Source of the DNA: Halorhabdus sp. CBA1104
GTDB taxonomy: Archaea > Halobacteriota > Halobacteria > Halobacteriales > Haloarculaceae
Length of the DNA stretch: 64,000 nucleotides
Direction: 5' to 3'
Assembly: GCF_009690625.1 (NCBI RefSeq)
Contig: NZ_CP033878.1
Span: forward strand, 682,001-746,000
Part shown: in pieces, positions 1 through 64,000 of the stretch
Layout of the letters: every line of letters begins with the position of its first letter
Position numbering within the stretch: the stretch's first letter is position 1
Notes under the pieces: generated by a model
Database searches by the model: none
Told to the model about the DNA's origin: nothing
Seen by the model: only the letters and a program-made list of their open reading frames with translations
Position numbers and translations under genes: made by a program

Positions 1-28
1 GCAAGGCTGACGACGGTCAACACAGCCC

Positions 29-712
29 GTGACGGTCGAATCAGACGGGCCGACGGTTGCTGGCAAGTGTGTGCCCGAACCGGCAGCACTCTCGGCCGCG
101 AGCGAGCGGGGGTTCGACGCCGTCGAACTGTATCTCGAACGCCCCCATCTCGACGCATTCGAGGAGACGCTGGCGGCCGTACGGGACTCGCCGGTGACTG
201 CTGTCTCGGTCCATACACCCCACGTGGGACTCGACGAAACGGACTATTACCGACTGGCTGATCGTCTCGCGGTCGAACTGGCTGCCTATCTCGTGTTGCA
301 CTCTAAGCGCGTCTTGCAGGTGTTTGTGCCGACAGTCGAGGAAATTGGCTTTTCGGCCCCACACGGCCACGAGAACAACACCGGCGCGAGCGCCCTGCAC
401 CTTGAGGAGATGATCCTTTCCCCCGGCAACGAACTGGTGCTGGATACGGCCCATCTCTACATGGCCGAACGTGAGTACCAGCGCGCGCTCGATCGGCTCC
501 TCTCGACCTATCCCGACCAGATCGGCGTCGTTCACTTGACCGACGGCACGCGCCGGAACGATGGACTCTCCTTTGGCGACGGTACGATTGATCTGGGCGA
601 GACGATCCGGACGATTCAGGCGTCGGTGTTCGACGGCCCCATCGTTCTCGAAGTGATGCCCGACGAGCAGGCTGCCGCCAATCAGGTGTTTCAGGGCCAC
701 TGGTCGGACTAG
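29..712 (+). CDS. Sugar phosphate isomerase/epimerase-like TIM-barrel protein
   Basis: The 227-residue product resembles the xylose-isomerase-like TIM-barrel family (AP endonuclease 2 / sugar phosphate isomerase-epimerase). Visible family-like pieces are an N-terminal segment FDAVELYLE, a central HGHENN stretch, LVLDTAHL (the usual metal-binding D-x-x-H strand), VVHLTDG and a late IVLEVMP strand whose Glu would be a metal ligand. The GTG at 29 is the first start after an in-frame stop at 8-10, so the gene looks complete although slightly shorter than typical members. The substrate cannot be told. It lies upstream of the LarA-like gene on the same strand. Confidence 0.7.
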   Translation: MTVESDGPTVAGKCVPEPAALSAASERGFDAVELYLERPHLDAFEETLAAVRDSPVTAVSVHTPHVGLDETDYYRLADRLAVELAAYLVLHSKRVLQVFVPTVEEIGFSAPHGHENNTGASALHLEEMILSPGNELVLDTAHLYMAEREYQRALDRLLSTYPDQIGVVHLTDGTRRNDGLSFGDGTIDLGETIRTIQASVFDGPIVLEVMPDEQAAANQVFQGHWSD

Positions 713-788
713 CGGGCAGACACTACGAGGGACGGCCCCATCGGTGGGCAATTCCTATGAAGCTCGCCGACTATCTTCGACCGAACAG

Positions 789-2012
789 ATGCCATTCGAA
801 GTCCCCCACGGAGACGACTACCTTGCGGTTGATCTCCCCGACTGTGACGTAACGATCGCTGAACTACCCGGCGGTGAACCCGTCGACGTCCGCGAGGCGG
901 CCGAAGCCGCCGTGGCCGATCCACACGGGCCACCGCTCGCCGAACGCGCCGACCCGGACGACGAGGTGGCGATCGTCGTCACGGACGTGACCCGCGACGC
1001 GCCGGACGGCGTCATGGTGGACGTCCTCTTCGAGGAACTGCACGCGGCGGGTGTCGATCGCGACCAGGTGCGAATCGTCCTCGGCCTGGGGCTCCATCGC
1101 CCGATGGACCACGCGGAGATCGAAGCCGAACTCGGTGAGTACGCCGCACTCGCGGAGAACCACGATCCCGACGATACTGTCACCGTCGGGGAAGTCAACG
1201 ACGTCCCGATCGAGATCTACCGCCCCGTCGCCGAGGCCGATCTGGTACTCACGACGGGCCAGAGCGAACCCCACCAGTACGCGGGCTTTTCCGGCGGGGC
1301 CAAAACCGTTGTCATCGGCGCTGGCGGCGAATCGTTCATCAAGTACACGCACGGCCCGGAGATGCTCAGCCAGGACGACGTTAAACTGGGCAAGATCGAC
1401 GGCAACCCCTTCCGGGAAGCCGTCGAGGAGGCCGGCCAGATGCTCGGCCTCGATTTCTGTCTGAACGTCACGCCCGGGCCGGATGGCTTCCTGGACGCGG
1501 CAGCAGGTGACTCGGGTGCGGTCGTCCGCAACCTGGCCGAGACCGCCCGCGAAGCATTGGCCTTCGAGGTCGACGAGCAATACGATGTCGTCGTCTCCGG
1601 CGTCGGCGCGCCCAAGGACGCCCAACTGTACCAGACGACGCGGGGGATCACTTACGTCGTCCTCTCGGACGGTGCGCCAGTCAAGGAGGGCGGTCGCGTC
1701 GTCGTGCCCGCCGTACTCGACGAGGGCTATGGCGCGGGCCGCGGCGAGGAACGCTTCTACGAGTGGCTCTCGGGGGCCGAGGATGCCGAATCGTGCTACC
1801 AGGCCATGCTAGAGGGGTACGAACCCGGCGCTCAGCGTGGGTTCGTCACAGTCCGGTCGCTCCGCCATGGTGACGCCTACATCACGAACAGTGAGGACCC
1901 CGAACTCGTCGAGGACTGTCTCATGAACGCGGCAGCGACGGTCGAAGACGCGATCGAACCCGGGAGCGACGTGCTCGTCGTGCCCAAAGCGCCCAAAACG
2001 TTGCTCGTCTGA
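789..2012 (+). CDS. larA: LarA-family nickel-pincer lactate racemase homologue
   Basis: The product (407 residues) matches the LarA family, whose founder interconverts D- and L-lactate with a nickel-pincer nucleotide cofactor. It carries DVTRDAP (residues 66-72), GLHRPM with His103, EPHQYAGFSGGAK with His162 and Lys172, and KYTHGPEM with His188. These correspond in order and spacing to the His108, His174, Lys184 and His200 set of Lactiplantibacillus LarA. The ATG at 789 is preferred over an upstream GTG at 744 because conserved sequence begins there. A lactate permease lies 3.7 kb downstream, which fits lactate metabolism, but LarA homologues also act on other 2-hydroxyacids. No larB, larC or larE cofactor gene is present in the window. 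Confidence 0.82.
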   Translation: MPFEVPHGDDYLAVDLPDCDVTIAELPGGEPVDVREAAEAAVADPHGPPLAERADPDDEVAIVVTDVTRDAPDGVMVDVLFEELHAAGVDRDQVRIVLGLGLHRPMDHAEIEAELGEYAALAENHDPDDTVTVGEVNDVPIEIYRPVAEADLVLTTGQSEPHQYAGFSGGAKTVVIGAGGESFIKYTHGPEMLSQDDVKLGKIDGNPFREAVEEAGQMLGLDFCLNVTPGPDGFLDAAAGDSGAVVRNLAETAREALAFEVDEQYDVVVSGVGAPKDAQLYQTTRGITYVVLSDGAPVKEGGRVVVPAVLDEGYGAGRGEERFYEWLSGAEDAESCYQAMLEGYEPGAQRGFVTVRSLRHGDAYITNSEDPELVEDCLMNAAATVEDAIEPGSDVLVVPKAPKTLLV

Positions 2013-2098
2013 CGGCCCCGGCAAGTCACAGGACTCTCGGGACGGGTGGACGAACTGTTTCCGTTGTCGTCGCCAAGTGCGGAGAGAAGACGCGGTAG

Positions 2099-2368
2099 TT
2101 AGTCCGAGACGGCCTGATCTTGTTGTTCAGTGCCGTCCTCAGTCGTCAGTTCGTAGAGGTTCTGCCGGGCGTCTGCGAAGTAGACGTCCTCGGAGACGAC
2201 GTCGACTTCTTCGAGTCGTTCGAGGGCGTACCGGACTGTGCGGGCCGAGAGCATCGATTCCTCGACGATCCCCTTCTGGGTTAGTGGCCCCTTGTACTCG
2301 AGGACCTTGTAGACGAGTTTTGCGCTCGGCGGGAGGTCTTCGATCCCCTCTCCGTCGGATTCAGCCAT
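2099..2368 (-). CDS. Small winged-helix (MarR/TrmB-like) DNA-binding protein
   Basis: An 89-residue protein built almost entirely of one winged helix-turn-helix: a helix LPPSAKLVYKVLEYKG, then LTQKGIVEESMLSARTVRYALERLEEVDVV, the recognition helix, followed by a short wing. The C-terminal tail is acidic. It is a short haloarchaeal regulator with no sensor domain, so the ligand or partner is unknown. It points away from the EMC6-like/ABCE1 pair and shares their upstream region, so it may regulate them; this is inference from position only. A TATA-like box lies 24-31 bases upstream of the start, which suggests a nearly leaderless transcript. Confidence 0.75.
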   Translation of the reverse strand: MAESDGEGIEDLPPSAKLVYKVLEYKGPLTQKGIVEESMLSARTVRYALERLEEVDVVSEDVYFADARQNLYELTTEDGTEQQDQAVSD

Positions 2369-2391
2369 TGAAGTCCATTCGGGACGCCGGC

Positions 2392-2399
2392 CGTATAAA
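2392..2399 (-). promoter_or_regulatory. TATA box of the small winged-helix gene
   Basis: On the minus strand an AT-rich TTTATACG lies 24-31 bases before the start codon at 2368. This is the usual distance for a leaderless haloarchaeal transcript. Confidence 0.5.
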
Positions 2400-2482
2400 G
2401 ATTGAGGAGTCAGATCGCTGGCTTACCGGGCAGTACTGTCGGGACTGGAGCCATGTAGCAGGCCTGGATCGCCGAACGAACG

Positions 2483-2491
2483 CCTTTTTAG
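2483..2491 (+). promoter_or_regulatory. TATA box of the EMC6-like/ABCE1 pair
   Basis: CCTTTTTAG lies 23-31 bases upstream of the ATG at 2514, in otherwise GC-rich DNA. The position fits a TATA box for a leaderless transcript carrying the EMC6-like gene and probably ABCE1. Confidence 0.5.
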
Positions 2492-2513
2492 CCCGGGTGG
2501 CCGACTTTGGGGT

Positions 2514-2813
2514 ATGGCTACCGAACAGACGCGACAACTGACCGGTCACGTAAAGAGCGTGACTGTGACGGCCCTGACTGCCGTGATGGGGGTCCTGGCC
2601 GGGCTGGCCTCGGACGTGATGGGACTTGCTGCAACGGAGAATACGGCGCTTGGACTGCTCGCTGGCGCGATCATCGTCCAATTACCGGTCTTGCAGGTCG
2701 CCGGGGTCGACATCGGTGAGTTCTCGACGAAGGATTATCTCTACATCGCCTTCATGACGTTCTCGATGTGGTTCGTCACGTGGTCGATCCTGCTGACGTC
2801 TGCCCCCGCCTAA
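2514..2813 (+). CDS. EMC6-like small membrane protein
   Basis: A 99-residue membrane protein with about three hydrophobic segments (roughly residues 16-36, 43-62 and 73-95). It resembles the archaeal EMC6-like family, relatives of EMC6/Rab5ip of the eukaryotic ER membrane complex, which helps insert membrane proteins. It is followed 20 bases later by the ribosome recycling ATPase gene and is probably cotranscribed with it, which would fit a role near translation or membrane insertion. The function in archaea is not established. The start at 2514 has a well-placed TATA element. Confidence 0.65.
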   Translation: MATEQTRQLTGHVKSVTVTALTAVMGVLAGLASDVMGLAATENTALGLLAGAIIVQLPVLQVAGVDIGEFSTKDYLYIAFMTFSMWFVTWSILLTSAPA

Positions 2814-2818
2814 TTCCT

Positions 2819-2823
2819 GGAGG
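2819..2823 (+). promoter_or_regulatory. Shine-Dalgarno site for ABCE1
   Basis: GGAGG lies nine bases before the ATG at 2833. Many genes here look leaderless, so a clear ribosome binding site indicates that this gene is translated from a transcript shared with the upstream EMC6-like gene. Confidence 0.55.
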
Positions 2824-2832
2824 ATTTGATAC

Positions 2833-4665
2833 ATGGCTGAAGATTCTATCGCCGTCGTCGACCTTGATCGCTGTCAGCCCGACCGCTGTAACTACGAGTG
2901 TGCCAACTTCTGTCCGCCAAACCGGACGGGCAAAGAGTGCATCGTCACGCGAGAGGAACGGTTCGAAGAAGGCGACCCCTACAGTGGCGGGGCCGATCAG
3001 GTCTGGATCAGTGAGGAGATCTGTCTCGGCGAATCCTGTGGTATTTGCGTCGAGAAGTGCCCGTTCGACGCTATCGAGATCATCAACCTGCCACAGGAAC
3101 TCGATGACAACCCCGTCCACCGCTACGGAGAGAATGCCTTTGCGCTGTACGGACTCCCGGCCCCCGAACCAGGGCGCGTAACGGGGATTTTGGGACCGAA
3201 CGGAATCGGGAAGACGACCGCGGTGCGCATGCTTGCCGACGAACTGACACCGAATCTGGGCCAGTTCGAGGAGTCCCCGGAGTGGGACGCAGTGCTCGAT
3301 GCCTACCGCGGAACGGCCCTGCAGGATTACCTCGAATCCCTGCTGGACGGTGACGTCACGGTCGCCCGGAAACCACAGTACGTCGACCAGATCCCCGAGC
3401 AGTTCGACGGAACGACCCGGCAGTTGCTCGAACGCACCGACGAGCGCGGTGTCTTGGACGACCTGATCGAGCGCGTGGGCATCGGCCCCGTCGTCGATCA
3501 AGACATCGATACGCTCTCGGGTGGGGAACTTCAGCGGGTCGCCCTCGTGGCGGCTGTCGCCCGCGATGCTGACTTCTACTTCCTAGACGAAGTGTCACCG
3601 TACCTTGATATCGGTCAGCGGATGACTGCCGCCCGGCTGATTCAGGAACTCGCCGAAGAGGAAAACCGCTCGGTGCTGGTCGTCGAACACGACCTCGCTA
3701 TTCTGGACCTGCTCGCCGACGCTATCCACGTCGGCTACGGCCGGCCAGGTGCCTTCGGTGTCATTACCGACCCCAAATCCGTCAAAAGTGGGATCAACGA
3801 GTACCTCGCGGGCTATCTGGAAAACGAGAACATGCGCATCCGCGAGGAGGCCATCGAGTTCGAGGAGCACGCCCCTCGATCGGTCAGTACCGGTGATACG
3901 GTCATCGAGTACCCGGCCTTAGAGAAGAGCTACGGCGAAGGCGAGTTCTCGCTTGCCGTCGAGTCGGGACAGATTCGGGAGAGCGAGGTGCTCGGCGTCG
4001 TCGGCCCGAACGGGATCGGGAAGTCCACCTTCGCGAAGCTGCTGGCCGGCCGCCTCGAATCGGACGCCGGCGAGATCGACGCCGAACTCGACATCTCGTA
4101 TAAACCCCAATACGTCGAGGTCGACCAGCCGATGCGCGTCGACGCCTTTCTCTCCTCGATCGCCGAGGACTTTGGGACCTCTTACTGGAACACCGAGATC
4201 GCCCAGCCACTCCAGCTCGAGGAGATCATGGAGCAGCAACTCACCGATCTCTCTGGCGGGGAGCGCCAGCGCGTGGCGATCGCGGCCTGCCTCTCGCGGG
4301 ACGCCGATCTCTACCTGCTGGATGAACCAAGCGCTCACCTCGACGTCGAACAGCGCGTCCTGGCGACCACCGCGATCCGCCGCTATGCCGAGAACCACGA
4401 CGCGACGGCCATGGTCATCGATCACGACATCTACATGATCGACCTGCTGGCCGATCGCCTGCTGGTCTTCGACGGCGAACCGGCGGTTTCGGGCCACGCC
4501 AGCACGCCCCAGTCGATGCGGGACGGGATGAACGACTTCCTGAGCAACCTCGACATCACGTTCCGCCGGGACGAGCGCACGTCCCGACCACGGATCAACA
4601 AACCGGAGAGTCAGCTCGATCGCGAGCAAAAGCAGGCCGGCGAGTACTATTACGCCCCCGAGTAA
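2833..4665 (+). CDS. abcE1: Ribosome recycling ATPase ABCE1 (RNase L inhibitor homologue)
   Basis: A 610-residue full-length ABCE1/Rli1 that splits ribosomes after termination together with aPelota or aRF1. The N-terminal iron-sulfur domain shows two cysteine groups (Cys14, 19, 23, 27, 36 and Cys64, 69, 72, 76), as expected for two 4Fe-4S clusters. Two ABC ATPase modules follow: Walker A GPNGIGKTT near 121-129 with signature LSGGELQRV, and GPNGIGKST near 391-399 with signature LSGGERQRV and the Walker B LLDEPSAHLD. Each module ends in a conserved H-loop (VEHD, IDHD). No defect is seen. The preceding GGAGG and short gap place it in an operon with the EMC6-like gene. Confidence 0.96.
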   Translation: MAEDSIAVVDLDRCQPDRCNYECANFCPPNRTGKECIVTREERFEEGDPYSGGADQVWISEEICLGESCGICVEKCPFDAIEIINLPQELDDNPVHRYGENAFALYGLPAPEPGRVTGILGPNGIGKTTAVRMLADELTPNLGQFEESPEWDAVLDAYRGTALQDYLESLLDGDVTVARKPQYVDQIPEQFDGTTRQLLERTDERGVLDDLIERVGIGPVVDQDIDTLSGGELQRVALVAAVARDADFYFLDEVSPYLDIGQRMTAARLIQELAEEENRSVLVVEHDLAILDLLADAIHVGYGRPGAFGVITDPKSVKSGINEYLAGYLENENMRIREEAIEFEEHAPRSVSTGDTVIEYPALEKSYGEGEFSLAVESGQIRESEVLGVVGPNGIGKSTFAKLLAGRLESDAGEIDAELDISYKPQYVEVDQPMRVDAFLSSIAEDFGTSYWNTEIAQPLQLEEIMEQQLTDLSGGERQRVAIAACLSRDADLYLLDEPSAHLDVEQRVLATTAIRRYAENHDATAMVIDHDIYMIDLLADRLLVFDGEPAVSGHASTPQSMRDGMNDFLSNLDITFRRDERTSRPRINKPESQLDREQKQAGEYYYAPE

Positions 4666-4710
4666 CCGGGAACGAAACCCGCAAGTCCGTCCTCACCGAA
4701 CGAGTGGCTG

Positions 4711-5481
4711 ATGCACGACTATCACGTGCACACTACCTACTCCGACGGGTCGTTGTTGCCCCGTATGGTCGCCGCCGCCGAGCAGGCAGGCCTGGACGGG
4801 CTCGGGCTCGCCGATCACTGTAACGTCTTCGACACCGAAGGGGCGCGCGCCTACCGGGACGCCTTCGGGTTCAACCTGGATCTCACCCACGAGCGCCGTC
4901 GCCGGGCGATCGAGCGGTATCGCGACCGGACCGACCTCCGGCTGTACGACGGCGTCGAGATGGACTATCATCCCGACCACGAGGATGCTATCGACGAGTT
5001 CCTCGCCGACGCGGCGTTCGACTATGCGATCGGGAGCGTCCACCAACTCGACGGGGCAAACGTCCACGACCGAGAGCACTTCGCCGCGCTCTCGCCCACC
5101 CAACGGGAGCGCGCGGTCGAAACGTACGTCGATCGAGTGGTTGGGCTGCTCGACTCGGACCTGTTCGATATCGCGGCCCACATCGATCTCGTCGAGCGCA
5201 ATCCGGCACTTCGGGGTCTGTTGTCCGAGAACCACTACCGTCGGATCGCCGACGCGCTGGCCGCCTCACAGACTGTCCCCGAGATCAATGCCGGTCGCGT
5301 CACCCGGGAGTATGGTGACTTCCATCCAAGTGAGGAGTTTTTCGAGACACTGGTCGATGCCGGCGTCGGGTTCACGATCGGCTCGGACGCACACGAACCC
5401 CAAGAACTGCTCGAGTGTACCGACCGACTCGAATCGACCGTCGAGCACAGAGACGTTCCGATCGTCGAACTGGGCCTCTGA
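4711..5481 (+). CDS. PHP-domain metal-dependent phosphoesterase (histidinol-phosphatase-like)
   Basis: A 256-residue PHP-superfamily protein. It begins with the diagnostic DYHVHTTYSDGS motif (HxH), followed by ADHCNVF, a conserved Glu in GVEMDYHP, GSVHQLDG, AAHIDLV, a C-terminal EINAGR and TIGSDAHEP. Together these supply the trinuclear metal site of the histidinol-phosphatase (HisK) type. The true substrate is unclear: haloarchaeal PHP proteins of this kind are often called histidinol-phosphatase, but no his genes lie nearby. It follows ABCE1 by 45 bases on the same strand. After its stop lies a 196-base intergenic stretch with no gene. Confidence 0.8.
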   Translation: MHDYHVHTTYSDGSLLPRMVAAAEQAGLDGLGLADHCNVFDTEGARAYRDAFGFNLDLTHERRRRAIERYRDRTDLRLYDGVEMDYHPDHEDAIDEFLADAAFDYAIGSVHQLDGANVHDREHFAALSPTQRERAVETYVDRVVGLLDSDLFDIAAHIDLVERNPALRGLLSENHYRRIADALAASQTVPEINAGRVTREYGDFHPSEEFFETLVDAGVGFTIGSDAHEPQELLECTDRLESTVEHRDVPIVELGL

Positions 5482-5677
5482 GGAGCGATGAACCAGGGGT
5501 GGCTCCCAGCTTGATTGTCGACCGGCGCGTTCAGTAACGCTGAGACAGCGACGCGACCGAGCGCAGGTAGCACGTTGCAACTATCTTTCACATGGCCAGC
5601 ATCAATGTCGATCGATCGAGGCAAATAGCGAACTGAATCGAGTGACTATTACCGCGGGACCTGTCACAGACGTGTAG

Positions 5678-7372
5678 ATGACGAGTACTGGGCTCTTAGC
5701 ACTGGCGGCGAGTCTCCCAATCGTCGTTTCGTTCGTGTTGTTGGCCGGGCTGCGTTGGTCGGCCGCACGATCGATGACTGTCGGCTGGGTGATCGCCGCG
5801 GCACTCGGACTTGGCGTGTGGGGTATGGAAGGCACATGGTTCGCGGCAGCGGCGCTCAAAGGCGTCCTTGGCGCGGTTGATATCATCCTGATCGTCTTCG
5901 GGGCCATCTTGTTGATGAACTACCTCGAAGTCGGCGGCTCGATCAGTACGATCCGGTGGTTCTTCCGGCGCATCGAGAGCGACCGGCGCGTCCAGTTGCT
6001 GTTGATCGGGCTGGGCTTTGAGACCATCATCGAGGGCGTCGCCGGCTTCGGGACGCCCGGGGCGCTGGCCGCGCCGCTGTTTATCGGCCTGGGCTTTCCG
6101 CCGCTTGCGGCGGCGGTGTTCGGACTGTTCTTCAACGCTCCCAACCCGCAGTTCGGGGCCGCGGGGACGCCGATTATCGGCGGGGTCGACCAAGGGATGA
6201 GTGCCGAGCTGATCGACGGAAAGAGCATCGAGGCGTTCAAGATGATCGTCGGCCAGTGGACCGGCGTGATGACCGGGCTGACCTTCGTCTTCTGGGGCAT
6301 CCTCGGCGTCTTCCTCCTGATTTACTGGTTTGGCGACGAGGACGAACGCTCGCTGCGTGGGGCGGCCCGGTCGACGCTCCCAATTCTCCCGTTCGCGCTC
6401 GTGTTGGGCGTGATCACTGGCCTCGTCCAGTGGGCTGTTGCGTGGTTCGTCGGCTACTCGTTGCCGGACATCGCCGCCGGGTTCGTGGTGATCGGCGTCG
6501 GGATCGTCATGGCGAACGCGAACGTCCTCGTTCCCGAACGCAAGTGGACGTTCCCCGACCGCAGTGGGTGGTCGGATACCTGGCTTGGGGGCCTCGATCT
6601 GGCTTCGATCAGCGATGACGAGCCGACCAAGGAGATGCCCGTCTGGCTCGCCTGGACACCGTACCTGCTGGTTGCCGGCTTCCTGCTGGTGACTCGCTGG
6701 CCCGGCCTGGGCATCGAGAGTCAGCTCCAGCAGTTTACCATTGGCGTTACTGGCCTGTTGGGTACCGAACTCGGCTGGAACCTGCAGTATCTCTACTTGC
6801 CGGGAACGATGCCGTTCATCCCGATCGCACTCGGTACTGGCCTCCTGTACCGACTGGATCTCGAAGGGACTGTCGAGGCCTGGCGGGAATCGATCCGGCA
6901 GGTCGCACCGGCGGCGATGACATTGGTTGTCGTGGTCTCACTTACTCAGATCATGCGCCAATCCGCCCAGAATCCCGAGAACATCGCGGGAATGATGCAG
7001 GTTCTCTCGGAAGTGCTGGCGACCGCCGCTGGCGGTGCTCTGCCGATGGTCGTCCCGTGGATCGGTGCACTGGGGACGTTCGTCACTGGCTCGAACACGG
7101 TCTCTGACATCCTGTTCAATGCCTTGCAGTACAACGCTGCCGAGAACGTCGGCCTCTCGAAAGGGCTGATCGTGGCCATTCAGAACGTCGGCGGCGGGGT
7201 CGGGAACATGGTCTCCGTCCAGAACATCGCGGCGATCTGTGGCGTCGTCGGCATCGCTGGCCGGGAAGGGGACATCCTCCGGAAAGTGATCGTCCCGACG
7301 GTTATTTTCGCGCTCTTTGCCGGTTCGATCGGCACGCTGTTGGTGTACGTGGTCGCACCCGGTGTGTTCTGA
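5678..7372 (+). CDS. lctP: L-lactate permease family transporter
   Basis: A 564-residue polytopic membrane protein of the LctP family, which imports lactate or glycolate with protons. It shows many hydrophobic spans over its length and family-typical stretches FETIIEGVAGFGTPGALAAPL (about 112-132), FGAAGTPIIGG, and near the C-terminus MVVPWIGALGTFVTGSNTVSDILF and IVAIQNVGGGVGNMVSVQNIAA. The length is normal for the family. An AT-rich CTATTACC lies about 27-34 bases before the ATG, suggesting its own promoter. With the LarA homologue at 789 it suggests use of lactate of either chirality, although four other genes separate them. Confidence 0.9.
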   Translation: MTSTGLLALAASLPIVVSFVLLAGLRWSAARSMTVGWVIAAALGLGVWGMEGTWFAAAALKGVLGAVDIILIVFGAILLMNYLEVGGSISTIRWFFRRIESDRRVQLLLIGLGFETIIEGVAGFGTPGALAAPLFIGLGFPPLAAAVFGLFFNAPNPQFGAAGTPIIGGVDQGMSAELIDGKSIEAFKMIVGQWTGVMTGLTFVFWGILGVFLLIYWFGDEDERSLRGAARSTLPILPFALVLGVITGLVQWAVAWFVGYSLPDIAAGFVVIGVGIVMANANVLVPERKWTFPDRSGWSDTWLGGLDLASISDDEPTKEMPVWLAWTPYLLVAGFLLVTRWPGLGIESQLQQFTIGVTGLLGTELGWNLQYLYLPGTMPFIPIALGTGLLYRLDLEGTVEAWRESIRQVAPAAMTLVVVVSLTQIMRQSAQNPENIAGMMQVLSEVLATAAGGALPMVVPWIGALGTFVTGSNTVSDILFNALQYNAAENVGLSKGLIVAIQNVGGGVGNMVSVQNIAAICGVVGIAGREGDILRKVIVPTVIFALFAGSIGTLLVYVVAPGVF

Positions 7373-7404
7373 GAACTGCTCTGCTTCGAGGCGCGGCCGA
7401 CCGC

Positions 7405-7926
7405 TCAGAGGACGCGCCGCTGGCAGCTCCCACAGAGGGTCTGTTCTTTGAGATCAACCTGCCGGACGCGCGGTGAGAAACTCATGACACAGCGTTTGTT
7501 GTCACAGTGTTCGAGACCGAGTGTGTGGCCGATCTCGTGGACGACCTCTTTGCGGACGCGTTCGGCGAACACTTCCCCAGAGGACTTATTCGAGAGGCCG
7601 CCGTCCGAGGACGTCTGGAGTCGGTGTGTCGAGATGACGCTACCGCTGCCGTCCAGGTATGCAAGCCCGAACACGTAGTTGCGGTTTCGATAGAACAGGT
7701 CTCTGGCAGTAATTGCGACGTTCTTCTCGCCCACGCCCACCCGCTTTGCAAGGTCGATGAACTCTTCGGCACGGTACTGATCACGATCGGGATCGTGCGC
7801 GCCGGCGGGGACCGATTGGGCATCGTGGACGCTGACATCACAGTCGAAGACGGAACGCAACCCGGCGGATGCTTCCCGCTTGACGATCGCGGGCAGCTCA
7901 CCAACCGGCACGATGTCCACGTGCAT
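7405..7926 (-). CDS. amzA: Archaemetzincin metalloprotease
   Basis: A 173-residue archaemetzincin. The complete zinc signature is visible: His130-Glu131, His134 and His140 of HEIGHTLGLEH, then Cys141 and Cys146 and, before the C-terminus, Cys165 and Cys168 in CGSC, which bind a second zinc in this family. A Met in CVMSF supplies the metzincin Met-turn. The ATG at 7926 is preferred to a longer in-frame start at 8079, because conserved sequence begins there and a TATA box sits 25-34 bases upstream of it. There is no signal peptide, so it is probably cytoplasmic. The physiological substrate is unknown. Confidence 0.93.
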   Translation of the reverse strand: MHVDIVPVGELPAIVKREASAGLRSVFDCDVSVHDAQSVPAGAHDPDRDQYRAEEFIDLAKRVGVGEKNVAITARDLFYRNRNYVFGLAYLDGSGSVISTHRLQTSSDGGLSNKSSGEVFAERVRKEVVHEIGHTLGLEHCDNKRCVMSFSPRVRQVDLKEQTLCGSCQRRVL

Positions 7927-7950
7927 GGAGATGGATATGATCGGACGAGG

Positions 7951-7960
7951 CTTAAAAACC
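7951..7960 (-). promoter_or_regulatory. TATA box of archaemetzincin
   Basis: Minus-strand GGTTTTTAAG lies 25-34 bases before the ATG at 7926. It decides the short start and implies a leaderless mRNA. Confidence 0.6.
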
Positions 7961-8081
7961 TCGCCCTCGGAGACGCCCGCTGGTACAGGGATTGTGCCCA
8001 GTCGTGTCTGTCGACGTACACGACCGCGATAGGCGGCAGTCGGAACACCCATTGTCTGTGAGTGCGTCACACCGTGCACGA

Positions 8082-8957
8082 ATGGACACTGATGCGGTTG
8101 TCCTCGATGTCGACGGCGTCCTCCTCGATGTCGCGGACTCCTATCGTCGGGCCGTCGTCGAGACGGTCGCCCGAGTGCACGACGAGCGGATCGCTCGCTC
8201 AGCGCTCCAGCCGTTCAAAGACGCCGGCGGCTTCAACAACGACTGGATGCTGACCGATGCGCTCGCGTTATACGTACTGGCTCGGGCGGAAGGGCTCGAA
8301 CTGAGCGTCGAGACGTTCACCGATCACATTGCCGCCTCTGGGGGCGGGTTTAGCGGCGCACAATCCGTCATCGACGATCGCCTGCCTGCTGACGCCCGAG
8401 AACGTATCAATACGGCACTCGACCGGGCGTACAACCGTGAGATCTTCCAGCAACTGTATCTCGGGAGCGATCTGTACCGCGAGATCGAGGGCGCAAAACC
8501 GGTCCTCGACGAACCGGGGTACATTCACGACGAACCAGTCCTCATCGACCGTGAGACCATCGAGGCCTTGCAGACGCACTTCGACGTCGGTATTTTGACT
8601 GGCCGGCCAGCAGCGGAGGCCGACATCGCCCTCGACCGTGCTGGCCTCTCGGTTCCCGACGCCCACCGGTTCACGATGGACGACTGGGAGGCGGGCAAGC
8701 CCGACCCCGCCGCTTTGCAGACCCTCGCCGAGCGATTCGACGCCGAGACTGTCGCCTTCGCGGGCGATACCTTAGACGACGTTCGCACGGCTGTCAACGC
8801 TGCGGCGGCCGATCACGAGCGCACGTACCACGGGATCGGTGTCCTCACTGGCGGGCTGACTGGCGAAGAGGGGCGTGTGGCATTCGCGGACGCTGGGGCC
8901 GAGGCAGTCGTCGAGACGGTCAACGAGTTGCCCGCGTTGCTGGATCCCAGCGGGTGA
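8082..8957 (+). CDS. HAD-superfamily phosphatase (TIGR01548-like)
   Basis: A 291-residue haloacid dehalogenase-type hydrolase. Motif I is [11 protein letters not shown] at residues 6-16 with the nucleophile and acid/base Asp pair, motif II is ILTGRP, motif III is the Lys in EAGKPDP, and motif IV is FAGDTLDD. A long cap insertion ([11 protein letters not shown] onward) resembles the archaeal/cyanobacterial subfamily IA group named HAD-SF-IA-hyp1. The substrate is unknown. The start at 8082 is chosen because upstream in-frame sequence is unlike a HAD N-terminus. It precedes the F420-dependent reductase by 74 bases. Confidence 0.8.
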
Positions 8958-9031
8958 GGCGTTTTCGGCGCGTGACGCGTCAGTTGCCAATACCGTAGCA
9001 GGCTTAACGCCACTCGACCCAATGATGAGAT

Positions 9032-9700
9032 ATGCGAGTTGCGATTCTCGGCGGAACCGGTGACGTTGGGGAAGGCCTCGCCCTCCGGTGGGCGCACGAC
9101 ACCGACCACCAGCTTGTCATCGGTTCCCGCGATGCCGAACGAGCCAGGAGCGCTGCGGACGAATACGAGACGGAACTGGCCGACCAGGGCCTGGACGTGA
9201 CCATCGAGGGACTGGCTAACGAAGCGGCCGTGACGGGTGCCGACGTGGTTGTCACAGCGGTCCCGGCTTACCACCTCGTCGAGACGATCGAAGCCGTCAG
9301 AGACGATCTCGCAGCTGGGACGGTACTGGTCAGTCCGGCCGTGGGGATGAAACGGGACGAAGCCGGCATGCACTACAACCGGCCGGGTGCCGGCAGCGTC
9401 ACGGCGCTTGCGGCCGACGCTGCGCCGGCAGATGTCCCCGTCGTCGGGGCGTTCCACAACCTGGCTGCCGGCCGGCTGGCAGATCTGGACGCCGAGCTCT
9501 CCATCGACGTGTTGCTGGTTGGTAACGACGACGATGCACTGGGGACGGTCGCGTCGCTGACCGAGGCTATCGATGGGCTCCGAGCGTTACACGCCGGTCC
9601 CATCGACAACGCGGCCGAGGTCGAGTCAGTGACGCCGCTGTTGATCAATCTGGCCCAGTACAACGACGACCACCACGACGTAGGCGCCCGCTTCGAGTAG
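9032..9700 (+). CDS. npdG: Coenzyme F420-dependent NADP oxidoreductase
   Basis: A 222-residue Rossmann protein of the NPD-type F420:NADP oxidoreductase family, which moves hydride between reduced F420 and NADP. It begins MRVAILGGTGDVGEGLALRW, with the GGTGDVG dinucleotide loop, followed by the adenosine-phosphate-binding stretch IGSRDAERA, a core DVVVTAVPAYH and the domain linker VVGAFHNLAAGRLAD. The C-terminal PIDNAAEVESVTPLLINLA is also typical of the family. A GGCTTAAC element lies about 24-31 bases upstream of the start. Confidence 0.88.
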   Translation: MRVAILGGTGDVGEGLALRWAHDTDHQLVIGSRDAERARSAADEYETELADQGLDVTIEGLANEAAVTGADVVVTAVPAYHLVETIEAVRDDLAAGTVLVSPAVGMKRDEAGMHYNRPGAGSVTALAADAAPADVPVVGAFHNLAAGRLADLDAELSIDVLLVGNDDDALGTVASLTEAIDGLRALHAGPIDNAAEVESVTPLLINLAQYNDDHHDVGARFE

Positions 9701-9824
9701 GCAGCCACTCGATCTGTTTTAGCCATCTCAGTGACACAGTACAGTGTCGTCGCGTCGCTTGATGCTGACAGCGCTGTCTCCTCGCTCGATGGCCACCAAA
9801 CGCGGGAAAAGCGGAGTGACGTCG

Positions 9825-10091
9825 CTACGTGGACGCCTCTTCGAGAGCCGATTCGATATCGTCGGCCTGCGTGACGCCGATGAATCGCTCGACGATGCCG
9901 TCGTCGTCTTCGATGATCAGGGTCGGCAGCGACCGCACTTGATACTCGTTGGCGACGTCTTGGTTCTCGTCGACGTCGATCTTCTCGAACTCGACGTCCG
10001 GCCAGTCGTCTTTGAGGTCTTCGAGGATCGGATCCTGGGTCTTACACGGGCCACACCAGTCTGCTTGAAAGTCCTTGAGAGTGACGGACAT
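9825..10091 (-). CDS. Short thioredoxin-like protein
   Basis: An 88-residue thioredoxin-fold protein with active site WCGPC at residues 12-16, the cis-Pro loop SLPTLII and a conserved Asp-rich strand. It lacks the first beta-alpha unit of classical thioredoxins, as many archaeal short thioredoxins do, and has both redox cysteines. The ATG at 10091 is used because the longer in-frame extension upstream covers an AT-rich promoter-like segment (CTTATTT) and has no thioredoxin similarity. It is convergent with npdG; the 124 bases between them hold no gene. Confidence 0.88.
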   Translation of the reverse strand: MSVTLKDFQADWCGPCKTQDPILEDLKDDWPDVEFEKIDVDENQDVANEYQVRSLPTLIIEDDDGIVERFIGVTQADDIESALEEAST

Positions 10092-10224
10092 GATGCCTAC
10101 TGTGGTTAGCCGAGGCGGCGAAATAAGGGTTTTCACTGTCCGACTCTCAGTGGGCAACTTCCCCTCTCCCAGCCGGGGCTGACGTGTCGTAAGCCTTAGG
10201 CCGATCGGTGGCGTCCACCACGAT

Positions 10225-10383
10225 ATGAGCAGCAACGACGGCGGCGGCCTGATGTCGAGTGCCGGTCTCGTCCGGTATTTCGACGCCGAAGACCGTAACG
10301 CAATCACGATCGATCCCAAGACGATTGTCGCCTTTGGTGCACTGTTTGGCGTGCTGGTTATCGTCCTGAACATCGTCGCTTGA
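10225..10383 (+). CDS. secG: Preprotein translocase subunit Sec61-beta
   Basis: A 52-residue protein: a short hydrophilic N-terminus rich in Ser, Asp and Gly, the conserved [16 protein letters not shown] segment and one C-terminal membrane span (about residues 33-52, [20 protein letters not shown]). This is the standard form of the archaeal Sec61-beta/SecG subunit of the SecYE translocon, with a cytoplasmic N-terminus and a single transmembrane anchor. The gene is easily missed because of its size. It is independent of the convergent thioredoxin and lies 67 bases before the next gene. Confidence 0.9.
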
Positions 10384-10450
10384 GCACCCAGGGGCCACCA
10401 TTCGCGGTCGACCGCGACGTTTTCAAACGCGCCCTGCCAACCGCGAGCAC

Positions 10451-10828
10451 ATGCACTTCGATCCGCGAACCCAGCGGGCACTCCGGGAAGTTGGCCTCTC
10501 TACTGAAGACATCCAGACGGCGGCCGAGATCGTCGTCGAAGCGACGGACGAGACGGCCGAGGCGATCGAATCGTTCTTCGAGACTCACCAGCAGGTCGTC
10601 TCCGACATGACGATGGCCCACAGCGACGCCGACCACCAGACCCACGTCGTCGAGTATATCGATCTCTACACCCACGCCGACGACATCAGGGGCTATCTCC
10701 GGTTCGACGACTGGGGCGTCCCTATCGAGGGCGGTCGCGTCCTCGAAGACGGCAAACTCGTCGAACTCGCCCTCGGCTCGACGGTCAACGACCGGGTTCG
10801 GTTCGCGCTCGACACTGACACACTATGA
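10451..10828 (+). CDS. Conserved haloarchaeal protein of unknown function
   Basis: A 125-residue soluble acidic protein without a motif I can assign. An N-terminal half of helices (RTQRALREVGLSTEDIQTAAEIVVEATDETAEAIESFFETH) is followed by a beta-rich end. Its stop codon overlaps the start of the FAU-1 gene by four bases, so the two are translationally coupled. A link to RNA metabolism can be inferred only from that coupling. Confidence 0.6.
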   Translation: MHFDPRTQRALREVGLSTEDIQTAAEIVVEATDETAEAIESFFETHQQVVSDMTMAHSDADHQTHVVEYIDLYTHADDIRGYLRFDDWGVPIEGGRVLEDGKLVELALGSTVNDRVRFALDTDTL

Positions 10829-12215
10829 CGGCTACTGCGCCATTCACGGTCCAGTGCCGTGGGATCTACGCGACGGCACTCACTGACTTGCTCGTCGCAG
10901 ACGAGCGATTCGCGGTCGGCTGGCCGTCCGGTCCGATCGCCCGCCGGTTCGACGTCGACTTCGAGACGGCCCCACCCGACGCCTCGATCGTGCCCGACGA
11001 CGATCGTCTCGGTGTGGGCGTTCTCGGTGACGAGGCAGCCGTCGGCGCGGTCGTCGACCGACTCAGGGTCGCTACAGACACATTGACGTGGGTAGATTCG
11101 ACCCCGCGGGGGCTGTCTTCGACGGCGTCGTCACGGACACGCTTGGAAGCGGCGCACTGGTCGATCTTGGCGACGACGAGGCGTTTCTCCCTTACGGCGC
11201 GACAGCGGCCCACGTCGAGACCGACGATCGCGTGCGCGTCCAGATCGACCGCCCTGTTGGCCCCTGGAGTGACGCGCGTCCCGAAGTGACGACCCAATTC
11301 TCGATTCGGGGCGCGCTCGCGTCGCTAGTGCGTGAGGAATCGACAGCGACGAGTGGTCCCGATTTGCTCGATGTCCTTTCCGTGGAGATCCCCGACGGGT
11401 GGCGTGTCTCCTGGGACCGCGAGGCCGACGAGGCTGAGTTCGCGGTGCTCGAAGCCGCTCTCGAACCGCTGCTCGATCGCGCCGAGGATCTCGATCGAGC
11501 ACTCGCCGAGGCCGACGATCGCACCCGGACGGGCCAGGTGTTCCCAGGGGAGTCGACGACCTGGGTCCAGTTCGGCCGGGCGTCGCGGTTCGAACTCGAT
11601 TCGCGTCGCCGGGCCGTCACGCCGACGATGCCCGGCCACCATCGCATCAAGGCGGGCGCAGAACAGGCCAGTGCCGCCGTCGATTTCGTCGAGGCGCTCG
11701 CCCCCGACTTCGAGGGGTCGTTCCCCTTCGATGTCGTTACTCGTCAGTTCGGCCCGACGGTGGGCGACCGGGTGAGAATTGCCCACGGCAAACCCGACGG
11801 CCGGACGATCAGTCTCGGTCACGGCGAAGTCACCGACCGCGACCCCGATGGAACCGTCCGGGTCGAGCGCGAGATGTCGCCGGGTGGTACCTACGATGGG
11901 CTGGGGATCGAACGCCAGGCCGGCGACGTCGCCGTGACGAAACTCACCGAGGGCAGGTGGTGGTATCCGACGGTCTACCGGGGTAACGATGGACAGAAGC
12001 GCGGCACGTATGTCAACATCTGTACGCCCGTCGAAGTGTTCCCGGACGAAGTGCGATACGTCGACCTCCACGTCGATGTCGTCAAACACGCCGATGGAAC
12101 CGTCGAGCGCGTCGACGACGACGAACTCGACGCGGCGGTCGAAGCCGGGCACGTCCCCGAAGCCCTCGCGGCAAAGGCCCGGGACGTCGCCAGCGCCGTC
12201 GAAAACGCACTGTGA
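10825..12215 (+). CDS. fau-1: RNase E/G-like ribonuclease FAU-1, apparent frameshift
   Basis: FAU-1 (RNase AU-1) binds and cleaves AU-rich and pre-rRNA sequences. The first reading frame from the ATG at 10825 encodes the family N-terminus (CRGIYATALTDLLV) up to WVDSTPRG. The rest, from AVFDGVVTDTLGSGALVDLG onward, is in another frame: an S1/RNase E-like part, then the C-terminal DUF402-type domain (GRWWYPTVYRG, TPVEVFP, YVDLHVDVV). The frames join at a run of five G at 11108-11112; a sixth G would give an unbroken protein of 463 residues, normal for the family. Either the base is missing through sequencing error or the gene is truly frameshifted. The downstream part could be read alone from a GTG at 11088. 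Confidence 0.8.
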
Positions 12216-12263
12216 GCGGTGTCATCGGCCACCGCCTCGCGCCGACCGGGTAATCGACCGTGC

Positions 12264-12971
12264 TTAGAAGTCGACGCTGAACCCACTGTCGTGATCGCCG
12301 CCGTCTCCGGACGGGAGGTTCGGAATCAGCCACGAGAGGAAAGCGTCGGTACTGCGGGTCTGCAACCAGACCGAGCCCTGGCCTTCGAACTCACAGACCA
12401 GCCCCTCGCCGCTGAATAGCGTCGACTTGAGGCCACCGACTTTCCGGACATCGAAGCTCGTCGAGCCCTCGAAGGCGACGATGTGGCCAGTGTCGACCGT
12501 GTAGGTTTCTCCCGGGTCGAGATCGACGCGCTCGATCGCACCGTAACTCGACAGGAAGGCCCGGCCGGTCCCAGACAGTTCCAACAGGAACAGCCCTTCA
12601 CCGCCGAAAAACGTCCGTCCGCCGCCAAACTGCGTATCGATGTCGACTCCGGATTGGGCAGCCAGGAACGACCCCGACTGGACGAGCAGACGTTCACTCT
12701 GGAGGTCCTTGTCGACGACATCGCCAGGTAGTGGCGGCGCGAGCGTGACGTGGCCCGGCCGCTCGGCGGTGAACGTGTTCATAAAGAACGACTCCCCACC
12801 GAAGGCCTTGCGTTTCAGCGAATCGACGATCCCGCCCTGCGCACCGGTTTCGATCTCGATGCCGTCTGTGTGACTGACCATCGCGCCGGCTTCGGCCTGC
12901 ACTTGCTCGCTCTGGTCGAGTTCGACCGAGAGGAGCGCATACGAGGGCCGATGCTCGATTTCGTGATCCAT
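12264..12971 (-). CDS. AIM24/TIGR00266 family protein
   Basis: A 235-residue protein of the AIM24 (TIGR00266) family, predicted to form a trimeric beta-barrel-like fold. Family features are AEAGAMVSHTDGIEIET near the N-terminus, ESFFMNTFTA, the glycine-rich FGGGRTFFGGEGLFLLELSGTG and the late DTGHIVAFEGS and LKSTLFSGEGLVCEFEGQGSVWLQTRS. The biochemical role is unknown in prokaryotes; yeast AIM24 acts in mitochondrial inner membrane organisation. The ATG at 12971 is used because conserved sequence begins there. It is divergent from the next gene with 79 bases between them. Confidence 0.88.
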   Translation of the reverse strand: MDHEIEHRPSYALLSVELDQSEQVQAEAGAMVSHTDGIEIETGAQGGIVDSLKRKAFGGESFFMNTFTAERPGHVTLAPPLPGDVVDKDLQSERLLVQSGSFLAAQSGVDIDTQFGGGRTFFGGEGLFLLELSGTGRAFLSSYGAIERVDLDPGETYTVDTGHIVAFEGSTSFDVRKVGGLKSTLFSGEGLVCEFEGQGSVWLQTRSTDAFLSWLIPNLPSGDGGDHDSGFSVDF

Positions 12972-13050
12972 GTCTTGACCCCTCGGTGGCCTCGTAATTG
13001 AATGTGTTCCCGACGACACCGTTTTACTTCGGCACACGGTACCATACATC

Positions 13051-13446
13051 ATGGCGGGGGACAGTTCCTCAGCACCACCGGATGCGACCGAACGGGAGGC
13101 ATTGCATCGGATCGAACTCGGTATCGAGTGGCTCCACCGGGCACACGGCCACCTGATCGCGTTTCACCACGATACGGGCCACGCGATGGACCACTTCGCG
13201 GCTGCAGAGCAGGCATTGCGCGAAGGGGGGCAGACGGACCTTGCCGATACGCTCAGAGACGAGTTGTTGCCCCGGGGTGTCGTCGACGAGGACCGGTGGT
13301 CCTACGACGTCGTCGAGGACTTTCAGTCGGGCGTCTACGCTGACCTGCAAGCGTTCGATCGGGCGGCACACGAGGCTGTGGCCGACGGGCGGCGCCACGT
13401 CGTCGAGCGACACCAAGAGCAGGCGTGGGCCGAGCGCTCGGAGTAG
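13051..13446 (+). CDS. Conserved haloarchaeal helical protein
   Basis: A 131-residue, largely helical and His-rich protein (HRAHGHLIAFHHDTGHAMDHFAAAEQALREGG). No known catalytic motif is seen. The clustered histidines (about residues 30-48) could bind metal, but their spacing does not match a named site that I recognise, so I assign no function. It is convergent with the small zinc-ribbon gene. Confidence 0.55.
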   Translation: MAGDSSSAPPDATEREALHRIELGIEWLHRAHGHLIAFHHDTGHAMDHFAAAEQALREGGQTDLADTLRDELLPRGVVDEDRWSYDVVEDFQSGVYADLQAFDRAAHEAVADGRRHVVERHQEQAWAERSE

Positions 13447-13465
13447 CTTCTTGCCGAGTTACCTC

Positions 13466-13648
13466 TCAAAACTCGAAGGTGACGTACAGCCGGTGCCCGT
13501 TCGGGCAGGTATTTTCACGCTCCTTGATGCGATCGTCGGCTGGCTCCTCTCGCGGTTCAGGGGCGACCGACCGCACTGTCGAATTCCGGGGCAGTCCCAT
13601 CTGGAGTTCGGCACCGCACTCCGGGCAAGCGAGGGTTTCGATGGCCAT
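13466..13648 (-). CDS. Small zinc-ribbon protein
   Basis: A 60-residue protein with CPECGAEL at residues 8-15 and a second Cys-x-x-x-His pair (CPNGH) near the C-terminus, which together can form one zinc ribbon. The middle is hydrophilic. The ATG at 13648 is chosen because the upstream in-frame extension is low in similarity to any domain. Proteins of this size in haloarchaea are often accessory to transcription or modification complexes, but the role here is unknown. Confidence 0.6.
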   Translation of the reverse strand: MAIETLACPECGAELQMGLPRNSTVRSVAPEPREEPADDRIKERENTCPNGHRLYVTFEF

Positions 13649-13756
13649 CACTCTCAGTTCGGTCGCGTTCGTGTTAAATCTCTGGCGAGTGCGCGCTCGT
13701 CCGTGCCTAACCAGTTGGGGTGGCGATTGAGGCCACTCCGTGGGTAACCTCGGACT

Positions 13757-14833
13757 ATGGGACAGACTGCAAACACGCACCGCACGTCCGTGGCTCGCCC
13801 GTCGGCCGCCGAGCCGCTCGTCGTGACGGTCTCACGGGTTGCGCTCGGTGGGATAGCCGCAGCGTTCGTGCTGGCCCACGCTGTCGGGGTCCGACTGGGC
13901 ATGGAGGCCCAGGCCGCGATCTACCTCTTTGGGATGGTCGCGTTGAACCTCCCCCACGGCGGGTACGAACACTTCAACAATATCCGCCAGCGCGGGTTGA
14001 ACTTTCAGTGGCAGTACGTCGTCGGCTACCTGGCGCTGATCGGGGCGTTTCTCGCGCTGTTCGTGATTGTGCCGGTGGCTGGACTGGTCCTGGCAATCGT
14101 CGTCGCCGTGCTGAAGGGCGGATACGGTGGCGTCCACGTCATGGACGCTGTGACTGGCAGTGGCCATCTCCGCTCGTCCCCGCAGCGACACCTCGCCGCA
14201 CTGGTCCGTGGCGGTGCGGTCATGGCCGTCCCGATCGTCTTCTGGCCGGGCACGTTCGAGACGTTCAGCTCGTATATGGTCTCGATTTTCGATCCGGGTG
14301 CGCTCGGCCAGTTCAGTCACCTCTTTGGGGTGACCCGCCCACTGATCGCCGTCGGATTTGGGGGGCTTGCGGCTGTCCACCTCTCGTGGGGGTATCTTGG
14401 CCGTGACGGCAGCGGATCGTGGCTCGTCGACGCCGCCGAGACCCTCTTGTTGATCGGGTACTTCGCGGTCGTCCCGGTGGTCGTGGCGGTCGGGCTGTAC
14501 TTCCCGCTGTGGTACTCGCTGCGTCAGGTCGGCCGCCACGTCGCCGTCGAGGACGACGTTCCGGCCAACGGCGGGATCCTCTCGGGATCGATCGACAGCG
14601 ACGACCCTCGCGTCGTGGCGATGACGGCCTGGGGCGTGTTGATCGTCGGGGCCGTCGCGACCGCGACAGTCGTCGGGGCGATCTATCTGGCTGCGACCCG
14701 ACCGCTGGCCGGCGCACCGCTGCTTGCGGGCGGGGTAGCGTTCTGGAGCATCGCGATCAGTATCATCGCGTTGCCCCACGTGGTCGTCGGATCGTTTTTA
14801 GACCAGGGCCGCGGTATCTGGTACGTACCCTAA
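13757..14833 (+). CDS. brp: Brp/Blh-family beta-carotene 15,15'-dioxygenase
   Basis: A 358-residue membrane protein of the Brp/Blh family, which cleaves beta-carotene into two retinals, the chromophore of bacteriorhodopsin. It has about eight to nine hydrophobic spans and conserved histidines expected to hold iron: His41, the NLPHGGYEHF motif (His67, His72), and later histidines in GGVHVMD, AVHLSWGYL and ALPHVVV. LYFPLWYSLRQ is also typical. Its stop is one base from the start of the desaturase gene, so the two form an operon. The nearby bop, bat and crtY genes fix its role as retinal supply for the light-driven pump. Confidence 0.9.
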   Translation: MGQTANTHRTSVARPSAAEPLVVTVSRVALGGIAAAFVLAHAVGVRLGMEAQAAIYLFGMVALNLPHGGYEHFNNIRQRGLNFQWQYVVGYLALIGAFLALFVIVPVAGLVLAIVVAVLKGGYGGVHVMDAVTGSGHLRSSPQRHLAALVRGGAVMAVPIVFWPGTFETFSSYMVSIFDPGALGQFSHLFGVTRPLIAVGFGGLAAVHLSWGYLGRDGSGSWLVDAAETLLLIGYFAVVPVVVAVGLYFPLWYSLRQVGRHVAVEDDVPANGGILSGSIDSDDPRVVAMTAWGVLIVGAVATATVVGAIYLAATRPLAGAPLLAGGVAFWSIAISIIALPHVVVGSFLDQGRGIWYVP

Positions 14834-14834
14834 C

Positions 14835-16418
14835 ATGCGCGAGCAATCACCGCTTGCGGGCGAGACGATCGACGTCATCGGCGGCGGCTTCGGCGGCCTC
14901 ACGACGGCCTGTTACCTGGCCGACGCTGGGGCCGACGTGACCGTCCTCGAACAGCAAGACCGCCTGGGTGGCGCGGCAAACGTGATCGAAGCCGACGGGT
15001 TTCGGTTCGACACCGGCCCCTCCTGGTATCTGATGCCGGACGTCTTCGAGCGCTTTTTCGATCACTTCGGCCACGACCCCGAGGACTTCTATACCCTCCA
15101 CCAACTGGATCCACAATACCGGGTGTTCTATCGCGATAGTGAGCCAGTTCCGGGTGCCGGGACGCTCGACGACGAGGGGATCGACCCGCCTTGTGACTGG
15201 GTGACGATCACGCCCGACATCGAGCGGACGCGCCGAACGTTCGCGGCCTACGAGACTGGCGGTGGTGAGGCCTTCGACGCGTATCTGGCGGAGGCCGAAC
15301 ACACCTACGACGTGGGGATGGAGCACTTCGTCTACGAGGATCGCTCTCGCTTCCGTGACCTGATAGACCTCGACGTCGCGCGACTGGGGCCGGGGCTGAA
15401 AATGCTCGGGTCGATGCAAGATCACGTTTCCTCGTACGTCGAGAACCCGAAACTCCAGCAACTGCTGCAGTACACGCTCGTGTTTCTGGGCGGTGCGCCC
15501 CACAATACGCCGGCGCTGTACAACCTCATGGCTCACGTCGATTTCAACCTCGGCGTCTACTACCCCGATGGCGGGATGTACAGCGTCGTGGAGGGGCTGG
15601 CCGACCTCGGGAGGCAACTCGGCGTCACGTACCGGACGAACACGGAAGTGACCGATCTCCAGTCGACGACGACCGGGTTCTCGCTCCAGACCAGCGCGGG
15701 CCGGCGCCGGGCCGATCGGGTTGTCTCAAACGCCCCGCAGGCCCACGTCGAGCGCGAGTTACTCTCGCCGGCCAATCGCGACCACGAGCTCGACCACTGG
15801 GACGACCAGACCTACGCCCCGTCCGCACTCTTGCTGTATCTCGGCGTCGAGGGCGACGTTGACCCGCTCGCCCATCACTCGCTCGTGTTCCCCGACGATT
15901 GGGACCCCCACTTCGAGACGATCTTCGAGGATCCGGCCTGGCCCGACGATCCGGCCTACTACCTCGCGGTCCCGTCTCTGACCGACGACGGGGTCGCGCC
16001 CGAGGGCCACCACGCTGTGGTGGTCCTGTTGCCGCTCGCCCCCGGCCTCGACGACACGCCGGAGCGCCGCCAGGAGTATCGTGATTTGGTCGTCGACGAT
16101 CTGGCAGACAACGTTGGCGTCGACATCCGCGATCGGATCGTCTATGAGTCTTCGATGTGTGTCGATGACTTCGCCGAGCGATTGAACTATCCCCAGGGAA
16201 CGGCACTGGGACTTGCCCACACGCTGTTCCAGACTGGCCCGCTTCGACCCGCCCATCGCGCCAAATCCGTCGACGGACTGTACTACGTTGGCGGGTTCAC
16301 CTCGCCGGGGATCGGCGTCCCGATGGCGTTTATCAGCGGCCAACACACCGCCGATGCCGTTCTCGAAGACGCCCAGCGAGCGGGTGGGTTGTTGTCGACA
16401 CTCCGGGCTGCTCGCTGA
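14835..16418 (+). CDS. crtI: Phytoene desaturase-family carotenoid oxidoreductase
   Basis: A 527-residue FAD-dependent desaturase of the CrtI/CrtD family. The N-terminus has the FAD-binding DVIGGGFGGLTTACYLADAGADVTVLEQ pattern (about residues 13-40) and the family GFRFDTGPSWYLMP. The C-terminus has GLYYVGGFTSPGIGVPMAFISGQHTAD, the carotene dehydrogenase signature. It is translationally linked to brp and lies in the rhodopsin cluster, so it probably makes lycopene from phytoene for retinal synthesis. A 3,4-desaturase role in bacterioruberin synthesis is possible, because family members cannot be separated by eye. Confidence 0.85.
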   Translation: MREQSPLAGETIDVIGGGFGGLTTACYLADAGADVTVLEQQDRLGGAANVIEADGFRFDTGPSWYLMPDVFERFFDHFGHDPEDFYTLHQLDPQYRVFYRDSEPVPGAGTLDDEGIDPPCDWVTITPDIERTRRTFAAYETGGGEAFDAYLAEAEHTYDVGMEHFVYEDRSRFRDLIDLDVARLGPGLKMLGSMQDHVSSYVENPKLQQLLQYTLVFLGGAPHNTPALYNLMAHVDFNLGVYYPDGGMYSVVEGLADLGRQLGVTYRTNTEVTDLQSTTTGFSLQTSAGRRRADRVVSNAPQAHVERELLSPANRDHELDHWDDQTYAPSALLLYLGVEGDVDPLAHHSLVFPDDWDPHFETIFEDPAWPDDPAYYLAVPSLTDDGVAPEGHHAVVVLLPLAPGLDDTPERRQEYRDLVVDDLADNVGVDIRDRIVYESSMCVDDFAERLNYPQGTALGLAHTLFQTGPLRPAHRAKSVDGLYYVGGFTSPGIGVPMAFISGQHTADAVLEDAQRAGGLLSTLRAAR

Positions 16419-16466
16419 TCGCGACAGCCCCGACCTTTAGGTCGATCGTCCGCCTATACCAGTCCC

Positions 16467-18479
16467 ATGAGCGAGTCAGCCCATGGGCGCCGCTTGCTGC
16501 GTGTCGGGAGTACCCCCGACGGCGACCCCTTGCCGGCGGACGTGTTACGTTCCCGGACGGGGAACGTGGTCGTAGACACAGAACGGGACTTCTCTGCTGC
16601 GCTCTCGCGGGTCGAATCCGGGGCGGTCGATTGTGTGATCGCCGATCACGCTTCGGATGGGTTCGACGGTCTGTCGCTGCTCGAAGCGATTCGGCGGGAA
16701 CGGCCGAACTTTCCAGTGTTTTTGCTTCCAGCGACCGAGAGTGGTGCTGTCGCACGACGCGCTGTCAGCGCTGACGTCACGGCGTTTCTCCCCCAATCCT
16801 CACCGGAGTTGGTCGATCAAGTACTACAGGCACTCGACGACGCTGTCCCGGAGACTCGCGAGGATCGAGTCAGGATGCCGATCCACGACCGGACCGCGAC
16901 CGAAGAGCAACGCCTCAAAGAGCGCGCCCTGGACGAGGCACCGGTCGGCATCACGATCGGTGATGCCACCGAACCGGACGAACCGCTCATCTACGTCAAC
17001 GATTCCTTCGAAGCGATCACCGGCTACGACAAAGAGGAGGCCATCGGTGTCAACTGTCGGTTCCTCCAGGGCGCGGATACCGACGCCGAAACGACCGTCG
17101 ACATCCGTGAAGCCGTCGAGAATACCGAATCGGTGTCGGCCGAACTGTTGAACTACCGGGCGGACGGTTCGACATTCTGGAACAATCTGGCCATCTCACC
17201 GATCCGGGACGACGACGGCAACGTGACGAACTTCGTCGCTTTCCAGCAGGACGTGACCGAACGCAAGGAGGCCGAGGCTGCGATCCGCGAAGAACGAGAA
17301 ACCCTCCGTCGGCTGCTCGATCGCGTCGAGGGGCTGGTCAGTGACCTCTCGGAGATTCTGGTTCGGGCGGACAATCGGGACGAAATTCACCGGATGACCG
17401 TCAGCCGACTCGGCTCGGTCGCGAAGTTCGATCGGGCCTGGATCGGCACGTACGATCCGACCACCCATACCGTCTCCATCGCGGCGCACAACCAGGACCG
17501 TCTCGGGGAGCAGACGATCGCACTCGATGCAGACCGTCCGAGCGCCGACCGTCTCGCGGCGACCCTCGAAGCAGACGAGATCCAGCGACTCGAAGACGCG
17601 GCGACGCTGGACCCGCCGCTCGGATTCGAATCAGGACAGGCTGGATCGGGTGTCCTCATTCCACTGTCCTACCGCCGGACGACCTACGGCGTCCTCGCGG
17701 TGTTCGATGCCGACCCGGAAGCGTTCGACGGGACCGAACGGGCGATCTTGGGGGCGCTTGGCCGGGTGATCGGGGCGGCGATCAACGACGTCCTCAGCAA
17801 GCGGACGCTCACGACCGACGTGACGATTACGATCGAAGTCGACCTGCACGATCCATCGCTGTTCCTCGCGGACTTGGCGAGTACGGCGACCGATCCCATC
17901 GCCTATCGCGGTACCCAGGTCCACGACGACGGCCGCGTCGCGTTTCTGTTTGCCGTCTCCGCGGCCGACGAGGACACTATCCTCGCGGCCGAGGACCGGT
18001 ACGAGGCTGTCACGGACGTCTCGGTCCTTTCGAGGGCTGGTGAGCAACTAGTCGTCGAGATCATCACGGCTGGAGCGGAGTTCGTCGATGCGCTCGCAAG
18101 CTACGGGGCAAACGTCGGCACTGTCGCCATCGACAGCCAAAGTGTCCGCGTCCGGTTTACGGTTGCGACCGAACAGAACGGCCGGGCGATCGTCGAAGCA
18201 CTCGAAACAGCCTACGAGGACGTCGAATTGATCGCGTATCACGAGTCCGGAGACGCCAAGCAGGCCCCCCGATCGTTTGCCGAAGCTGTCGAGGCTGACC
18301 TCACCGATCGGCAGCTGACGGCGCTGCAAAAAGCCTACACCAGCGGCTTTTTCGAGTGGCCCCGCCAGTGTGAGGGAGAGGATCTCGCGGCGTCGATGGA
18401 CGTGGTGCCCTCGACGTACTACCAGCACCTCAGAACGGCCGAAAAGAAACTCATGCGAGCGTTCTTCGAAGACGACTGA
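16467..18479 (+). CDS. bat: Bacterio-opsin activator Bat with LOV-type PAS domain
   Basis: A 670-residue regulator with the Bat layout: an N-terminal receiver-like domain (about 8-125, with Asp60 in CVIADHASDGFDG), a PAS domain (about 150-275) whose IGVNCRFLQG sequence is the flavin-binding LOV signature with Cys197 as the likely adduct-forming residue, a coiled linker, a GAF domain (about 295-445), a bacterio-opsin activator domain (about 450-600) and a C-terminal HTH-10 domain (LTDRQLTALQKAYTSGFFEWPR). In Halobacterium Bat activates bop, brp and carotenoid genes at low oxygen and in light. Here it sits among brp, crtI, crtY and bop, and two boxes matching its known target sequence lie nearby. 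Confidence 0.9.
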   Translation: MSESAHGRRLLRVGSTPDGDPLPADVLRSRTGNVVVDTERDFSAALSRVESGAVDCVIADHASDGFDGLSLLEAIRRERPNFPVFLLPATESGAVARRAVSADVTAFLPQSSPELVDQVLQALDDAVPETREDRVRMPIHDRTATEEQRLKERALDEAPVGITIGDATEPDEPLIYVNDSFEAITGYDKEEAIGVNCRFLQGADTDAETTVDIREAVENTESVSAELLNYRADGSTFWNNLAISPIRDDDGNVTNFVAFQQDVTERKEAEAAIREERETLRRLLDRVEGLVSDLSEILVRADNRDEIHRMTVSRLGSVAKFDRAWIGTYDPTTHTVSIAAHNQDRLGEQTIALDADRPSADRLAATLEADEIQRLEDAATLDPPLGFESGQAGSGVLIPLSYRRTTYGVLAVFDADPEAFDGTERAILGALGRVIGAAINDVLSKRTLTTDVTITIEVDLHDPSLFLADLASTATDPIAYRGTQVHDDGRVAFLFAVSAADEDTILAAEDRYEAVTDVSVLSRAGEQLVVEIITAGAEFVDALASYGANVGTVAIDSQSVRVRFTVATEQNGRAIVEALETAYEDVELIAYHESGDAKQAPRSFAEAVEADLTDRQLTALQKAYTSGFFEWPRQCEGEDLAASMDVVPSTYYQHLRTAEKKLMRAFFEDD

Positions 18480-18514
18480 GATTGCCTGGGCGGGGCCGTC
18501 CGCCGTCGCTTTGG

Positions 18515-18940
18515 TTAGTGCTCTAAATACGACTGCAACGTCGACAGCGTCGCCGTTACTTCCTGTTCGACTCTCGTTTCGACGACGGCGGTCGGGACAG
18601 CGTTGAGGACCGCCCTCGGCACTCGAATCGCCATCGCACAGGTTATCCGCGTTCCGTTGCCGGTCGCAGTGAGCCGATACCGGACAGTACCATCGAGTGC
18701 GCCCGACAGCGAGCGGACGAGTCGCGTCGGCGGGCGACGCAGGCTGTCGGTCAACTGGCCAGACAGCGTGACGCCGGCGAGTTCGTACTGATAGCGGGTC
18801 GCGAAGCCGTCTTCGGGCGGTGTCGCACTGACGGCGACCAGGCCGGGGGTGATTTTCACCTGGTTTCGGGGGTCAGCCAGGAACGCGAACCCCGTCCCGG
18901 GGGGCACGCCGACGCAGATTGAAGCTTCGTGTGTAAACAC
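18515..18940 (-). CDS. SRPBCC (START-like) superfamily protein
   Basis: A 141-residue SRPBCC/polyketide cyclase-like protein. It starts with a short beta strand and the ligand-cavity helix region (VPPGTGFAFLADPRNQVKITPGLVAVS), continues as alternating beta strands (YQYELAGVTLSGQLTDSL, TVRYRLTATGNGTRITCAMAIRV) and ends in a long C-terminal helix, which closes the hydrophobic pocket in this fold. It may bind a lipid or isoprenoid, and its place inside the carotenoid/rhodopsin cluster makes a carotenoid or retinal ligand possible, but this is inference. The start codon is a GTG. Confidence 0.72.
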   Translation of the reverse strand: MFTHEASICVGVPPGTGFAFLADPRNQVKITPGLVAVSATPPEDGFATRYQYELAGVTLSGQLTDSLRRPPTRLVRSLSGALDGTVRYRLTATGNGTRITCAMAIRVPRAVLNAVPTAVVETRVEQEVTATLSTLQSYLEH

Positions 18941-19334
18941 TGGCGATCACCGCTCCGAGGTGGATACGTGGGGGCGATCGGTCGGCGTTTCACAGACAAC
19001 CCCGGCTCGACCGCCAACACGTACTTCGTCGGTCACTGAGTTGTAACTTGTACCGAACTGGTTTGGTCGCGACTCTCTGGGCACGACTTTCAGTTTTCTC
19101 GACAGTTCTCCCCTCGGCGACGGGTTCAGGCCGGCGGTTCAGGACACTATCGAGGCAATCGGTGTCAGACCCCAACTGACTGGGTACGCTTTTGAGCCGT
19201 GGTGGGGACATAGTAACACTGCTAGCCATGAGCAATCGAGTACTCGCCGCGACAAATGACTGGCCCCGACAGACAGTGGCCGGCGGTTCGCGTTGTGTGA
19301 CTCGGGCTGTCTTCTCGGTCCGAGCGGAGGCGAT
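18941..19334. other. Intergenic control region between SRPBCC gene and crtY
   Basis: These 394 bases separate divergent genes. They hold an exact match to the Bat activating-sequence pattern at 19052-19066, AT-rich segments at about 19087-19098 (CTTTCAGTTTTCT) and 19189-19198 (CGCTTTTGAG) that may be TATA elements, and a 38-codon open frame from 19227 that overlaps the crtY start. I see no RNA gene. Confidence 0.6.
19052..19066 (+). promoter_or_regulatory. Bat-type upstream activating sequence before crtY
   Basis: ACCGAACTGGTTTGG matches the haloarchaeal bop activator pattern ACC-N7-TTnGG and differs by one base from the box before bop (ACCGAATTGGTTTGG). It reads in the crtY direction. It lies 268 bases before the crtY ATG, so either the crtY mRNA has a long leader or the box also serves the divergent SRPBCC gene. 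Confidence 0.65.
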
Positions 19335-20093
19335 ATGGGCCTGACGTACCTGCAGTTTACGCTGTTTTTCGTCGGGCTCCCGATCGTCGGCTTGGCTATT
19401 GCCCTGTTTGCCACCCGCCGCGTGCATCCGGCCCAGTTGGCTGGTACGATCGTGTTGCTCGGTGTCGCGCTCGTCTATACATTGCCGTGGGACGCCTACC
19501 TGATCCGAACGGGTGTCTGGGAGTACGGCTCGATCGTCGTCGGGCACGTCGGCGCCGTCCCCTACGAGGAAGTGCTGTTTATCGGTGGCCAGACGGTCCT
19601 GACTGGCTTGTGGACCGCGCTGGTTGTTCGCCCGGACGGTCGTGGGCCGTCCGTGAGGACCCGACAGCGGATCGCCGGCGTCGTTGGCGGGTTGCTCGTC
19701 GGTGGGCTTGGACTGCTCGCGTTGACTGTGACGACGTTCCGGTATCTCGGCGCGATCCTGGCCTGGGCGGGACCAGTACTCGCCCTCCAGTGGGGCTTTG
19801 GCTGGCCTGTCCTGCTGGCAAAGCGACGCGGCGTCTTGGCCGCACTGGCCGTCCCGACGATATATCTCTGGGTTGCCGATCGGCTGGCGATCGGCCTCGG
19901 ACTGTGGATGTTCTCACCGACGTACACCACTGGCATCTCGGTACTCGGGCTCCCCATCGAGGAAGCGATGTTCTTCCTGGTGACGAACGTGTTCCTCGTC
20001 CAGGGACTGGTCCTGTTCGGCTGGGTCGTCGAACGCGGCGTACTCCCCTCGCTATCGGCGGCTCTCGGTACTGTCCCGGAGCGGACTGAGTGA
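19335..20093 (+). CDS. crtY: Lycopene beta-cyclase, fused CrtYcd type
   Basis: A 252-residue membrane protein made of two fused lycopene cyclase halves (CrtYc-CrtYd), as usual in haloarchaea. Each half has the conserved signatures: PWDAYLIRTGVWEYG and PYEEVLFI in the first (about residues 40-82) and WMFSPTYTTGISVLGLPIEEAMFFLVTN in the second. About seven transmembrane spans are visible. It converts lycopene to beta-carotene, the substrate of Brp. The ATG at 19335 starts the first hydrophobic segment; a longer GTG start at 19293 would add a polar, unconserved extension. A Bat box lies upstream. Confidence 0.93.
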   Translation: MGLTYLQFTLFFVGLPIVGLAIALFATRRVHPAQLAGTIVLLGVALVYTLPWDAYLIRTGVWEYGSIVVGHVGAVPYEEVLFIGGQTVLTGLWTALVVRPDGRGPSVRTRQRIAGVVGGLLVGGLGLLALTVTTFRYLGAILAWAGPVLALQWGFGWPVLLAKRRGVLAALAVPTIYLWVADRLAIGLGLWMFSPTYTTGISVLGLPIEEAMFFLVTNVFLVQGLVLFGWVVERGVLPSLSAALGTVPERTE

Positions 20094-20573
20094 CCCCCAG
20101 ACCACCGAGACATCCCACTTGACGCTCGATTCCTCGACGGTCACTCCGCTGAGCGAGCGAACGCCCAGTTCCGGCTCCGCCAGTTATCGAATCGGGCTCT
20201 CGCGGGCCGGCCCGGCGGTGGCGCGAAGCTGAGCCCTCGCTCGCGGGCGGTCGGATGCACCGAGCAAGTAACGCCTCGCGCTGGCTGTCTCGCTGTCCCA
20301 GTTCGACGTGCCGACTCACACTACAACGGTGTCGCACGATTGTTCGGCGATGGCGGTCACCTCGCCGGGAGCGACCGACCCGACGGGGCGAGCGAATCGC
20401 CGGACACGTCCGAGTGTACGGGGTCGACGCCTCTCCGAGTGAGGCGAGTCGTGACCTCGCCAGACGACAATCAGCTCATTGGACGCGTTCAGAGTGCCTG
20501 CAACGACGTACACACTCGACCGTGTGCGATCCGGGTACAAATCGCGAAAATGGACGTGAGAGCGGACGTCCAG
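20094..20573. other. 480-base convergent intergenic region, unassigned
   Basis: This stretch lies between the convergent ends of crtY and bop. It contains a hairpin directly after bop (20552-20571) and several short open frames on both strands (for example 20316-20540 minus and 20255-20650 plus) that lack acidic haloarchaeal composition and known motifs. I find no tRNA-like or other RNA structure. Remnant coding sequence cannot be excluded. Confidence 0.5.
20552..20571 (-). terminator. Putative bop terminator hairpin
   Basis: On the minus strand, two bases after the bop stop codon, GGACGT and ACGTCC form a six-base-pair stem around an eight-base loop, followed by ATTTTCGC. The position and the trailing T run fit a 3' end or terminator; archaeal terminators need only the T run, so the hairpin may instead stabilise the mRNA. 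Confidence 0.45.
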
Positions 20574-21344
20574 TTAGTCAGCTGCGTGTGCGGACTCGCC
20601 AGACGCCGGTGCGGCGTCGTCAAGGACGTTGTGACTGCGCAGCAAGATGATCCCGAAGATCACCTTCGCAGTTACGTCGAGTACCGCGAAGCCGGCGGTC
20701 TCCGGGCCGATGCCGATGACCGCGAGGCCTTCGGTCCCGATGATCCACCAGACCGGGTAGACCAGCCACAGGAGGCCGATCATGTTCCGGAGCAGCTTGA
20801 ACGTACTGCGCGTGTCCGGCGACAACTCGTTGGCTTTGGTCGTCAACGTCGAGAACAGGAAGTACAGCAACACCAGCAGGAAGCCGGTGGAGACGCCCCA
20901 CCAGACGATCCGGAGGGCTTCTGCTTCCAGGCCGGCCGCGCCAGTGAACTGCAGCGTCGCGACGACGCCGGTGAGGATCATCAGCACGTCCAGCCCGACG
21001 AGCGTCGAGATGGTGTTACGGTCAGCGCCCGCGAGCAACGCGATGTCGTACAACAACAGCGGCGTCGTCAGGATCCAGTCAGTGTACCGTGCCCAGTAGA
21101 TCGTCTCGGGTTCCTCGAAACTGGTCCCGATGATGTCGTTGACGACTTCGATCGGCAACCGGCCGAACCCGGTTGCCATCGCCAGGTAGTTCACGAACGC
21201 GATCGCCGCGATGAACGTCGTGACGATGTAAAATTTCTTTCGCCGGGAATCCCGTACGTTCCAGCCGGTTGCGATGAAGTACAGCATTCCCAGGAACATT
21301 CCTGCCGTGCCTGCCCACAGCGATATACTGGTTAGGTCTACCAT
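20574..21344 (-). CDS. bop: Bacteriorhodopsin, light-driven proton pump
   Basis: A 256-residue seven-helix microbial rhodopsin. The helix C motif [16 protein letters not shown] keeps Arg86 and both proton-pump carboxylates, Asp89 and Asp100 (Asp85 and Asp96 of Halobacterium bacteriorhodopsin). Asp119 (D115), the release pair Glu205 and Glu215 (E194, E204), Asp223 (D212) and the retinal Lys227 (K216, in LDVTAKV) are all present. This is a proton pump, not a halorhodopsin or sensory rhodopsin. Thr88 and Tyr99 replace Ala84 and Leu95, and the B-C loop is longer than in Halobacterium. The ATG at 21344 is set by alignment and by the activating sequence centred 50 bases upstream. The short N-terminus may lack a processed propeptide. 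Confidence 0.96.
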
Positions 21345-21386
21345 GCGACAATGAAAGATTGTTGCCGGTTTCGGGTAATGACCGTA

Positions 21387-21401
21387 CCAAACCAATTCGG
21401 T
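21387..21401 (-). promoter_or_regulatory. Bat upstream activating sequence of bop
   Basis: On the minus strand ACCGAATTGGTTTGG matches the bop activator pattern ACC-N7-TTnGG exactly and is centred 50 bases before the ATG, the known position in Halobacterium, where the transcript is almost leaderless. A TATA-like TCATTACC lies between box and gene. The 131-base region is shared with divergent uvrA. Confidence 0.78.
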
Positions 21402-21475
21402 ATCTGACCGGTCACTCACCCGAGACGGGCCTGTACCGACAGGGTTTCACGGGTCCAGGCCGTGGCAAACATCGA

Positions 21476-24445
21476 ATGAGTAAGGACGTTATCGAGGTTC
21501 GCGGGGCCGAGCAACACAACCTGAAAGACGTCGACGTCGAGATCCCCCGCGAGCAGTTGACGGTCGTTACCGGCCTCTCGGGGTCGGGGAAATCCTCGCT
21601 CGCGTTCGAGACGATCTACGCCGAAGGGCAGCGCCGCTATATCGAGTCGCTGTCGGCCTACGCACGGAACTTCCTCGGCCAGATGGACAAACCACAGGTC
21701 GAGTCAGTCGAGGGGCTCTCGCCCGCAATTTCGATCGATCAGAAGAACGCCGCGAACAACCCCCGATCGACGGTTGGGACCGTCACGGAACTCCACGACT
21801 ATCTCCGCTTGCTGTATGCCCGTGTCGGGACACCCCACTGTCCCGAGTGTGGCCGGGAGGTCGGCGAACAGAGTGCGACGAACATGGTCGACCGGATCCT
21901 CGAGTTGCCCGAGGGCACGAAGCTCAAGATCGCTGCGCCGATCGTCCGCGACCAGAAGGGTGCCTTCGAAGATCGCTTCGAGCAACTGGTCGGGGAGGGC
22001 TACAGCCGCGTCGAGGTCGACGGCGAGGCTTATGACCTGACGCTGGATCGCCCGGACCTCGACGAGAACTTCGACCACACGATCGACGTGATCGTCGACC
22101 GCGTTCAGGTCGCCCCCGACGCCCGCTCGCGGATCACCGACTCCGTCGAGACGGCCCTCACCCAGGGCGACGGCGTGCTCAAGGTCCTCGTCCCTGATCC
22201 GCCCGAGGGAGTCGCACTGGGCGGGGCGACGGCACGCTCGACGGGTGACCTCGCCGACGAAGCCGAGGCCGATGGCGACAGCGACGACCGACTCGTCGTC
22301 GAGTTCTCGGAGGATCTCGCGTGTACCCACTGTGGGATCGACATCAGCGAGATCGAAACCCGAAGCTTCTCGTTCAATTCCCCACACGGTGCCTGTCCCG
22401 AATGTGAGGGGCTCGGCGAGACCAAGGAGGTCAGCGAGGACCTGGTAATCACCGATCCCTCGAAGCCGCTCAAGCACGTCTTCGAGCCCTGGAGTTACAA
22501 CCGGACGTACTATTCACGACAGTTGGACAACGTGGCCGAGCACTTCGGCGTCAGTCTGGAGACGCCCTTCGAGGACCTCGATCCCGAGATCCAGCGGCAG
22601 TTCCTCTACGGGACCGACGACGTCGTGCACTTTCAGTGGCAGACCAAGAACGGGACACGGGAAAAGACCGAGCGCTTCGAGGGTGTCATCCCGAATCTGG
22701 AGCGTCGTCACGTCGAGACCGACTCCGACCGGGCGCGTGAACACATCGAGGAGTTCATGGCGACGACGACGTGCCCGAACTGTGAGGGGACCCGGCTGAA
22801 GGCCGAATCGCGGGCCGTCCTCGTCGACGGCACGTCGATCACCGACGTCAACGAGCTGTCGATCGGCGACGCCCTGGCGCACTTTGAGGGCATGGAAGAC
22901 GGGATGAGCGAGCGTGACGCCACGATCGCCACGGAGATTCTCAAGGAGATTCGCGCCCGGCTCGGGTTCATGGAAGAGGTCGGCCTGGAGTATCTCACCC
23001 TCGACCGAGAGGCCTCGACGCTCTCCGGTGGCGAGAGCCAGCGCATCCGGCTGGCGACCCAGATCGGCTCGGGGCTCGTGGGCGTGCTGTACGTCCTCGA
23101 CGAGCCGTCGATCGGGCTCCACCAGCGGGACAACGATCGCCTGTTGAACACCCTGGCAGAATTGCGCGACCTGGGGAACACCCTTCTGGTCGTCGAACAC
23201 GACACCGAGACGATGCGGCGGGCGGACAACATCGTCGACATGGGGCCGGGGCCAGGGAAACGCGGTGGTGAGATCGTCGTCAACGGGTCCTTCCAAGACG
23301 TCCTCGACACCGAGGAGTCGATCACCGGTGACTATCTGGCTGGCGAGCGGCGAATCTCCGTCCCCGACGAGCGTCGAGAGGCGACGGGAACGCTGACGAT
23401 TCGCGGGGCCCGCCAGCACAATCTTACAGACCTGGACGTCGAGATTCCACTTGGGACCTTTAGCGCGATCACGGGTGTCTCGGGCTCTGGCAAGTCCACG
23501 CTGATGCACGACGTGCTGTATAAGGGTCTCGCCCGCGAGATGAACGACAACACCGAGGTCGACCCGGGCGAGCACGACACAATCGAGGGCATCGAGCAGA
23601 TCGATACCGTTCGACTCATCGATCAGTCGCCGATCGGCCGGACGCCGCGGTCTAATCCGGCGACCTACACGGACGTCTTCGATCACATCCGCGAGCTGTT
23701 CGCCGAGACGAATCTCGCGAACCAACGGGGCTACGACAAGGGACGGTTCTCCTTTAACGTCAAAGGTGGCCGATGTGAGGCCTGTGGCGGCCAGGGCACC
23801 GTCACCATCGACATGAACTTCCTCTCGGACGTGGAGGTCCCCTGCGAGGAGTGTGGCGGCGATCGATACAATGCCGAGACCCTGGACGTGACCTACAAGG
23901 ACGCAACCATCGCGGACGTCCTGGAGATGACCGTCGCCGAGGCCTCCGAGTTCTTCGAGAGCCACCCCGGGATCCGCCGCCGCCTCGAACTCCTGAAGGA
24001 TGTCGGGCTGGGGTACATGAAACTCGGTCAGCCCTCGACGACACTCTCGGGCGGGGAGGCCCAGCGTGTCAAACTCGCCGAGGAACTGGGCAAGCAAGAC
24101 AGCGGTGAGACGCTGTACTTACTCGACGAACCGACGACCGGCCTCCACCCCGAAGACGAGCGGAAGTTGATCGACGTGCTCCACCGCCTGACCGCCGAGG
24201 GCAACACGGTTGTCGTCATCGAGCACGAACTCGACCTCGTAAAAAACGCCGACCAGATCATCGATCTCGGTCCCGAGGGTGGTGAACACGGGGGACAGAT
24301 CGTCGCCCATGGGACACCCGAAGACGTGGCACGGACCGACGACTCCTACACCGGACAGTACTTGCGGGATCTCTTGCCCGAAGTCGACATGGACGGGCCG
24401 CGAGCCGATCGCGAACTGGCGACGCCCCCAGCGGCCGACGACTGA
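21476..24445 (+). CDS. uvrA: Excinuclease ABC subunit UvrA
   Basis: A 989-residue UvrA, the damage-sensing ATPase of nucleotide excision repair. It has the usual two nucleotide-binding modules: Walker A GLSGSGKSS near 33-41 with the signature LSGGESQRI, and GVSGSGKST near 665 with LSGGEAQRV. The zinc modules are intact: CPECGRE in the first insert, CTHCGI and CPECEG around residues 285-310, and CEACGGQG with CEECGGDRYN in the second, where the zinc finger contacts DNA. The ATG at 21476 starts the conserved MSKDVIEVRGAEQHNLKDV. It is divergent from bop. uvrB and uvrC are not in the window. Confidence 0.97.
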   Translation: MSKDVIEVRGAEQHNLKDVDVEIPREQLTVVTGLSGSGKSSLAFETIYAEGQRRYIESLSAYARNFLGQMDKPQVESVEGLSPAISIDQKNAANNPRSTVGTVTELHDYLRLLYARVGTPHCPECGREVGEQSATNMVDRILELPEGTKLKIAAPIVRDQKGAFEDRFEQLVGEGYSRVEVDGEAYDLTLDRPDLDENFDHTIDVIVDRVQVAPDARSRITDSVETALTQGDGVLKVLVPDPPEGVALGGATARSTGDLADEAEADGDSDDRLVVEFSEDLACTHCGIDISEIETRSFSFNSPHGACPECEGLGETKEVSEDLVITDPSKPLKHVFEPWSYNRTYYSRQLDNVAEHFGVSLETPFEDLDPEIQRQFLYGTDDVVHFQWQTKNGTREKTERFEGVIPNLERRHVETDSDRAREHIEEFMATTTCPNCEGTRLKAESRAVLVDGTSITDVNELSIGDALAHFEGMEDGMSERDATIATEILKEIRARLGFMEEVGLEYLTLDREASTLSGGESQRIRLATQIGSGLVGVLYVLDEPSIGLHQRDNDRLLNTLAELRDLGNTLLVVEHDTETMRRADNIVDMGPGPGKRGGEIVVNGSFQDVLDTEESITGDYLAGERRISVPDERREATGTLTIRGARQHNLTDLDVEIPLGTFSAITGVSGSGKSTLMHDVLYKGLAREMNDNTEVDPGEHDTIEGIEQIDTVRLIDQSPIGRTPRSNPATYTDVFDHIRELFAETNLANQRGYDKGRFSFNVKGGRCEACGGQGTVTIDMNFLSDVEVPCEECGGDRYNAETLDVTYKDATIADVLEMTVAEASEFFESHPGIRRRLELLKDVGLGYMKLGQPSTTLSGGEAQRVKLAEELGKQDSGETLYLLDEPTTGLHPEDERKLIDVLHRLTAEGNTVVVIEHELDLVKNADQIIDLGPEGGEHGGQIVAHGTPEDVARTDDSYTGQYLRDLLPEVDMDGPRADRELATPPAADD

Positions 24446-24492
24446 CGCGAAACCAACAGGCAGAAACGCCATCGGGGCGCTATTGGTCGACG

Positions 24493-24882
24493 ATGGTCGA
24501 GCCGCAAACGCACGAACAGACGTCCGAAGCATACGTCGGACAGCCCATCGAGATCGGGACGGACACCGCCGTCGTCGAACTGGCGACGACTGCGGAGATG
24601 GCCGTCGACGAGACCGGCCTCGTTCACGGCGGTTTCGTCTACGGGGCGGCCGACTACGCGGCGATGCTCGCTGTCAACGAACCGACTGTCGTCCTCACCG
24701 GCTCTGCGGTGACCTATCCGAATCCGACGCGCGTTGGCGAGACCGTCCGTGCGACGGCGACCGTGGTCGACTCGGATCCACGACCCAGCGTCGAGGTAAC
24801 GGCTGAACTGACTGAGACAGATGCTGTCGTCCTCTCGGGGACGTTCGACTGTGCTGTGCCCGCAGACCCTGTCTTGTCCTAA
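24493..24882 (+). CDS. Hotdog-fold thioesterase family protein
   Basis: A 129-residue single hotdog domain. The typical helix motif VHGGFVYGAADYAAMLAVN (about residues 43-61) wraps the active site in PaaI/4HBT-like thioesterases, and the later strands TRVGETVRATATVVDSDPRPSVEVTAEL complete the beta sheet. It probably hydrolyses an acyl-CoA, but the acyl chain is not known and some members act instead as dehydratases. It follows uvrA by 47 bases on the same strand. Confidence 0.78.
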   Translation: MVEPQTHEQTSEAYVGQPIEIGTDTAVVELATTAEMAVDETGLVHGGFVYGAADYAAMLAVNEPTVVLTGSAVTYPNPTRVGETVRATATVVDSDPRPSVEVTAELTETDAVVLSGTFDCAVPADPVLS

Positions 24883-25063
24883 CCGCTCTCCGGGCACCGT
24901 CGTCGGGAGTGACGTGCGGACGGCCAATAGCGCCGAGGCGTGCCAATCAGTCCCGACGGCCCACGCCTGGACGATGACACGATCGCGACTCTCACCGGTG
25001 GGCGCTATCATTTCAGGGAACGACGACCCATCACTCAAATGCTATCAGCACCAAGACCAGCCA

Positions 25064-27691
25064 ATGGCACACGTCCAGACGGAGCCTGATTCGCTACAGG
25101 TTCTCTACGTGAACGACGACGAAGCGTTCGCTGATCTCGTCCGGACGAAACTCCCTCGGATCGATCCCGACCTTGCGGTCAGCACTGCGAGTGACGCCCA
25201 GGCGGCCCTCGATGCCCTCGAAGCGTCGACGTTCGATTGTGTCGTGACCTCCTACGCGCTTCCGGAACACACCGGGCTCGATCTCCTCGAAGACGTTCAG
25301 TCACGTGACAGCGAGATCCCGACGATCCTGTTCACTGGCCGGGGCAGTGAGACGATCGCGAGTCGGGCGTTCCAGGCGAACGTCTCGGATTATATTCCGG
25401 TCCGTTCGAACCAGGAGAGCTTCGCGTTGCTTGCCCGTCGGATCCGCACGCTAACCGAGGCCAAACGCGAGCACGAGGTCGCCGAGCGGATCTCCGATCG
25501 GTTCGAGCGAACCCTCGAGCGGGCGACAGATGCGATCTACGCCGTCGACACTGACTGGCGTATCGAGTACATGAACGAGCGGATGGCCGATAGAATCGAG
25601 CGCGATCGAGCGGCTGTGATCGGTGCGAATCTCTGGGACGAATTTCCCACGATCGCCGGGACGGAAATCGAATCGAAGTATCGCACCGCGATGGAAACGG
25701 GCGAAGCAGTCTCTTTCGAACAGTACGTCCCGTCCCCTTTCGAGTACTGGGTCGAAATCCGGGCGTTCCCGGACGAGGATGGATTGACCGTTTTCTCCCA
25801 GGAGATCACCGAACAGCGAGAACTCGAGCGGGAACGCCGCCGACTCGCAGAGGAGTACGATGCGCTGTTGAGCAACTCCGGAGACGCGATCTTCCTGCTG
25901 GACGTCGAGCATACAAACGGTGATCCCGAGTTCCGCTTTTCGCGCCTCTCGCCGGGTTACGAGACCCAGACCGGGCTCACGACGGCAGAGGCCAAAGGCA
26001 AGACACCGAGTGAGATCTTCGGCCACGAGCGTGGGGCAGAACTCGCGGCAAACTACCAGCGGTGTCTCGACGCCGGCGAGCCGATCTCCTATCGGGAGGA
26101 ACTTTCGGTCGCGGACGATGCACGCTTCTGGCAGACCAGTCTGGCGCCGGTCGCCGTCGACGGCGAGGTGATCCGGATTCTCGGGATCGCCCGGAACGTC
26201 ACCGAACAGGTCGAGCGAGAACGCGAACTCGAACGGACCAAACAGCGACTCGAATCACTCATCGATGCGGCACCGCTGACGATCATGGAGATCGATCCCG
26301 ACGGCACCGTCCGCCGCTGGAACCAGGGTGCCGAGGAGATGTTCGGCTGGTCCGCCGAGGAAGTCGTCGACGAATTCAATCCGATGGTGCCCCCGGACAA
26401 GCGAGATGAATTCGCCGACCTCCGCCAGCGGGCACTCGACGGCGAGCAGATCCGTGGGGTCGAAATTCGACGCAAGACCAAAGACGGCGACTGGCTCGAC
26501 CTCTTGTTGTCGGTCACGACGATCGACGGAGCTGACGGTGAGCCAACCAGTATTCTCGCCGTCCTCGAAGACATTAGTGACCAAAAGCAACTGGAACATC
26601 GGCTTCGGGCCCTTCAGGAGACTGCCCAACAACTCAGTGGCGCACAGTCGACCGAGGAGATCGCGACCATCGCGGTGACGGCAGCCGCTGACGTCCTCGA
26701 TCTCACAGTCACGGGGGTTTGGGAGTACAACGAGCGGGCGGACACACTCGATCCGCTCGTTCAGACCGATACCGCAGCGGAATTCTTCGACGAACTCCCT
26801 CGCTTCGAGGGCGGGGAGAGTCTCGCCTGGGAGGCCTTCGAGTCCGGTGAGTTGCGCCGGTACGACGACCTCCACTCGGCCGAAGGGGTGTACAATCCGG
26901 ACACTGAGATGCGAAGCGAGATCATGGTTCCGCTCGGCGAATACGGCCTCATCTCGACTGGATCGAAATCGCCACACGTCTTCTCGGAGACCGACGTCGA
27001 TCTGTTCCAGATCCTTGGGGCGACCGCCGAGGCGGCACTGGCACGAGCGAACCGCGAGGCGGAACTGAAGCGACAGAACGAGCGACTCGATCAGTTCGCC
27101 AGCGTCGTCGCCCACGACCTGCGCAACCCCCTCACTGTGGCCATGGGCTTTCTCGACGTTGCGGCGGAGTCAGGCGATCCGGAACACTTCGAGAAGATCG
27201 AATCGGCTCACGACCGAATCGAACGACTCATCGACGACTTGCTCACCCTCGCGCGTGGGGAATCCACCGTCGAGGACGCCGAGCGGATCGCCCTCGATGC
27301 CATCTCGACGGAAGCGTGGGGCTACGTCGATACGGACGCGGCGGCCCTCACTGTACGTGAGGAGGCTCCCGTCGTGGCGGGCGACCCGGGACGCCTGACT
27401 CAACTGTTCGAGAATCTGTTCCGGAATGCGGTCGAACACGGGGGCACCGACGTCCAAATCACCGTCGGGTCGCTGGCCGATCGCCCCGGCTTCTACGTCG
27501 AAGACGACGGCGACGGCATCCCGCCGGACCGCCGGGAAACGGTCTTCGACCACGGTGTCACGACCAACGAGGGCGGGACTGGGTTCGGTCTCTCGATCGT
27601 CGAGGATATCGCTCACGCCCACGGCTGGGACGTCTCGGTTACTGACGGGACTGACGGCGGTGCTCGATTCGAGTTCGAGACCGACGCGTAG
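25064..27691 (+). CDS. Multi-PAS/GAF sensor histidine kinase with degenerate receiver
   Basis: An 875-residue soluble sensor kinase. Domains in order: receiver-like (about 12-125), a PAS domain (about 140-255), a second PAS (about 265-385, GDAIFLLDVEHTNGDPEFRF), a third PAS (about 395-520, IDAAPLTIMEIDPDG), a GAF domain (about 530-670), the HisKA dimerisation helix with phospho-acceptor His684 (VVAHDLRNPLTV), and a HATPase with N box FRNAVEHG and G boxes EDDGDGIPP and GTGFGLSIVEDIAHAHGW. The receiver keeps acidic residues near the start but has Ser63 where Asp is expected (VVTSYALP), so it probably cannot be phosphorylated in the usual way. The ATG at 25064 is preferred; the longer frame runs back into the thioesterase gene. 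Confidence 0.88.
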   Translation: MAHVQTEPDSLQVLYVNDDEAFADLVRTKLPRIDPDLAVSTASDAQAALDALEASTFDCVVTSYALPEHTGLDLLEDVQSRDSEIPTILFTGRGSETIASRAFQANVSDYIPVRSNQESFALLARRIRTLTEAKREHEVAERISDRFERTLERATDAIYAVDTDWRIEYMNERMADRIERDRAAVIGANLWDEFPTIAGTEIESKYRTAMETGEAVSFEQYVPSPFEYWVEIRAFPDEDGLTVFSQEITEQRELERERRRLAEEYDALLSNSGDAIFLLDVEHTNGDPEFRFSRLSPGYETQTGLTTAEAKGKTPSEIFGHERGAELAANYQRCLDAGEPISYREELSVADDARFWQTSLAPVAVDGEVIRILGIARNVTEQVERERELERTKQRLESLIDAAPLTIMEIDPDGTVRRWNQGAEEMFGWSAEEVVDEFNPMVPPDKRDEFADLRQRALDGEQIRGVEIRRKTKDGDWLDLLLSVTTIDGADGEPTSILAVLEDISDQKQLEHRLRALQETAQQLSGAQSTEEIATIAVTAAADVLDLTVTGVWEYNERADTLDPLVQTDTAAEFFDELPRFEGGESLAWEAFESGELRRYDDLHSAEGVYNPDTEMRSEIMVPLGEYGLISTGSKSPHVFSETDVDLFQILGATAEAALARANREAELKRQNERLDQFASVVAHDLRNPLTVAMGFLDVAAESGDPEHFEKIESAHDRIERLIDDLLTLARGESTVEDAERIALDAISTEAWGYVDTDAAALTVREEAPVVAGDPGRLTQLFENLFRNAVEHGGTDVQITVGSLADRPGFYVEDDGDGIPPDRRETVFDHGVTTNEGGTGFGLSIVEDIAHAHGWDVSVTDGTDGGARFEFETDA

Positions 27692-27768
27692 CCCTCGTGG
27701 ACGAGTGGGTCCCCACTGGCGACCGCGACCGTCAAAACCTATACGCCTCGACCCGTTGACCCAGACAC

Positions 27769-28851
27769 ATGCGCGACGTGATCGTCGTCGGTGCGGGACC
27801 GGCCGGCAGCCGCTACGCTCGCCGGGCGGCCGAAGACGGCCTGGACGTCCTCGTTTTCGAACAGGGGACCATCGGTGAGCCGTTGGCCTGTTCGGGCCAC
27901 GTCAGTACCGATGTCCTCGAATACGTCCCCGAAGACGACCGTGCGGACTTGCGCCAAAACGAGATCTACGGTGCGAACTTCCACCTCGGCGGGCCAGATA
28001 GCCGTGCCTACCCATTCTACAAGGAAAATGTCATCTCGCAGGTGATCGATCGCGTCGGTCTCGATCAGACACTCGCCGACGCGGCCAGCGATGCCGGGGC
28101 GACGGTCCGGGACGGCCACACTGTCACCGAGGTCGACGAACGCGCAGATCACGTCGAGGTGACCGTCAAAGGAGCGGACGGCACCGAGACCCACCGGGCA
28201 CGACTGGTCGCCGGCTGTGACGGCCCCCAATCCCGCGTCCGGGACGCAGTCGGGCTGCCGGAACCCGACGAACTCCTGCATGGGGTCCTCGGATTCGATC
28301 CGGCTCCCGACGCCGGTGAGTTCGTCGATGTCCACCTGAACGTGCCGCGGTTTTTCGCCTGGCGCATCCCGCGTGGCGAGGCCGGCGTCGAGTACGGGCT
28401 CGCCGCGCCGCCGGGGGAATCTGTTGGCGACCGGTTCGATGCGCTCACCGACGCCTACGGCGTCGAGACCGAACGCCGGTGTTCCGGTCTCATCCCGATT
28501 GGCCCACCCGATTCGGTCACGAGCGATCGAGTCTTCCTTCTTGGAGACGCAGCGGCCCAGACCAAGCCGTTCACCGGCGGGGGGATCCGCTACGGCATGA
28601 CGGCGGCCGATCACGCCGCACGGACGATCGATCCTGCCCGCCCGGAGACGCTTGCCGACTACGAAGACGCCTGGCGGGCGGAGTTGGGCCGGGAGATCCG
28701 TCTCGGTGCCTGGGTCCGGCGGGGGTACTCTCTGCCGGAACCGATCCAGCGAGTTGGGCTCAGACTGTTTTCGGGGCAGATCGGCGTCCACATGGACGAA
28801 CCCTCGTCGTTGTTCTCACGGGCACAACTGCGGGCGCTGTTCTCACGCTGA
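27769..28851 (+). CDS. Geranylgeranyl reductase-family flavoprotein
   Basis: A 360-residue FAD enzyme of the geranylgeranyl reductase/digeranylgeranylglycerophospholipid reductase group. It begins with the dinucleotide motif MRDVIVVGAGPAGSRYARRAA, has the PxxCSGH-like ACSGHVS near residue 40, a substrate-loop CDGPQSRVR, and the GDAAAQTKPFTGGGIRYGM signature that closes the FAD site. Such enzymes saturate isoprenoid chains of archaeal lipids, menaquinone or carotenoid-related prenyls. Which one it uses cannot be told. It stands alone on the plus strand with its own CCTATACG TATA-like element about 30 bases upstream. Confidence 0.85.
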   Translation: MRDVIVVGAGPAGSRYARRAAEDGLDVLVFEQGTIGEPLACSGHVSTDVLEYVPEDDRADLRQNEIYGANFHLGGPDSRAYPFYKENVISQVIDRVGLDQTLADAASDAGATVRDGHTVTEVDERADHVEVTVKGADGTETHRARLVAGCDGPQSRVRDAVGLPEPDELLHGVLGFDPAPDAGEFVDVHLNVPRFFAWRIPRGEAGVEYGLAAPPGESVGDRFDALTDAYGVETERRCSGLIPIGPPDSVTSDRVFLLGDAAAQTKPFTGGGIRYGMTAADHAARTIDPARPETLADYEDAWRAELGREIRLGAWVRRGYSLPEPIQRVGLRLFSGQIGVHMDEPSSLFSRAQLRALFSR

Positions 28852-28886
28852 AAGCATCACAACAGCGAGCCCGTTCGGTGCGTGGC

Positions 28887-29897
28887 TTACGGCTCCAGCA
28901 ACCGTGCTGAGCGGTCGGACCCCTCGACGAACGGGGGTGACGCGATCGTCCCAGTGAGCCCCTCGTCGCCGATCGTGACGGTTTCTTCGTCTGTCTCGAC
29001 CATCGCAAACCCGACCGCACCCTCGTCTTTGGGTTGTGCTCGGGCGCGAGTGACCTCACCGATCGCTCGATCGCCCGCATAGACCGTGGTGCCAGCTGTG
29101 GGCGCTGTGGCTGCGGTGAACGCTCGCAAGCGGCGCTCGCCGCGGGCCGGGCGCTCGCCCGGCGGAAACGCGTTTGTGATGCCGATAGCGCCCGGTTCGA
29201 CATCCCGTAGCTCAGTTTCGAACAGCGGCGTCCCGGCTTCGAGAGTGAGCGTCTCCCACGTTTCGTACCCGAACGGCGCGGCGCTTGGCCCGCGATTGAC
29301 CAGCGCGTCGAAGACGTCGTCGGCATCGTCAGCTGCCGCGATGAGCAGATAACCCTCTTCGCCAGTGACTCCATCATCACGAACGACAGTGACGCCGCTG
29401 TTCTGGATCGCACCACGATCGATCGACAGCGCTGTCTCCGGTGTCGTCGCCGAACAGACGCTGGCGACTTTTTCGGTCGCTTCCGGGCCATACACGCCGA
29501 AGACCGCGAAGGAAGCAGCCTTGTCCCGCACGAGGACTCCGTCGGCACTCCAGGCGTCGACGACGGCGTCGGTTCGATCAGGGGGAACGAACGCCAGAAC
29601 GCGGTCTTCGACGGTGAAGACGTACGCGTCGGCCACGATCGATCCATCTGAGCGGATGAATCCGTACTGTCCGGCGTCGACGTCCGGCAGTTCGTTCGAG
29701 AACCGTTCCGCGACGACTTGCTCACGCCAGGCCCCTTTGACGACGATCGTGCCCACGCCGTGCTCGATGACGCCGGCCCCGTTGCGGACGGCCCGATACG
29801 TTCGTTCTGGCCGGCCGTAGTGTGCGACGATACGGGTGCCCGCCCGCGTTGTGACGATGCCGCCGTACTGCTCGTGGCGTTCCGGAAGTCCCGTCAT
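28887..29897 (-). CDS. GcvT/YgfZ-like folate-binding aminomethyltransferase family protein
   Basis: A 336-residue protein of the aminomethyltransferase fold (GcvT, YgfZ, DMGDH C-terminus). It shows the N-terminal YRAVRNGAGVIEHGVGTIVVKGAWREQV, in which GcvT-like proteins begin their first domain, the central VFGVYGPEATEKV, the folate-pocket region GEEGYLLIA, and a C-terminal beta domain (AGTTVYAGDRAIGEVTRARAQP). Because it lacks other glycine-cleavage genes around it, a YgfZ-like role in iron-sulfur enzyme maintenance or a demethylase role is as likely as glycine cleavage. An AT-rich GAGTTTTATG about 30 bases upstream may be its TATA box. Confidence 0.75.
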   Translation of the reverse strand: MTGLPERHEQYGGIVTTRAGTRIVAHYGRPERTYRAVRNGAGVIEHGVGTIVVKGAWREQVVAERFSNELPDVDAGQYGFIRSDGSIVADAYVFTVEDRVLAFVPPDRTDAVVDAWSADGVLVRDKAASFAVFGVYGPEATEKVASVCSATTPETALSIDRGAIQNSGVTVVRDDGVTGEEGYLLIAAADDADDVFDALVNRGPSAAPFGYETWETLTLEAGTPLFETELRDVEPGAIGITNAFPPGERPARGERRLRAFTAATAPTAGTTVYAGDRAIGEVTRARAQPKDEGAVGFAMVETDEETVTIGDEGLTGTIASPPFVEGSDRSARLLEP

Positions 29898-29960
29898 CTA
29901 TTCGATAGCGTAACCGGGGCCGGCGCATAAAACTCGCGCGTCGTCACTGCAGGACTCCCC

Positions 29961-31241
29961 TCACTGCCGCCGGGCCAGCAGGGCGACCGAAAGCACTGTC
30001 GCGATCGCGATGCCGATACCAAAGCCCGGCCCGCTCGTCGTCGTCACAGTCGTCGATCCGGGCGTGTCCGTCCCCGTGACAGTCGTCGTGGCCTCCGTCG
30101 GCGTCGCTGTCTCGGTTTCAGTTTCGGTCTCGGTCGCCGTTGCTGTCTCACCGCCTCCGGGGTCGACTCCCTCGACGGTCGCCTCGGCCCGTAGCCCGTC
30201 GGCTGTCGCCACGACTGCCAACTCGCCGGCGGCTTCGATCGGGACCGTCAGTGCGCCGTTGCTGTCCGTCGTGCCGACGCTCTCGCCTTCGACGCTGACT
30301 GTCGCCCCCGAGACCGTCTGGCCGTACTCGTCGGTGACAACGACTCGCACGGTCTCGCCGACGACGATCCGGTCGTTTGCGGGTCGCAGTGCTAACTCCG
30401 GCGTGCGCGAAACCGTCACATTGTGTTCGATCGCTGACTCGCTGATCGTGACCGTCGTCGTATTGGTGGTGTATCCGTCTTTCCGAACGGTAACGGTCTG
30501 CTCGGTGTTGACGGGGACGCGTAACGTCGCTTCACCGTTCGAAAGTGTCGTCACTGATCCGATCCCGTCGACATCGACCGTTGCCTCCGTGACTGCCCGT
30601 GGGGTATCGAAGTGCCCATCTCGGACGTCGAAGGTCACAGACACCGATGCTTCTTCGAGGGGAATCGCTCGCGAAACGTCGCCGGTAACCCGATAGCGCT
30701 TGCTGTAGTTCAGGTGCCCCGGCTTCGTGACTGCGATCTCGTAGGAGCCGCGTTCGATCGGTCCGGTCTGTAACTGTCCGTTCCCATTCGTCTCGCCCGT
30801 GAGGACTGTCTGTCCGTCCTGTGTGAGGCGAACTGTCGCGTTCGGGACGGCTGTGCCCGAACGGTCTACCTGCAGATCTATCGATCCTTTCCTGGCGACG
30901 TCGATGCTGACAGTCTCTGCACTCGCATCGGTTATCTCGACCGGCACGTTCCGAACGTAGTCCCCGGGTTCGACGGCGATCGTCACGTTCGATCCCCGTG
31001 GCACGTCGACCAGAGCCTGTCCGTTCGCTCTCGTCGTCACTGTCTCGTTGCCGTCTGCCCACGAGACATTGAGTGTTACATCACCGACATCGTTCCCGTC
31101 GGAATCCCCCACGGCGAGGGTAAGCGTCACTTTGTCTTGCCCCTGAGCGAGGCCAATCCCTCCGAAGGGAGCGACGGCCATCGCCCCGACGAGGACGACT
31201 ACCCAGAGTCCGACGGCCACACGGCTACCGAGTACTGACAT
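29961..31241 (-). CDS. Secreted surface protein with carboxypeptidase-regulatory/PEGA-like repeats and PGF-CTERM anchor
   Basis: A 426-residue exported protein. An N-terminal signal segment (about residues 5-32, ending in GLAQGQ) is followed by several beta-sandwich repeats of carboxypeptidase-regulatory or PEGA type (VTLNVSWADG, ATVRLTQDGQTVLTGETNGNGQL, VTFDVRDG, ATVSVEGESVGTTDSNGAL). A Thr/Glu-rich linker near the C-terminus, suited to O-glycosylation, leads to GPGFG, a hydrophobic span and a final Arg-Arg-Gln. This is the PGF-CTERM signal recognised by archaeosortase A, which removes the span and lipid-anchors the protein. The function is probably in cell-surface structure or adhesion. An in-frame GTG at 31253 could add four residues. 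Confidence 0.8.
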   Translation of the reverse strand: MSVLGSRVAVGLWVVVLVGAMAVAPFGGIGLAQGQDKVTLTLAVGDSDGNDVGDVTLNVSWADGNETVTTRANGQALVDVPRGSNVTIAVEPGDYVRNVPVEITDASAETVSIDVARKGSIDLQVDRSGTAVPNATVRLTQDGQTVLTGETNGNGQLQTGPIERGSYEIAVTKPGHLNYSKRYRVTGDVSRAIPLEEASVSVTFDVRDGHFDTPRAVTEATVDVDGIGSVTTLSNGEATLRVPVNTEQTVTVRKDGYTTNTTTVTISESAIEHNVTVSRTPELALRPANDRIVVGETVRVVVTDEYGQTVSGATVSVEGESVGTTDSNGALTVPIEAAGELAVVATADGLRAEATVEGVDPGGGETATATETETETETATPTEATTTVTGTDTPGSTTVTTTSGPGFGIGIAIATVLSVALLARRQ

Positions 31242-31314
31242 ATGCGACACCACGACGAGTGATCATAAATCTCTAACGACACCGATAGATGCGAGAGACG
31301 ACCACCGCGTTGTG

Positions 31315-32250
31315 TTACAATTCCTCGCGGACCCGATCGACAGCCGATCGATCGATCGCTGGAATCGGGCCGGGGATGGTCCGACAGACTGCCGCTGCGG
31401 CGACGCCATACGAGAGTGCCTCGTCCGGTGGCGCGTCGGTCAGCAGCTGCTGGATGAACGCGCCGGCGAAGGCATCGTGCTGGCCGGCCGCGTCGACTGT
31501 CTCGGTCTCGATCGACTCACACTCGTGAAAGACACTATCCTGTATAGCGATCGCACCGTACTCGCCTCTCGTCATCGCCAGGAGATCGAAGTCCCACTCC
31601 GAGGCGACGCCGTGGGCAACCTCCCGATACTCCCCGCTGCGCTCGAAGACCGTTTGAAGCTGACTTTCGTTGGCGATCAGGACATCGACTTCGGGGAGGA
31701 TCTTCTGGAGGGCCTGACGCGCATCTTCCGGCGACCACAACCGGGGCCTGAAATCGAGTTCGAATACGGACAGTCCGCCGTCGGCTCTGCCGGCTCGTAA
31801 CGCTGCTTCGATCGTGTCGGCGGCCGTCCCAGAGAGGGCAGCGGTACTGCCCGCAGCGAAGACGGCATCGGCCGCCTGGATGCGATCCATCGACAACTCG
31901 CCTGGCGTCATCGAGGCGGCCGCGGCCCCGTCACGGTCGTGGACGACCACCGCCTCACGGGGAGGGCTGGCCCGCTGGTAGAACTCGATCCCGAGTCGAC
32001 CACCCTCACACCAGGTGACGTCCGTTTTCGCCCCATATCGGTGTAACTCGCTGATAACTCGCTTTCCGAGTTGGGTTGCCGGCACTTTCGACAGCCACCG
32101 CGTGTTGGTCCCGAGATTTGCGGCGGCGATGGCCACGTTGCTCTCGGTCCCGACGGCAGACATCGACACTTCGTCACTGCCGACGAATTGCTGTGCACCC
32201 GGTGGTGAAATTCTCAGCGGCGTCTCCCCTACGGTGATAAGCGTACTCAT
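31315..32250 (-). CDS. kdgK: PfkB-family sugar kinase, 2-keto-3-deoxygluconate kinase-like
   Basis: A 311-residue ribokinase-family protein resembling haloarchaeal KDG kinases of the semi-phosphorylative Entner-Doudoroff route. It starts MSTLITVGETPLRISPPG and has the N-terminal substrate region GTESNVAIAAANLG, the central FELDFRPRLWSPEDAR, IANESQL, and the C-terminal active-site segment VDAAGQHDAFAGAF. The usual PfkB GAGD is GQHD here, keeping the catalytic Asp. A 2-keto-3-deoxygalactonate activity is equally possible. It stands upstream of mutL on the same strand, with the gap of 87 bases and its own TATA box. Confidence 0.75.
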   Translation of the reverse strand: MSTLITVGETPLRISPPGAQQFVGSDEVSMSAVGTESNVAIAAANLGTNTRWLSKVPATQLGKRVISELHRYGAKTDVTWCEGGRLGIEFYQRASPPREAVVVHDRDGAAAASMTPGELSMDRIQAADAVFAAGSTAALSGTAADTIEAALRAGRADGGLSVFELDFRPRLWSPEDARQALQKILPEVDVLIANESQLQTVFERSGEYREVAHGVASEWDFDLLAMTRGEYGAIAIQDSVFHECESIETETVDAAGQHDAFAGAFIQQLLTDAPPDEALSYGVAAAAVCRTIPGPIPAIDRSAVDRVREEL

Positions 32251-32272
32251 GCTCGTCACATCACACCCACTC

Positions 32273-32280
32273 GCTATAAT
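32273..32280 (-). promoter_or_regulatory. TATA box of the PfkB-family kinase gene
   Basis: Minus-strand ATTATAGC lies 23-30 bases before the ATG at 32250, fitting a leaderless transcript. Confidence 0.5.
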
Positions 32281-32337
32281 GGACACGATCAGCTGCAGGA
32301 TTTGAAGCCACTCCGGGCCCCTTCGATACTCATACAG

Positions 32338-34446
32338 TCACTCGAATCGGCGCGTCGTGTGCCCGGGATAGTCACGCTCGAAGCGCTCTGCGAGTTCCGC
32401 AGCGTCGATCTCGATGACGACTGGCCGGCCGTGCGGACAGGCATAGGGGTTCTCACACTCGTCGAGTCGCTCCAGTAAGTCGACGATCGACCCGTCCGTC
32501 AACGACGTGTTGCCTGTGATCGACGGGTAACAGGCCAGGTCTGCGAGCAATTCGTCGGCCGCTGCCTCGACAGTGCCGTCGGGGTCCGCTTCGTCGGTAA
32601 CGAACGACGCCAGGACCTCTCTGAGGAGTTCGGGATCGGCTGTCTCGGCCAGGATGGTCGGGACAGTGCTGACGGCCACGGTTTTTTCGTCAGTACGGTC
32701 TGCAGTGAAGCCGATTCCTTCGAGTGCCGGCTGGAATCGTTCGAACAGTTCGGCTTCCCTGGCGGTCAGCGATAGCTCGACCGGCTCGGCCAGCGCCTGC
32801 GTCGTCGTGTCGGCGGCGAAAGCGTCCGTCAGTCGCTCGTAGTTGATCCGCTCGTCGGCGGCATGCTGGTCGATCAAGACCAGTCCGGTGTCCGTCTCGG
32901 CGACGACGTACGTGTCTCTGAACTGTCCGAGCACCCGCATCGACGGCAGCGAGTCGAATTCGTTGTCGAGTGCGTTCTCGCCGTCTCCGAGTGTGGTCTG
33001 TGCCCCGCGTTCTCGGATGCGAGTCGGTGCTGGCTCCCCCTCGTCGCTGTCGGCTGGTCGGCTGCCGGCTGTTGCTGGCTCGGCGTGCTGGCTGTCCGAA
33101 GCCGGGCTGGATCGCTCGCGATCCGGCGTCGACGGCGGATCGGTCCTCTCTGGCGCTGTCGCGGTGTCTGTCCGAACGCCGCGGTCGTCTCGCCCGTCGG
33201 TCGCGTCGCCGCTGTCGGGGGTTTGCTCGGAGGATGGCCCTGTCTCTGAGGCTGGATCTGAGGGTGCTGTCTGCCGTCCGCTGTCTGGCTTGGTCTCGCC
33301 GACGCCACGCGAGGCGTCGACCTCTCGAGTCCCGTGATCTGTCTCGCCATCCGCTGCTGGCTGCCCTTTGCCCTGCTCGATCGTCGTCTGGTCGGGGGCC
33401 GACCGACCGCGGGGTGCACTCGATCGGACCAACCCTTCCCGGAGGAGCGCGTTCTCGACGGCGGTCCGGACCTGTTCGCGCAAGCCGGCCTCCTCGGCAA
33501 AGCGGACTTCCATCTTCCGAGGGTGGACGTTGACGTCGATCACGTCGGCCGGCAAGGAGAGATTCAGCACCGCAAACGGGTACCGGTCGGGCGACAGTTG
33601 CGTGTCGTACGCCTCGATGACGGCATCACGGGCGGCGTTCGACCGGACGAACCGGCCGTTGACGAACGTCGAGAGGTACTCCCGGCCGGCACGGGTCGTC
33701 TCCGGGTCGCTGACCAGTCCGGAGACGTCAGTCAGCGGTCCCGCGGGCAGATCCGCCGCCCGGACCTCGATCATCGATTCTGCGACCTCACGGCCGTAGA
33801 CAGCCATAATCGTCTCCTGGATCGAGCCCTGCCCGCTCGTGGCGAAGGTCTCCCGGCCGTCGTGTTCGAGTTCGACGGCGACGGCCGGGTTCGCCAGCGC
33901 GTAGTTGGTGACGATCGAGTTGACGTGATCGAACTCCGTGGCGTCTTGACTCAGATACTTCCGGCGGGCTGGCACGTTGTAAAAGAGATCCTCGACAGTC
34001 ACCGTCGTCCCTTCCGGGCAGCCTGCGGGTTCGACGGTCGTCACTTCGCCGCCTTCGACTCGCAAGCGCGTGCCGTGGTCGCCTCCCTGCGGGCGCGTCG
34101 TGATCGTCACCCGGGAGACGGCCCCGATCGCGTGCAGCGCCTCGCCGCGGAACCCCAGCGTCCCGACGCCGCCCTCGAGATCCGCGATGTCCCGGATCTT
34201 GCTCGTGGTGTGTTCCCGGACCGCGGTCCGAACCTGGGATTCGGTCATGCCGACGCCGTCGTCGCTGACGCTGATGGCGTCTTTCCCGCCGGATTCGACC
34301 GCGACGTGGATTCGAGAGGCGTCGGCGTCGAGGGCGTTTTCGAGCAGTTCCTTGACCGCCGAGGCGGGACGCTCGACGACCTCGCCGGCGGCGATGCGCT
34401 CGACGGTGGTGTCGTCGAGCTCCCTGATCTCTTCGCGTTCGCTCAT
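32338..34446 (-). CDS. mutL: DNA mismatch repair protein MutL, endonuclease type
   Basis: A 702-residue MutL. The N-terminal GHKL ATPase has the conserved ERIAAGEVVERPASAVKELLENALDA, DDGVGM and TLGFRGEAL motifs within the first 110 residues, and the second domain (FVNGRFVRS, DVNVHPRKMEVRF). A long acidic, Ser/Thr/Pro-rich linker (about 340-490) follows. The C-terminal domain contains DQHAADERINYE from residue 526, which fits the DQHA(X)2E(X)4E metal site of nicking MutL proteins, and CPHGRP near the C-terminus, the zinc-linked motif of the same class. The ATG at 34446 is chosen because the family start MSEREEIREL begins there. mutS lies 2.3 kb away in the same direction with three opposite-strand genes between. 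Confidence 0.95.
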   Translation of the reverse strand: MSEREEIRELDDTTVERIAAGEVVERPASAVKELLENALDADASRIHVAVESGGKDAISVSDDGVGMTESQVRTAVREHTTSKIRDIADLEGGVGTLGFRGEALHAIGAVSRVTITTRPQGGDHGTRLRVEGGEVTTVEPAGCPEGTTVTVEDLFYNVPARRKYLSQDATEFDHVNSIVTNYALANPAVAVELEHDGRETFATSGQGSIQETIMAVYGREVAESMIEVRAADLPAGPLTDVSGLVSDPETTRAGREYLSTFVNGRFVRSNAARDAVIEAYDTQLSPDRYPFAVLNLSLPADVIDVNVHPRKMEVRFAEEAGLREQVRTAVENALLREGLVRSSAPRGRSAPDQTTIEQGKGQPAADGETDHGTREVDASRGVGETKPDSGRQTAPSDPASETGPSSEQTPDSGDATDGRDDRGVRTDTATAPERTDPPSTPDRERSSPASDSQHAEPATAGSRPADSDEGEPAPTRIRERGAQTTLGDGENALDNEFDSLPSMRVLGQFRDTYVVAETDTGLVLIDQHAADERINYERLTDAFAADTTTQALAEPVELSLTAREAELFERFQPALEGIGFTADRTDEKTVAVSTVPTILAETADPELLREVLASFVTDEADPDGTVEAAADELLADLACYPSITGNTSLTDGSIVDLLERLDECENPYACPHGRPVVIEIDAAELAERFERDYPGHTTRRFE

Positions 34447-34536
34447 GTGGGCGTGTTGACCGCCCGTTTGCAGGCCGCGACCTTGAGTGTGCGGTCTCGC
34501 CAAACAGTTACGGCATCTGCCGCTGTAGGAATACCT

Positions 34537-35043
34537 ATGGACCTGACAGACGTTTTCGAGGAGCTTCCCGACCCGAGTGCGTACTCGTTTCCCGACTACG
34601 CGATCCCGCAGGGCGACCCGGTGATGCCAGTCGCCGTGACCGACGACGAACTCCACGCACTGTTGGCTCTGTATGAAACTTTCGCCGATGTCGACCCGAC
34701 CGGGATGGACTCGAATCCGTTCCTCGCGAACACGACCGAATTCCTCCAGCAGACCTTCGGCACGCCGTCGTACCGGCCGGACGAACAACTCAACGAAGAC
34801 GTCGCATCGATGCTCAACGACTTCTCCGAGGACCTGCATGGTGAGGGCATGGGCGTCGTCGACGCGACACCGAAACACCACCAGACGCTGTATTTCTTCC
34901 TGATCAGCGCGAAAGGGTATCACATGGCCCCACACATCCAGTTCGATCCCGATCCCACCGCGGTCGAAACGCTCTATCGCATCTACCAGCGTGTCACCGA
35001 GCAGGACTACTACCTCAAGCGCCCCTCGACTGTCCTGGAGTGA
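34537..35043 (+). CDS. Conserved haloarchaeal protein of unknown function
   Basis: A 168-residue soluble acidic protein. Visible segments are FSFPDYAIPQGDPVMPVAVTDDELHALLALYETF, NTTEFLQQTFGTPSYRPDEQL and the His-rich TPKHHQTLYFFLISAKGYHMAPHIQFDP. I recognise no domain. It starts 90 bases from the divergent mutL start, so it may share a promoter region with mutL, but no functional link follows from that. The ATG at 34537 is the first one after the mutL start in this frame that begins a plausible acidic protein. Confidence 0.6.
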   Translation: MDLTDVFEELPDPSAYSFPDYAIPQGDPVMPVAVTDDELHALLALYETFADVDPTGMDSNPFLANTTEFLQQTFGTPSYRPDEQLNEDVASMLNDFSEDLHGEGMGVVDATPKHHQTLYFFLISAKGYHMAPHIQFDPDPTAVETLYRIYQRVTEQDYYLKRPSTVLE

Positions 35044-35107
35044 ACGGTCGATTCCCTCTAGGCCCCCGTCACGGTGACTTATGGTCCGGACGCGAGTACC
35101 GTCGTGT

Positions 35108-35992
35108 ATGCAAACCCGTCCACTCGGTGCAACTGGCCAGGAAAGTAGCGTCGTCACGTTCGGGACGATCGCACTGAACTGGCTCGAACAGGAGGGCGCA
35201 AACCAGCTGATCGAACTCGTCCGTGAGCACGGCGTCACCCACTTCGATGTCGCCCCGACCTACGGCGACGCCGAACTCAAACTCGGGCCGAAACTTCGCC
35301 AGTATCGGGAGGATATCTTCCTGGGCTGTAAGACTCAAGAACGCTCCTACGAGGGAGCCTGGCAGAAACTCGAACGATCCATAGACCGTCTCGGCATCGA
35401 GAAGATCGACCTCTATCAGGTCCACGGCTTAGAATACGAGGAAGAACTGGAGACGATCACTGCCGACGACGGCGCGCTGGCTGCCTTCCGGGAAGCCCAG
35501 GAACAGGGCTTGATCGACCATATCGGATTGACGAGCCACGGCAACCCAGGGTTAATTCGAAACGCGATCGAGGAGATCGACGATCTGGAGACGCTGATGT
35601 TCCCGCTGAATCCCGTCGTCGACGCCAAGGACGGCGAGGAGTACGATTACGATGCCGTCTTGCAGCAAGCCGACGAGGCGAACATCGGCACGCTCGCGAT
35701 CAAAGCCTTCGCGAAGGGGTCTTGGCCCGACACAGCGGAGCTGCCCGAACACGAGCGACCGTACGCGAACTGGTACGAGCCGGTCGATGAACCCGACGTG
35801 ATCCGCGACCGCCTGAACTACACCCTCTCGCGTGGCGTCGATACGGTTGTTACCCCTGGCGATCCCAAACTCGTCAAGATGGTGCTTTCGGCCGGCGATC
35901 GCTACGAGGCACTCGACGAGGCGGCCCAACGTGCGATCGTCGAGCAAGCTCGCCACGCCGAGAGTCCGGTCCCCGAACAACTGCACCACTGA
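35108..35992 (+). CDS. Aldo/keto reductase family oxidoreductase
   Basis: A 294-residue aldo/keto reductase. It begins MQTRPLGATGQESSVVTFGT and has the family pattern of a catalytic Asp and Tyr (FDVAPTYGDAELKLG), Lys in LGCKTQE and a His in YQVHGLEYEEEL, followed by GLTSHGNPG and the C-terminal NADPH-phosphate area DTVVTPGDPKLV. The substrate is unknown. The ATG at 35108 is used instead of a GTG-like longer start because the strand-forming family N-terminus starts there. Its stop lies two bases before the methyltransferase start, so the two are cotranscribed. Confidence 0.85.
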   Translation: MQTRPLGATGQESSVVTFGTIALNWLEQEGANQLIELVREHGVTHFDVAPTYGDAELKLGPKLRQYREDIFLGCKTQERSYEGAWQKLERSIDRLGIEKIDLYQVHGLEYEEELETITADDGALAAFREAQEQGLIDHIGLTSHGNPGLIRNAIEEIDDLETLMFPLNPVVDAKDGEEYDYDAVLQQADEANIGTLAIKAFAKGSWPDTAELPEHERPYANWYEPVDEPDVIRDRLNYTLSRGVDTVVTPGDPKLVKMVLSAGDRYEALDEAAQRAIVEQARHAESPVPEQLHH

Positions 35993-35994
35993 CG

Positions 35995-36714
35995 ATGGAC
36001 GTTCCGGAGACGGTCGCGACGGCGCTTGCGGATCGAGCCGTGGCTGGCAAGCGCTGTCTGGAGGCCGGTGCCGGCGCGGGGAACGCGACGCTCGGCCTTC
36101 TGGCTGCGGGGGCTCGTGAGGTCTTAGCGGTGACGAACGATCGCGAGCACGCCGCGACGGTTCGTGAGCGTGTCGCGGCGACCCAATCCGAGTCCGTCCG
36201 CACGATCGAAGCCGATCTCCGGGACATTCCACTGGCGGACGAGACCGTCGAGGTCGTCACGGCCCACGCGCTGTGCAACGTCGTCACGACGGCCGAATTG
36301 CCGGCTATCGCGGACGAACTCACGCGGGTCGCCGCACCGGGGGCGCAGTTGGTGGTCGACGACTACGCGCCGCTTCCGGATAGGGCGGCCATGGCCGACA
36401 TCTTCGCCCTCGAAAACGCAGCAGGGCAACTCGCCGACGGTCGCCCGCCGCTGACGTTCTATCCCGAATCGCTGCTCCGGAGCGTCTTCGAATCGCGTAG
36501 CTGGACGTTCCAGCGCCGGAAGGCCCTCCTCGATCCGGTCCCGTGGACGGAGACGCACGTCGAGGCCCACGCTGACGTCGCCAGAGCGGCTGCAACGTCC
36601 CTCGACGGCGATCTCGGTGACGCACTCGCGGCCGAAGCTGATCGACTGATCGAAGCGATCGGCTCGGAATCGGTCGGCGAGATGTATAGCCTGGCGTTCC
36701 GACTCGACGGGTGA
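35995..36714 (+). CDS. Class I SAM-dependent methyltransferase
   Basis: A 239-residue Rossmann methyltransferase. Motif I is CLEAGAGAGNATLGLLAAGA (residues 20-39), motif II corresponds to VLAVTNDREH, motif III to VRTIEADLRDIPLADETVEVVTAHAL, and a later strand AAPGAQLVVDDYAPL is the post-I region of ubiE-like enzymes. The acceptor is unknown. It follows the aldo/keto reductase with a two-base gap, so a shared pathway is plausible but unproven. It is convergent with mutS, whose 3' end lies 25 bases away. Confidence 0.8.
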   Translation: MDVPETVATALADRAVAGKRCLEAGAGAGNATLGLLAAGAREVLAVTNDREHAATVRERVAATQSESVRTIEADLRDIPLADETVEVVTAHALCNVVTTAELPAIADELTRVAAPGAQLVVDDYAPLPDRAAMADIFALENAAGQLADGRPPLTFYPESLLRSVFESRSWTFQRRKALLDPVPWTETHVEAHADVARAAATSLDGDLGDALAAEADRLIEAIGSESVGEMYSLAFRLDG

Positions 36715-36739
36715 GACGAGCAGCGATCGCCGCGGCCCG

Positions 36740-39385
36740 TCAGCGCCTGTCCAGTTCGTCCTGCCAGGCCTGGATCTGTGATAAGAGTTCGACGGGCGGC
36801 GTCTCGTTGACGTCCAGGGCGGTTAATTCATCGAGGACCGCCTCGGCGTCATCACCGAACCGGTCGGCGATCTGATCGCGGGCTTCCGGGTCGCCACCGT
36901 CGGCACTCGCCGCGTTTCCGGCGGTGAACTCGCCGGCCGAGAGATCGAAGACAGCCTGGGTCGTGCCACCAGAGCCGCCTTTGGCCTCGATCGCTTTCTC
37001 CTCGCGCAGGCGGTCGAGCACGTCCCGGGAGCGATCGACAACCGGATCGGGCACGCCGGCCAGATCGGCGACGTGGATGCCATAGGAGCGATCGGTCGCA
37101 CCGTCCCGGACCGTCCGGAGGAAGGTCACGTCCCCGTCGCTCTCGTCGGCTGCGACGTGGACATTTTGGACGCGAGGCAGGTGTTCGGCCAGGCTCGTGA
37201 GTTCGTGGTAATGGGTGGCAAAGAGCGTCTTCGCCCGCACTTCGTTGTGGAGGTACTCGGTGGCGGCCCACGCGATCGAGATGCCATCGAAGGTTGCCGT
37301 GCCTCGGCCAACTTCGTCTAAGATGACCAGTGACTCGTCGGTCGCCGAGTGGAGGATGTTCGAGAGTTCCTGCATCTCGACCATGAACGTCGAGCGACCC
37401 TGGGCGAGTTCGTCCAGTGCGCCGACGCGGGTGTAGATCCCGTCGACGAGGCCGATGGTCGCCGAGCGGGCCGGGACGAACGAGCCGATTTGGGCCAGCA
37501 GGACGATCAGTGCCGCCTGGCGCATGTAGGTTGACTTCCCGCTCATGTTCGGCCCGGTGACGATCAGGAACTGGCGATCTCCGTCCATCCGGAGGTCGTT
37601 GGGGACGAACTCCGTCGCCTGTTCGACCACCGGGTGACGGCCCGCTTCGATGTCCAGGGTGCGAGAATCGACCAGTTCCGGACACGTCCAGTCGTTGCGG
37701 ACGGCGTGGGTTGCCAGGGCGGTGAGTACGTCGACCTCGGCCAGCGCGGCACCGACATCCTGAAGCAGCTGTGCCCGCGTTGCCACGCGATCGCGCAATT
37801 GCTCGAACAGCTCTCGCTCCAACTCGTGGCGCTGTTCCTCCAGCCGGAGAATCTCGCGTTCGCGTTCTTCGAGTTCGTCGGTGGTGTAGCGCGTGGCGTT
37901 TTTCAGTGACTTGACGTTCTCGTAGTGATCGGGGGCCTTCTCGGTCTCGCTGTTGCCGACCTGGATGTAGTAGCCGTCGGTCTTGTTGCGGTCGACCGAG
38001 AGGTGGGTGATACCGTGTTCGCGACTCTCGCGGTCGGGAAGCGTCTCGATCCACTCCAGGGCGGCCTCGTGGTTCTCGATGATTTCGTCTAGTTCGTCGT
38101 CGTATCCCCGTCGGATGATTCCGCCCTCGGTGATCGTCCCCGGTGGGTCCTCGACGATGGCCGCGTCCAACTTTTCCTGGAGTTCGCGTACGGCCGACTG
38201 ATCTACTTCAGCCAACCGATCGGCAAGTGGCGAGTCCGACAGATCGGGCGTCTCGGCGACGATTTCTCGGACCGTCTCGGAAAGGGCGAGCGTCTTGGCT
38301 GCGGCCCGAAGGTCCCGGGCATCGGCGCTGCCGGAGGCGGCCTTGCTGGCCAGTCGCTGGAGGTCGTAGGCGTCGCCGAGTTCCTCGCGCAAGCGCTCTC
38401 GTGCCATCGCCGCCCCGGCCAGTGCGGCCACGCTTTCCTGTCGGCGATGGAGCTTCGTTTTCGATCGACGCGGGCGCTGCAACCAGGCTCGCAGCGTCCG
38501 GGTTCCGGCGCTCGTGACCGTGTGATCGATCGTATCGAGCAGCGACCCTGACTGCTCGCCTTGCATCGTCTCGGTGAGTTCCAAATTCCGCTGGGTGGTC
38601 GCATCGAGTTCGACGTGTTCCCCGCCGCCGTATCGCTGCAAGCGTGTCATCGAAGCCAGCACACCCTGGCCGGTCTCCTCGACGTACGCGAGGACGGCCC
38701 CGGCAGCCGCGATTACTGGATCTGTGTCCAGTCCCACACTGTCCAGTGTCTCATCGCCGAACTGGTTGCGCAACCGGTGGCGCGCTCGTCCGGGGGCGAA
38801 CGCCTCAGTCGCGTGCAGCGACAGGGTGGCGTCGGTTCGCTCGCGGAGCCGATCCAGTGTCTCGTCGTCGGTCCGGACCGTCGGTCCCGGGAGGACTTCC
38901 GTCAGGTTGAACCGGTAGAGTTCGCTGAACACGGCGTCCCGGTCGGGCGAACTCGTCACGAAGAACTGGCCGGTCGTCACGTCGGCAAAGGCCAGTCCCC
39001 ATTCGTCGTCGCCCACAACAACGGCCGCCAGATAGCGTGCCTGAGCATCGGTCGCCGAGAGCAATGTCCCGGGCGTGACGACGCGTTCGATATCGCGGGC
39101 GTGGCCGTTTGCCGTCTCGTGTTGTTCGGCGACGGCGACGCGATAGCCCCGTTCGACAAGTCCCTTGAGATACGGCATCAACTCGTCGACGGGGACGCCA
39201 GCCATCGGATACGAGGAGCCGTGACTAGATTTCTTCGAGATTTGCAGATCTAATTCGTCGGCGACCGTCTCGGCGTCCTCAGCGAAAAACTCGTAGAAGT
39301 CCCCGACCTGCATCGCCAGCAGGTCGGCGTCAGTCTCGGCTTTGAGGGACAGAAATTCCCCGACGATCCCCTCGGCGTCAGTCAT
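36740..39385 (-). CDS. mutS: DNA mismatch recognition protein MutS
   Basis: An 881-residue MutS of the MutS1 type. The N-terminus contains the mismatch-contacting GDFYEFF (Phe-x-Glu) about residues 27-33 and KSSHGSSYPMAGVP. The connector and lever domains follow, with the clamp region LSVDRNKTDGYYIQV. The ATPase has Walker A TGPNMSGKSTYMRQ near 611-622, STFMVEM, Walker B ILDEVGRGTATFDG and FATHYHEL. The C-terminus ends in a short helical segment (LSQIQAWQDELDRR), lacking a long tail. With MutL it forms a functional-looking repair pair, rarely expected in archaea except in groups such as haloarchaea. Confidence 0.97.
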   Translation of the reverse strand: MTDAEGIVGEFLSLKAETDADLLAMQVGDFYEFFAEDAETVADELDLQISKKSSHGSSYPMAGVPVDELMPYLKGLVERGYRVAVAEQHETANGHARDIERVVTPGTLLSATDAQARYLAAVVVGDDEWGLAFADVTTGQFFVTSSPDRDAVFSELYRFNLTEVLPGPTVRTDDETLDRLRERTDATLSLHATEAFAPGRARHRLRNQFGDETLDSVGLDTDPVIAAAGAVLAYVEETGQGVLASMTRLQRYGGGEHVELDATTQRNLELTETMQGEQSGSLLDTIDHTVTSAGTRTLRAWLQRPRRSKTKLHRRQESVAALAGAAMARERLREELGDAYDLQRLASKAASGSADARDLRAAAKTLALSETVREIVAETPDLSDSPLADRLAEVDQSAVRELQEKLDAAIVEDPPGTITEGGIIRRGYDDELDEIIENHEAALEWIETLPDRESREHGITHLSVDRNKTDGYYIQVGNSETEKAPDHYENVKSLKNATRYTTDELEEREREILRLEEQRHELERELFEQLRDRVATRAQLLQDVGAALAEVDVLTALATHAVRNDWTCPELVDSRTLDIEAGRHPVVEQATEFVPNDLRMDGDRQFLIVTGPNMSGKSTYMRQAALIVLLAQIGSFVPARSATIGLVDGIYTRVGALDELAQGRSTFMVEMQELSNILHSATDESLVILDEVGRGTATFDGISIAWAATEYLHNEVRAKTLFATHYHELTSLAEHLPRVQNVHVAADESDGDVTFLRTVRDGATDRSYGIHVADLAGVPDPVVDRSRDVLDRLREEKAIEAKGGSGGTTQAVFDLSAGEFTAGNAASADGGDPEARDQIADRFGDDAEAVLDELTALDVNETPPVELLSQIQAWQDELDRR

Positions 39386-39480
39386 ACCAGTACCTGCGAC
39401 CGAGGCGCGGTAAAAGGCTACGGGACTGATCCGACAGGTACGGAGTCCCTGTGGTGTCCACCCGGATGGCCAGCGGACTC

Positions 39481-39486
39481 ATATAT
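39481..39486 (+). promoter_or_regulatory. TATA box of the PGF-CTERM metalloprotease gene
   Basis: ATATAT lies 22-27 bases upstream of the ATG at 39508. It decides this start against an in-frame GTG at 39451. Confidence 0.5.
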
Positions 39487-39507
39487 CCGTGGCTCTTCGA
39501 TCCGACA

Positions 39508-41610
39508 ATGACTCGGGTCTGGATCGCCGCCGGGGTGCTGGGTATCGTCCTTCTCGGGACGGTAGCGCCGGTCGCTGCGGGCACAGTTTCGGGCTCGCAG
39601 CAGGAAGCCGAATCCACGGCGACTGCCTTGGCAAGGACAGACGCGTCTCCCATCACGATCACGCAACGCCTTCGGCTGACACCGGATCGGCCGGGCGAGA
39701 TCGGCGTGACTGTCGCCGTGACGATCCCCGATCGAGTCGAAGGGGTGGAATTGCGGCTCCCTGATGGCGTGTCGGTGACAGGTACTGACGGATTCGAACA
39801 GGTCGCGAGCGACCGCTACGAGTGGACCGGAGACGGTGCCGAACCGACGATCACCTACGATCTGCCGGCAAACCGGACCACGACTGGTGAGGGACCCGAA
39901 CCCGGCTCTGGCACGTATCTCTACGCCGATACCGGCCCGTGGGCGATCGTCTCGCCACCGGGTCCCGGCATCGGCTATCAATGGCGCGGGGAAGACGTCA
40001 GCGTCGACCGTCGCCTCACCGTCCCTGGCGAAGGCGTTGCCGGCGAGCGGATGGCGTATCTCGGCCCCGCTCGCACGTACAACCGGACGGCTCACGGCCA
40101 AACCTTCGAGGTGATCGTGCCCAAGGAGGCGTCGATGACCCCAGCCCCCGAGCGAGTACTGGATACTTTCGCCACGGCGTCGGACAGATTGCGGGTTGGC
40201 GATCGTGACGAGCAGGTCTTCACCATCGCCGCACCGAGTGAGGTCGATTGGGGCGTCAGGGGCCTCCAGACAGGGGACAGCGACATGTGGGTGGCAGCCG
40301 ACCAGCCCCTCGCAGAAGCGGACACTACCTGGCTCCACGAGTACGTTCACTCCCGCCAGCGACTGAATACGACGACCTCGACCCAGTGGCTCTACGAGGG
40401 CAGTGCCACCTATTATGCCGCGAAGCTGGCGCTGGAGGGCGATCTCGTCGACTTCCAGGAGTTTCATCGGACAGTCGACCGCGGCACTGCGAACCGATAC
40501 GAGGACGACGTTCTCGCTGACCCCCCAACCTGGTCGTATCGGGGCGAGTACGACAAGGGCGGTCTCGTCGCGGGCGAACTCGACCGGCAAATCAGACTCG
40601 AAACGAACCGGACGAGTCGCTTCGATGCCGTCTTTCAGACACTGAACGCCCGCGATGCCCAGTTCGATCACCAGCAGTTCGTGGACATCGTTGCCGGAGC
40701 GTCGTCACAATCTGTCGCCCAGTTGGCCGACCGATACGTGACGACGACTGACCGGCCCTCGATGTGGGAGCAGGCCGAACACGATGCAGCGTTTGGCGCT
40801 GCCCCGGCTCAGTTCACCTCTCAGCTCCCACCGGATAGCGAGTCCTACCGCGTCGAGAGTCGGTTCCGGAACGTGTCCGTCGAGACACTGCCGACTCTCG
40901 TCGTCGGCGAGTCCATCCACATCCCGGTGAACGTCACGAACGTCGGCGGCACCGCTGGCACGTACGACACACCGGTAACGATCGACGGCGCGGCCATCGC
41001 TCGCGTGAACGGCGAACTGGCCCCCGGCGAGTCGGCGATCGTTACGGTCCCGTATACATTCGACGCGCCGGGATCGTATCGCCTCCGCGTCGGCGACGTC
41101 TCGACGACGGTGACAGTCAGCGAGCCGGCAACGCCGACCGTCGAGGCGATCGCGGTCAACCGGACGATTGTCGAGGGAGCGGGTGACGTCTCGGTAGTCG
41201 CGACCGTTCGCGGCAACGACTCGATCCCGGCAGCGGGGACGATAACGATGACGCGAAACGGGAGCGTTCACGCCGAGGAACGCGTCCGTCTCACTCCCGG
41301 TGAAAGCCAGTCGATCGAGACGACAATCAACCTGCCCCAGCCGGGCGTCTACGAACTCGCCGTGGGCGAGAAATCGGTGGCGGTGACGGTACGCGAGCCG
41401 GCTACCCCAACGCCGACACCCACTCGAACTGACACACCAACGACAGAACGGACGAGCGCCGTCACGACAACGACGACTTCCCTATTCGAGACGGGGACGA
41501 CACCGCCCGGAGACGAGTCCGCACCGACGACTACCGCTGGCCCCGGCTTCTCTGCCATGCTCGCGCTGGTCGCAATCCTGCTGGCGATCGGGGGACTCAA
41601 ACGACGTTAG
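39508..41610 (+). CDS. Secreted gluzincin-type metallopeptidase with CARDB-like domains and PGF-CTERM anchor
   Basis: A 700-residue exported protein. Residues 1-28 form a signal peptide. A beta-rich region precedes the zinc site HEYVH (His277, Glu278, His281) with a third ligand Glu297 in WLYEGSATYY, the HEXXH-(15)-E spacing of gluzincins; the whole segment resembles the M1/M61-like peptidase domain. Two CARDB-like beta sandwiches follow (IPVNVTNVGGTAGTYDTPVTIDG and a related one near 570-640). The C-terminus has a Thr/Pro-rich linker, then AGPGFS, a membrane span and Lys-Arg-Arg, a PGF-CTERM signal for archaeosortase A. It probably acts at the cell surface, but the substrate is unknown. Confidence 0.82.
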   Translation: MTRVWIAAGVLGIVLLGTVAPVAAGTVSGSQQEAESTATALARTDASPITITQRLRLTPDRPGEIGVTVAVTIPDRVEGVELRLPDGVSVTGTDGFEQVASDRYEWTGDGAEPTITYDLPANRTTTGEGPEPGSGTYLYADTGPWAIVSPPGPGIGYQWRGEDVSVDRRLTVPGEGVAGERMAYLGPARTYNRTAHGQTFEVIVPKEASMTPAPERVLDTFATASDRLRVGDRDEQVFTIAAPSEVDWGVRGLQTGDSDMWVAADQPLAEADTTWLHEYVHSRQRLNTTTSTQWLYEGSATYYAAKLALEGDLVDFQEFHRTVDRGTANRYEDDVLADPPTWSYRGEYDKGGLVAGELDRQIRLETNRTSRFDAVFQTLNARDAQFDHQQFVDIVAGASSQSVAQLADRYVTTTDRPSMWEQAEHDAAFGAAPAQFTSQLPPDSESYRVESRFRNVSVETLPTLVVGESIHIPVNVTNVGGTAGTYDTPVTIDGAAIARVNGELAPGESAIVTVPYTFDAPGSYRLRVGDVSTTVTVSEPATPTVEAIAVNRTIVEGAGDVSVVATVRGNDSIPAAGTITMTRNGSVHAEERVRLTPGESQSIETTINLPQPGVYELAVGEKSVAVTVREPATPTPTPTRTDTPTTERTSAVTTTTTSLFETGTTPPGDESAPTTTAGPGFSAMLALVAILLAIGGLKRR

Positions 41611-42941
41611 ACGGCATCGAGCAGGGTCGCCGTCCTGGCTTCGAGTTCCGCCGGCGTCCGCCCGAACAGCACGGTCACAGGAACGCGACCCTTACCACCG
41701 TGGTTGATGAGCGCTGCAGGATCGGTGCTGCCGTCGAACGCGCGACCAGCACCTGCTTCCAGCGTCGGCGTCGATTCGAGAGTCACGACGTCACCGTCGA
41801 ACTGTTCGAGTGCTGTTGGGATCGTCTCGTCGTAGCGCCAGTTGACGGCAAACCGGACGCTTGGGTCGGCCTCACGGGCATCCAGGAGGTACCGGGCGAC
41901 GTGACTCGACGCGCCGAATCGCACGCCTCCTGTCGTCGTGATCCCGTCCATCGCTCGCCTGAGACGCCCGTCGACGGCCGCGACCTCGCCAGGCCGTTCG
42001 GCGAACGGGGTCCCACCAACGACGTTCGATCCGACTTCGGGAACGAGCGGTGCGATCTCTCGATCACTGAACGCTTCGAGTAGGGCCTGGACGGCCTCGG
42101 CTGTCTCGGTCCGGGCGGCGCGCTCGCGAGTTTCGACGAGGTGGTGGACGGCCCCGGGTCCCTCGCCGACTGAGAGGTTATACCGGACCGCCCGCGCCAG
42201 CAAGTCGATCGCCCGGCCGACGCTCGTCTGGAGATCGGCCCCCTGGGCGAGATGGGCCGCGATCGCACTTGAGAGCGTACAGCCCGAGCCGTGGGTCGCC
42301 TCAGTGTCGATCCGCTCGTGGCGGAACGTCCGCACGGCAGGTTCACCTGTCGCATCCGCCGTGACGAGGACGTCGATTACGTCCTCGCTGGGGATGTGGC
42401 CGCCTTTCACGAGTGCCGCGTCAGCTCCCATCTCGACGATGCGCTCGCCAGCTTTGACGGCCGACGGTTCGTCGTCGGGCGCGATTCCTGTCAGTACAGC
42501 TGCTTCGTCGGCGTTGGGCGTCACCACGGTCGCCTGGGCGATCAGTTGCTCGTAGGCGGCTTCGGCGTCGGATTCGAGCAATCGATCCCCCGATGCAGCG
42601 ACCATCACGGGGTCGACCACGAGTGCGGGGAGGTCCGTGGCGTACTCCGTGACGGTCTCGATGACGTCACTCGTCGCGAGCATCCCGGTTTTGGCAGCCT
42701 GGACGTCGAAATCGTCGCGGACGGCCTCGATCTGTGCCCTGATCTGCTCGATTGGCAGGAGGTGGCTCCCCTGGACGCCCGTCGTGTTCTGGGCTGTGAC
42801 GCTCGTGATCGCGCTGGTGCCAAAGGCCCCTATTGCCTCGATGGTCTTCAGATCGGCCTGAATCCCCGCGCCGCCACCGGAGTCGCTGCCGGCGATCGTC
42901 AGCACGGTCGGCGGGTCGTGTGGGGCTTCGTTGCGGGTCAT
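41607..42941 (-). CDS. thiD: Bifunctional HMP kinase/HMP-P kinase and ThiN thiamine-phosphate synthase
   Basis: A 444-residue fusion. Residues 1-265 are the ThiD ribokinase-fold HMP/HMP-phosphate kinase: TIAGSDSGGGAGIQADLKTI, VDPVMVAASG, the ATP site VTPNADEAAVLTG and GSGCTLSSAIAAHLAQG. Residues 290-444 are the archaeal ThiN domain, which joins HMP-PP and thiazole phosphate (AVNWRYDETIPTALE, NHGGKGRVPVTVLFG). The fusion therefore covers the last two steps of thiamine phosphate synthesis. I see no TPP riboswitch upstream; instead a minus-strand TTGTATAACC 18-29 bases before the start suggests a leaderless transcript. Its stop overlaps the convergent protease gene by four bases. Confidence 0.93.
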   Translation of the reverse strand: MTRNEAPHDPPTVLTIAGSDSGGGAGIQADLKTIEAIGAFGTSAITSVTAQNTTGVQGSHLLPIEQIRAQIEAVRDDFDVQAAKTGMLATSDVIETVTEYATDLPALVVDPVMVAASGDRLLESDAEAAYEQLIAQATVVTPNADEAAVLTGIAPDDEPSAVKAGERIVEMGADAALVKGGHIPSEDVIDVLVTADATGEPAVRTFRHERIDTEATHGSGCTLSSAIAAHLAQGADLQTSVGRAIDLLARAVRYNLSVGEGPGAVHHLVETRERAARTETAEAVQALLEAFSDREIAPLVPEVGSNVVGGTPFAERPGEVAAVDGRLRRAMDGITTTGGVRFGASSHVARYLLDAREADPSVRFAVNWRYDETIPTALEQFDGDVVTLESTPTLEAGAGRAFDGSTDPAALINHGGKGRVPVTVLFGRTPAELEARTATLLDAV

Positions 42942-43006
42942 GGATGAGTCTATTCACGGGTTATACAAATCCATGATGCTCTGGGCCTGGATTGGCGGAA
43001 CGACTT

Positions 43007-43026
43007 TGTATACGGCAGCGTATACA
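43007..43026. promoter_or_regulatory. Palindromic operator of vapBC
   Basis: A perfect inverted repeat TGTATAC-N6-GTATACA covers 20 bases, ending eight bases before the vapB ATG. It overlaps the expected TATA element (GTATACATTT). This is the layout of an autoregulatory operator for a VapB antitoxin dimer. Confidence 0.6.
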
Positions 43027-43033
43027 TTTCAAC

Positions 43034-43243
43034 ATGAGCAAGAGCATCCGGGTCGCGGAAGACACACACGCGGCCCTCGCGGAATTGAAGGGAGACGACG
43101 AGTCCTTCGACGAGTTGCTATCGCGGCTGATCGAGGACCGGCGGGAAGCGATTCAATCCGGCGCTGGGATCTGGGAAGGCAGTGACGCCGCGACGGTGGC
43201 TCGCCAGAAGCGCCGAGCAATGAAAGAGGACGTCGGGCGATGA
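43034..43243 (+). CDS. vapB: VapB-type antitoxin
   Basis: A 69-residue antitoxin. The N-terminal SKSIRVAEDTHAALAELKGDDESFDELLSRLIEDRR matches the ribbon-helix-helix/AbrB-like VapB pattern of archaeal type II systems, with strand followed by two helices. The C-terminal acidic and basic tail (ATVARQKRRAMKEDV) would wrap around the toxin. The start at 43034 follows a palindromic operator. It overlaps the toxin gene by four bases (ATGA), so the two are translated together. Confidence 0.85.
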   Translation: MSKSIRVAEDTHAALAELKGDDESFDELLSRLIEDRREAIQSGAGIWEGSDAATVARQKRRAMKEDVGR

Positions 43244-43632
43244 CGCTGTACGATAGCAGCGTGCTGATCGACTATCTCGATGGCAAATCTGAGACAGTGG
43301 CGTACGTCGAGGACCACCACGATCGGCGAGCCGTCGCACCCCAGCTGGTCGTTTTCGAAGTCTATCAGGGAGAGGTATTCACGGCTGGACCGGCTGATTT
43401 CGAGGCCGTTGACCGTGCACTTTCGTGGGTGGACGTCGTCGAAGCGCCAACTGGAGCCGCCAGGAGCGCCGCCGAAGTTCAGGCAACGCTGCACGAGCGT
43501 GGCGATGCCCTCGCTCCGCGGGACGCGTTTATTGCTGGCATGGCAGATCGGCTCGGCGAACGGCTGGCCGTCGCTGACGCCGACTTCGACGTCGCGGGAC
43601 TCACCGACGTCCTCGACGTAGATTTCGTCTGA
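43240..43632 (+). CDS. vapC: VapC PIN-domain ribonuclease toxin
   Basis: A 130-residue PIN-domain ribonuclease. The acidic metal-binding set is complete: Asp5 in LYDSSVLID, Glu40 in VFEVYQGE, Asp95 in APRDAFIAG and Asp113/Asp115 in VADADFD. VapC toxins cleave tRNAs or rRNA when the antitoxin is degraded. The intact catalytic residues and overlap with vapB suggest an active pair. Base composition does not differ much from its surroundings. Confidence 0.88.
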   Translation: MTLYDSSVLIDYLDGKSETVAYVEDHHDRRAVAPQLVVFEVYQGEVFTAGPADFEAVDRALSWVDVVEAPTGAARSAAEVQATLHERGDALAPRDAFIAGMADRLGERLAVADADFDVAGLTDVLDVDFV

Positions 43633-43707
43633 GTCACGCTGGATTCTCCGACGTGAACTAGCAACGGGACAGCATATTTGACGCTCGCCGGTGAATCCTG
43701 GAATGGG

Positions 43708-44028
43708 ATGGCATACACCAAAGTCAACTACGAAGACGTCGACCCGGTCGCCGGATCGATGCACTTCCTGCGCGATCCATTGGACTGTGAAACCGTCGGC
43801 GTGACCGTACTGGACTGTGAGCCAGGCTGGTCGGGGAAGGCCCACGACCATGCCGAACAGAACCACGAGGAAGTGTATCTGTTGGTGGAGGGTGAGGCCA
43901 CAGTAACTGTCGACGGCGAGGACGTTTCGATGGAAGCGGGCGACGCGGTGCGGATCGCCCCCGACGCGACCCGGGAGATTCAGAACGGCGAGATCGAGAG
44001 TACGTTCGTGCTCGTCGGCGCGCCCTAG
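43708..44028 (+). CDS. Cupin-domain protein
   Basis: A 106-residue single cupin barrel. Motif 1 is GWSGKAHDHAEQNHEEVYLLVEGEATVTVDGEDV with the expected metal ligands H-x-H-(n)-E; motif 2 is ME-AGDAVRIAPDATREIQN with a weaker metal site. The likely function is small-molecule binding or sugar isomerisation, but members of this size have many roles. Two nearby ATGs exist; the one at 43708 begins the family MAYTKVNYEDV sequence. A GCATATTTGAC element lies about 27-37 bases upstream. Confidence 0.8.
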   Translation: MAYTKVNYEDVDPVAGSMHFLRDPLDCETVGVTVLDCEPGWSGKAHDHAEQNHEEVYLLVEGEATVTVDGEDVSMEAGDAVRIAPDATREIQNGEIESTFVLVGAP

Positions 44029-44052
44029 CGGGTCCCGTCGAGACGGACGACG

Positions 44053-45090
44053 TTACTCGTCTTGGGCTTGCAACTTCTTCATGTACTCCTCGAAGGCCGC
44101 CCAGTAGGGGTCCTTGCCGGGGTGGTCGATGTTCTCCCCGTCGACAGTCAGGCCTGCCCCCTCGACGACGCGCCCAGCATCGGCGGCAGGAATCCCCTCT
44201 GATTCCAGCGCCGAGAGAACGTCGTCGACGCCGTCGGGATCGACCGTCGCCAGGAGCGTCCCCTCGCTGATCGAGATCCAGGGATCGATGTCGAAAAAGT
44301 CACAGGCTGCTTCGACGCCGGGCTGGATCGGGATGGGGTCTGTCTCGATCTCGAAGCCGACGCCCGCCGAACGGGCCATCTCGAAGAGGCCGCCGTAGAC
44401 GCCGCCCTCCGTGGCGTCGTGCATCGCCGTGACCGGTCCAGCCGAGGCGGCGATCATCGCCTCCTCGATCGGACTCATGTCGTAGAAGCGGTCCGTGGCG
44501 GCCTGGATCTCCTCGGCCGGAACGTCGCCTTCCATCAGCGAGTCGAAGTGGACCGAAAGCAGGCCCGTCGCCTCGATGGCTGGCCCTTTCGTGACGATCA
44601 CGCGATCGCCGGGGCGCGCACCATCAGGTGTCACCAGATCCTCGAAGTCGCCAGTGGCAAGCGACGTGCCGCCCCCAACCATGGGGTAGTTGACGCCGGC
44701 ATAGCGACCTGTATGGCCCGTGACGATCGAGACGCCCAGTTCCTCGGCCTCTTGGCCGAAGGTCTCCCAGACGGTCTCGAACTGTTCGTCGGTGATCTCC
44801 GGCGGGAGATTGAAGTCCACGCTGAGGTAGGCGGGGTCGAGTCCCGAGACTGCTACATCCGAGATGAGGACGTGGAAGGCAAACCACGCCGCGCGTTCGA
44901 AGCCTGCCGCGGGCACGATAAAGACGGGATCGGTCGCCATCGCCAGTGCTTGCCCACCGACGTCGGCGACACCGAAGTCGACGCCGTGCTGGGGCTTGAG
45001 GCGGACATCGTCCCGGTCGGCCCCGAGACGGGGGTAGATGTACTCGTCGAAGAACTCGCGATCGGCCTTGCCCAGTTCGGGTTCGCTCAT
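44053..45090 (-). CDS. HypE/AIR synthase-related protein
   Basis: A 345-residue member of the PurM/HypE/SelD ATP-binding family. The N-terminal half forms the dimer-type alpha/beta domain (DFGVADVGGQALAMATDPVF, ISDVAVSGLDPAYLSVDFNLPPEIT, VTGHTGRYAGVNYPMVGGG) and the C-terminal half the second domain with TAMHDATEGGVYGGLFEMA, as in HypE. The C-terminal Cys needed for HypE cyanide-ligand chemistry (PRIC) is absent; the end is YMKKLQAQDE, so it is not a canonical hydrogenase maturase. It is divergent from the radical SAM gene with 101 bases between them. Confidence 0.8.
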   Translation of the reverse strand: MSEPELGKADREFFDEYIYPRLGADRDDVRLKPQHGVDFGVADVGGQALAMATDPVFIVPAAGFERAAWFAFHVLISDVAVSGLDPAYLSVDFNLPPEITDEQFETVWETFGQEAEELGVSIVTGHTGRYAGVNYPMVGGGTSLATGDFEDLVTPDGARPGDRVIVTKGPAIEATGLLSVHFDSLMEGDVPAEEIQAATDRFYDMSPIEEAMIAASAGPVTAMHDATEGGVYGGLFEMARSAGVGFEIETDPIPIQPGVEAACDFFDIDPWISISEGTLLATVDPDGVDDVLSALESEGIPAADAGRVVEGAGLTVDGENIDHPGKDPYWAAFEEYMKKLQAQDE

Positions 45091-45191
45091 ACACAGGGTG
45101 GTACTCGTCGGTGGTATTTAGCTTGCGCGTCACAGGACGACCGATCAGGCCACCGGAGCAGGCTTTTGGGCGTCTGGGTCCAAGATCACGT

Positions 45192-46232
45192 ATGTCCACG
45201 TTCGACGGCGAGGCGGGCGTCCCCGCTGATCTGGTCGTCGAAACCGACGACGGGTTACAGTGTACTGCCTGTGCCCACCGATGTACACTCTCGCCCGGTC
45301 AGGCTGGGATCTGTGACGTCCGGCGGAACGTCGACGGCGAGTTGCGCCTGCTGACTTACGGGCAGGTCTTCGACCGGCCGACCGGCCCGCCGGGCACCGC
45401 CGACCCGATCGAGAAGAAACCGCTCTACCATTTCCACCCGACGACGCGCGTCCTGAGTTTCGGTGGCGTCTCCTGTAACTTCGCCTGTGAATTCTGCCAG
45501 AACAACCACATCGCCTTCGCTGGCCCCGCGGATGTCGAACTGCGAGACGTCTCGCCCGACGACGCCATCGAGAGTGCGGCCACACAGGACTGTGCCGGCG
45601 TCGCCTGGACGTACAACGAGCCGACGATTTATGCCGAATACGTCCGGGATGGGGCACGTCTGGCCAAGGAAGCGGGACGCTACACGGCGATCGTCACGAA
45701 CGGCTACTTCACTGAGGAATTCCTCACGGAAGTCGGTCCGTATCTCGATGCGGCGAACGTCGACGTCAAGGGGTTCCGGGATCGCTCGCACGTCGAGCAC
45801 ATGGGGGCGCAACTCCAGCCGACGCTCGATGGGGCACGACTGGCCCACCAGGCGGGCATTCACGTCGAACTCACCTACCTGACGATCCCTGATCTCAACG
45901 ACGACGCCGCGGAAATCCGGGCATTCGCCGAGTGGGCCCGAGACGAACTCGATCCGTCGGTGCCGGTCCACTTCACTCGGTTCCATCCGGACCACGAGAT
46001 GCGTGACCGGCCGGCGACGCCCGTCGAAACGCTCGAACGGGCGGCGTCGATTGCCCGCGACATCGGTTTGGAATTCGTTTACGTCGGCAACGTCCCCGGC
46101 CACGAGGACAACGCGACCCGGTGTCCGGACTGTGGGGCAGTCTGGATCCGGCGACATGGTTTCCGGACGAGTCTCGAAGTCGATCTCGACGGGGCGTGTG
46201 CGTGTGGGCGACCGATCGATGTCGTTGTCTGA
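45192..46232 (+). CDS. amrS: AmmeMemoRadiSam-type radical SAM enzyme
   Basis: A 346-residue radical SAM protein of the AmmeMemoRadiSam (AmrS) type, related to pyruvate-formate-lyase activases. It has an N-terminal zinc/iron-binding CTACAHRCTLSPGQAGICDVRRN, the radical SAM CNFACEFC cluster ligands at about 99-106 (SCNFACEFCQNNHIA), WTYNEPTIYAEY, VTNGYFTEEF and a C-terminal CPDCGAVWIRRHG with Cys-Gly-Arg-Pro for another metal. Partners Memo and AMMECR1 are not in the window. The ATG at 45192 is used because the upstream extension is Arg-rich and unconserved. Its substrate is unknown. Confidence 0.88.
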   Translation: MSTFDGEAGVPADLVVETDDGLQCTACAHRCTLSPGQAGICDVRRNVDGELRLLTYGQVFDRPTGPPGTADPIEKKPLYHFHPTTRVLSFGGVSCNFACEFCQNNHIAFAGPADVELRDVSPDDAIESAATQDCAGVAWTYNEPTIYAEYVRDGARLAKEAGRYTAIVTNGYFTEEFLTEVGPYLDAANVDVKGFRDRSHVEHMGAQLQPTLDGARLAHQAGIHVELTYLTIPDLNDDAAEIRAFAEWARDELDPSVPVHFTRFHPDHEMRDRPATPVETLERAASIARDIGLEFVYVGNVPGHEDNATRCPDCGAVWIRRHGFRTSLEVDLDGACACGRPIDVVV

Positions 46233-46356
46233 GATGCCGGGACTTGAACGAACGGTCGCCGTCTGACGATACTGGGCCGATCGCGCTGCCTTGGACTCTC
46301 GCCAAGCGGTCCTCGCACCCAGGTTTTTACAGGGCGGCGTTTCCTCATATCACCTG

Positions 46357-46680
46357 ATGGGAGTCCGTCCACCTGCCGACGACGACCTATCGGAACCGGA
46401 CGTCATCGAGTTCGGGATTCCGGCACTCGATGCGCGCCTCGAAGATGTCTCGTTTCCGGCCACCAGTCACGAACTTCGAAACACGTACGGCGACCTGCAA
46501 GTCCCGTACAACGCCTCCGGGAGCACCGTGACTCTGACGGAGGTGTTAGAGGAACTCGACCGCGAGGAATTCGAGACCGAACGAGAGTTGCTGGACGCGG
46601 CACACCCTGTCTTCGAACGCCACCGAGAACGCGATCCTAGTGGAGTCTTGGGTAGTCTCCGATCGCTATTGCCGTTTTGA
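46357..46680 (+). CDS. DUF5789-like small haloarchaeal protein
   Basis: A 107-residue acidic protein, with the segment SFPATSHELRNTYGDLQVPYNASGSTVTLTEVLEELDREEFETERELLDA typical of a widespread haloarchaeal family of unknown function (DUF5789). A TTTTTAC element about 24-36 bases upstream of the ATG at 46357 supports this start. No catalytic motif is seen. It is convergent with aglJ, whose 3' end lies 17 bases away. Confidence 0.65.
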   Translation: MGVRPPADDDLSEPDVIEFGIPALDARLEDVSFPATSHELRNTYGDLQVPYNASGSTVTLTEVLEELDREEFETERELLDAAHPVFERHRERDPSGVLGSLRSLLPF

Positions 46681-46697
46681 CCCACCGAACGCGTTGG

Positions 46698-47771
46698 TTA
46701 CGTGTCGGTTTCGTTTTGGGTGTCCAGTGAATCCTCCGCGGCCGTCGAGTCAGCGGTCTCCGTCTGCGTGGTCGTCCCCTGGGTCTGCTGTGTGTGGGTC
46801 TGACTTCTTCGCGCACTGGCTGGCCTCTCGTGGCCTGCTCCGGATCGTTTACCTTCTTCTGGGAGCGCCCGATCCAGTCGCTGCATCTGCTCGCGATGGA
46901 GTTTGACGATCATATCCGAGAGCGTCCCGAACATCAACAATTGGACGCCGAAGATGAGTGCGATCCCACTCAGGAAGGCCATCACCTCGTGAGAGATACC
47001 TCGCGTGAACCACTCGACAGCGACGTACCCGCCCAGGCCCAGGCCGCCGAGGAGACTGGCGATCCCAACGCTCCCGAAGTAAAACAGCGGGTTGTTCGTC
47101 TTTGCCATCCGGTAGAGTGTCAGGAAGATGGTTGCGCCATCCCGAATGGGCCGCAGATTCGTCTCCGCCTCGCCAGGCCGGGATCGATACACGATCGGGA
47201 CCACTTCCGTCTGGACGTTGTGTTTGACACACTCGACGGCCAACTCCGTCTCGATGCCAAAGCCGTCCTCTGTAAGCGTAACCCGCTCGATCGCTTCTCG
47301 TGTCAGTGCGCGGTAGCCGCTGAGAATGTCACCGTACTCTCGCCCGTGAATGTGGCGAAACGCCGTGTTGATGAGCGTGTTGCCGACCTGATTGAGACGG
47401 GACATGGCCCCTGCCTCCATGTCGGCGAACCGATCGCCGATCACGTGGTCTGCCCGCCCCTCGAAGAGCGGTTCGAGCATCGCGTCGGCGTCCTCGGCCC
47501 GATAAGTCCAGTCGCCGTCCAGCATGAGCACGTACGGGGCATCGGTCAGTGCAAAGGCTTCCCGGACCGCCTGTCCTTTCCCCGAGCCCGACTGCTGTAC
47601 GACGTCTGCACCGTGGTCGGCGGCGATCGTTGGCGTCTTGTCTTCTGAGCCACCGTCGATTACCAGAATGTTGTCGAAGCCTTCCGCACGAAACGAGGAG
47701 AGTACCTTGCCGATTGCCCCCTCCTCGTTGTAGGTAGGGATGAGAACGCAGACATCGTCGTAGTCGGCCAT
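46698..47771 (-). CDS. aglJ: S-layer N-glycosylation glycosyltransferase AglJ
   Basis: A 357-residue GT2 enzyme of the dolichol-phosphate-sugar type. The GT-A domain has LIPTYNEEGAIGKVL, the LVIDGGSEDKT strand and MLDGDWTY with the DxD-like metal motif, followed by DILSGYRALTRE and two membrane spans (about residues 240-265 and 275-295). In Haloferax AglJ adds the first sugar to dolichol phosphate in the S-layer N-glycan path. The C-terminal 60 residues are a low-complexity Gln/Thr/Glu tail, longer than usual. It begins the surface glycan region, with aglM and aglF next. Confidence 0.85.
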   Translation of the reverse strand: MADYDDVCVLIPTYNEEGAIGKVLSSFRAEGFDNILVIDGGSEDKTPTIAADHGADVVQQSGSGKGQAVREAFALTDAPYVLMLDGDWTYRAEDADAMLEPLFEGRADHVIGDRFADMEAGAMSRLNQVGNTLINTAFRHIHGREYGDILSGYRALTREAIERVTLTEDGFGIETELAVECVKHNVQTEVVPIVYRSRPGEAETNLRPIRDGATIFLTLYRMAKTNNPLFYFGSVGIASLLGGLGLGGYVAVEWFTRGISHEVMAFLSGIALIFGVQLLMFGTLSDMIVKLHREQMQRLDRALPEEGKRSGAGHERPASARRSQTHTQQTQGTTTQTETADSTAAEDSLDTQNETDT

Positions 47772-47840
47772 TGGCTGTGTGTGTGCGGGCAGGGTGGAAA
47801 AGTCTGCGGGAATTCCCTCTCGAAAAGTCGCGTGTCGACT

Positions 47841-49139
47841 CTACCAGGTGAGGCCGTCGTATTCGAGACCGTCACGGTGCTCGACAATCCGGCGACCGTC
47901 GATTACGACGGGATCGGCCATCGTGTCGAACTCCGCATCGAGGGCGGCAAATTCGTCCCAGCCAGTAACGAACAGCGCCGCATCCGCACCCTCCAATGCC
48001 TCAGCTGCACTCTCGGCGTATTCGATATCCGGATACTGCTCGCGCATGTTCTCGATCGCAACGGGATCGTAGGCGACGATCTCGGCATCGCGTTCGAGTA
48101 ATCCCTCGATCACTGGAACGGCCCGGGTATAGCGGATGTCGTCGGTGCCGGGTTTGAACGCCAGCCCCATCACGGCGACACGCTTGCCCGCAACGTCGGT
48201 GTGGTCGTCAAGTAGGTCGAGGAGGCGTTCAGGTTGGCGGTCGTTGACTTCGACCGTGGCGTCCAGCAGGACGGGCTCGTACTCGCGCTCGCGTGCTGCG
48301 GCGCGGATCGCCGCGACGTCTTTGGGGAAACACGAGCCACCCCAGCCCAGCCCACTGCGGAGGAAATGCTCGTCGATGCGGTGGTCCAGGGCGATCGCGT
48401 CGGCGACCTCGTAGGCGTCGACGCCGTATTCTTTGCAGATGTTTCCGAGTTCGTTGATGAGGCTAATCTTCGTCGCGAGGAAGGCGTTGTTGGCGTACTT
48501 GATCATCTCGGCCTCGCGGATCCCCGTCTCGACGATCGCAGGGTCGCCCGCGGCGGCTGCGACCAGCGGCTCGTAGACCCGATTCAGCGTCTCGACGGCC
48601 TGGTCGTCTTCAGACCCGATGACGATCTTGTCGGGGTCTTTGAAGTCGTCTAAGGCGAACCCTTCCCGGAGGAACTCGGGGTTCATCGCAATCCGGAACC
48701 CGTCGCCGACGGTCTTCCCCGACGCTTCTTCGATAATTGGCGCGATCGTTTCGGCGGTTGTGCCGGGGATGACCGTGCTCTTGACGACGACGAGGTGGTC
48801 GTCGTCTTTCTCGGCGATGACCTCGCCGAGTGACTGTGCGGCAGCTTCCATCGCCGAGAGGTCGATGCTGCCATCGTCGTTGGAGGGAGTGGGCAGCGCG
48901 AGGAAGGTGACGTCGCTGTCGGCGAGTTCGTCGTAGTCGGTTGTTGCGACGAGCGAGTCACCGCCGTGGGCAGCCATGAGTTCGTCCAGGCCGGGCTCGT
49001 GGATGGGAGCTTTGCCGTCGTTGACCGCTTCGACGACATCCTCGTCGATGTCGACGTTCGTTACTCGATGCCCCAATTCGGCGAACCAGGCGGCGATCGT
49101 CGTGCCGATGTAGCCGCTACCGACGACGCTTACGTGCAT
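47841..49139 (-). CDS. aglM: UDP-glucose 6-dehydrogenase AglM
   Basis: A 432-residue nucleotide-sugar dehydrogenase that oxidises UDP-glucose to UDP-glucuronate. It begins [24 protein letters not shown] (NAD loop GxGYxG), then [19 protein letters not shown], the catalytic [17 protein letters not shown] with the nucleophilic Cys, and a C-terminal domain with [23 protein letters not shown]. The start codon could be the GTG at 49142 or the ATG at 49139; the latter is chosen. It is divergent from aglF, and together they supply the hexuronic acid for glycosylation. Confidence 0.93.
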
Positions 49140-49280
49140 CACTGGTGGTTCAATCGCATCCGGTTTGTACGTTCCTGTTTCGCACTGGTTATCACGATCA
49201 ATCGAGACAATACAGCGATTCCAGCACCAGCGCTCCCGTCACGGCAAGACATTTACCCCACGGACCGAAATACAGATTCG

Positions 49281-50003
49281 ATGAAAGCTGTCGTACTCGC
49301 GGCGGGTAAGGGCACCCGTCTCCGGCCGCTGACAGAGGACAAGCCAAAAGTGATGGTCGAAGTTGACGGCAAGCCTCTCCTCACCCATAGTTTCGAACAA
49401 CTGCTTGAGCTTGGGGCCGACGAGTTAATCGTCGTCGTGGGCTACCAGAAAGAGAACATCATCAGCCACTACGACGACGAGTTCGAAGGCGTGCCGATTA
49501 CCTACACCCACCAGCGCGAGCAAAACGGGCTGGCCCACGCGCTGTTAACTGCCGAGGAACACATCGACGACGACTTCATGTTGATGCTCGGGGACAATAT
49601 CTTCCGGGCGAATCTGGACGATGTGGTCAAACGCCAGCGCGAACAGCGCACTGACGCTGCGTTTCTCGTCGAGGAAGTGCCCTGGGAGGATGCTTCGCGG
49701 TATGGCGTCTGTGACACCAACGATTACGGCGAGATCGTCGAAGTGGTCGAGAAGCCTGATGACCCGCCATCGAATCTGGTGATGACTGGCTTCTATACGT
49801 TCTCACCGGCGATCTTCCACGCCGCCAAGCTCGTCCAGCCCTCCGATCGCGGCGAGTACGAGATCAGCGACGCGATCGACCTGCTGTTGCAGAGCGGGCG
49901 GACGATCGATGCGATCCGCCTGGATGGTTGGCGAATCGACGTGGGCTATCCCGAGGATCGCGACGAGGCCGAGGAGAAGTTGCAGGAAGAACTTGAGGCG
50001 TAA
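49281..50003 (+). CDS. aglF: Glucose-1-phosphate uridylyl/thymidylyltransferase AglF
   Basis: A 240-residue nucleotidyltransferase. It starts MKAVVLAAGKGTRLRPLTEDKPKVMVEVDGKPLL, the pyrophosphorylase signature with the conserved G-x-G-T-R-x(2-3)-P-x(n)-K-P-K set, and has MLGDNIF, VCDTNDYGEIVEVVEKPDDPPS, and GWRIDVGYPED for the sugar site. In Haloferax AglF makes UDP-glucose from glucose-1-phosphate for AglM. The ATG at 49281 is the conserved start; the longer in-frame extension overlaps the aglM promoter. Confidence 0.9.
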   Translation: MKAVVLAAGKGTRLRPLTEDKPKVMVEVDGKPLLTHSFEQLLELGADELIVVVGYQKENIISHYDDEFEGVPITYTHQREQNGLAHALLTAEEHIDDDFMLMLGDNIFRANLDDVVKRQREQRTDAAFLVEEVPWEDASRYGVCDTNDYGEIVEVVEKPDDPPSNLVMTGFYTFSPAIFHAAKLVQPSDRGEYEISDAIDLLLQSGRTIDAIRLDGWRIDVGYPEDRDEAEEKLQEELEA

Positions 50004-50086
50004 GCGAATAACCTCTTTTACTGATGGGCCTGTTTGACGTACGGAAAGCGCAATGTTATTGACGCCATACAGCGGAAATTTGGGCA

Positions 50087-51025
50087 ATGAAGGTCTCGGT
50101 CGTCGTCTGCACGTATTCGATGGATCGGTATCCAGTGTTTACGGAGGCCGTCGAGAGTGCCCTCAAGCAGACCCACGATCCGATCGAAGTCGTGCTGGTC
50201 GTCGATGGCAACGACCGCGTCTATGACCGTCTACAGGACGACTTCGGCGACGAGGCGAACGTTGTCACCCACAACAACGACGAGAATCGAGGGATCTCCT
50301 ACAGTCGAACGAAGGGGGCCGAAATCGCGAGTGGCGATATCGTCGCGTTCATCGACGACGACGCCACCGCTGAACGCGATTGGATCGAGAACCTTGTGTC
50401 CGTCTACGAGGAGACGGACGCCATCGCCGTCGGCGGAGACGTCAAACCGGACTGGCAAACGGAGAAGCCGGATTTCTTTCCGGCAGAATTCTACTGGCTG
50501 GTCGGCTGTGTGGAACCGGGCTTTGCCGAGGACGGTGAGGAAGTTCGGAACACGTACGGGTCGAACATTTCGTATCGCCGCGAACACTTCCTCGAGGTCG
50601 GTGGGTACGATCCGAACACGGGCCGGAAGGGTGACAAACATCTCCAGGCCCACGAGGCACCCGTCGGGATTCGGTTGTTGGAGGAGTACGGTCGAGGGAT
50701 GGTGTACACCGAGGACGCTGTGGTTCATCACAAACTCTTCGAGTACCGGGGCGAGTTCGGCTGGCTGGTCTCGCGGTCGTTCTGGCAGGGCTATTCGAAG
50801 CGCGTGATGGACCTGCTGTATCCGAACGCGCCTGACGACAAGAGTGCGTATCTGAAGCAGCTGTTGGCGTATTTTGTGCCGAAGCGCGTTCGGGGATTGG
50901 TTCGGTCACCGTCGGTTCCGGCGGTGTTACAGCTCGTGACGATTTTCGTGTTTACCGGCGCTGTCGGGTTGGGATATTTCTCCGCGATTTTGACGCCGAA
51001 CGTGGTCGAGAAGGCTAATTCGTAG
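50087..51025 (+). CDS. aglG: GT2 glycosyltransferase, AglG-like
   Basis: A 312-residue GT2 enzyme: MKVSVVVCTYSMDRYPVFTEAVESAL, VLVVDGNDRVYDRL, NRGISYSRTKGAEIASGDIVAFIDDDATAERDWIENL with the D-D-D metal motif, and SNISYRREHFLEVGGYD. The C-terminus has a membrane span near 283-303. This type transfers a glucuronate to glucosyl-dolichol phosphate in Haloferax (AglG), which fits its place 84 bases after aglF. AglE and AglI are close relatives, so the symbol is tentative. Its end overlaps the next, opposite gene by 11 bases. Confidence 0.72.
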   Translation: MKVSVVVCTYSMDRYPVFTEAVESALKQTHDPIEVVLVVDGNDRVYDRLQDDFGDEANVVTHNNDENRGISYSRTKGAEIASGDIVAFIDDDATAERDWIENLVSVYEETDAIAVGGDVKPDWQTEKPDFFPAEFYWLVGCVEPGFAEDGEEVRNTYGSNISYRREHFLEVGGYDPNTGRKGDKHLQAHEAPVGIRLLEEYGRGMVYTEDAVVHHKLFEYRGEFGWLVSRSFWQGYSKRVMDLLYPNAPDDKSAYLKQLLAYFVPKRVRGLVRSPSVPAVLQLVTIFVFTGAVGLGYFSAILTPNVVEKANS

Positions 51026-51914
51026 GTGCCGGGATATCGTCTCGTTTCTCGCCGAAGAAGAACTCGTAATAGTAGCCGAGGCCTCTGGCTGCGAGCATCG
51101 TGATGGAGAGGAATGCGAACACGAGTCGTGTGAACACGGAGTCCGGTTCTTCCGTTTCTTCGCCCCCACTTGGACCGCTCGGTCGTGGTGGGACCCCTGG
51201 TTTGCCATACCGTTCGGGATAGTAACGCTGTTTCTGACAGAAACCTCGCCCGACACGGAAGTTTTTCTTCGCGAGAGATTCGAAGGAGGTTCGGGCGGGA
51301 TGGTAGACCGTCGCGTCCTCGGCGTACCCCTGGTCGTAGCCCGCCTCGTGGACGCGTTCACCGAACTCCCTGTCACCACCTGAAATGAGTCTGGCGTCGA
51401 ACGGGCCGACGTCCTCGAAGACCTCGCGCCGGACGAGCAGCGCGCACGTCGGGGCGTAGTTTTCGTTTTCGAGATACTGTTTGACCGGAAAGCCAGTGTG
51501 TTTGTTGTACCTCCCGACGAGCGTGTCCTCAGGGAGTGTGAGTTCGACGTTGCACCCGAGGTAGTCGACGTCCTGCTCGTGCATTGCTTCGAGCGCGGTT
51601 TCGAGCCAGTCCTCGTCGACGGTCTCGTCCGCGTCAAGGAACGCTAGAACGTCGCCTTCAGCGTGTTCGATTCCCTTGTTGCGAGCGGCGTAGGAGCCTT
51701 GGATGTCGTCCTCTACGAGAAGGTGGACATTGTCGTGTTCGGCGGTGTAGCTCTGGATAACATCACGAGTGTTGTCCGTGGAGCCATTGTCAACAACGAG
51801 TAATTTCAATAAGGGTGGCCTCTGCTCGGCTAGTGAGTCGATGGTCTGCGAGACACCGTTGGGATCATTGTAGACAGGGACGATGGTGGAGCCTGATTCA
51901 CGCAGATTATTCAT
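51015..51914 (-). CDS. GT2 glycosyltransferase of the surface glycan cluster
   Basis: A 299-residue GT2 enzyme with TIVPVYNDPNGVSQTI, LLVVDNGSTDNTRDVI, SYAARNKGIEHAEGDVLAFLDADETVDEDWLE (DxD-type metal site) and RLISGGDREFGERVHEAGY, then a hydrophobic span near 262-285. The acceptor and donor sugars are unknown; it resembles AglE/AglI-like transferases. The gene is convergent with the AglG-like gene, with an 11-base overlap, so it is not in the same operon. Confidence 0.8.
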   Translation of the reverse strand: MNNLRESGSTIVPVYNDPNGVSQTIDSLAEQRPPLLKLLVVDNGSTDNTRDVIQSYTAEHDNVHLLVEDDIQGSYAARNKGIEHAEGDVLAFLDADETVDEDWLETALEAMHEQDVDYLGCNVELTLPEDTLVGRYNKHTGFPVKQYLENENYAPTCALLVRREVFEDVGPFDARLISGGDREFGERVHEAGYDQGYAEDATVYHPARTSFESLAKKNFRVGRGFCQKQRYYPERYGKPGVPPRPSGPSGGEETEEPDSVFTRLVFAFLSITMLAARGLGYYYEFFFGEKRDDIPAPTN

Positions 51915-52069
51915 TGATACTACTCCGATTCACAGTAGCACCAATCAACAACAAAAGCGCGTCGGTCAGTTTTCGCGTCATTGGTTCGCTTTGCTATCGA
52001 TAGTTGCGTATTCCGATAGCTGAATCGACGAAACTTATGTACCCTGCGAGACTCCATCAAAGTGATCCA

Positions 52070-53170
52070 ATGGGCGAAAAACAGTCGATTGGGATTTATT
52101 TAACCTCGATGACGATGGGGGGCGCGGAGCGTGTAGCTCGCAATTTGTGCAAGGGTCTCGTTGATTATGGATACGAAGTTGATCTGGTACTCGTTGAAGC
52201 AATGGGAGAGTTACTCGACGACCTACCGGACGCCGTATCGGTAATCGACTTGAACGCGAGCCGCGTGCTACGTAGCCTCGGTCCGTTGCGGGAGTACCTT
52301 TCGACGCGGGAACCAGACATCTTATATTCGATGATGACTGAGCCGAACGTCATCGCCGTGCTCGCTCACCGGCTTGCGGCGTCGGATTCGCGGCTCGTCG
52401 TCAGTGAACACAACATGCTCTCGCACAGTTCCGAATCTGTCAAAGACCAGCTCGCGAGATCCGGTGCTTGGGCGCTCTACCCCCTCGCAGACGATGTCGT
52501 GGCGGTTTCGGAGGGTGTACGGGATGATTTGGTGGCGAATACGCGACTCGACTCGACGGATATTTCAGTGATTTACAATCCTGTCGATGTGGAGTCGATT
52601 CGCGAACTGGCGACCCAACCAGTCTATCACAGGTGGTTCTCAGACGACTCGCTCGATGTGGTCCTCGCTGGTGGTCGGCACGAACCGCAGAAGGGTTTCG
52701 ACACGCTCCTCAAAGCGTTCTCACGAATCAGTGAGGAGGACGTTCGATTGGTGCTTTTCGGAACCGGGCCCGAGACAGAGTCGTTACAAGCCCACGCTGC
52801 AGCACTCGAAATTGACGACCACGTCTCTTTCCCCGGCTTTGTCGAGAATCCGTTCGTGTTCATGGCGTCAGCGGACGTTTTCGTCCTCTCTTCCGAGTAC
52901 GAGGGATTCGGTCTAGTACTCATTGAGGCGCTCGCTTGCGGTTGTCCGGTAGTGTCGACCGACTGCGAGAGCGGGCCTGCAGAAATCCTCGAGGGCGGGA
53001 CCTACGGCCCACTAGTCCCAGTTGGTGACGAGAACGCACTCGCAGAAGCTATTGGTGCTACACTCGCAGACGCTCCAGACCCGGATACGCTTCGGGGACG
53101 GGCGGACGATTTCGACATCGAATCGTCGATCGATCAGTACGACTCGTTGTTTCACTCGTCAGCGATCTGA
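52070..53170 (+). CDS. GT4 glycosyltransferase
   Basis: A 366-residue GT-B enzyme of family 4. The N-terminal part has SMTMGGAERVARNLCKGLVDYGYEVDLVLV and the acceptor-side domain; the C-terminal part has VLAGGRHEPQKGFDTLLKAF, VLFGTGPE, and FVLSSEYEGFGLVLIEALACGCPVVSTDCESGPAEIL, the E-x7-E retaining motif. The start at 52070 is supported by an ACTTATGT element about 30 bases upstream; the upstream in-frame ATG at 52031-52040 region lies inside that promoter. Its 3' end overlaps the next convergent gene by 19 bases. Confidence 0.85.
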   Translation: MGEKQSIGIYLTSMTMGGAERVARNLCKGLVDYGYEVDLVLVEAMGELLDDLPDAVSVIDLNASRVLRSLGPLREYLSTREPDILYSMMTEPNVIAVLAHRLAASDSRLVVSEHNMLSHSSESVKDQLARSGAWALYPLADDVVAVSEGVRDDLVANTRLDSTDISVIYNPVDVESIRELATQPVYHRWFSDDSLDVVLAGGRHEPQKGFDTLLKAFSRISEEDVRLVLFGTGPETESLQAHAAALEIDDHVSFPGFVENPFVFMASADVFVLSSEYEGFGLVLIEALACGCPVVSTDCESGPAEILEGGTYGPLVPVGDENALAEAIGATLADAPDPDTLRGRADDFDIESSIDQYDSLFHSSAI

Positions 53171-54273
53171 ATTTCCATATCTGGAAGCTCCGTCGCTGCG
53201 ACTATCGAAGAGGCCTGAAATACTGGATCAACTGCGTTCCGGGTCAACAATCCAGTCTCCGGGTCGTACGTGCGGTCGATATCCGACTGGACCCACGGGC
53301 GAAGTTCTTCTGGATCTGCATCCTCAAACGCATATAGAACTCTGGCGTGGTTGATTCCGGGGAGCATACTCCCGTACTCCGATGTCCGGTTTCTAATCTG
53401 ATCACGATACGTTTCTGTTTTCGTAAACGAAAGTGAAGACTGGATCTGATCGTGCTCCCACACGTCGTGGTCCGGGAATTTTCGTTTCAGCGTCGAGAGT
53501 GCAGCGAGGACCGTAGGATGGTATCCAAGCTCTTTCCGTCGTCGTTCGTCCGAATGCGTGTGGTATCGGGCAGCGATCTCGTTCCAGAGTAAGGGCCAAT
53601 GTCTCGGATGGCGGGCAACCGTTGGAAGAATCCTCGACAATGGTGGGCGAACGTAGTGACGGACGAGGCCATTCGAACGCGTCTGCATGTTATCTCCGAG
53701 CCTGTCAAGGAATCGAAGGACTTGCTTTTCGGCGAGTTCGGAGTGATCAGCGAGCTCTGCGGCAGCATTCGCAAAGATGATTTGATGGTTCAGAGTCCTG
53801 TCGAAGGACAGCTTCGTTCCGTCGATCTCGACTGCCTCCCACAGTCCGAGGTCTTCGTTGAACGGATGGAGAGAGAATACTTCTATTGCGGTATCGACAA
53901 GAGATTGTCTATTAAACGTCGCGCCGACACGGAAGAGACTCCGAATTGGTGCTGATTGTCCGATGAGGCCGTCGCACGCATCGCTACCTGATCTCCGTAT
54001 TTTGAAAGTATAGCAATTTGGGCGGGACTCCTTTCCAGTTAGGTAATTCGCTGCTTCAAGAATACCGTCATCAAATCCCCAATTATCCCTTGCTTCGCGT
54101 GCATATAGAAGTACCAAAATCCATCGAGAAGTATTACGGATCGGTGTCTCTCTTACGTCGTAGACACCTCCTTCGCTAGACGGAAATGAGCCGTCTTGAG
54201 CTTGAAGGCGTTCAAGAGCTAAATTGGCACTCTTTTTGATGATTTCATTGAGTGTATTGTCGTCAGAACTCAT
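53152..54273 (-). CDS. AglQ-like surface glycan cluster protein
   Basis: A 373-residue protein, predicted to form a helical toroid. Pieces such as CDGLIGQSAPIRSLFRVGA, LGLWEAVEIDGTKLSFDRTLNHQIIFANAAAELA and LDRLGDNMQTRSNGLVRHYVRPPL resemble the AglQ-type (glycoside hydrolase-like) proteins of haloarchaeal agl clusters. AglQ is needed in Haloferax for the late steps of the N-glycan, but its exact reaction is unclear. The start at 54273 is preferred over an ATG at 54327, because an AAAAATAC element just upstream of 54327 would put the transcript start between the two. It lies at the edge where DNA composition turns AT-rich. Confidence 0.6.
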   Translation of the reverse strand: MSSDDNTLNEIIKKSANLALERLQAQDGSFPSSEGGVYDVRETPIRNTSRWILVLLYAREARDNWGFDDGILEAANYLTGKESRPNCYTFKIRRSGSDACDGLIGQSAPIRSLFRVGATFNRQSLVDTAIEVFSLHPFNEDLGLWEAVEIDGTKLSFDRTLNHQIIFANAAAELADHSELAEKQVLRFLDRLGDNMQTRSNGLVRHYVRPPLSRILPTVARHPRHWPLLWNEIAARYHTHSDERRRKELGYHPTVLAALSTLKRKFPDHDVWEHDQIQSSLSFTKTETYRDQIRNRTSEYGSMLPGINHARVLYAFEDADPEELRPWVQSDIDRTYDPETGLLTRNAVDPVFQASSIVAATELPDMEIQIADE

Positions 54274-54451
54274 TTGCTGTGATTCGACGGTGGTACATTC
54301 CGGACCATTTTCATCCTTTCCATCCAAAAGTATTTTTCTCTAGGAGTCAAATCTGTATTTAGAACTCTTTACTACGTTCTCCTAACAGTTTGGAATTGAT
54401 TTGTTAGAGTCTTCGACACAAATATTAGTGCGTAGACCGTTTCCATTATAC

Positions 54452-55953
54452 ATGGAGATTTTAGTCACTGGTGCATCAGGTTTCCTTGGAAGTCGGTATC
54501 GACATCTCATGGGAAAAAATCACGACATAGTAGGTACATTTTACCAGAATTCACAACGAAAACTCGTTCAGATGGATATAACACATAAAATAATGTCGTA
54601 ACTCGAGTTCAAGACCTAAATCCAGATACGATCGTTCATACAGCTGCGATTTCAGACCCGGATACTTGCGGTCAAAATCCTGATACAGCGGTTGAACTCA
54701 ATGAGCATGGCACAAGGAATGTCGCAGAAGCAGCGAAACGAGTAGGTGCAAAGTTAGTTTATATATCAACATCATTTGTCTTTCCAGCAAACGGAACGTA
54801 TTCACCAGACGACACACCAAACCCACAGACGGTGTATGGCCAGACGAAACACAATGGAGAACAGATAGTACAAGACGAGTTGGATGACTATATTATTATT
54901 CGCTGTCCGAAGCTCTTTGGAGCGGCTGAACTCGATGGTGTGAATGAGATAACTGAATCCATACTTCAAGCGTTCACAGAAGACGGAAAGGTCGAACTTG
55001 ACGATTCAACTGAACGCTATCCGGTTTTCGTTGATGATGTTATCTCGGCAACGCAGCGGTTGCTTGATATCGATGCACAAGGAATCTACCATATTAGTAC
55101 CCACGAACCGTACACAAAATACGAATTTGGAACGCTAGTCGCCGATATCTTTGATATGGAGGGTGAGTTGATTCCAATTGAAGGGAATCCATACGTAGAT
55201 CGGCCGTCCGGTATTGAATTGGAAACGGCTGATATTGAGCGACTTGGCGTAACGATCCAACCGGTTGAGCAGGCACTCAACACTATCAAGCACCAGCGAG
55301 GGTGTTCGTTCAAGACGATCTATTCATTCAACCCAGACGAGCTAATCGAGGGCGAAAGCGCGAGTAAGATTCGCGCGCGACTCGGCCAGGAGCTCGGCCG
55401 AAACGACGATATTGAGGCAGATATCGTCGTCCCAGTCCCCGAATCGGGGATCTATCCGGCGACGGGGTATGCCGATGAAACGGGAATTCCACTGTATCAC
55501 GGGATTATTCGAGATTACGAGACTGATAAAACTCTGTACGAGCCGAATATCGAAGATCGGACCCGAATGTTGAGGAAGAAGCTTGTGGCAGTTGAAGACA
55601 TTCTCGAAGGGGAGCGAGTGGTGATCGTAGATGAAGCGGTTATATCCGGACTTACGCTCTCAGCCGTCATCGACAAATGTCAAACTGCCGGCGCGAAGGA
55701 AATTCACGTTCGAATTCCGTCACCACCAATGCGATCCAATTGTAGTTACGGTGTTCTCTCAGAGGATGCCGATTTAATCGCAACCAACGGACACAAGAAC
55801 AAAAATGAAACTGAGAGCCAGATATCCGATCAGTTCAAATTAGACAGTATCCGGTTCTTGAGTCAAGCCAAATTTGCCAAGTGTGTACCGGGTGATTTCG
55901 GGTTCACCTGTATGGACTGTTTTACAAGCGGTGAGTACGGTAGTAAACAGTAG
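54452..55953 (+). CDS. RmlD-like SDR fused to a PurF-type phosphoribosyltransferase domain, apparent frameshift
   Basis: The first half encodes an extended SDR of the dTDP-4-dehydrorhamnose reductase type: [15 protein letters not shown] (NAD loop), [24 protein letters not shown] and the catalytic YGQTK. The second half (from about residue 300) is the C-terminal PRTase part of amidophosphoribosyltransferase without the glutaminase domain: [21 protein letters not shown], the PRPP-binding [39 protein letters not shown] and [10 protein letters not shown]. In PurF the loop reads DDSIVRGTT; here Arg is lost. The frames join at an A run at 54587-54590; one more A would give 500 continuous residues, and otherwise a stop ends the first piece at 54601. 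The domain pair is unusual. A role in making a ribosyl- or polyol-phosphate precursor is possible. Confidence 0.72.
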
Positions 55954-55954
55954 T

Positions 55955-56770
55955 ATGAAATGTGCAATCTTGGCTGCTGGGCGAGGGAGTCGGCTGGGAA
56001 GCATAACAAAAACGCTTCCAAAATTCTTTTTGAATTTTGACGGGTATAGTGTATACAAAATCAAATGAGCATAGTTGAAGATTTTTGCGACGAAGTTGTA
56101 TTGGTTCTTGGCCATGGATTTGTAGAGAAAAAAGCAGGGGTCGGAAAAATTGACCAATACGGCCAAGGAACTCAAGAAAATATCCGAGACAATATTTATC
56201 ACTGTTCACACCCTGTCGTAGAGTCTGAGATCAAAATAAATAAAATAAAAGAACAGTTGGGTATATCATTTGATATTGATATTAATATTTTAGTCATTCC
56301 GTATTGGAATGAAGTTGATAATGCGGAGTCTTGTAGGCAGGCCATGAAATTTTTCCAAGATGAGAATCTGATATTACTCTCTGGAGATAGATTTCTCTCA
56401 AAATCAGTTCTAGAAAAGCAATAAACAAGTTCGACGAAGACACTATAACGGAACCATATCATATAGTATCTGCGCTCAACAGGGTAGAAAAAATAAAACA
56501 GCTGTCAATTGGGATGAATCAGGGAGAATTATACAGTATGGCGTTTTAGAAGGATATCCAGATACGGGCGTTTTTGTCATTGATGAACGACTGACCTCCG
56601 AATCTATGCGAATATTGGAGAATAATCCTGAAAAATGGTGGCCAATTATTTTCACCGAACTTCCATCATACGTTTCTACTGTAGACCCGAGCCAGCATCA
56701 TGAAATAAATATTCCCCGAGACATTCATAACCTGAGTGGCAAATCCCAAGTATTTAAATGGGGTGAGTGA
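55955..56770 (+). pseudogene. Nucleotidyltransferase gene with three apparent frameshifts
   Basis: Joined frames encode about 270 residues starting MKCAILAAGRGSRLGSITKTLPKFFLNFDG, the nucleotide-sugar pyrophosphorylase signature with G-x-G-S-R and P-K, and going on with VVLVLGHGF, ILLSGDRF, NWDESGRIIQYGVLEGYPDTGVFVID and a C-terminal MRILENNPEKWWPIIF. Breaks lie near A runs at 56063-56065, 56414-56421 and 56488-56493, and each is mended by one added base. It starts two bases after the SDR-PRTase gene and resembles LicC/cytidylyltransferase-type enzymes, so it may activate a phosphorylated polyol or sugar with CTP for the transferase at 56828. It is either decayed or damaged by sequencing error. 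Confidence 0.7.
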
Positions 56771-56827
56771 TTATAATATTAATTCACTTTAGTACAGTAA
56801 TATACCCCAATATTTTATTTCCAGACT

Positions 56828-58078
56828 TCAGTCGATCACTTTTTCGAAGATTCTCTTACTAGCATTTCCATCTGCATGTTCAAAGAACTGATCTCGAATC
56901 TCCTGACGGCGGCCCGCATATTCATCGACGCCATTCACATTGGATTCAAGCTGTTCGAGCAACTCCTCAAAGTTGTTCACCCGGGGACCAGCGATGACGT
57001 TCTCATAATTAGGGTGGACCCCTCGTATCTCTTCATAAGTACTGTGGTCTGGTGTGTAGAAAATAACTGGTCGATCCAACAAGAGAAAGTCGAAGTAGAT
57101 CGACGAGTAATCAGTGATGAGAATATCTATCTCCGTCAGGAATTGGTGTGAATCGGTATCTGAATTAATAAGCTGGATTGAGTTACTCTCGCTAATTCCT
57201 TCACCGATGTCAAGATCTCTATGCGGCTTGATCAGTAGTTTTGCGCTATTCTGTTGAAGAAATTCTTCAGTTCGGCGCACGTCGAGTATCGTGTTGAGAT
57301 CAAGCCCTTGCCCCTCTCTTCGGGTGGGGAAATACCCAATTACCACATCAGACTGCTCAATATCTAATTGGTCTCGATCCGTATCTATACCTTCGATAGT
57401 ATTCACATCATTGACTATAGCGTCAGTTTTGGGATATCCTGTGTAGATCGATGTCCCTTCGCTCAAGCCAGTATTGAGAAATCCTGCTTCAACTCCAGAA
57501 TCAAAATACTCTCGGAAATGAGTTTCACAATATTGTGAACTGAAGACTGCATAGTCCGCACTATTCCAAGAAGCCATATCAACTAACAGGTTATCCGCTG
57601 AAGTGTGATTATCTGCCTTTAATGGAATCCCATGGCCCATTTGAATGACGGTTGCTCCGCCAGTACACCACCACGAAATGGCACCAGGTCCTGCATCAAT
57701 GGGTATGTATCCTGCACGGAGAGTATAATAACGTGCTTTCAGAGAATTTGCTGGGTAAACTTCGTATCCCATTTTTGACAGAGTTTCGTATAGCTCGCGA
57801 GACCTTGCCAACCAGATGGGTCGAATTTCATAGCAGCCGTCTTTTTCTAAGTATTGAAATAGATATCGCCGATTTTGCGAAAATTCTTGTCCAGAAGGGA
57901 AGTCTGAGAATACCCAGATCTGCTCATTTCTCCCCACCATCTGTGTGTATAGAGACACTAGTAGAAATAGGGGAAGAGTTATATAATACTTATATGATAA
58001 GAACCGTGTAGTTCTGATTATTAACTGGATCAATCCTTGATTTCTGATTATAGTGGTGATTTCACGCAGTCGTACCAT
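56828..58078 (-). CDS. CDP-glycerol glycerophosphotransferase-family protein (TagB/TagF-like)
   Basis: A 416-residue enzyme of the Glyphos_transf family, which transfers polyol phosphates from CDP-glycerol or CDP-ribitol in teichoic acid synthesis. A hydrophobic segment at about residues 31-49 could anchor it to the membrane. The catalytic part has VIQMGHGIPLK, VIGYFPTRREG, LLIKPHRDL, and the signature ILITDYSSIYFDFLLLDRPVIFYTPD followed by RGVHPNYENVIAGP. The nearby nucleotidyltransferase could make its CDP-linked donor. Base use is AT-richer than the core of the window, as in its neighbours. Confidence 0.85.
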   Translation of the reverse strand: MVRLREITTIIRNQGLIQLIIRTTRFLSYKYYITLPLFLLVSLYTQMVGRNEQIWVFSDFPSGQEFSQNRRYLFQYLEKDGCYEIRPIWLARSRELYETLSKMGYEVYPANSLKARYYTLRAGYIPIDAGPGAISWWCTGGATVIQMGHGIPLKADNHTSADNLLVDMASWNSADYAVFSSQYCETHFREYFDSGVEAGFLNTGLSEGTSIYTGYPKTDAIVNDVNTIEGIDTDRDQLDIEQSDVVIGYFPTRREGQGLDLNTILDVRRTEEFLQQNSAKLLIKPHRDLDIGEGISESNSIQLINSDTDSHQFLTEIDILITDYSSIYFDFLLLDRPVIFYTPDHSTYEEIRGVHPNYENVIAGPRVNNFEELLEQLESNVNGVDEYAGRRQEIRDQFFEHADGNASKRIFEKVID

Positions 58079-58155
58079 CTTCAGTGTGGAAGTAATTCTA
58101 ACCCCTCATTTTAATATATACGGTTTGAAAGTGAATTCTACCAATCAGTTCACGA

Positions 58156-59513
58156 CTACAAATACCCCATGTTCTCTAACTGTGTCCTTGTGCTCGAAGA
58201 GAGCTCAGATTCATCCTTAGATGGGATTTTCATTAGCCTCTCCAAATGTTTGTCCAACTCTTTGGCGAGCCCCGTGCCACTATCACCCGCAAATTCCCAA
58301 CTCGCCTTCTCCGGCGCATACACGAGCTTCGACGAGGGAGACTTCCAGATAGCATACTGCTCGAACGGGGGATAGTCGGACTCGGGGAACTCGAGGTTAT
58401 CAGTCGATTCCAGGAGGTGTACGAATGCCGACTCGCGAGATTGCTCCAATAGCGAGATACTGTTCGTCTCGGGGACATCCAACCCAGCCATCTCAAGGAT
58501 AGTCGGATACAGGTAGTTCAGCTGCACGACGTCACGACGCCGCCCCGTTTCTAGTTGCCCAGTCGGATCGTGAACGAGCAACGGTACGCGGATCAATTCG
58601 TCGGCCAGAGAGTACGAATGCCCGAACATCCCATCCTCTCCGATCAAGTCGCCGTGATCGCCGAACAGGACGATCACCGTATTCTCGTACTCGCCCAAGG
58701 ACTTCAGTCGGGCAATCAATCGCTCGATGAGCGCATCCGCGTGCAGAATCGAAGCCCGATACAGGTCCTTTGTTAGATCGAGGCGATTCTGGTCGATTTC
58801 GTATCGTCCCGTGTAGACCTCGTGGCGTTTGTCCTTGAGAGTCTCCTGATAGCGAACGTTCTCGTGGAGTTCTCTAACTCCTCGATCGCCGAACTCGCGA
58901 TAGTACTTGATGTGCGGACGATAGACGTGGTGGACGTCGTTCAAGTGGACCATGTAACAGAACGGCGAATTTCGCTCCTCTAGGCGTTTGAAGCAGTTTT
59001 TCACTGTCCTAAGTCCCTTGTACCGATGCCTGAAAAACGCTTTCCGCCCCTTCACCAGAGGTGCTTCCAGAACTTACTTCGCGCCCTTCACAAACTGGCG
59101 TCGATTGCGTTCGTCGACCCCCTGACGGATATTCGAGATTCCGGATCCGATCATTCCCGGCATTCTCGTGTGCTCGTGTTCGAACCCACGCGTCATCCCA
59201 CCGGATTTGAACCACCCGTTATGGGTGAACGAACGCGTTTCGTAGCCCGCTTCACTGAGAAGTTCGGCGAATGTCGGATGGTCCCCGAGTACTGTGTTCT
59301 CGTCGTTGACTTGGTGTTCTGTCGGATACAGGCCGGTAAAGATGGAGGTATGAACGGGAAGGGTCACATCGACAAGGGGCTCGCGCGTTCAAATACAGTC
59401 GACTCTTCGGCGAAATCGAGGAAGTCCAGCGTATCTTCTGATTCGTTCAGAAACGAACAGAAGTCATACCGGAGACTATCGACCGAAATGAGAAGGAAAT
59501 TCGGATCAGGCAT
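58156..59513 (-). pseudogene. Sulfatase/phosphotransferase-superfamily gene, frameshifted and with an internal stop
   Basis: Joined frames give about 452 residues: MPDPNFLLISVDSLRYDF with the first metal Asp, then ERASPL and VTLPVHTSIFTGLYPTEH, DRGVRELHENV and VIVLFGDHGDLIGEDGMFGHSY with the late metal Asp-His pair. The residue nine before the TG of IFTG, where sulfatases have Cys or Ser, is Thr. One frameshift lies at the run of four C (plus-strand G at 59376-59379); a fifth C restores the frame. A separate in-frame TAA at 59074-59076 follows QFVKGAK. The single homopolymer error could be artefact, but the stop codon makes real inactivation more likely. It resembles the intact enzyme at 61671. 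Confidence 0.7.
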
Positions 59514-59574
59514 ATCCGTGACTCGTAGTCAACAGTCAATATGGTTTTGAAATATGAGAGTGAGCTTGATCTCT

Positions 59575-60492
59575 TCAGCGATACCCAAGAGATTCGAGAC
59601 GGTCGTTTACCGTTGTATCCACTTCCGATCCATCTTTCGTCACCGAAGGCGTTCGCGTCCGTTCGTCGTTCGCACTCGTCGTAATCCACGGAACAGTTTT
59701 GACACAGTCGATTGGGACGCCAAGCGGATGATCGTACACGCCCCACTCCCCCATGGCGTTCCCGTGGTCCGCCGTAATAGCGACGGTGTCTGCATCTACG
59801 TTCGCTAACAAAACCTCGACGTGATCCAGTACGTATCGGAGATTCTCGATGTACGACTCCCAGATCTCGTCCCTGTCTCCTCTACCGACCATCAATCCTT
59901 TCCAGACGTTGTCAAACTTGTTCCCATGACCAAGCGGTTCTGGAATGCTAGGGAAGTGCGGTTGCATGTAGTGGACGATCATCCGGTCACGAGAGTCTCC
60001 GTATTTTCGTCCGGCTTCAATGGCAACGTCAGTGACAGTGTCCGCAAGTACAGTCCCATGGTCACTATCCCACCCATAGTTGTACACGTCCTCAAATCCG
60101 AGAAACGGTTGATTCTCAACTGCCGAGCTATGTTGGTTCGCAGAAACGTAGACAGTGTTTCGTACCTCCGTTTCGTATTCTTCGGTGAACGTGGTTCGCA
60201 TCCACTCTCCTGACGTCGATGCTGTCGATCGATGGGTGTCAAGTTCGGTCAGAAACGTGTACTCGTCGATCACTTCTTCCATTGCATCAACCCGACAGGC
60301 GTCGAGAACAACGAGTAAATCCCACTCATACTCGTAAATATTTGTTCCAGATTCGAACAGTGGCGAGGCTCGGCGGAGCACACCCATCCACGCCTGATCG
60401 AGAATATATCGAGCCCCAAGAACCCCTTCTTCATCAATCCATTCTTTTGACGTTTCCACGAAATCTCGAAAGCTCATTTCTTGAGAAGACAA
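59575..60492 (-). CDS. Alkaline phosphatase/sulfatase-superfamily protein, first tandem copy
   Basis: A 305-residue protein of the alkaline-phosphatase-like superfamily found in haloarchaeal surface loci. It has DLLVVLDACRVD with a metal Asp, a Ser/Thr-rich STASTSGEWMRTTFTEEY where a nucleophile is expected, MIVHYMQPHFPSIP, and ITADHGNAMGEWGVYDHP with the late metal ligands. No membrane span is seen. It shares its layout with the next gene, so the two are tandem paralogues. It may transfer or remove phosphate or sulfate groups on the surface glycan. Confidence 0.75.
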   Translation of the reverse strand: MSSQEMSFRDFVETSKEWIDEEGVLGARYILDQAWMGVLRRASPLFESGTNIYEYEWDLLVVLDACRVDAMEEVIDEYTFLTELDTHRSTASTSGEWMRTTFTEEYETEVRNTVYVSANQHSSAVENQPFLGFEDVYNYGWDSDHGTVLADTVTDVAIEAGRKYGDSRDRMIVHYMQPHFPSIPEPLGHGNKFDNVWKGLMVGRGDRDEIWESYIENLRYVLDHVEVLLANVDADTVAITADHGNAMGEWGVYDHPLGVPIDCVKTVPWITTSANDERTRTPSVTKDGSEVDTTVNDRLESLGYR

Positions 60493-60544
60493 AGAAACTA
60501 CTGGATGATATTTGGTTCGCTCTCGTCACAACACACTGTCGCGA

Positions 60545-61546
60545 TCAAACATACCCGAGATCTCGAAGGTGATCCTCAATATTTGTAATTTCGACATCAT
60601 CATCGAGATATTCTCCGGACGGGACGTACGCTCCAGTATCCTTCGCTGAGGACTCCACCCACGGAACCTTCTTCACACACGGCAACAGCATCCCCTCTGG
60701 ATGCCCGTAGATCGTATATTCCCCGAACGCGTTACCGTGGTCTGCCGTTACGACAACGTTCTCAGCATCAACGTTCTCCAGCAGAAGTTCGACTTCATCA
60801 AGGACGAGTCGGAGGTTTTCCTTGTATAGCTCCCAAACCTCGTCGTGGTCAGCGTCACCCGATTCGAGTAGCTTCCACCCTCTTGCCTCCACCTCAGTCG
60901 GAGATCGATCCTCTGCAAGCGCGCCAGCAATGTACGGAATATGAGGCTGCATATAGTGGGCGATCAGCCGGTCGAAGTTGGATTGCCGGGCAACCTCGAC
61001 AGTTCGATCCGTGATCGCTCTCGGCGGCACTCCAAGCTCGTCTTGATGTGCAGTCTCCCAGAGCATGTCGAGTTGACCGAAGTCCTCGGTTCCGACCGAC
61101 CGCCAGTTCGGCCAGCAGAACGGTACCGTCTCGTCCGGCGGATATTCTCGATCGATAAACGTCTCGTGGGTGTGTCCGTTCCCAGTTATGTACGCCGTGT
61201 TTTTGATTGCGTCAGCATAATTTTCGGAAAACGTTTTCGTCAACCACTCGTGCGAATGGCTACCGATGGACCACCGAGAGTCCACCGTCTCGATGAAGTC
61301 GTATTCGTCAGCGACTGACTTGAGGACGTCGACGCGGCAAGCGTCGAGAACGACGAGCAGGTCCCAGTCTTCGTCGTAAATATGCGTCCCTAGCGGCCAT
61401 CGCGATGTTACCGTGTACCAGAGTCCCAGGTACGTTGTAAACACCGCGTGAAATAGGCCTCGAAGAGGATCAGACTGAATCTGCTCACTGTGTTCGGCAA
61501 TCCAGTCCGTGAACGAACTACCCATCGTTTGTTGAACGATATCCAT
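60545..61546 (-). CDS. Alkaline phosphatase/sulfatase-superfamily protein, second tandem copy
   Basis: A 333-residue paralogue of the preceding protein: WDLLVVLDACRVDVLKSV, SIGSHSHEWLTKTFSENY, LIAHYMQPHIPYIAG and VVTADHGNAFGEYTIYGHPEG. The same DACRVD, MQPH and ADHGNA(F/M)GE signatures are kept in both copies. It is the first gene of a minus-strand series that continues through the tandem copy and the broken sulfatase to the CDP-glycerol-type transferase, and it is divergent from the gene at 61671. Substrate unknown. Confidence 0.75.
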   Translation of the reverse strand: MDIVQQTMGSSFTDWIAEHSEQIQSDPLRGLFHAVFTTYLGLWYTVTSRWPLGTHIYDEDWDLLVVLDACRVDVLKSVADEYDFIETVDSRWSIGSHSHEWLTKTFSENYADAIKNTAYITGNGHTHETFIDREYPPDETVPFCWPNWRSVGTEDFGQLDMLWETAHQDELGVPPRAITDRTVEVARQSNFDRLIAHYMQPHIPYIAGALAEDRSPTEVEARGWKLLESGDADHDEVWELYKENLRLVLDEVELLLENVDAENVVVTADHGNAFGEYTIYGHPEGMLLPCVKKVPWVESSAKDTGAYVPSGEYLDDDVEITNIEDHLRDLGYV

Positions 61547-61670
61547 AGACGATTAAAGCGATACTGGTTTCGAACAGATGTCCTCGGGAATACATAACGC
61601 CCTGAAAGGCGCTTCTCGTCTCAGCCTATGAGTCAAAAGTGCTAACTATGGTACCCGAGATTGCCAGTAC

Positions 61671-63011
61671 ATGACGGATACGAAAAATTCCGCTCCTGCG
61701 GAAGCTCTCGACAACATCATTTTGTTGTCCGCGGACTCTCTCCGATTCGATCGAATCGGCGCTACTCGAAATGGAGAACCACTCACACCTCGAATCGACG
61801 AACTCGCCGAGAACTCTCTCGAATTCCAACCTGGCGTCGCGCCCGGGCCATCTACTCGTGACACGATTCCGTCAATGCTCACAGGCAAGTACCCATCTGA
61901 GTTCGACGAGTACGGTCTGCCTGCTCCCGGGTCAGAACCGCTCACGATCGCGGAAGAACTCTCGAATCGTGGTTTCGCCACTGCCGCTCTCAGCCACAAC
62001 AATTTCACGTCTCGACGATACAACATCGACAGAGGATTTGACTTCTTCGACGACGTGAGCCCGGAAGCAAGAAAAGAAAACAATCGAGGGGCTTGGCGAC
62101 TCTACGTCCGCAATCTCATTGAAGATACGCCGCTGATGAATCTGGCCGGTCAAGCGAACAACCTTGCAATGGAATATCTCGGTCGAAGTCTCTACCTGCG
62201 AAACGAAGCAGCTGAGAACATCACTGACCGAGCACTGGAATGGATGGACGGTACCAATGACAAGCGGTTCCTGTGGGTCCACTATATGGACACACACCAC
62301 CCTTACCTCTCTCCCAAGAGAATTCAGAAGAAATTCGGACGAACGTACTCAAAGAAACACATCAAACAGCTCTCCCAGAAAACCCGCAGTGCCCAAGAGC
62401 AAATTACTGACGAAGACATCCCGGAGATGGAATACGTATACGACTGTACGGTCCGGTACGTTGACGAGCAGATTGGCCGAATTATCGATAAACTCCGCGA
62501 AGACGGCGAATTAGAACACTCCATGATAGTTGTTACCGGCGATCACGGCGAGGGATTCGGCGAGTTCGGGAAGTTCGGTCACGCGGATGAACTCTGGGAT
62601 ACGATGATAGCCGTTCCGCTTATTGTACATCATCCCGACAGACCAAGCACTAACGTAAACGGACAGGCGCCACTTCGGCTGTTACGTGAAACGATTGTCG
62701 ACGGAAGCGGCCTTTTCGATATCACTGAAAAAGGAGCAGACTACGTTTATACCGAAGTTCCGAACTATCGCGATGATATCCAGGGCGTTCGTGGTCAAGA
62801 GTACAAATTAATCGCGCGGAATGACGACCAGATCACTACACGGCTTGCCAACGTCGAAGAAGAGATCCCAATTGAAGAGGTGCCAGACATGGAATACGAG
62901 CAGTTGGAGAAGGAACTAACTCGCGATTTCGAACCAATTCAAGTAGCAGCAGATGTCGATCAACGCGAGTTCCGGGAGGATCTAGCCGCATTAGGATACC
63001 TAGAAGAATAA
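61671..63011 (+). CDS. Sulfatase-superfamily enzyme with Thr at the nucleophile position
   Basis: A 446-residue sulfatase-fold protein. The first metal Asp22 is in LLSADSLRFDRIG, PSTRDTIPSMLTG holds Thr62 where the Cys or Ser of formylglycine sulfatases would be (nine residues before Thr71-Gly72), VHYMDTHHPY is the central region and VTGDHGEGFGEFGKFGHADELW (Asp291, His292) gives the late ligands. A Thr nucleophile is typical of phosphotransferases and phosphodiesterases of this fold, such as lipoteichoic acid synthase, so a phosphate-handling role fits better than sulfate ester hydrolysis. It lacks the membrane helices of those enzymes. The start at 61671 follows a 124-base divergent region. 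Confidence 0.78.
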   Translation: MTDTKNSAPAEALDNIILLSADSLRFDRIGATRNGEPLTPRIDELAENSLEFQPGVAPGPSTRDTIPSMLTGKYPSEFDEYGLPAPGSEPLTIAEELSNRGFATAALSHNNFTSRRYNIDRGFDFFDDVSPEARKENNRGAWRLYVRNLIEDTPLMNLAGQANNLAMEYLGRSLYLRNEAAENITDRALEWMDGTNDKRFLWVHYMDTHHPYLSPKRIQKKFGRTYSKKHIKQLSQKTRSAQEQITDEDIPEMEYVYDCTVRYVDEQIGRIIDKLREDGELEHSMIVVTGDHGEGFGEFGKFGHADELWDTMIAVPLIVHHPDRPSTNVNGQAPLRLLRETIVDGSGLFDITEKGADYVYTEVPNYRDDIQGVRGQEYKLIARNDDQITTRLANVEEEIPIEEVPDMEYEQLEKELTRDFEPIQVAADVDQREFREDLAALGYLEE

Positions 63012-63098
63012 CATGATAGAACAATTCAGCTATCTTCTCGCTTTTGTCGAATTTGTTGCTTGGCGGTCGAAGAGGCGTTTTCTGCTTGAGCCGACCGA

Positions 63099-64000
63099 TC
63101 ACCTCCAAGCCAGTAGTGGAAGGACGAACGGAAGGTTATCATCAACTGTTTCCCGGAACTTTTCAGACAGAACGAGTAATGCCACGAAGTAAATCACAGC
63201 ACCACCGCCAACGAGGAAGATAACGACCGGGATCGAGGCCCCAAGGAGTTCGCGTCCAACGAATACGGCACCAGCCATGATCCCAGCTGCCAACCACTGC
63301 TTACCGATTTCCTCAAAGGGAATGTTAAGATCGAAAATCTGATTTGCATAGTAGTATCCACCAAGTAGCGCCATCGTGGAAGATATCGTCGTGGCAATTG
63401 CGGCCCCGTACCAATTAAATTGCCAGACCAAACCAACGTTTAATACGAGATTGCTACTCACAAACGCGACGTTCACGTAGAACGTCAAGTCCGGCCTGTC
63501 GACAGCGTTAATTGTACTCAGGAACTGTCTCGAATACCCATACAAGAGACGTGAGAACGTCAAGATCAGTAGAATGTAGTACCCGGTCTTGAACCCAGGC
63601 CCATAAATGGTTAACACAATATCACCGACCAAGGCCGCTCCTACGAGGCCGGGAATGATAAATAATCCCGAGTACGCAAGACTGACTCGAAGAAGCCCAG
63701 CAATTTCAGCTTTTGATTTGCGTTCCGAGGAGATCTGGCTCATTTCTGGAAAGAGCGTCCGAGATATAGACGCTCCAAAAATAGCGAACAGCGAAGCGAG
63801 GTTCCAAGCAACCTCGTATACTGCGATAAAACTGTGGGAAACGAACGCAGCGAGAACTATCGTATCCATTGATTGGAACATCCTGTTCGTAATTGAACCG
63901 AGCCACGAGAACTGGGCGTAGGACTTTAATCGACGAAACTCTCTCCTAGACGGCAATCCACATGGAATCGTGATGAAGTACGAACCGATTAGTGCGGCCA
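63099..64000 (-). CDS. Polysaccharide flippase (MATE/Wzx-like), cut by the window edge
   Basis: The open frame continues through the right edge, so the N-terminus is missing. About 300 residues are seen, with eight or more membrane spans, including MDTIVLAAFVSHSFIAVYEVAWNLASLFAIFG, SLAYSGLFIIPGLVGAALVGDIVLTIYG and AAIATTISSTMALLGGYYYA, the pattern of the C-terminal half of Wzx/AglR-type flippases. It would move the lipid-linked glycan across the membrane. A TTG at 63956 is not the real start, because the frame stays open and hydrophobic upstream (AALIGSYFITIPCG). Confidence 0.85.
   Translation of the reverse strand, partial: AALIGSYFITIPCGLPSRREFRRLKSYAQFSWLGSITNRMFQSMDTIVLAAFVSHSFIAVYEVAWNLASLFAIFGASISRTLFPEMSQISSERKSKAEIAGLLRVSLAYSGLFIIPGLVGAALVGDIVLTIYGPGFKTGYYILLILTFSRLLYGYSRQFLSTINAVDRPDLTFYVNVAFVSSNLVLNVGLVWQFNWYGAAIATTISSTMALLGGYYYANQIFDLNIPFEEIGKQWLAAGIMAGAVFVGRELLGASIPVVIFLVGGGAVIYFVALLVLSEKFRETVDDNLPFVLPLLAWR

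Follow-up and report, generated by a model that had tools for sequence, protein, structure and literature searches.

An RmlD-like reductase fused to a glutaminase-less PurF-type phosphoribosyltransferase half in haloarchaeal surface-glycan loci, with a frameshifted copy in Halorhabdus sp. CBA1104

Introduction

Transfer of ribofuranose into glycans at the expense of PRPP, followed by dephosphorylation by a HAD phosphatase, has been described for Bcs3, for the gPRT/PRP enzymes and for Cj1432 (PMC10299916, PMC11231755, PMC11127046, PMC12409886). PRPP-fed glycan synthesis is therefore already known in bacteria, by way of a phosphoribosyltransferase (PRTase) lineage different from the one considered here. 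The PRTase of purine synthesis, PurF, pairs its PRPP site with an Ntn glutaminase; mutation of D432, D433 or S434 in the PRPP loop of AtGPRAT2 lowers activity (PMC7056826), and Ile335 in the flexible loop of E. coli PurF helps to wall the ammonia channel (PMC7953260). An open-access literature search for glycan synthesis by a PRTase that resembles PurF or lacks the glutaminase returned nothing relevant.

Here we analyze such a candidate in a 64,000-nucleotide stretch (the window; G000:C1:682001-746000) of a complete 2.63 Mb haloarchaeal chromosome, from a family that also contains Halorientalis persicus, where an RmlD-like short-chain reductase (SDR) is joined to a PRTase half of PurF type.

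Results

An initial annotation made from the letters alone had read positions 54452-55953 of the window as one fused gene. The fused architecture stands; the single intact reading frame does not, a frameshift having been missed. The interval holds 1502 bases, a number indivisible by 3, and so cannot be a single ORF (Table 1). Nucleotide alignment with the closest relative, G059, places a single-base deletion in the window (CATAAA-ATAATG against CATAAAGATAGC), and the first 44 amino acids are 75% identical to the G059 protein in one frame, the other ~450 being 74% identical in the next. The nucleotide-binding TGxxGxxG and catalytic YxxxK motifs consequently fall in different frames, and automatic gene calling would place the start at GTG 54832, which is an internal valine codon, and lose the Rossmann half. 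No homologue has a stop at the frameshift site. Between the window and G059 both halves are under purifying selection (dN/dS 0.08 over the SDR, 0.10 over the PRTase), so that the gene was selected until recently or the missing base is a sequencing error.

Table 1. Features of the fusion gene and its immediate neighbors, in window coordinates.
Feature	Position	Strand	Remarks
RmlD-like SDR half, N-terminal part	54452..54589	+	Frame 1; ATG 54452; ends DITHK; nucleotide-binding motif TGxSGFLG
Frameshift site	54589..54601	+	1 base fewer than G059, within AAAA run; TAA 54599-54601
Remainder of RmlD-like SDR half	54589..55293	+	Shifted frame; catalytic Tyr/Lys (YGQTK) at 54835/54847
PurF-type PRTase half without glutaminase	55294..55953	+	Shifted frame, same as SDR remainder
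Cys codons matching PurF Fe-S ligands	55303, 55741, 55909, 55918	+	Within PRTase half
PRPP loop DEAVISGLT	from 55630	+	PRTase half
Rewritten flexible loop	about 55510-55539	+	PRTase half
NTP-transferase-like remnant	55955..56767	+	Starts MKCAILAAGRGSRLG; split over several frames, pieces 56050-56421 and 56414-56767
Glyphos_transf (PF04464, CDP-glycerol:glycerophosphotransferase)	56828..58078	-	Intact; convergent to fusion

Downstream of the frameshift the window protein matches RmlD (Pfam PF04321, 5.5e-40), and its second half matches the PRTase half of PurF (TIGR01134, 2e-35, profile positions 228-429), with PF00156 also above cut-off; sequence searches of the PDB lead from the first half to MAT2beta/RmlD and from the second to PurF. 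The double match is no chance effect. All members carry the RmlD domain at the N-terminus, and none of the fusions gives a glutaminase (GATase) match. A profile combining the fusions with ordinary PurFs retrieves PurF structures from the PDB at 1e-79, other PRTase-fold proteins following from 1e-4 on. Modeled by itself, the PRTase half (pLDDT 74, pTM 0.78) retrieves PurF chains at ranks 1-17 (TM 0.68-0.73 by query), other PRTases scoring below 0.5; Bcs3 is absent both from the PDB sequence matches and from the top fold matches of this half. The full-length model is mediocre (pLDDT 70, pTM 0.46). The domain reading of the initial annotation is thereby borne out, with the C-terminal half assigned to the PRTase half of PurF by TIGR01134, the PDB matches and the half model, the Ntn glutaminase missing, and a sugar-nucleotide reductase placed in front. 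By membership, the profiles indicate that the fusions are not PurF: the glutaminase is absent and the TIGR01134 scores (window 123 bits, G653 63 bits) lie below the purF cut-off of 350 bits. Scores for TIGR01214 likewise fall short of the rmlD cut-off of 224 (the truncated window copy reaches 125 and G653 158). The SDR half of G059 keeps both the NAD(P)-binding and the catalytic motif (TGASGFLG and YGQTK).

Four members of the fusion family were found: the window copy, G059 (75% identical to it), Halorientalis persicus IBRC-M 10043 (G252; 64%) and G653, which belongs to another family (34%). Among sampled genomes the fusion is rare, occurring in 3 of 146 at the level of the family, 3 of 382 of the order and 2 of 393 of the phylum. 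It is intact, at about 495 amino acids, in the three other haloarchaeal genomes, which represent two families; since these three further copies are whole, the fusion is not an assembly accident, and an artificial join as its origin is ruled out. The search for the joint architecture in archaeal genomes, which the initial annotation had proposed as a check, thus finds it elsewhere, and not always as two separate genes. The host has a separate, ordinary purF-type gene (C1:669902-670525); descent from the host's own PurF is unsupported, the fusions forming a single clade that excludes 31 haloarchaeal PurFs. A grouping of fusions and haloarchaeal PurFs to the exclusion of three bacterial-type PurFs was not rejected (AU p 0.113), the branches being long. 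The fusion is absent from IMG/VR and from the phage and plasmid collections, and a scan of genome contigs with SDR patterns alone recovered the Halorientalis fusion, SDR-only relatives and one ordinary PurF, with no bacterial fusion. A PurF paralogue with PRPP loop DEALIRGDT lies near nodU on Bradyrhizobium guangxiense plasmid p53363 (L103:6230-9417), followed by a HAD gene and a hydroxyisobutyrate-dehydrogenase-like gene, so that PurF may serve a specialized role in this symbiosis region. The paralogue was rejected as a parallel: a weak GATase-like domain is retained, and neither its HAD nor its dehydrogenase is related.

The active site of the fusions was aligned against 34 PurFs, with numbering that begins at the Ile of MDILITG (adding 2 gives protein numbering); the first few aligned residues ahead of CSF are an alignment artefact. 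Four cysteines (C283, C429, C485 and C488 in alignment numbering), common to at least 94% of the PurFs, are invariant in all four fusions and correspond to the 4Fe-4S cysteines of Bacillus-class PurF, making them putative cluster ligands. The PPi loop (P-x-SG) is retained, as is the general type I PRPP motif, DEAVxSGxT, in which two acidic residues precede S/T-G-x-T. The four cysteines persist even in the divergent G653 copy, together with the motif (as DEAVLSGKT) and the RTLY of the flexible loop. Within the PRPP loop, DDSIVRGTT of PurF has become DEAVISGLT. The initial annotation had singled out loss of the Arg in this loop; the loss is real (RGTT to SGLT), but it was over-read and says little on PRPP use, as this Arg is specific to PurF and lies outside the general type I motif. 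Its expectations of PRPP-binding residues in the second domain and of PRPP as the substrate are probably right, to judge from the elements kept in the alignment. At the positions of AtGPRAT2 D432, D433 and S434 the fusions have D, E and A; because these residues are only partly kept, catalysis could be altered. A better sign of changed chemistry may be the flexible loop, where KNRYVGRTFI of PurF is replaced by RDYETEKTLY or KQQLRKRTLY and Tyr aligns with Ile335; the three close members share a conserved version of this loop, without drift. We infer that the PRTase half is a PRPP site with altered acceptor chemistry.

The window fusion sits among glycosyltransferase, CDP-glycerol-transferase and sulfatase-family genes, and the host purF is elsewhere, in agreement with the surface-glycan rather than purine context first proposed. 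The ortholog of the window Glyphos_transf in G059 (62-63% identity) is likewise convergent to the fusion, and a homologue (35%) lies in the G653 fusion cluster, so that the suggested co-occurrence with CDP-glycerol-type transferases holds in three of the four loci; at the window-G059 level of similarity the gene was found in 2 of 142 genomes of the family, both fusion carriers. H. persicus has a LicD-family gene in its place within the 20 kb read. Both G059 and H. persicus encode a KdsC-like HAD protein (motifs DxDG, SSD and GDDxxD all present) 3' of the fusion with an ATGA overlap; the next gene product joins an NTP-transferase part to an APH-like part. Away from the fusion, no close relative of either protein was found in the sampled genomes, G055 and G072 giving just weak matches to the kinase half, and the window genome likewise has no such relative. 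The G653 fusion is overlapped by an NTP transferase gene, after which come genes for a cupin, a P-loop kinase and a HAD-like protein (DFDG motif alone by eye, no Pfam match), with Glyphos_transf in the same-strand cluster. Profile support for the kinase and nucleotidyltransferase assignments is weak (APH E=0.0015; LicC in the PDB E=0.013), and in the window NTP-transferase remnant just the first piece matches a family, PF12804 at E=5e-4, under cut-off. Neither a CDP-glycerol or CDP-ribitol synthase recognizable by family name nor an rmlABC set was found among the genes read in the fusion loci, no glutaminase gene was seen in the clusters read, and no Rfam family lies in the 53-60 kb region of the window.

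Other genes of these regions deserve mention. Two families without a functional name are common to the H. persicus and G653 clusters (L036:6834-7673 and L036:8574-10187 against L107:14062-14958 and L107:14987-16579; ~280-300 and 530 amino acids, 29-30% identity). Divergent to the window fusion is an ORF of 391 amino acids (53152-54327, minus strand) with no Pfam/NCBIfam family and no tblastn match in related clusters. Further haloarchaeal clusters (L091:7296-11323 and L092:8650-11074) have a nucleotidyltransferase adjoining an APH-like fused protein, the L091 cluster additionally having an EcbF/BcbF-type capsule phosphatase.

The GC content of the window falls to 41-45% between 54.0 and 58.5 kb, against 61% for the window as a whole; the corresponding block of G059 has 39-44%, with neighbors at 63-67%, and the NTP-kinase gene of H. 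persicus has 48%. Low GC of the block in both the window and G059 suggests a shared mobile block, and it looks as if this block is decaying in the window. Transposase-like ORFs recognized by eye around the clusters (L036:48-737, L032:10321-10791 and L091:11824-12498) fit a mobile block. Beside the fusion, a sulfatase-family gene (58159-59528, minus strand) is interrupted by a change of frame near 59367-59388 and by a stop codon in frame near 59074-59076, which also points to decay.

Discussion

The window copy has most likely been inactivated recently and is now a relic, given the frameshift, the decayed nucleotidyltransferase adjoining it and the lack of close HAD and kinase partners in this complete genome. 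We consider it unlikely that the gene is functional and that its frameshift reflects faulty sequencing or programmed -1 frameshifting on the AAAA run. In favor of this, just one base is lost, it falls within four consecutive A, and the remainder is under purifying selection with no further stop; but the sulfatase-family gene nearby is broken as well as the nucleotidyltransferase, the partners are missing, and a shift at that site is seen in no homologue.

For the intact fusions we propose, tentatively and with slightly less than even confidence, a pathway that converts PRPP to a CDP-activated unit, derived from ribose, for a phosphodiester surface polymer. The binding of PRPP, the sequence of reactions, the CDP carrier and the product are all inferred; the main support for the proposal is the recurrence of a phosphatase, a kinase, a nucleotidyltransferase and a phospho-alcohol transferase, with unrelated proteins filling the kinase and phosphatase roles. 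The PurF-derived half would bind PRPP and let a nucleophile not supplied by a fused glutaminase displace pyrophosphate, and the RmlD-like half would use NAD(P)H to act on the same intermediate. The HAD phosphatase would then remove the 5-phosphate, the small-alcohol kinase add phosphate elsewhere, the LicC/IspD-like nucleotidyltransferase form the CDP-activated unit, and the TagF/LicD-type transferase attach the phospho-unit to the glycan. Judging by the partner genes, the probable product is such a CDP-activated, phosphodiester-linked unit rather than the simple ribosyl-phosphate initially envisaged. The more specific version, in which a PurF PRTase freed from its glutaminase has taken a new acceptor and, fused to the reductase, feeds a hitherto undescribed CDP-activated ribose-derived alcohol into a teichoic-acid-like polymer built by TagF-like enzymes, is doubtful.

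Competing accounts of the chemistry differ in which partners they explain. If the PRTase half were itself a glycan phosphoribosyltransferase, ribofuranose-5-phosphate would pass directly from PRPP to the glycan, the HAD would take off the 5-phosphate and the SDR would make another sugar. Bcs3 CriT/CrpP and gPRT/PRP (PMC10299916, PMC11231755, PMC11127046, PMC12409886) are precedents, and PRTase and HAD share one operon. We nevertheless judge this distinctly unlikely, since the PRTase is of PurF type, its profile finding PurF at 1e-79 without Bcs3 being listed, the HAD is short (158 amino acids) and KdsC-like whereas CrpP has a large helical cap (PMC10299916), and the operon's kinase and nucleotidyltransferase would be superfluous. 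The PurF ancestry with its retained Fe-S cysteines, the joining of reductase and PRTase, and the CDP-alcohol-like partner genes would all suit an improbable route that gives the aminoribose idea of the initial annotation a specific form: the PurF reaction, run with free or partner-supplied NH3, yields phosphoribosylamine, whose open-chain imine the reductase converts to 1-amino-1-deoxyribitol phosphate, to be dephosphorylated, re-phosphorylated and CDP-activated. To our knowledge, however, relatives of RmlD act on ketosugars and not on imines, which counts against this route. The PurF-conserved KNRYVGRTFI loop, with Ile335 of the ammonia-channel wall (PMC7953260), is moreover replaced in the fusions, and the clusters read offer no glutaminase gene as an ammonia source. 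Use of the PRTase half as a PRPP sensor that tunes the reductase to the nucleotide state, like the PurR/PyrR uses of the fold, would fit the closest SDR in the PDB search, MAT2beta, which is a regulatory subunit. Two of the three PRPP-loop residues tested in AtGPRAT2 are also changed (D, E, A for D, D, S; PMC7056826), but a flexible loop conserved in the three close members rather than drifting, catalytic SDR motifs that are retained, and recurring phosphatase and kinase partners leave a sensor very improbable.

Our preferred reading, the CDP-activated ribose-derived unit, can be set against four described systems. The B. subtilis-type 4Fe-4S PurF (1ao0, 1gph, 6lbp) shares with the fusions a full-length PRTase domain (123 bits with TIGR01134), the four cysteines at Fe-S positions, the PPi loop and the frame of the PRPP loop; unlike PurF, the fusions have an SDR where the Ntn glutaminase would be, carry changed PRPP and flexible loops, and lie outside a purine locus in a host that keeps its own purF. 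RmlD dTDP-4-dehydrorhamnose reductase and MAT2beta have the same fold and the TGxSGFLG and YxxxK motifs, but here the TIGR01214 score is under cut-off, a PRTase is fused on, and the loci read have no rmlA/B/C set. CDP-alcohol pathways, namely those of teichoic acid (TagF/TarL) and phosphocholine (LicA-LicC-LicD), resemble the fusion loci in the kinase, nucleotidyltransferase and Glyphos_transf or LicD around the fusion, and differ in that the building block would derive from PRPP here. The glycan phosphoribosyltransferases (Bcs3 CriT/CrpP, Klebsiella ORF5-O4, C. jejuni Cj1432) are alike by context, in that a PRTase, here predicted to consume PRPP, accompanies a HAD protein in a surface-glycan locus; the HAD partner seen in gPRT/PRP is present in G059 and Halorientalis and absent from the window genome. 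They are unlike the fusion system in PRTase lineage and HAD type, and the latter adds an SDR, a kinase and a nucleotidyltransferase.

A textbook purine enzyme has seemingly been dismantled and reused for an archaeal cell-surface polymer, retaining its Fe-S cysteines while its ammonia-channel loop was remodeled. Should the product prove to be a CDP-activated ribose derivative, this would speak for a teichoic-acid-like polymer in haloarchaea and offer a clean case of a changed attacker on PRPP. In outline the fusion system resembles the PRPP-fed glycan pathways, but its PRTase is, by its sequence relationships, of PurF ancestry.
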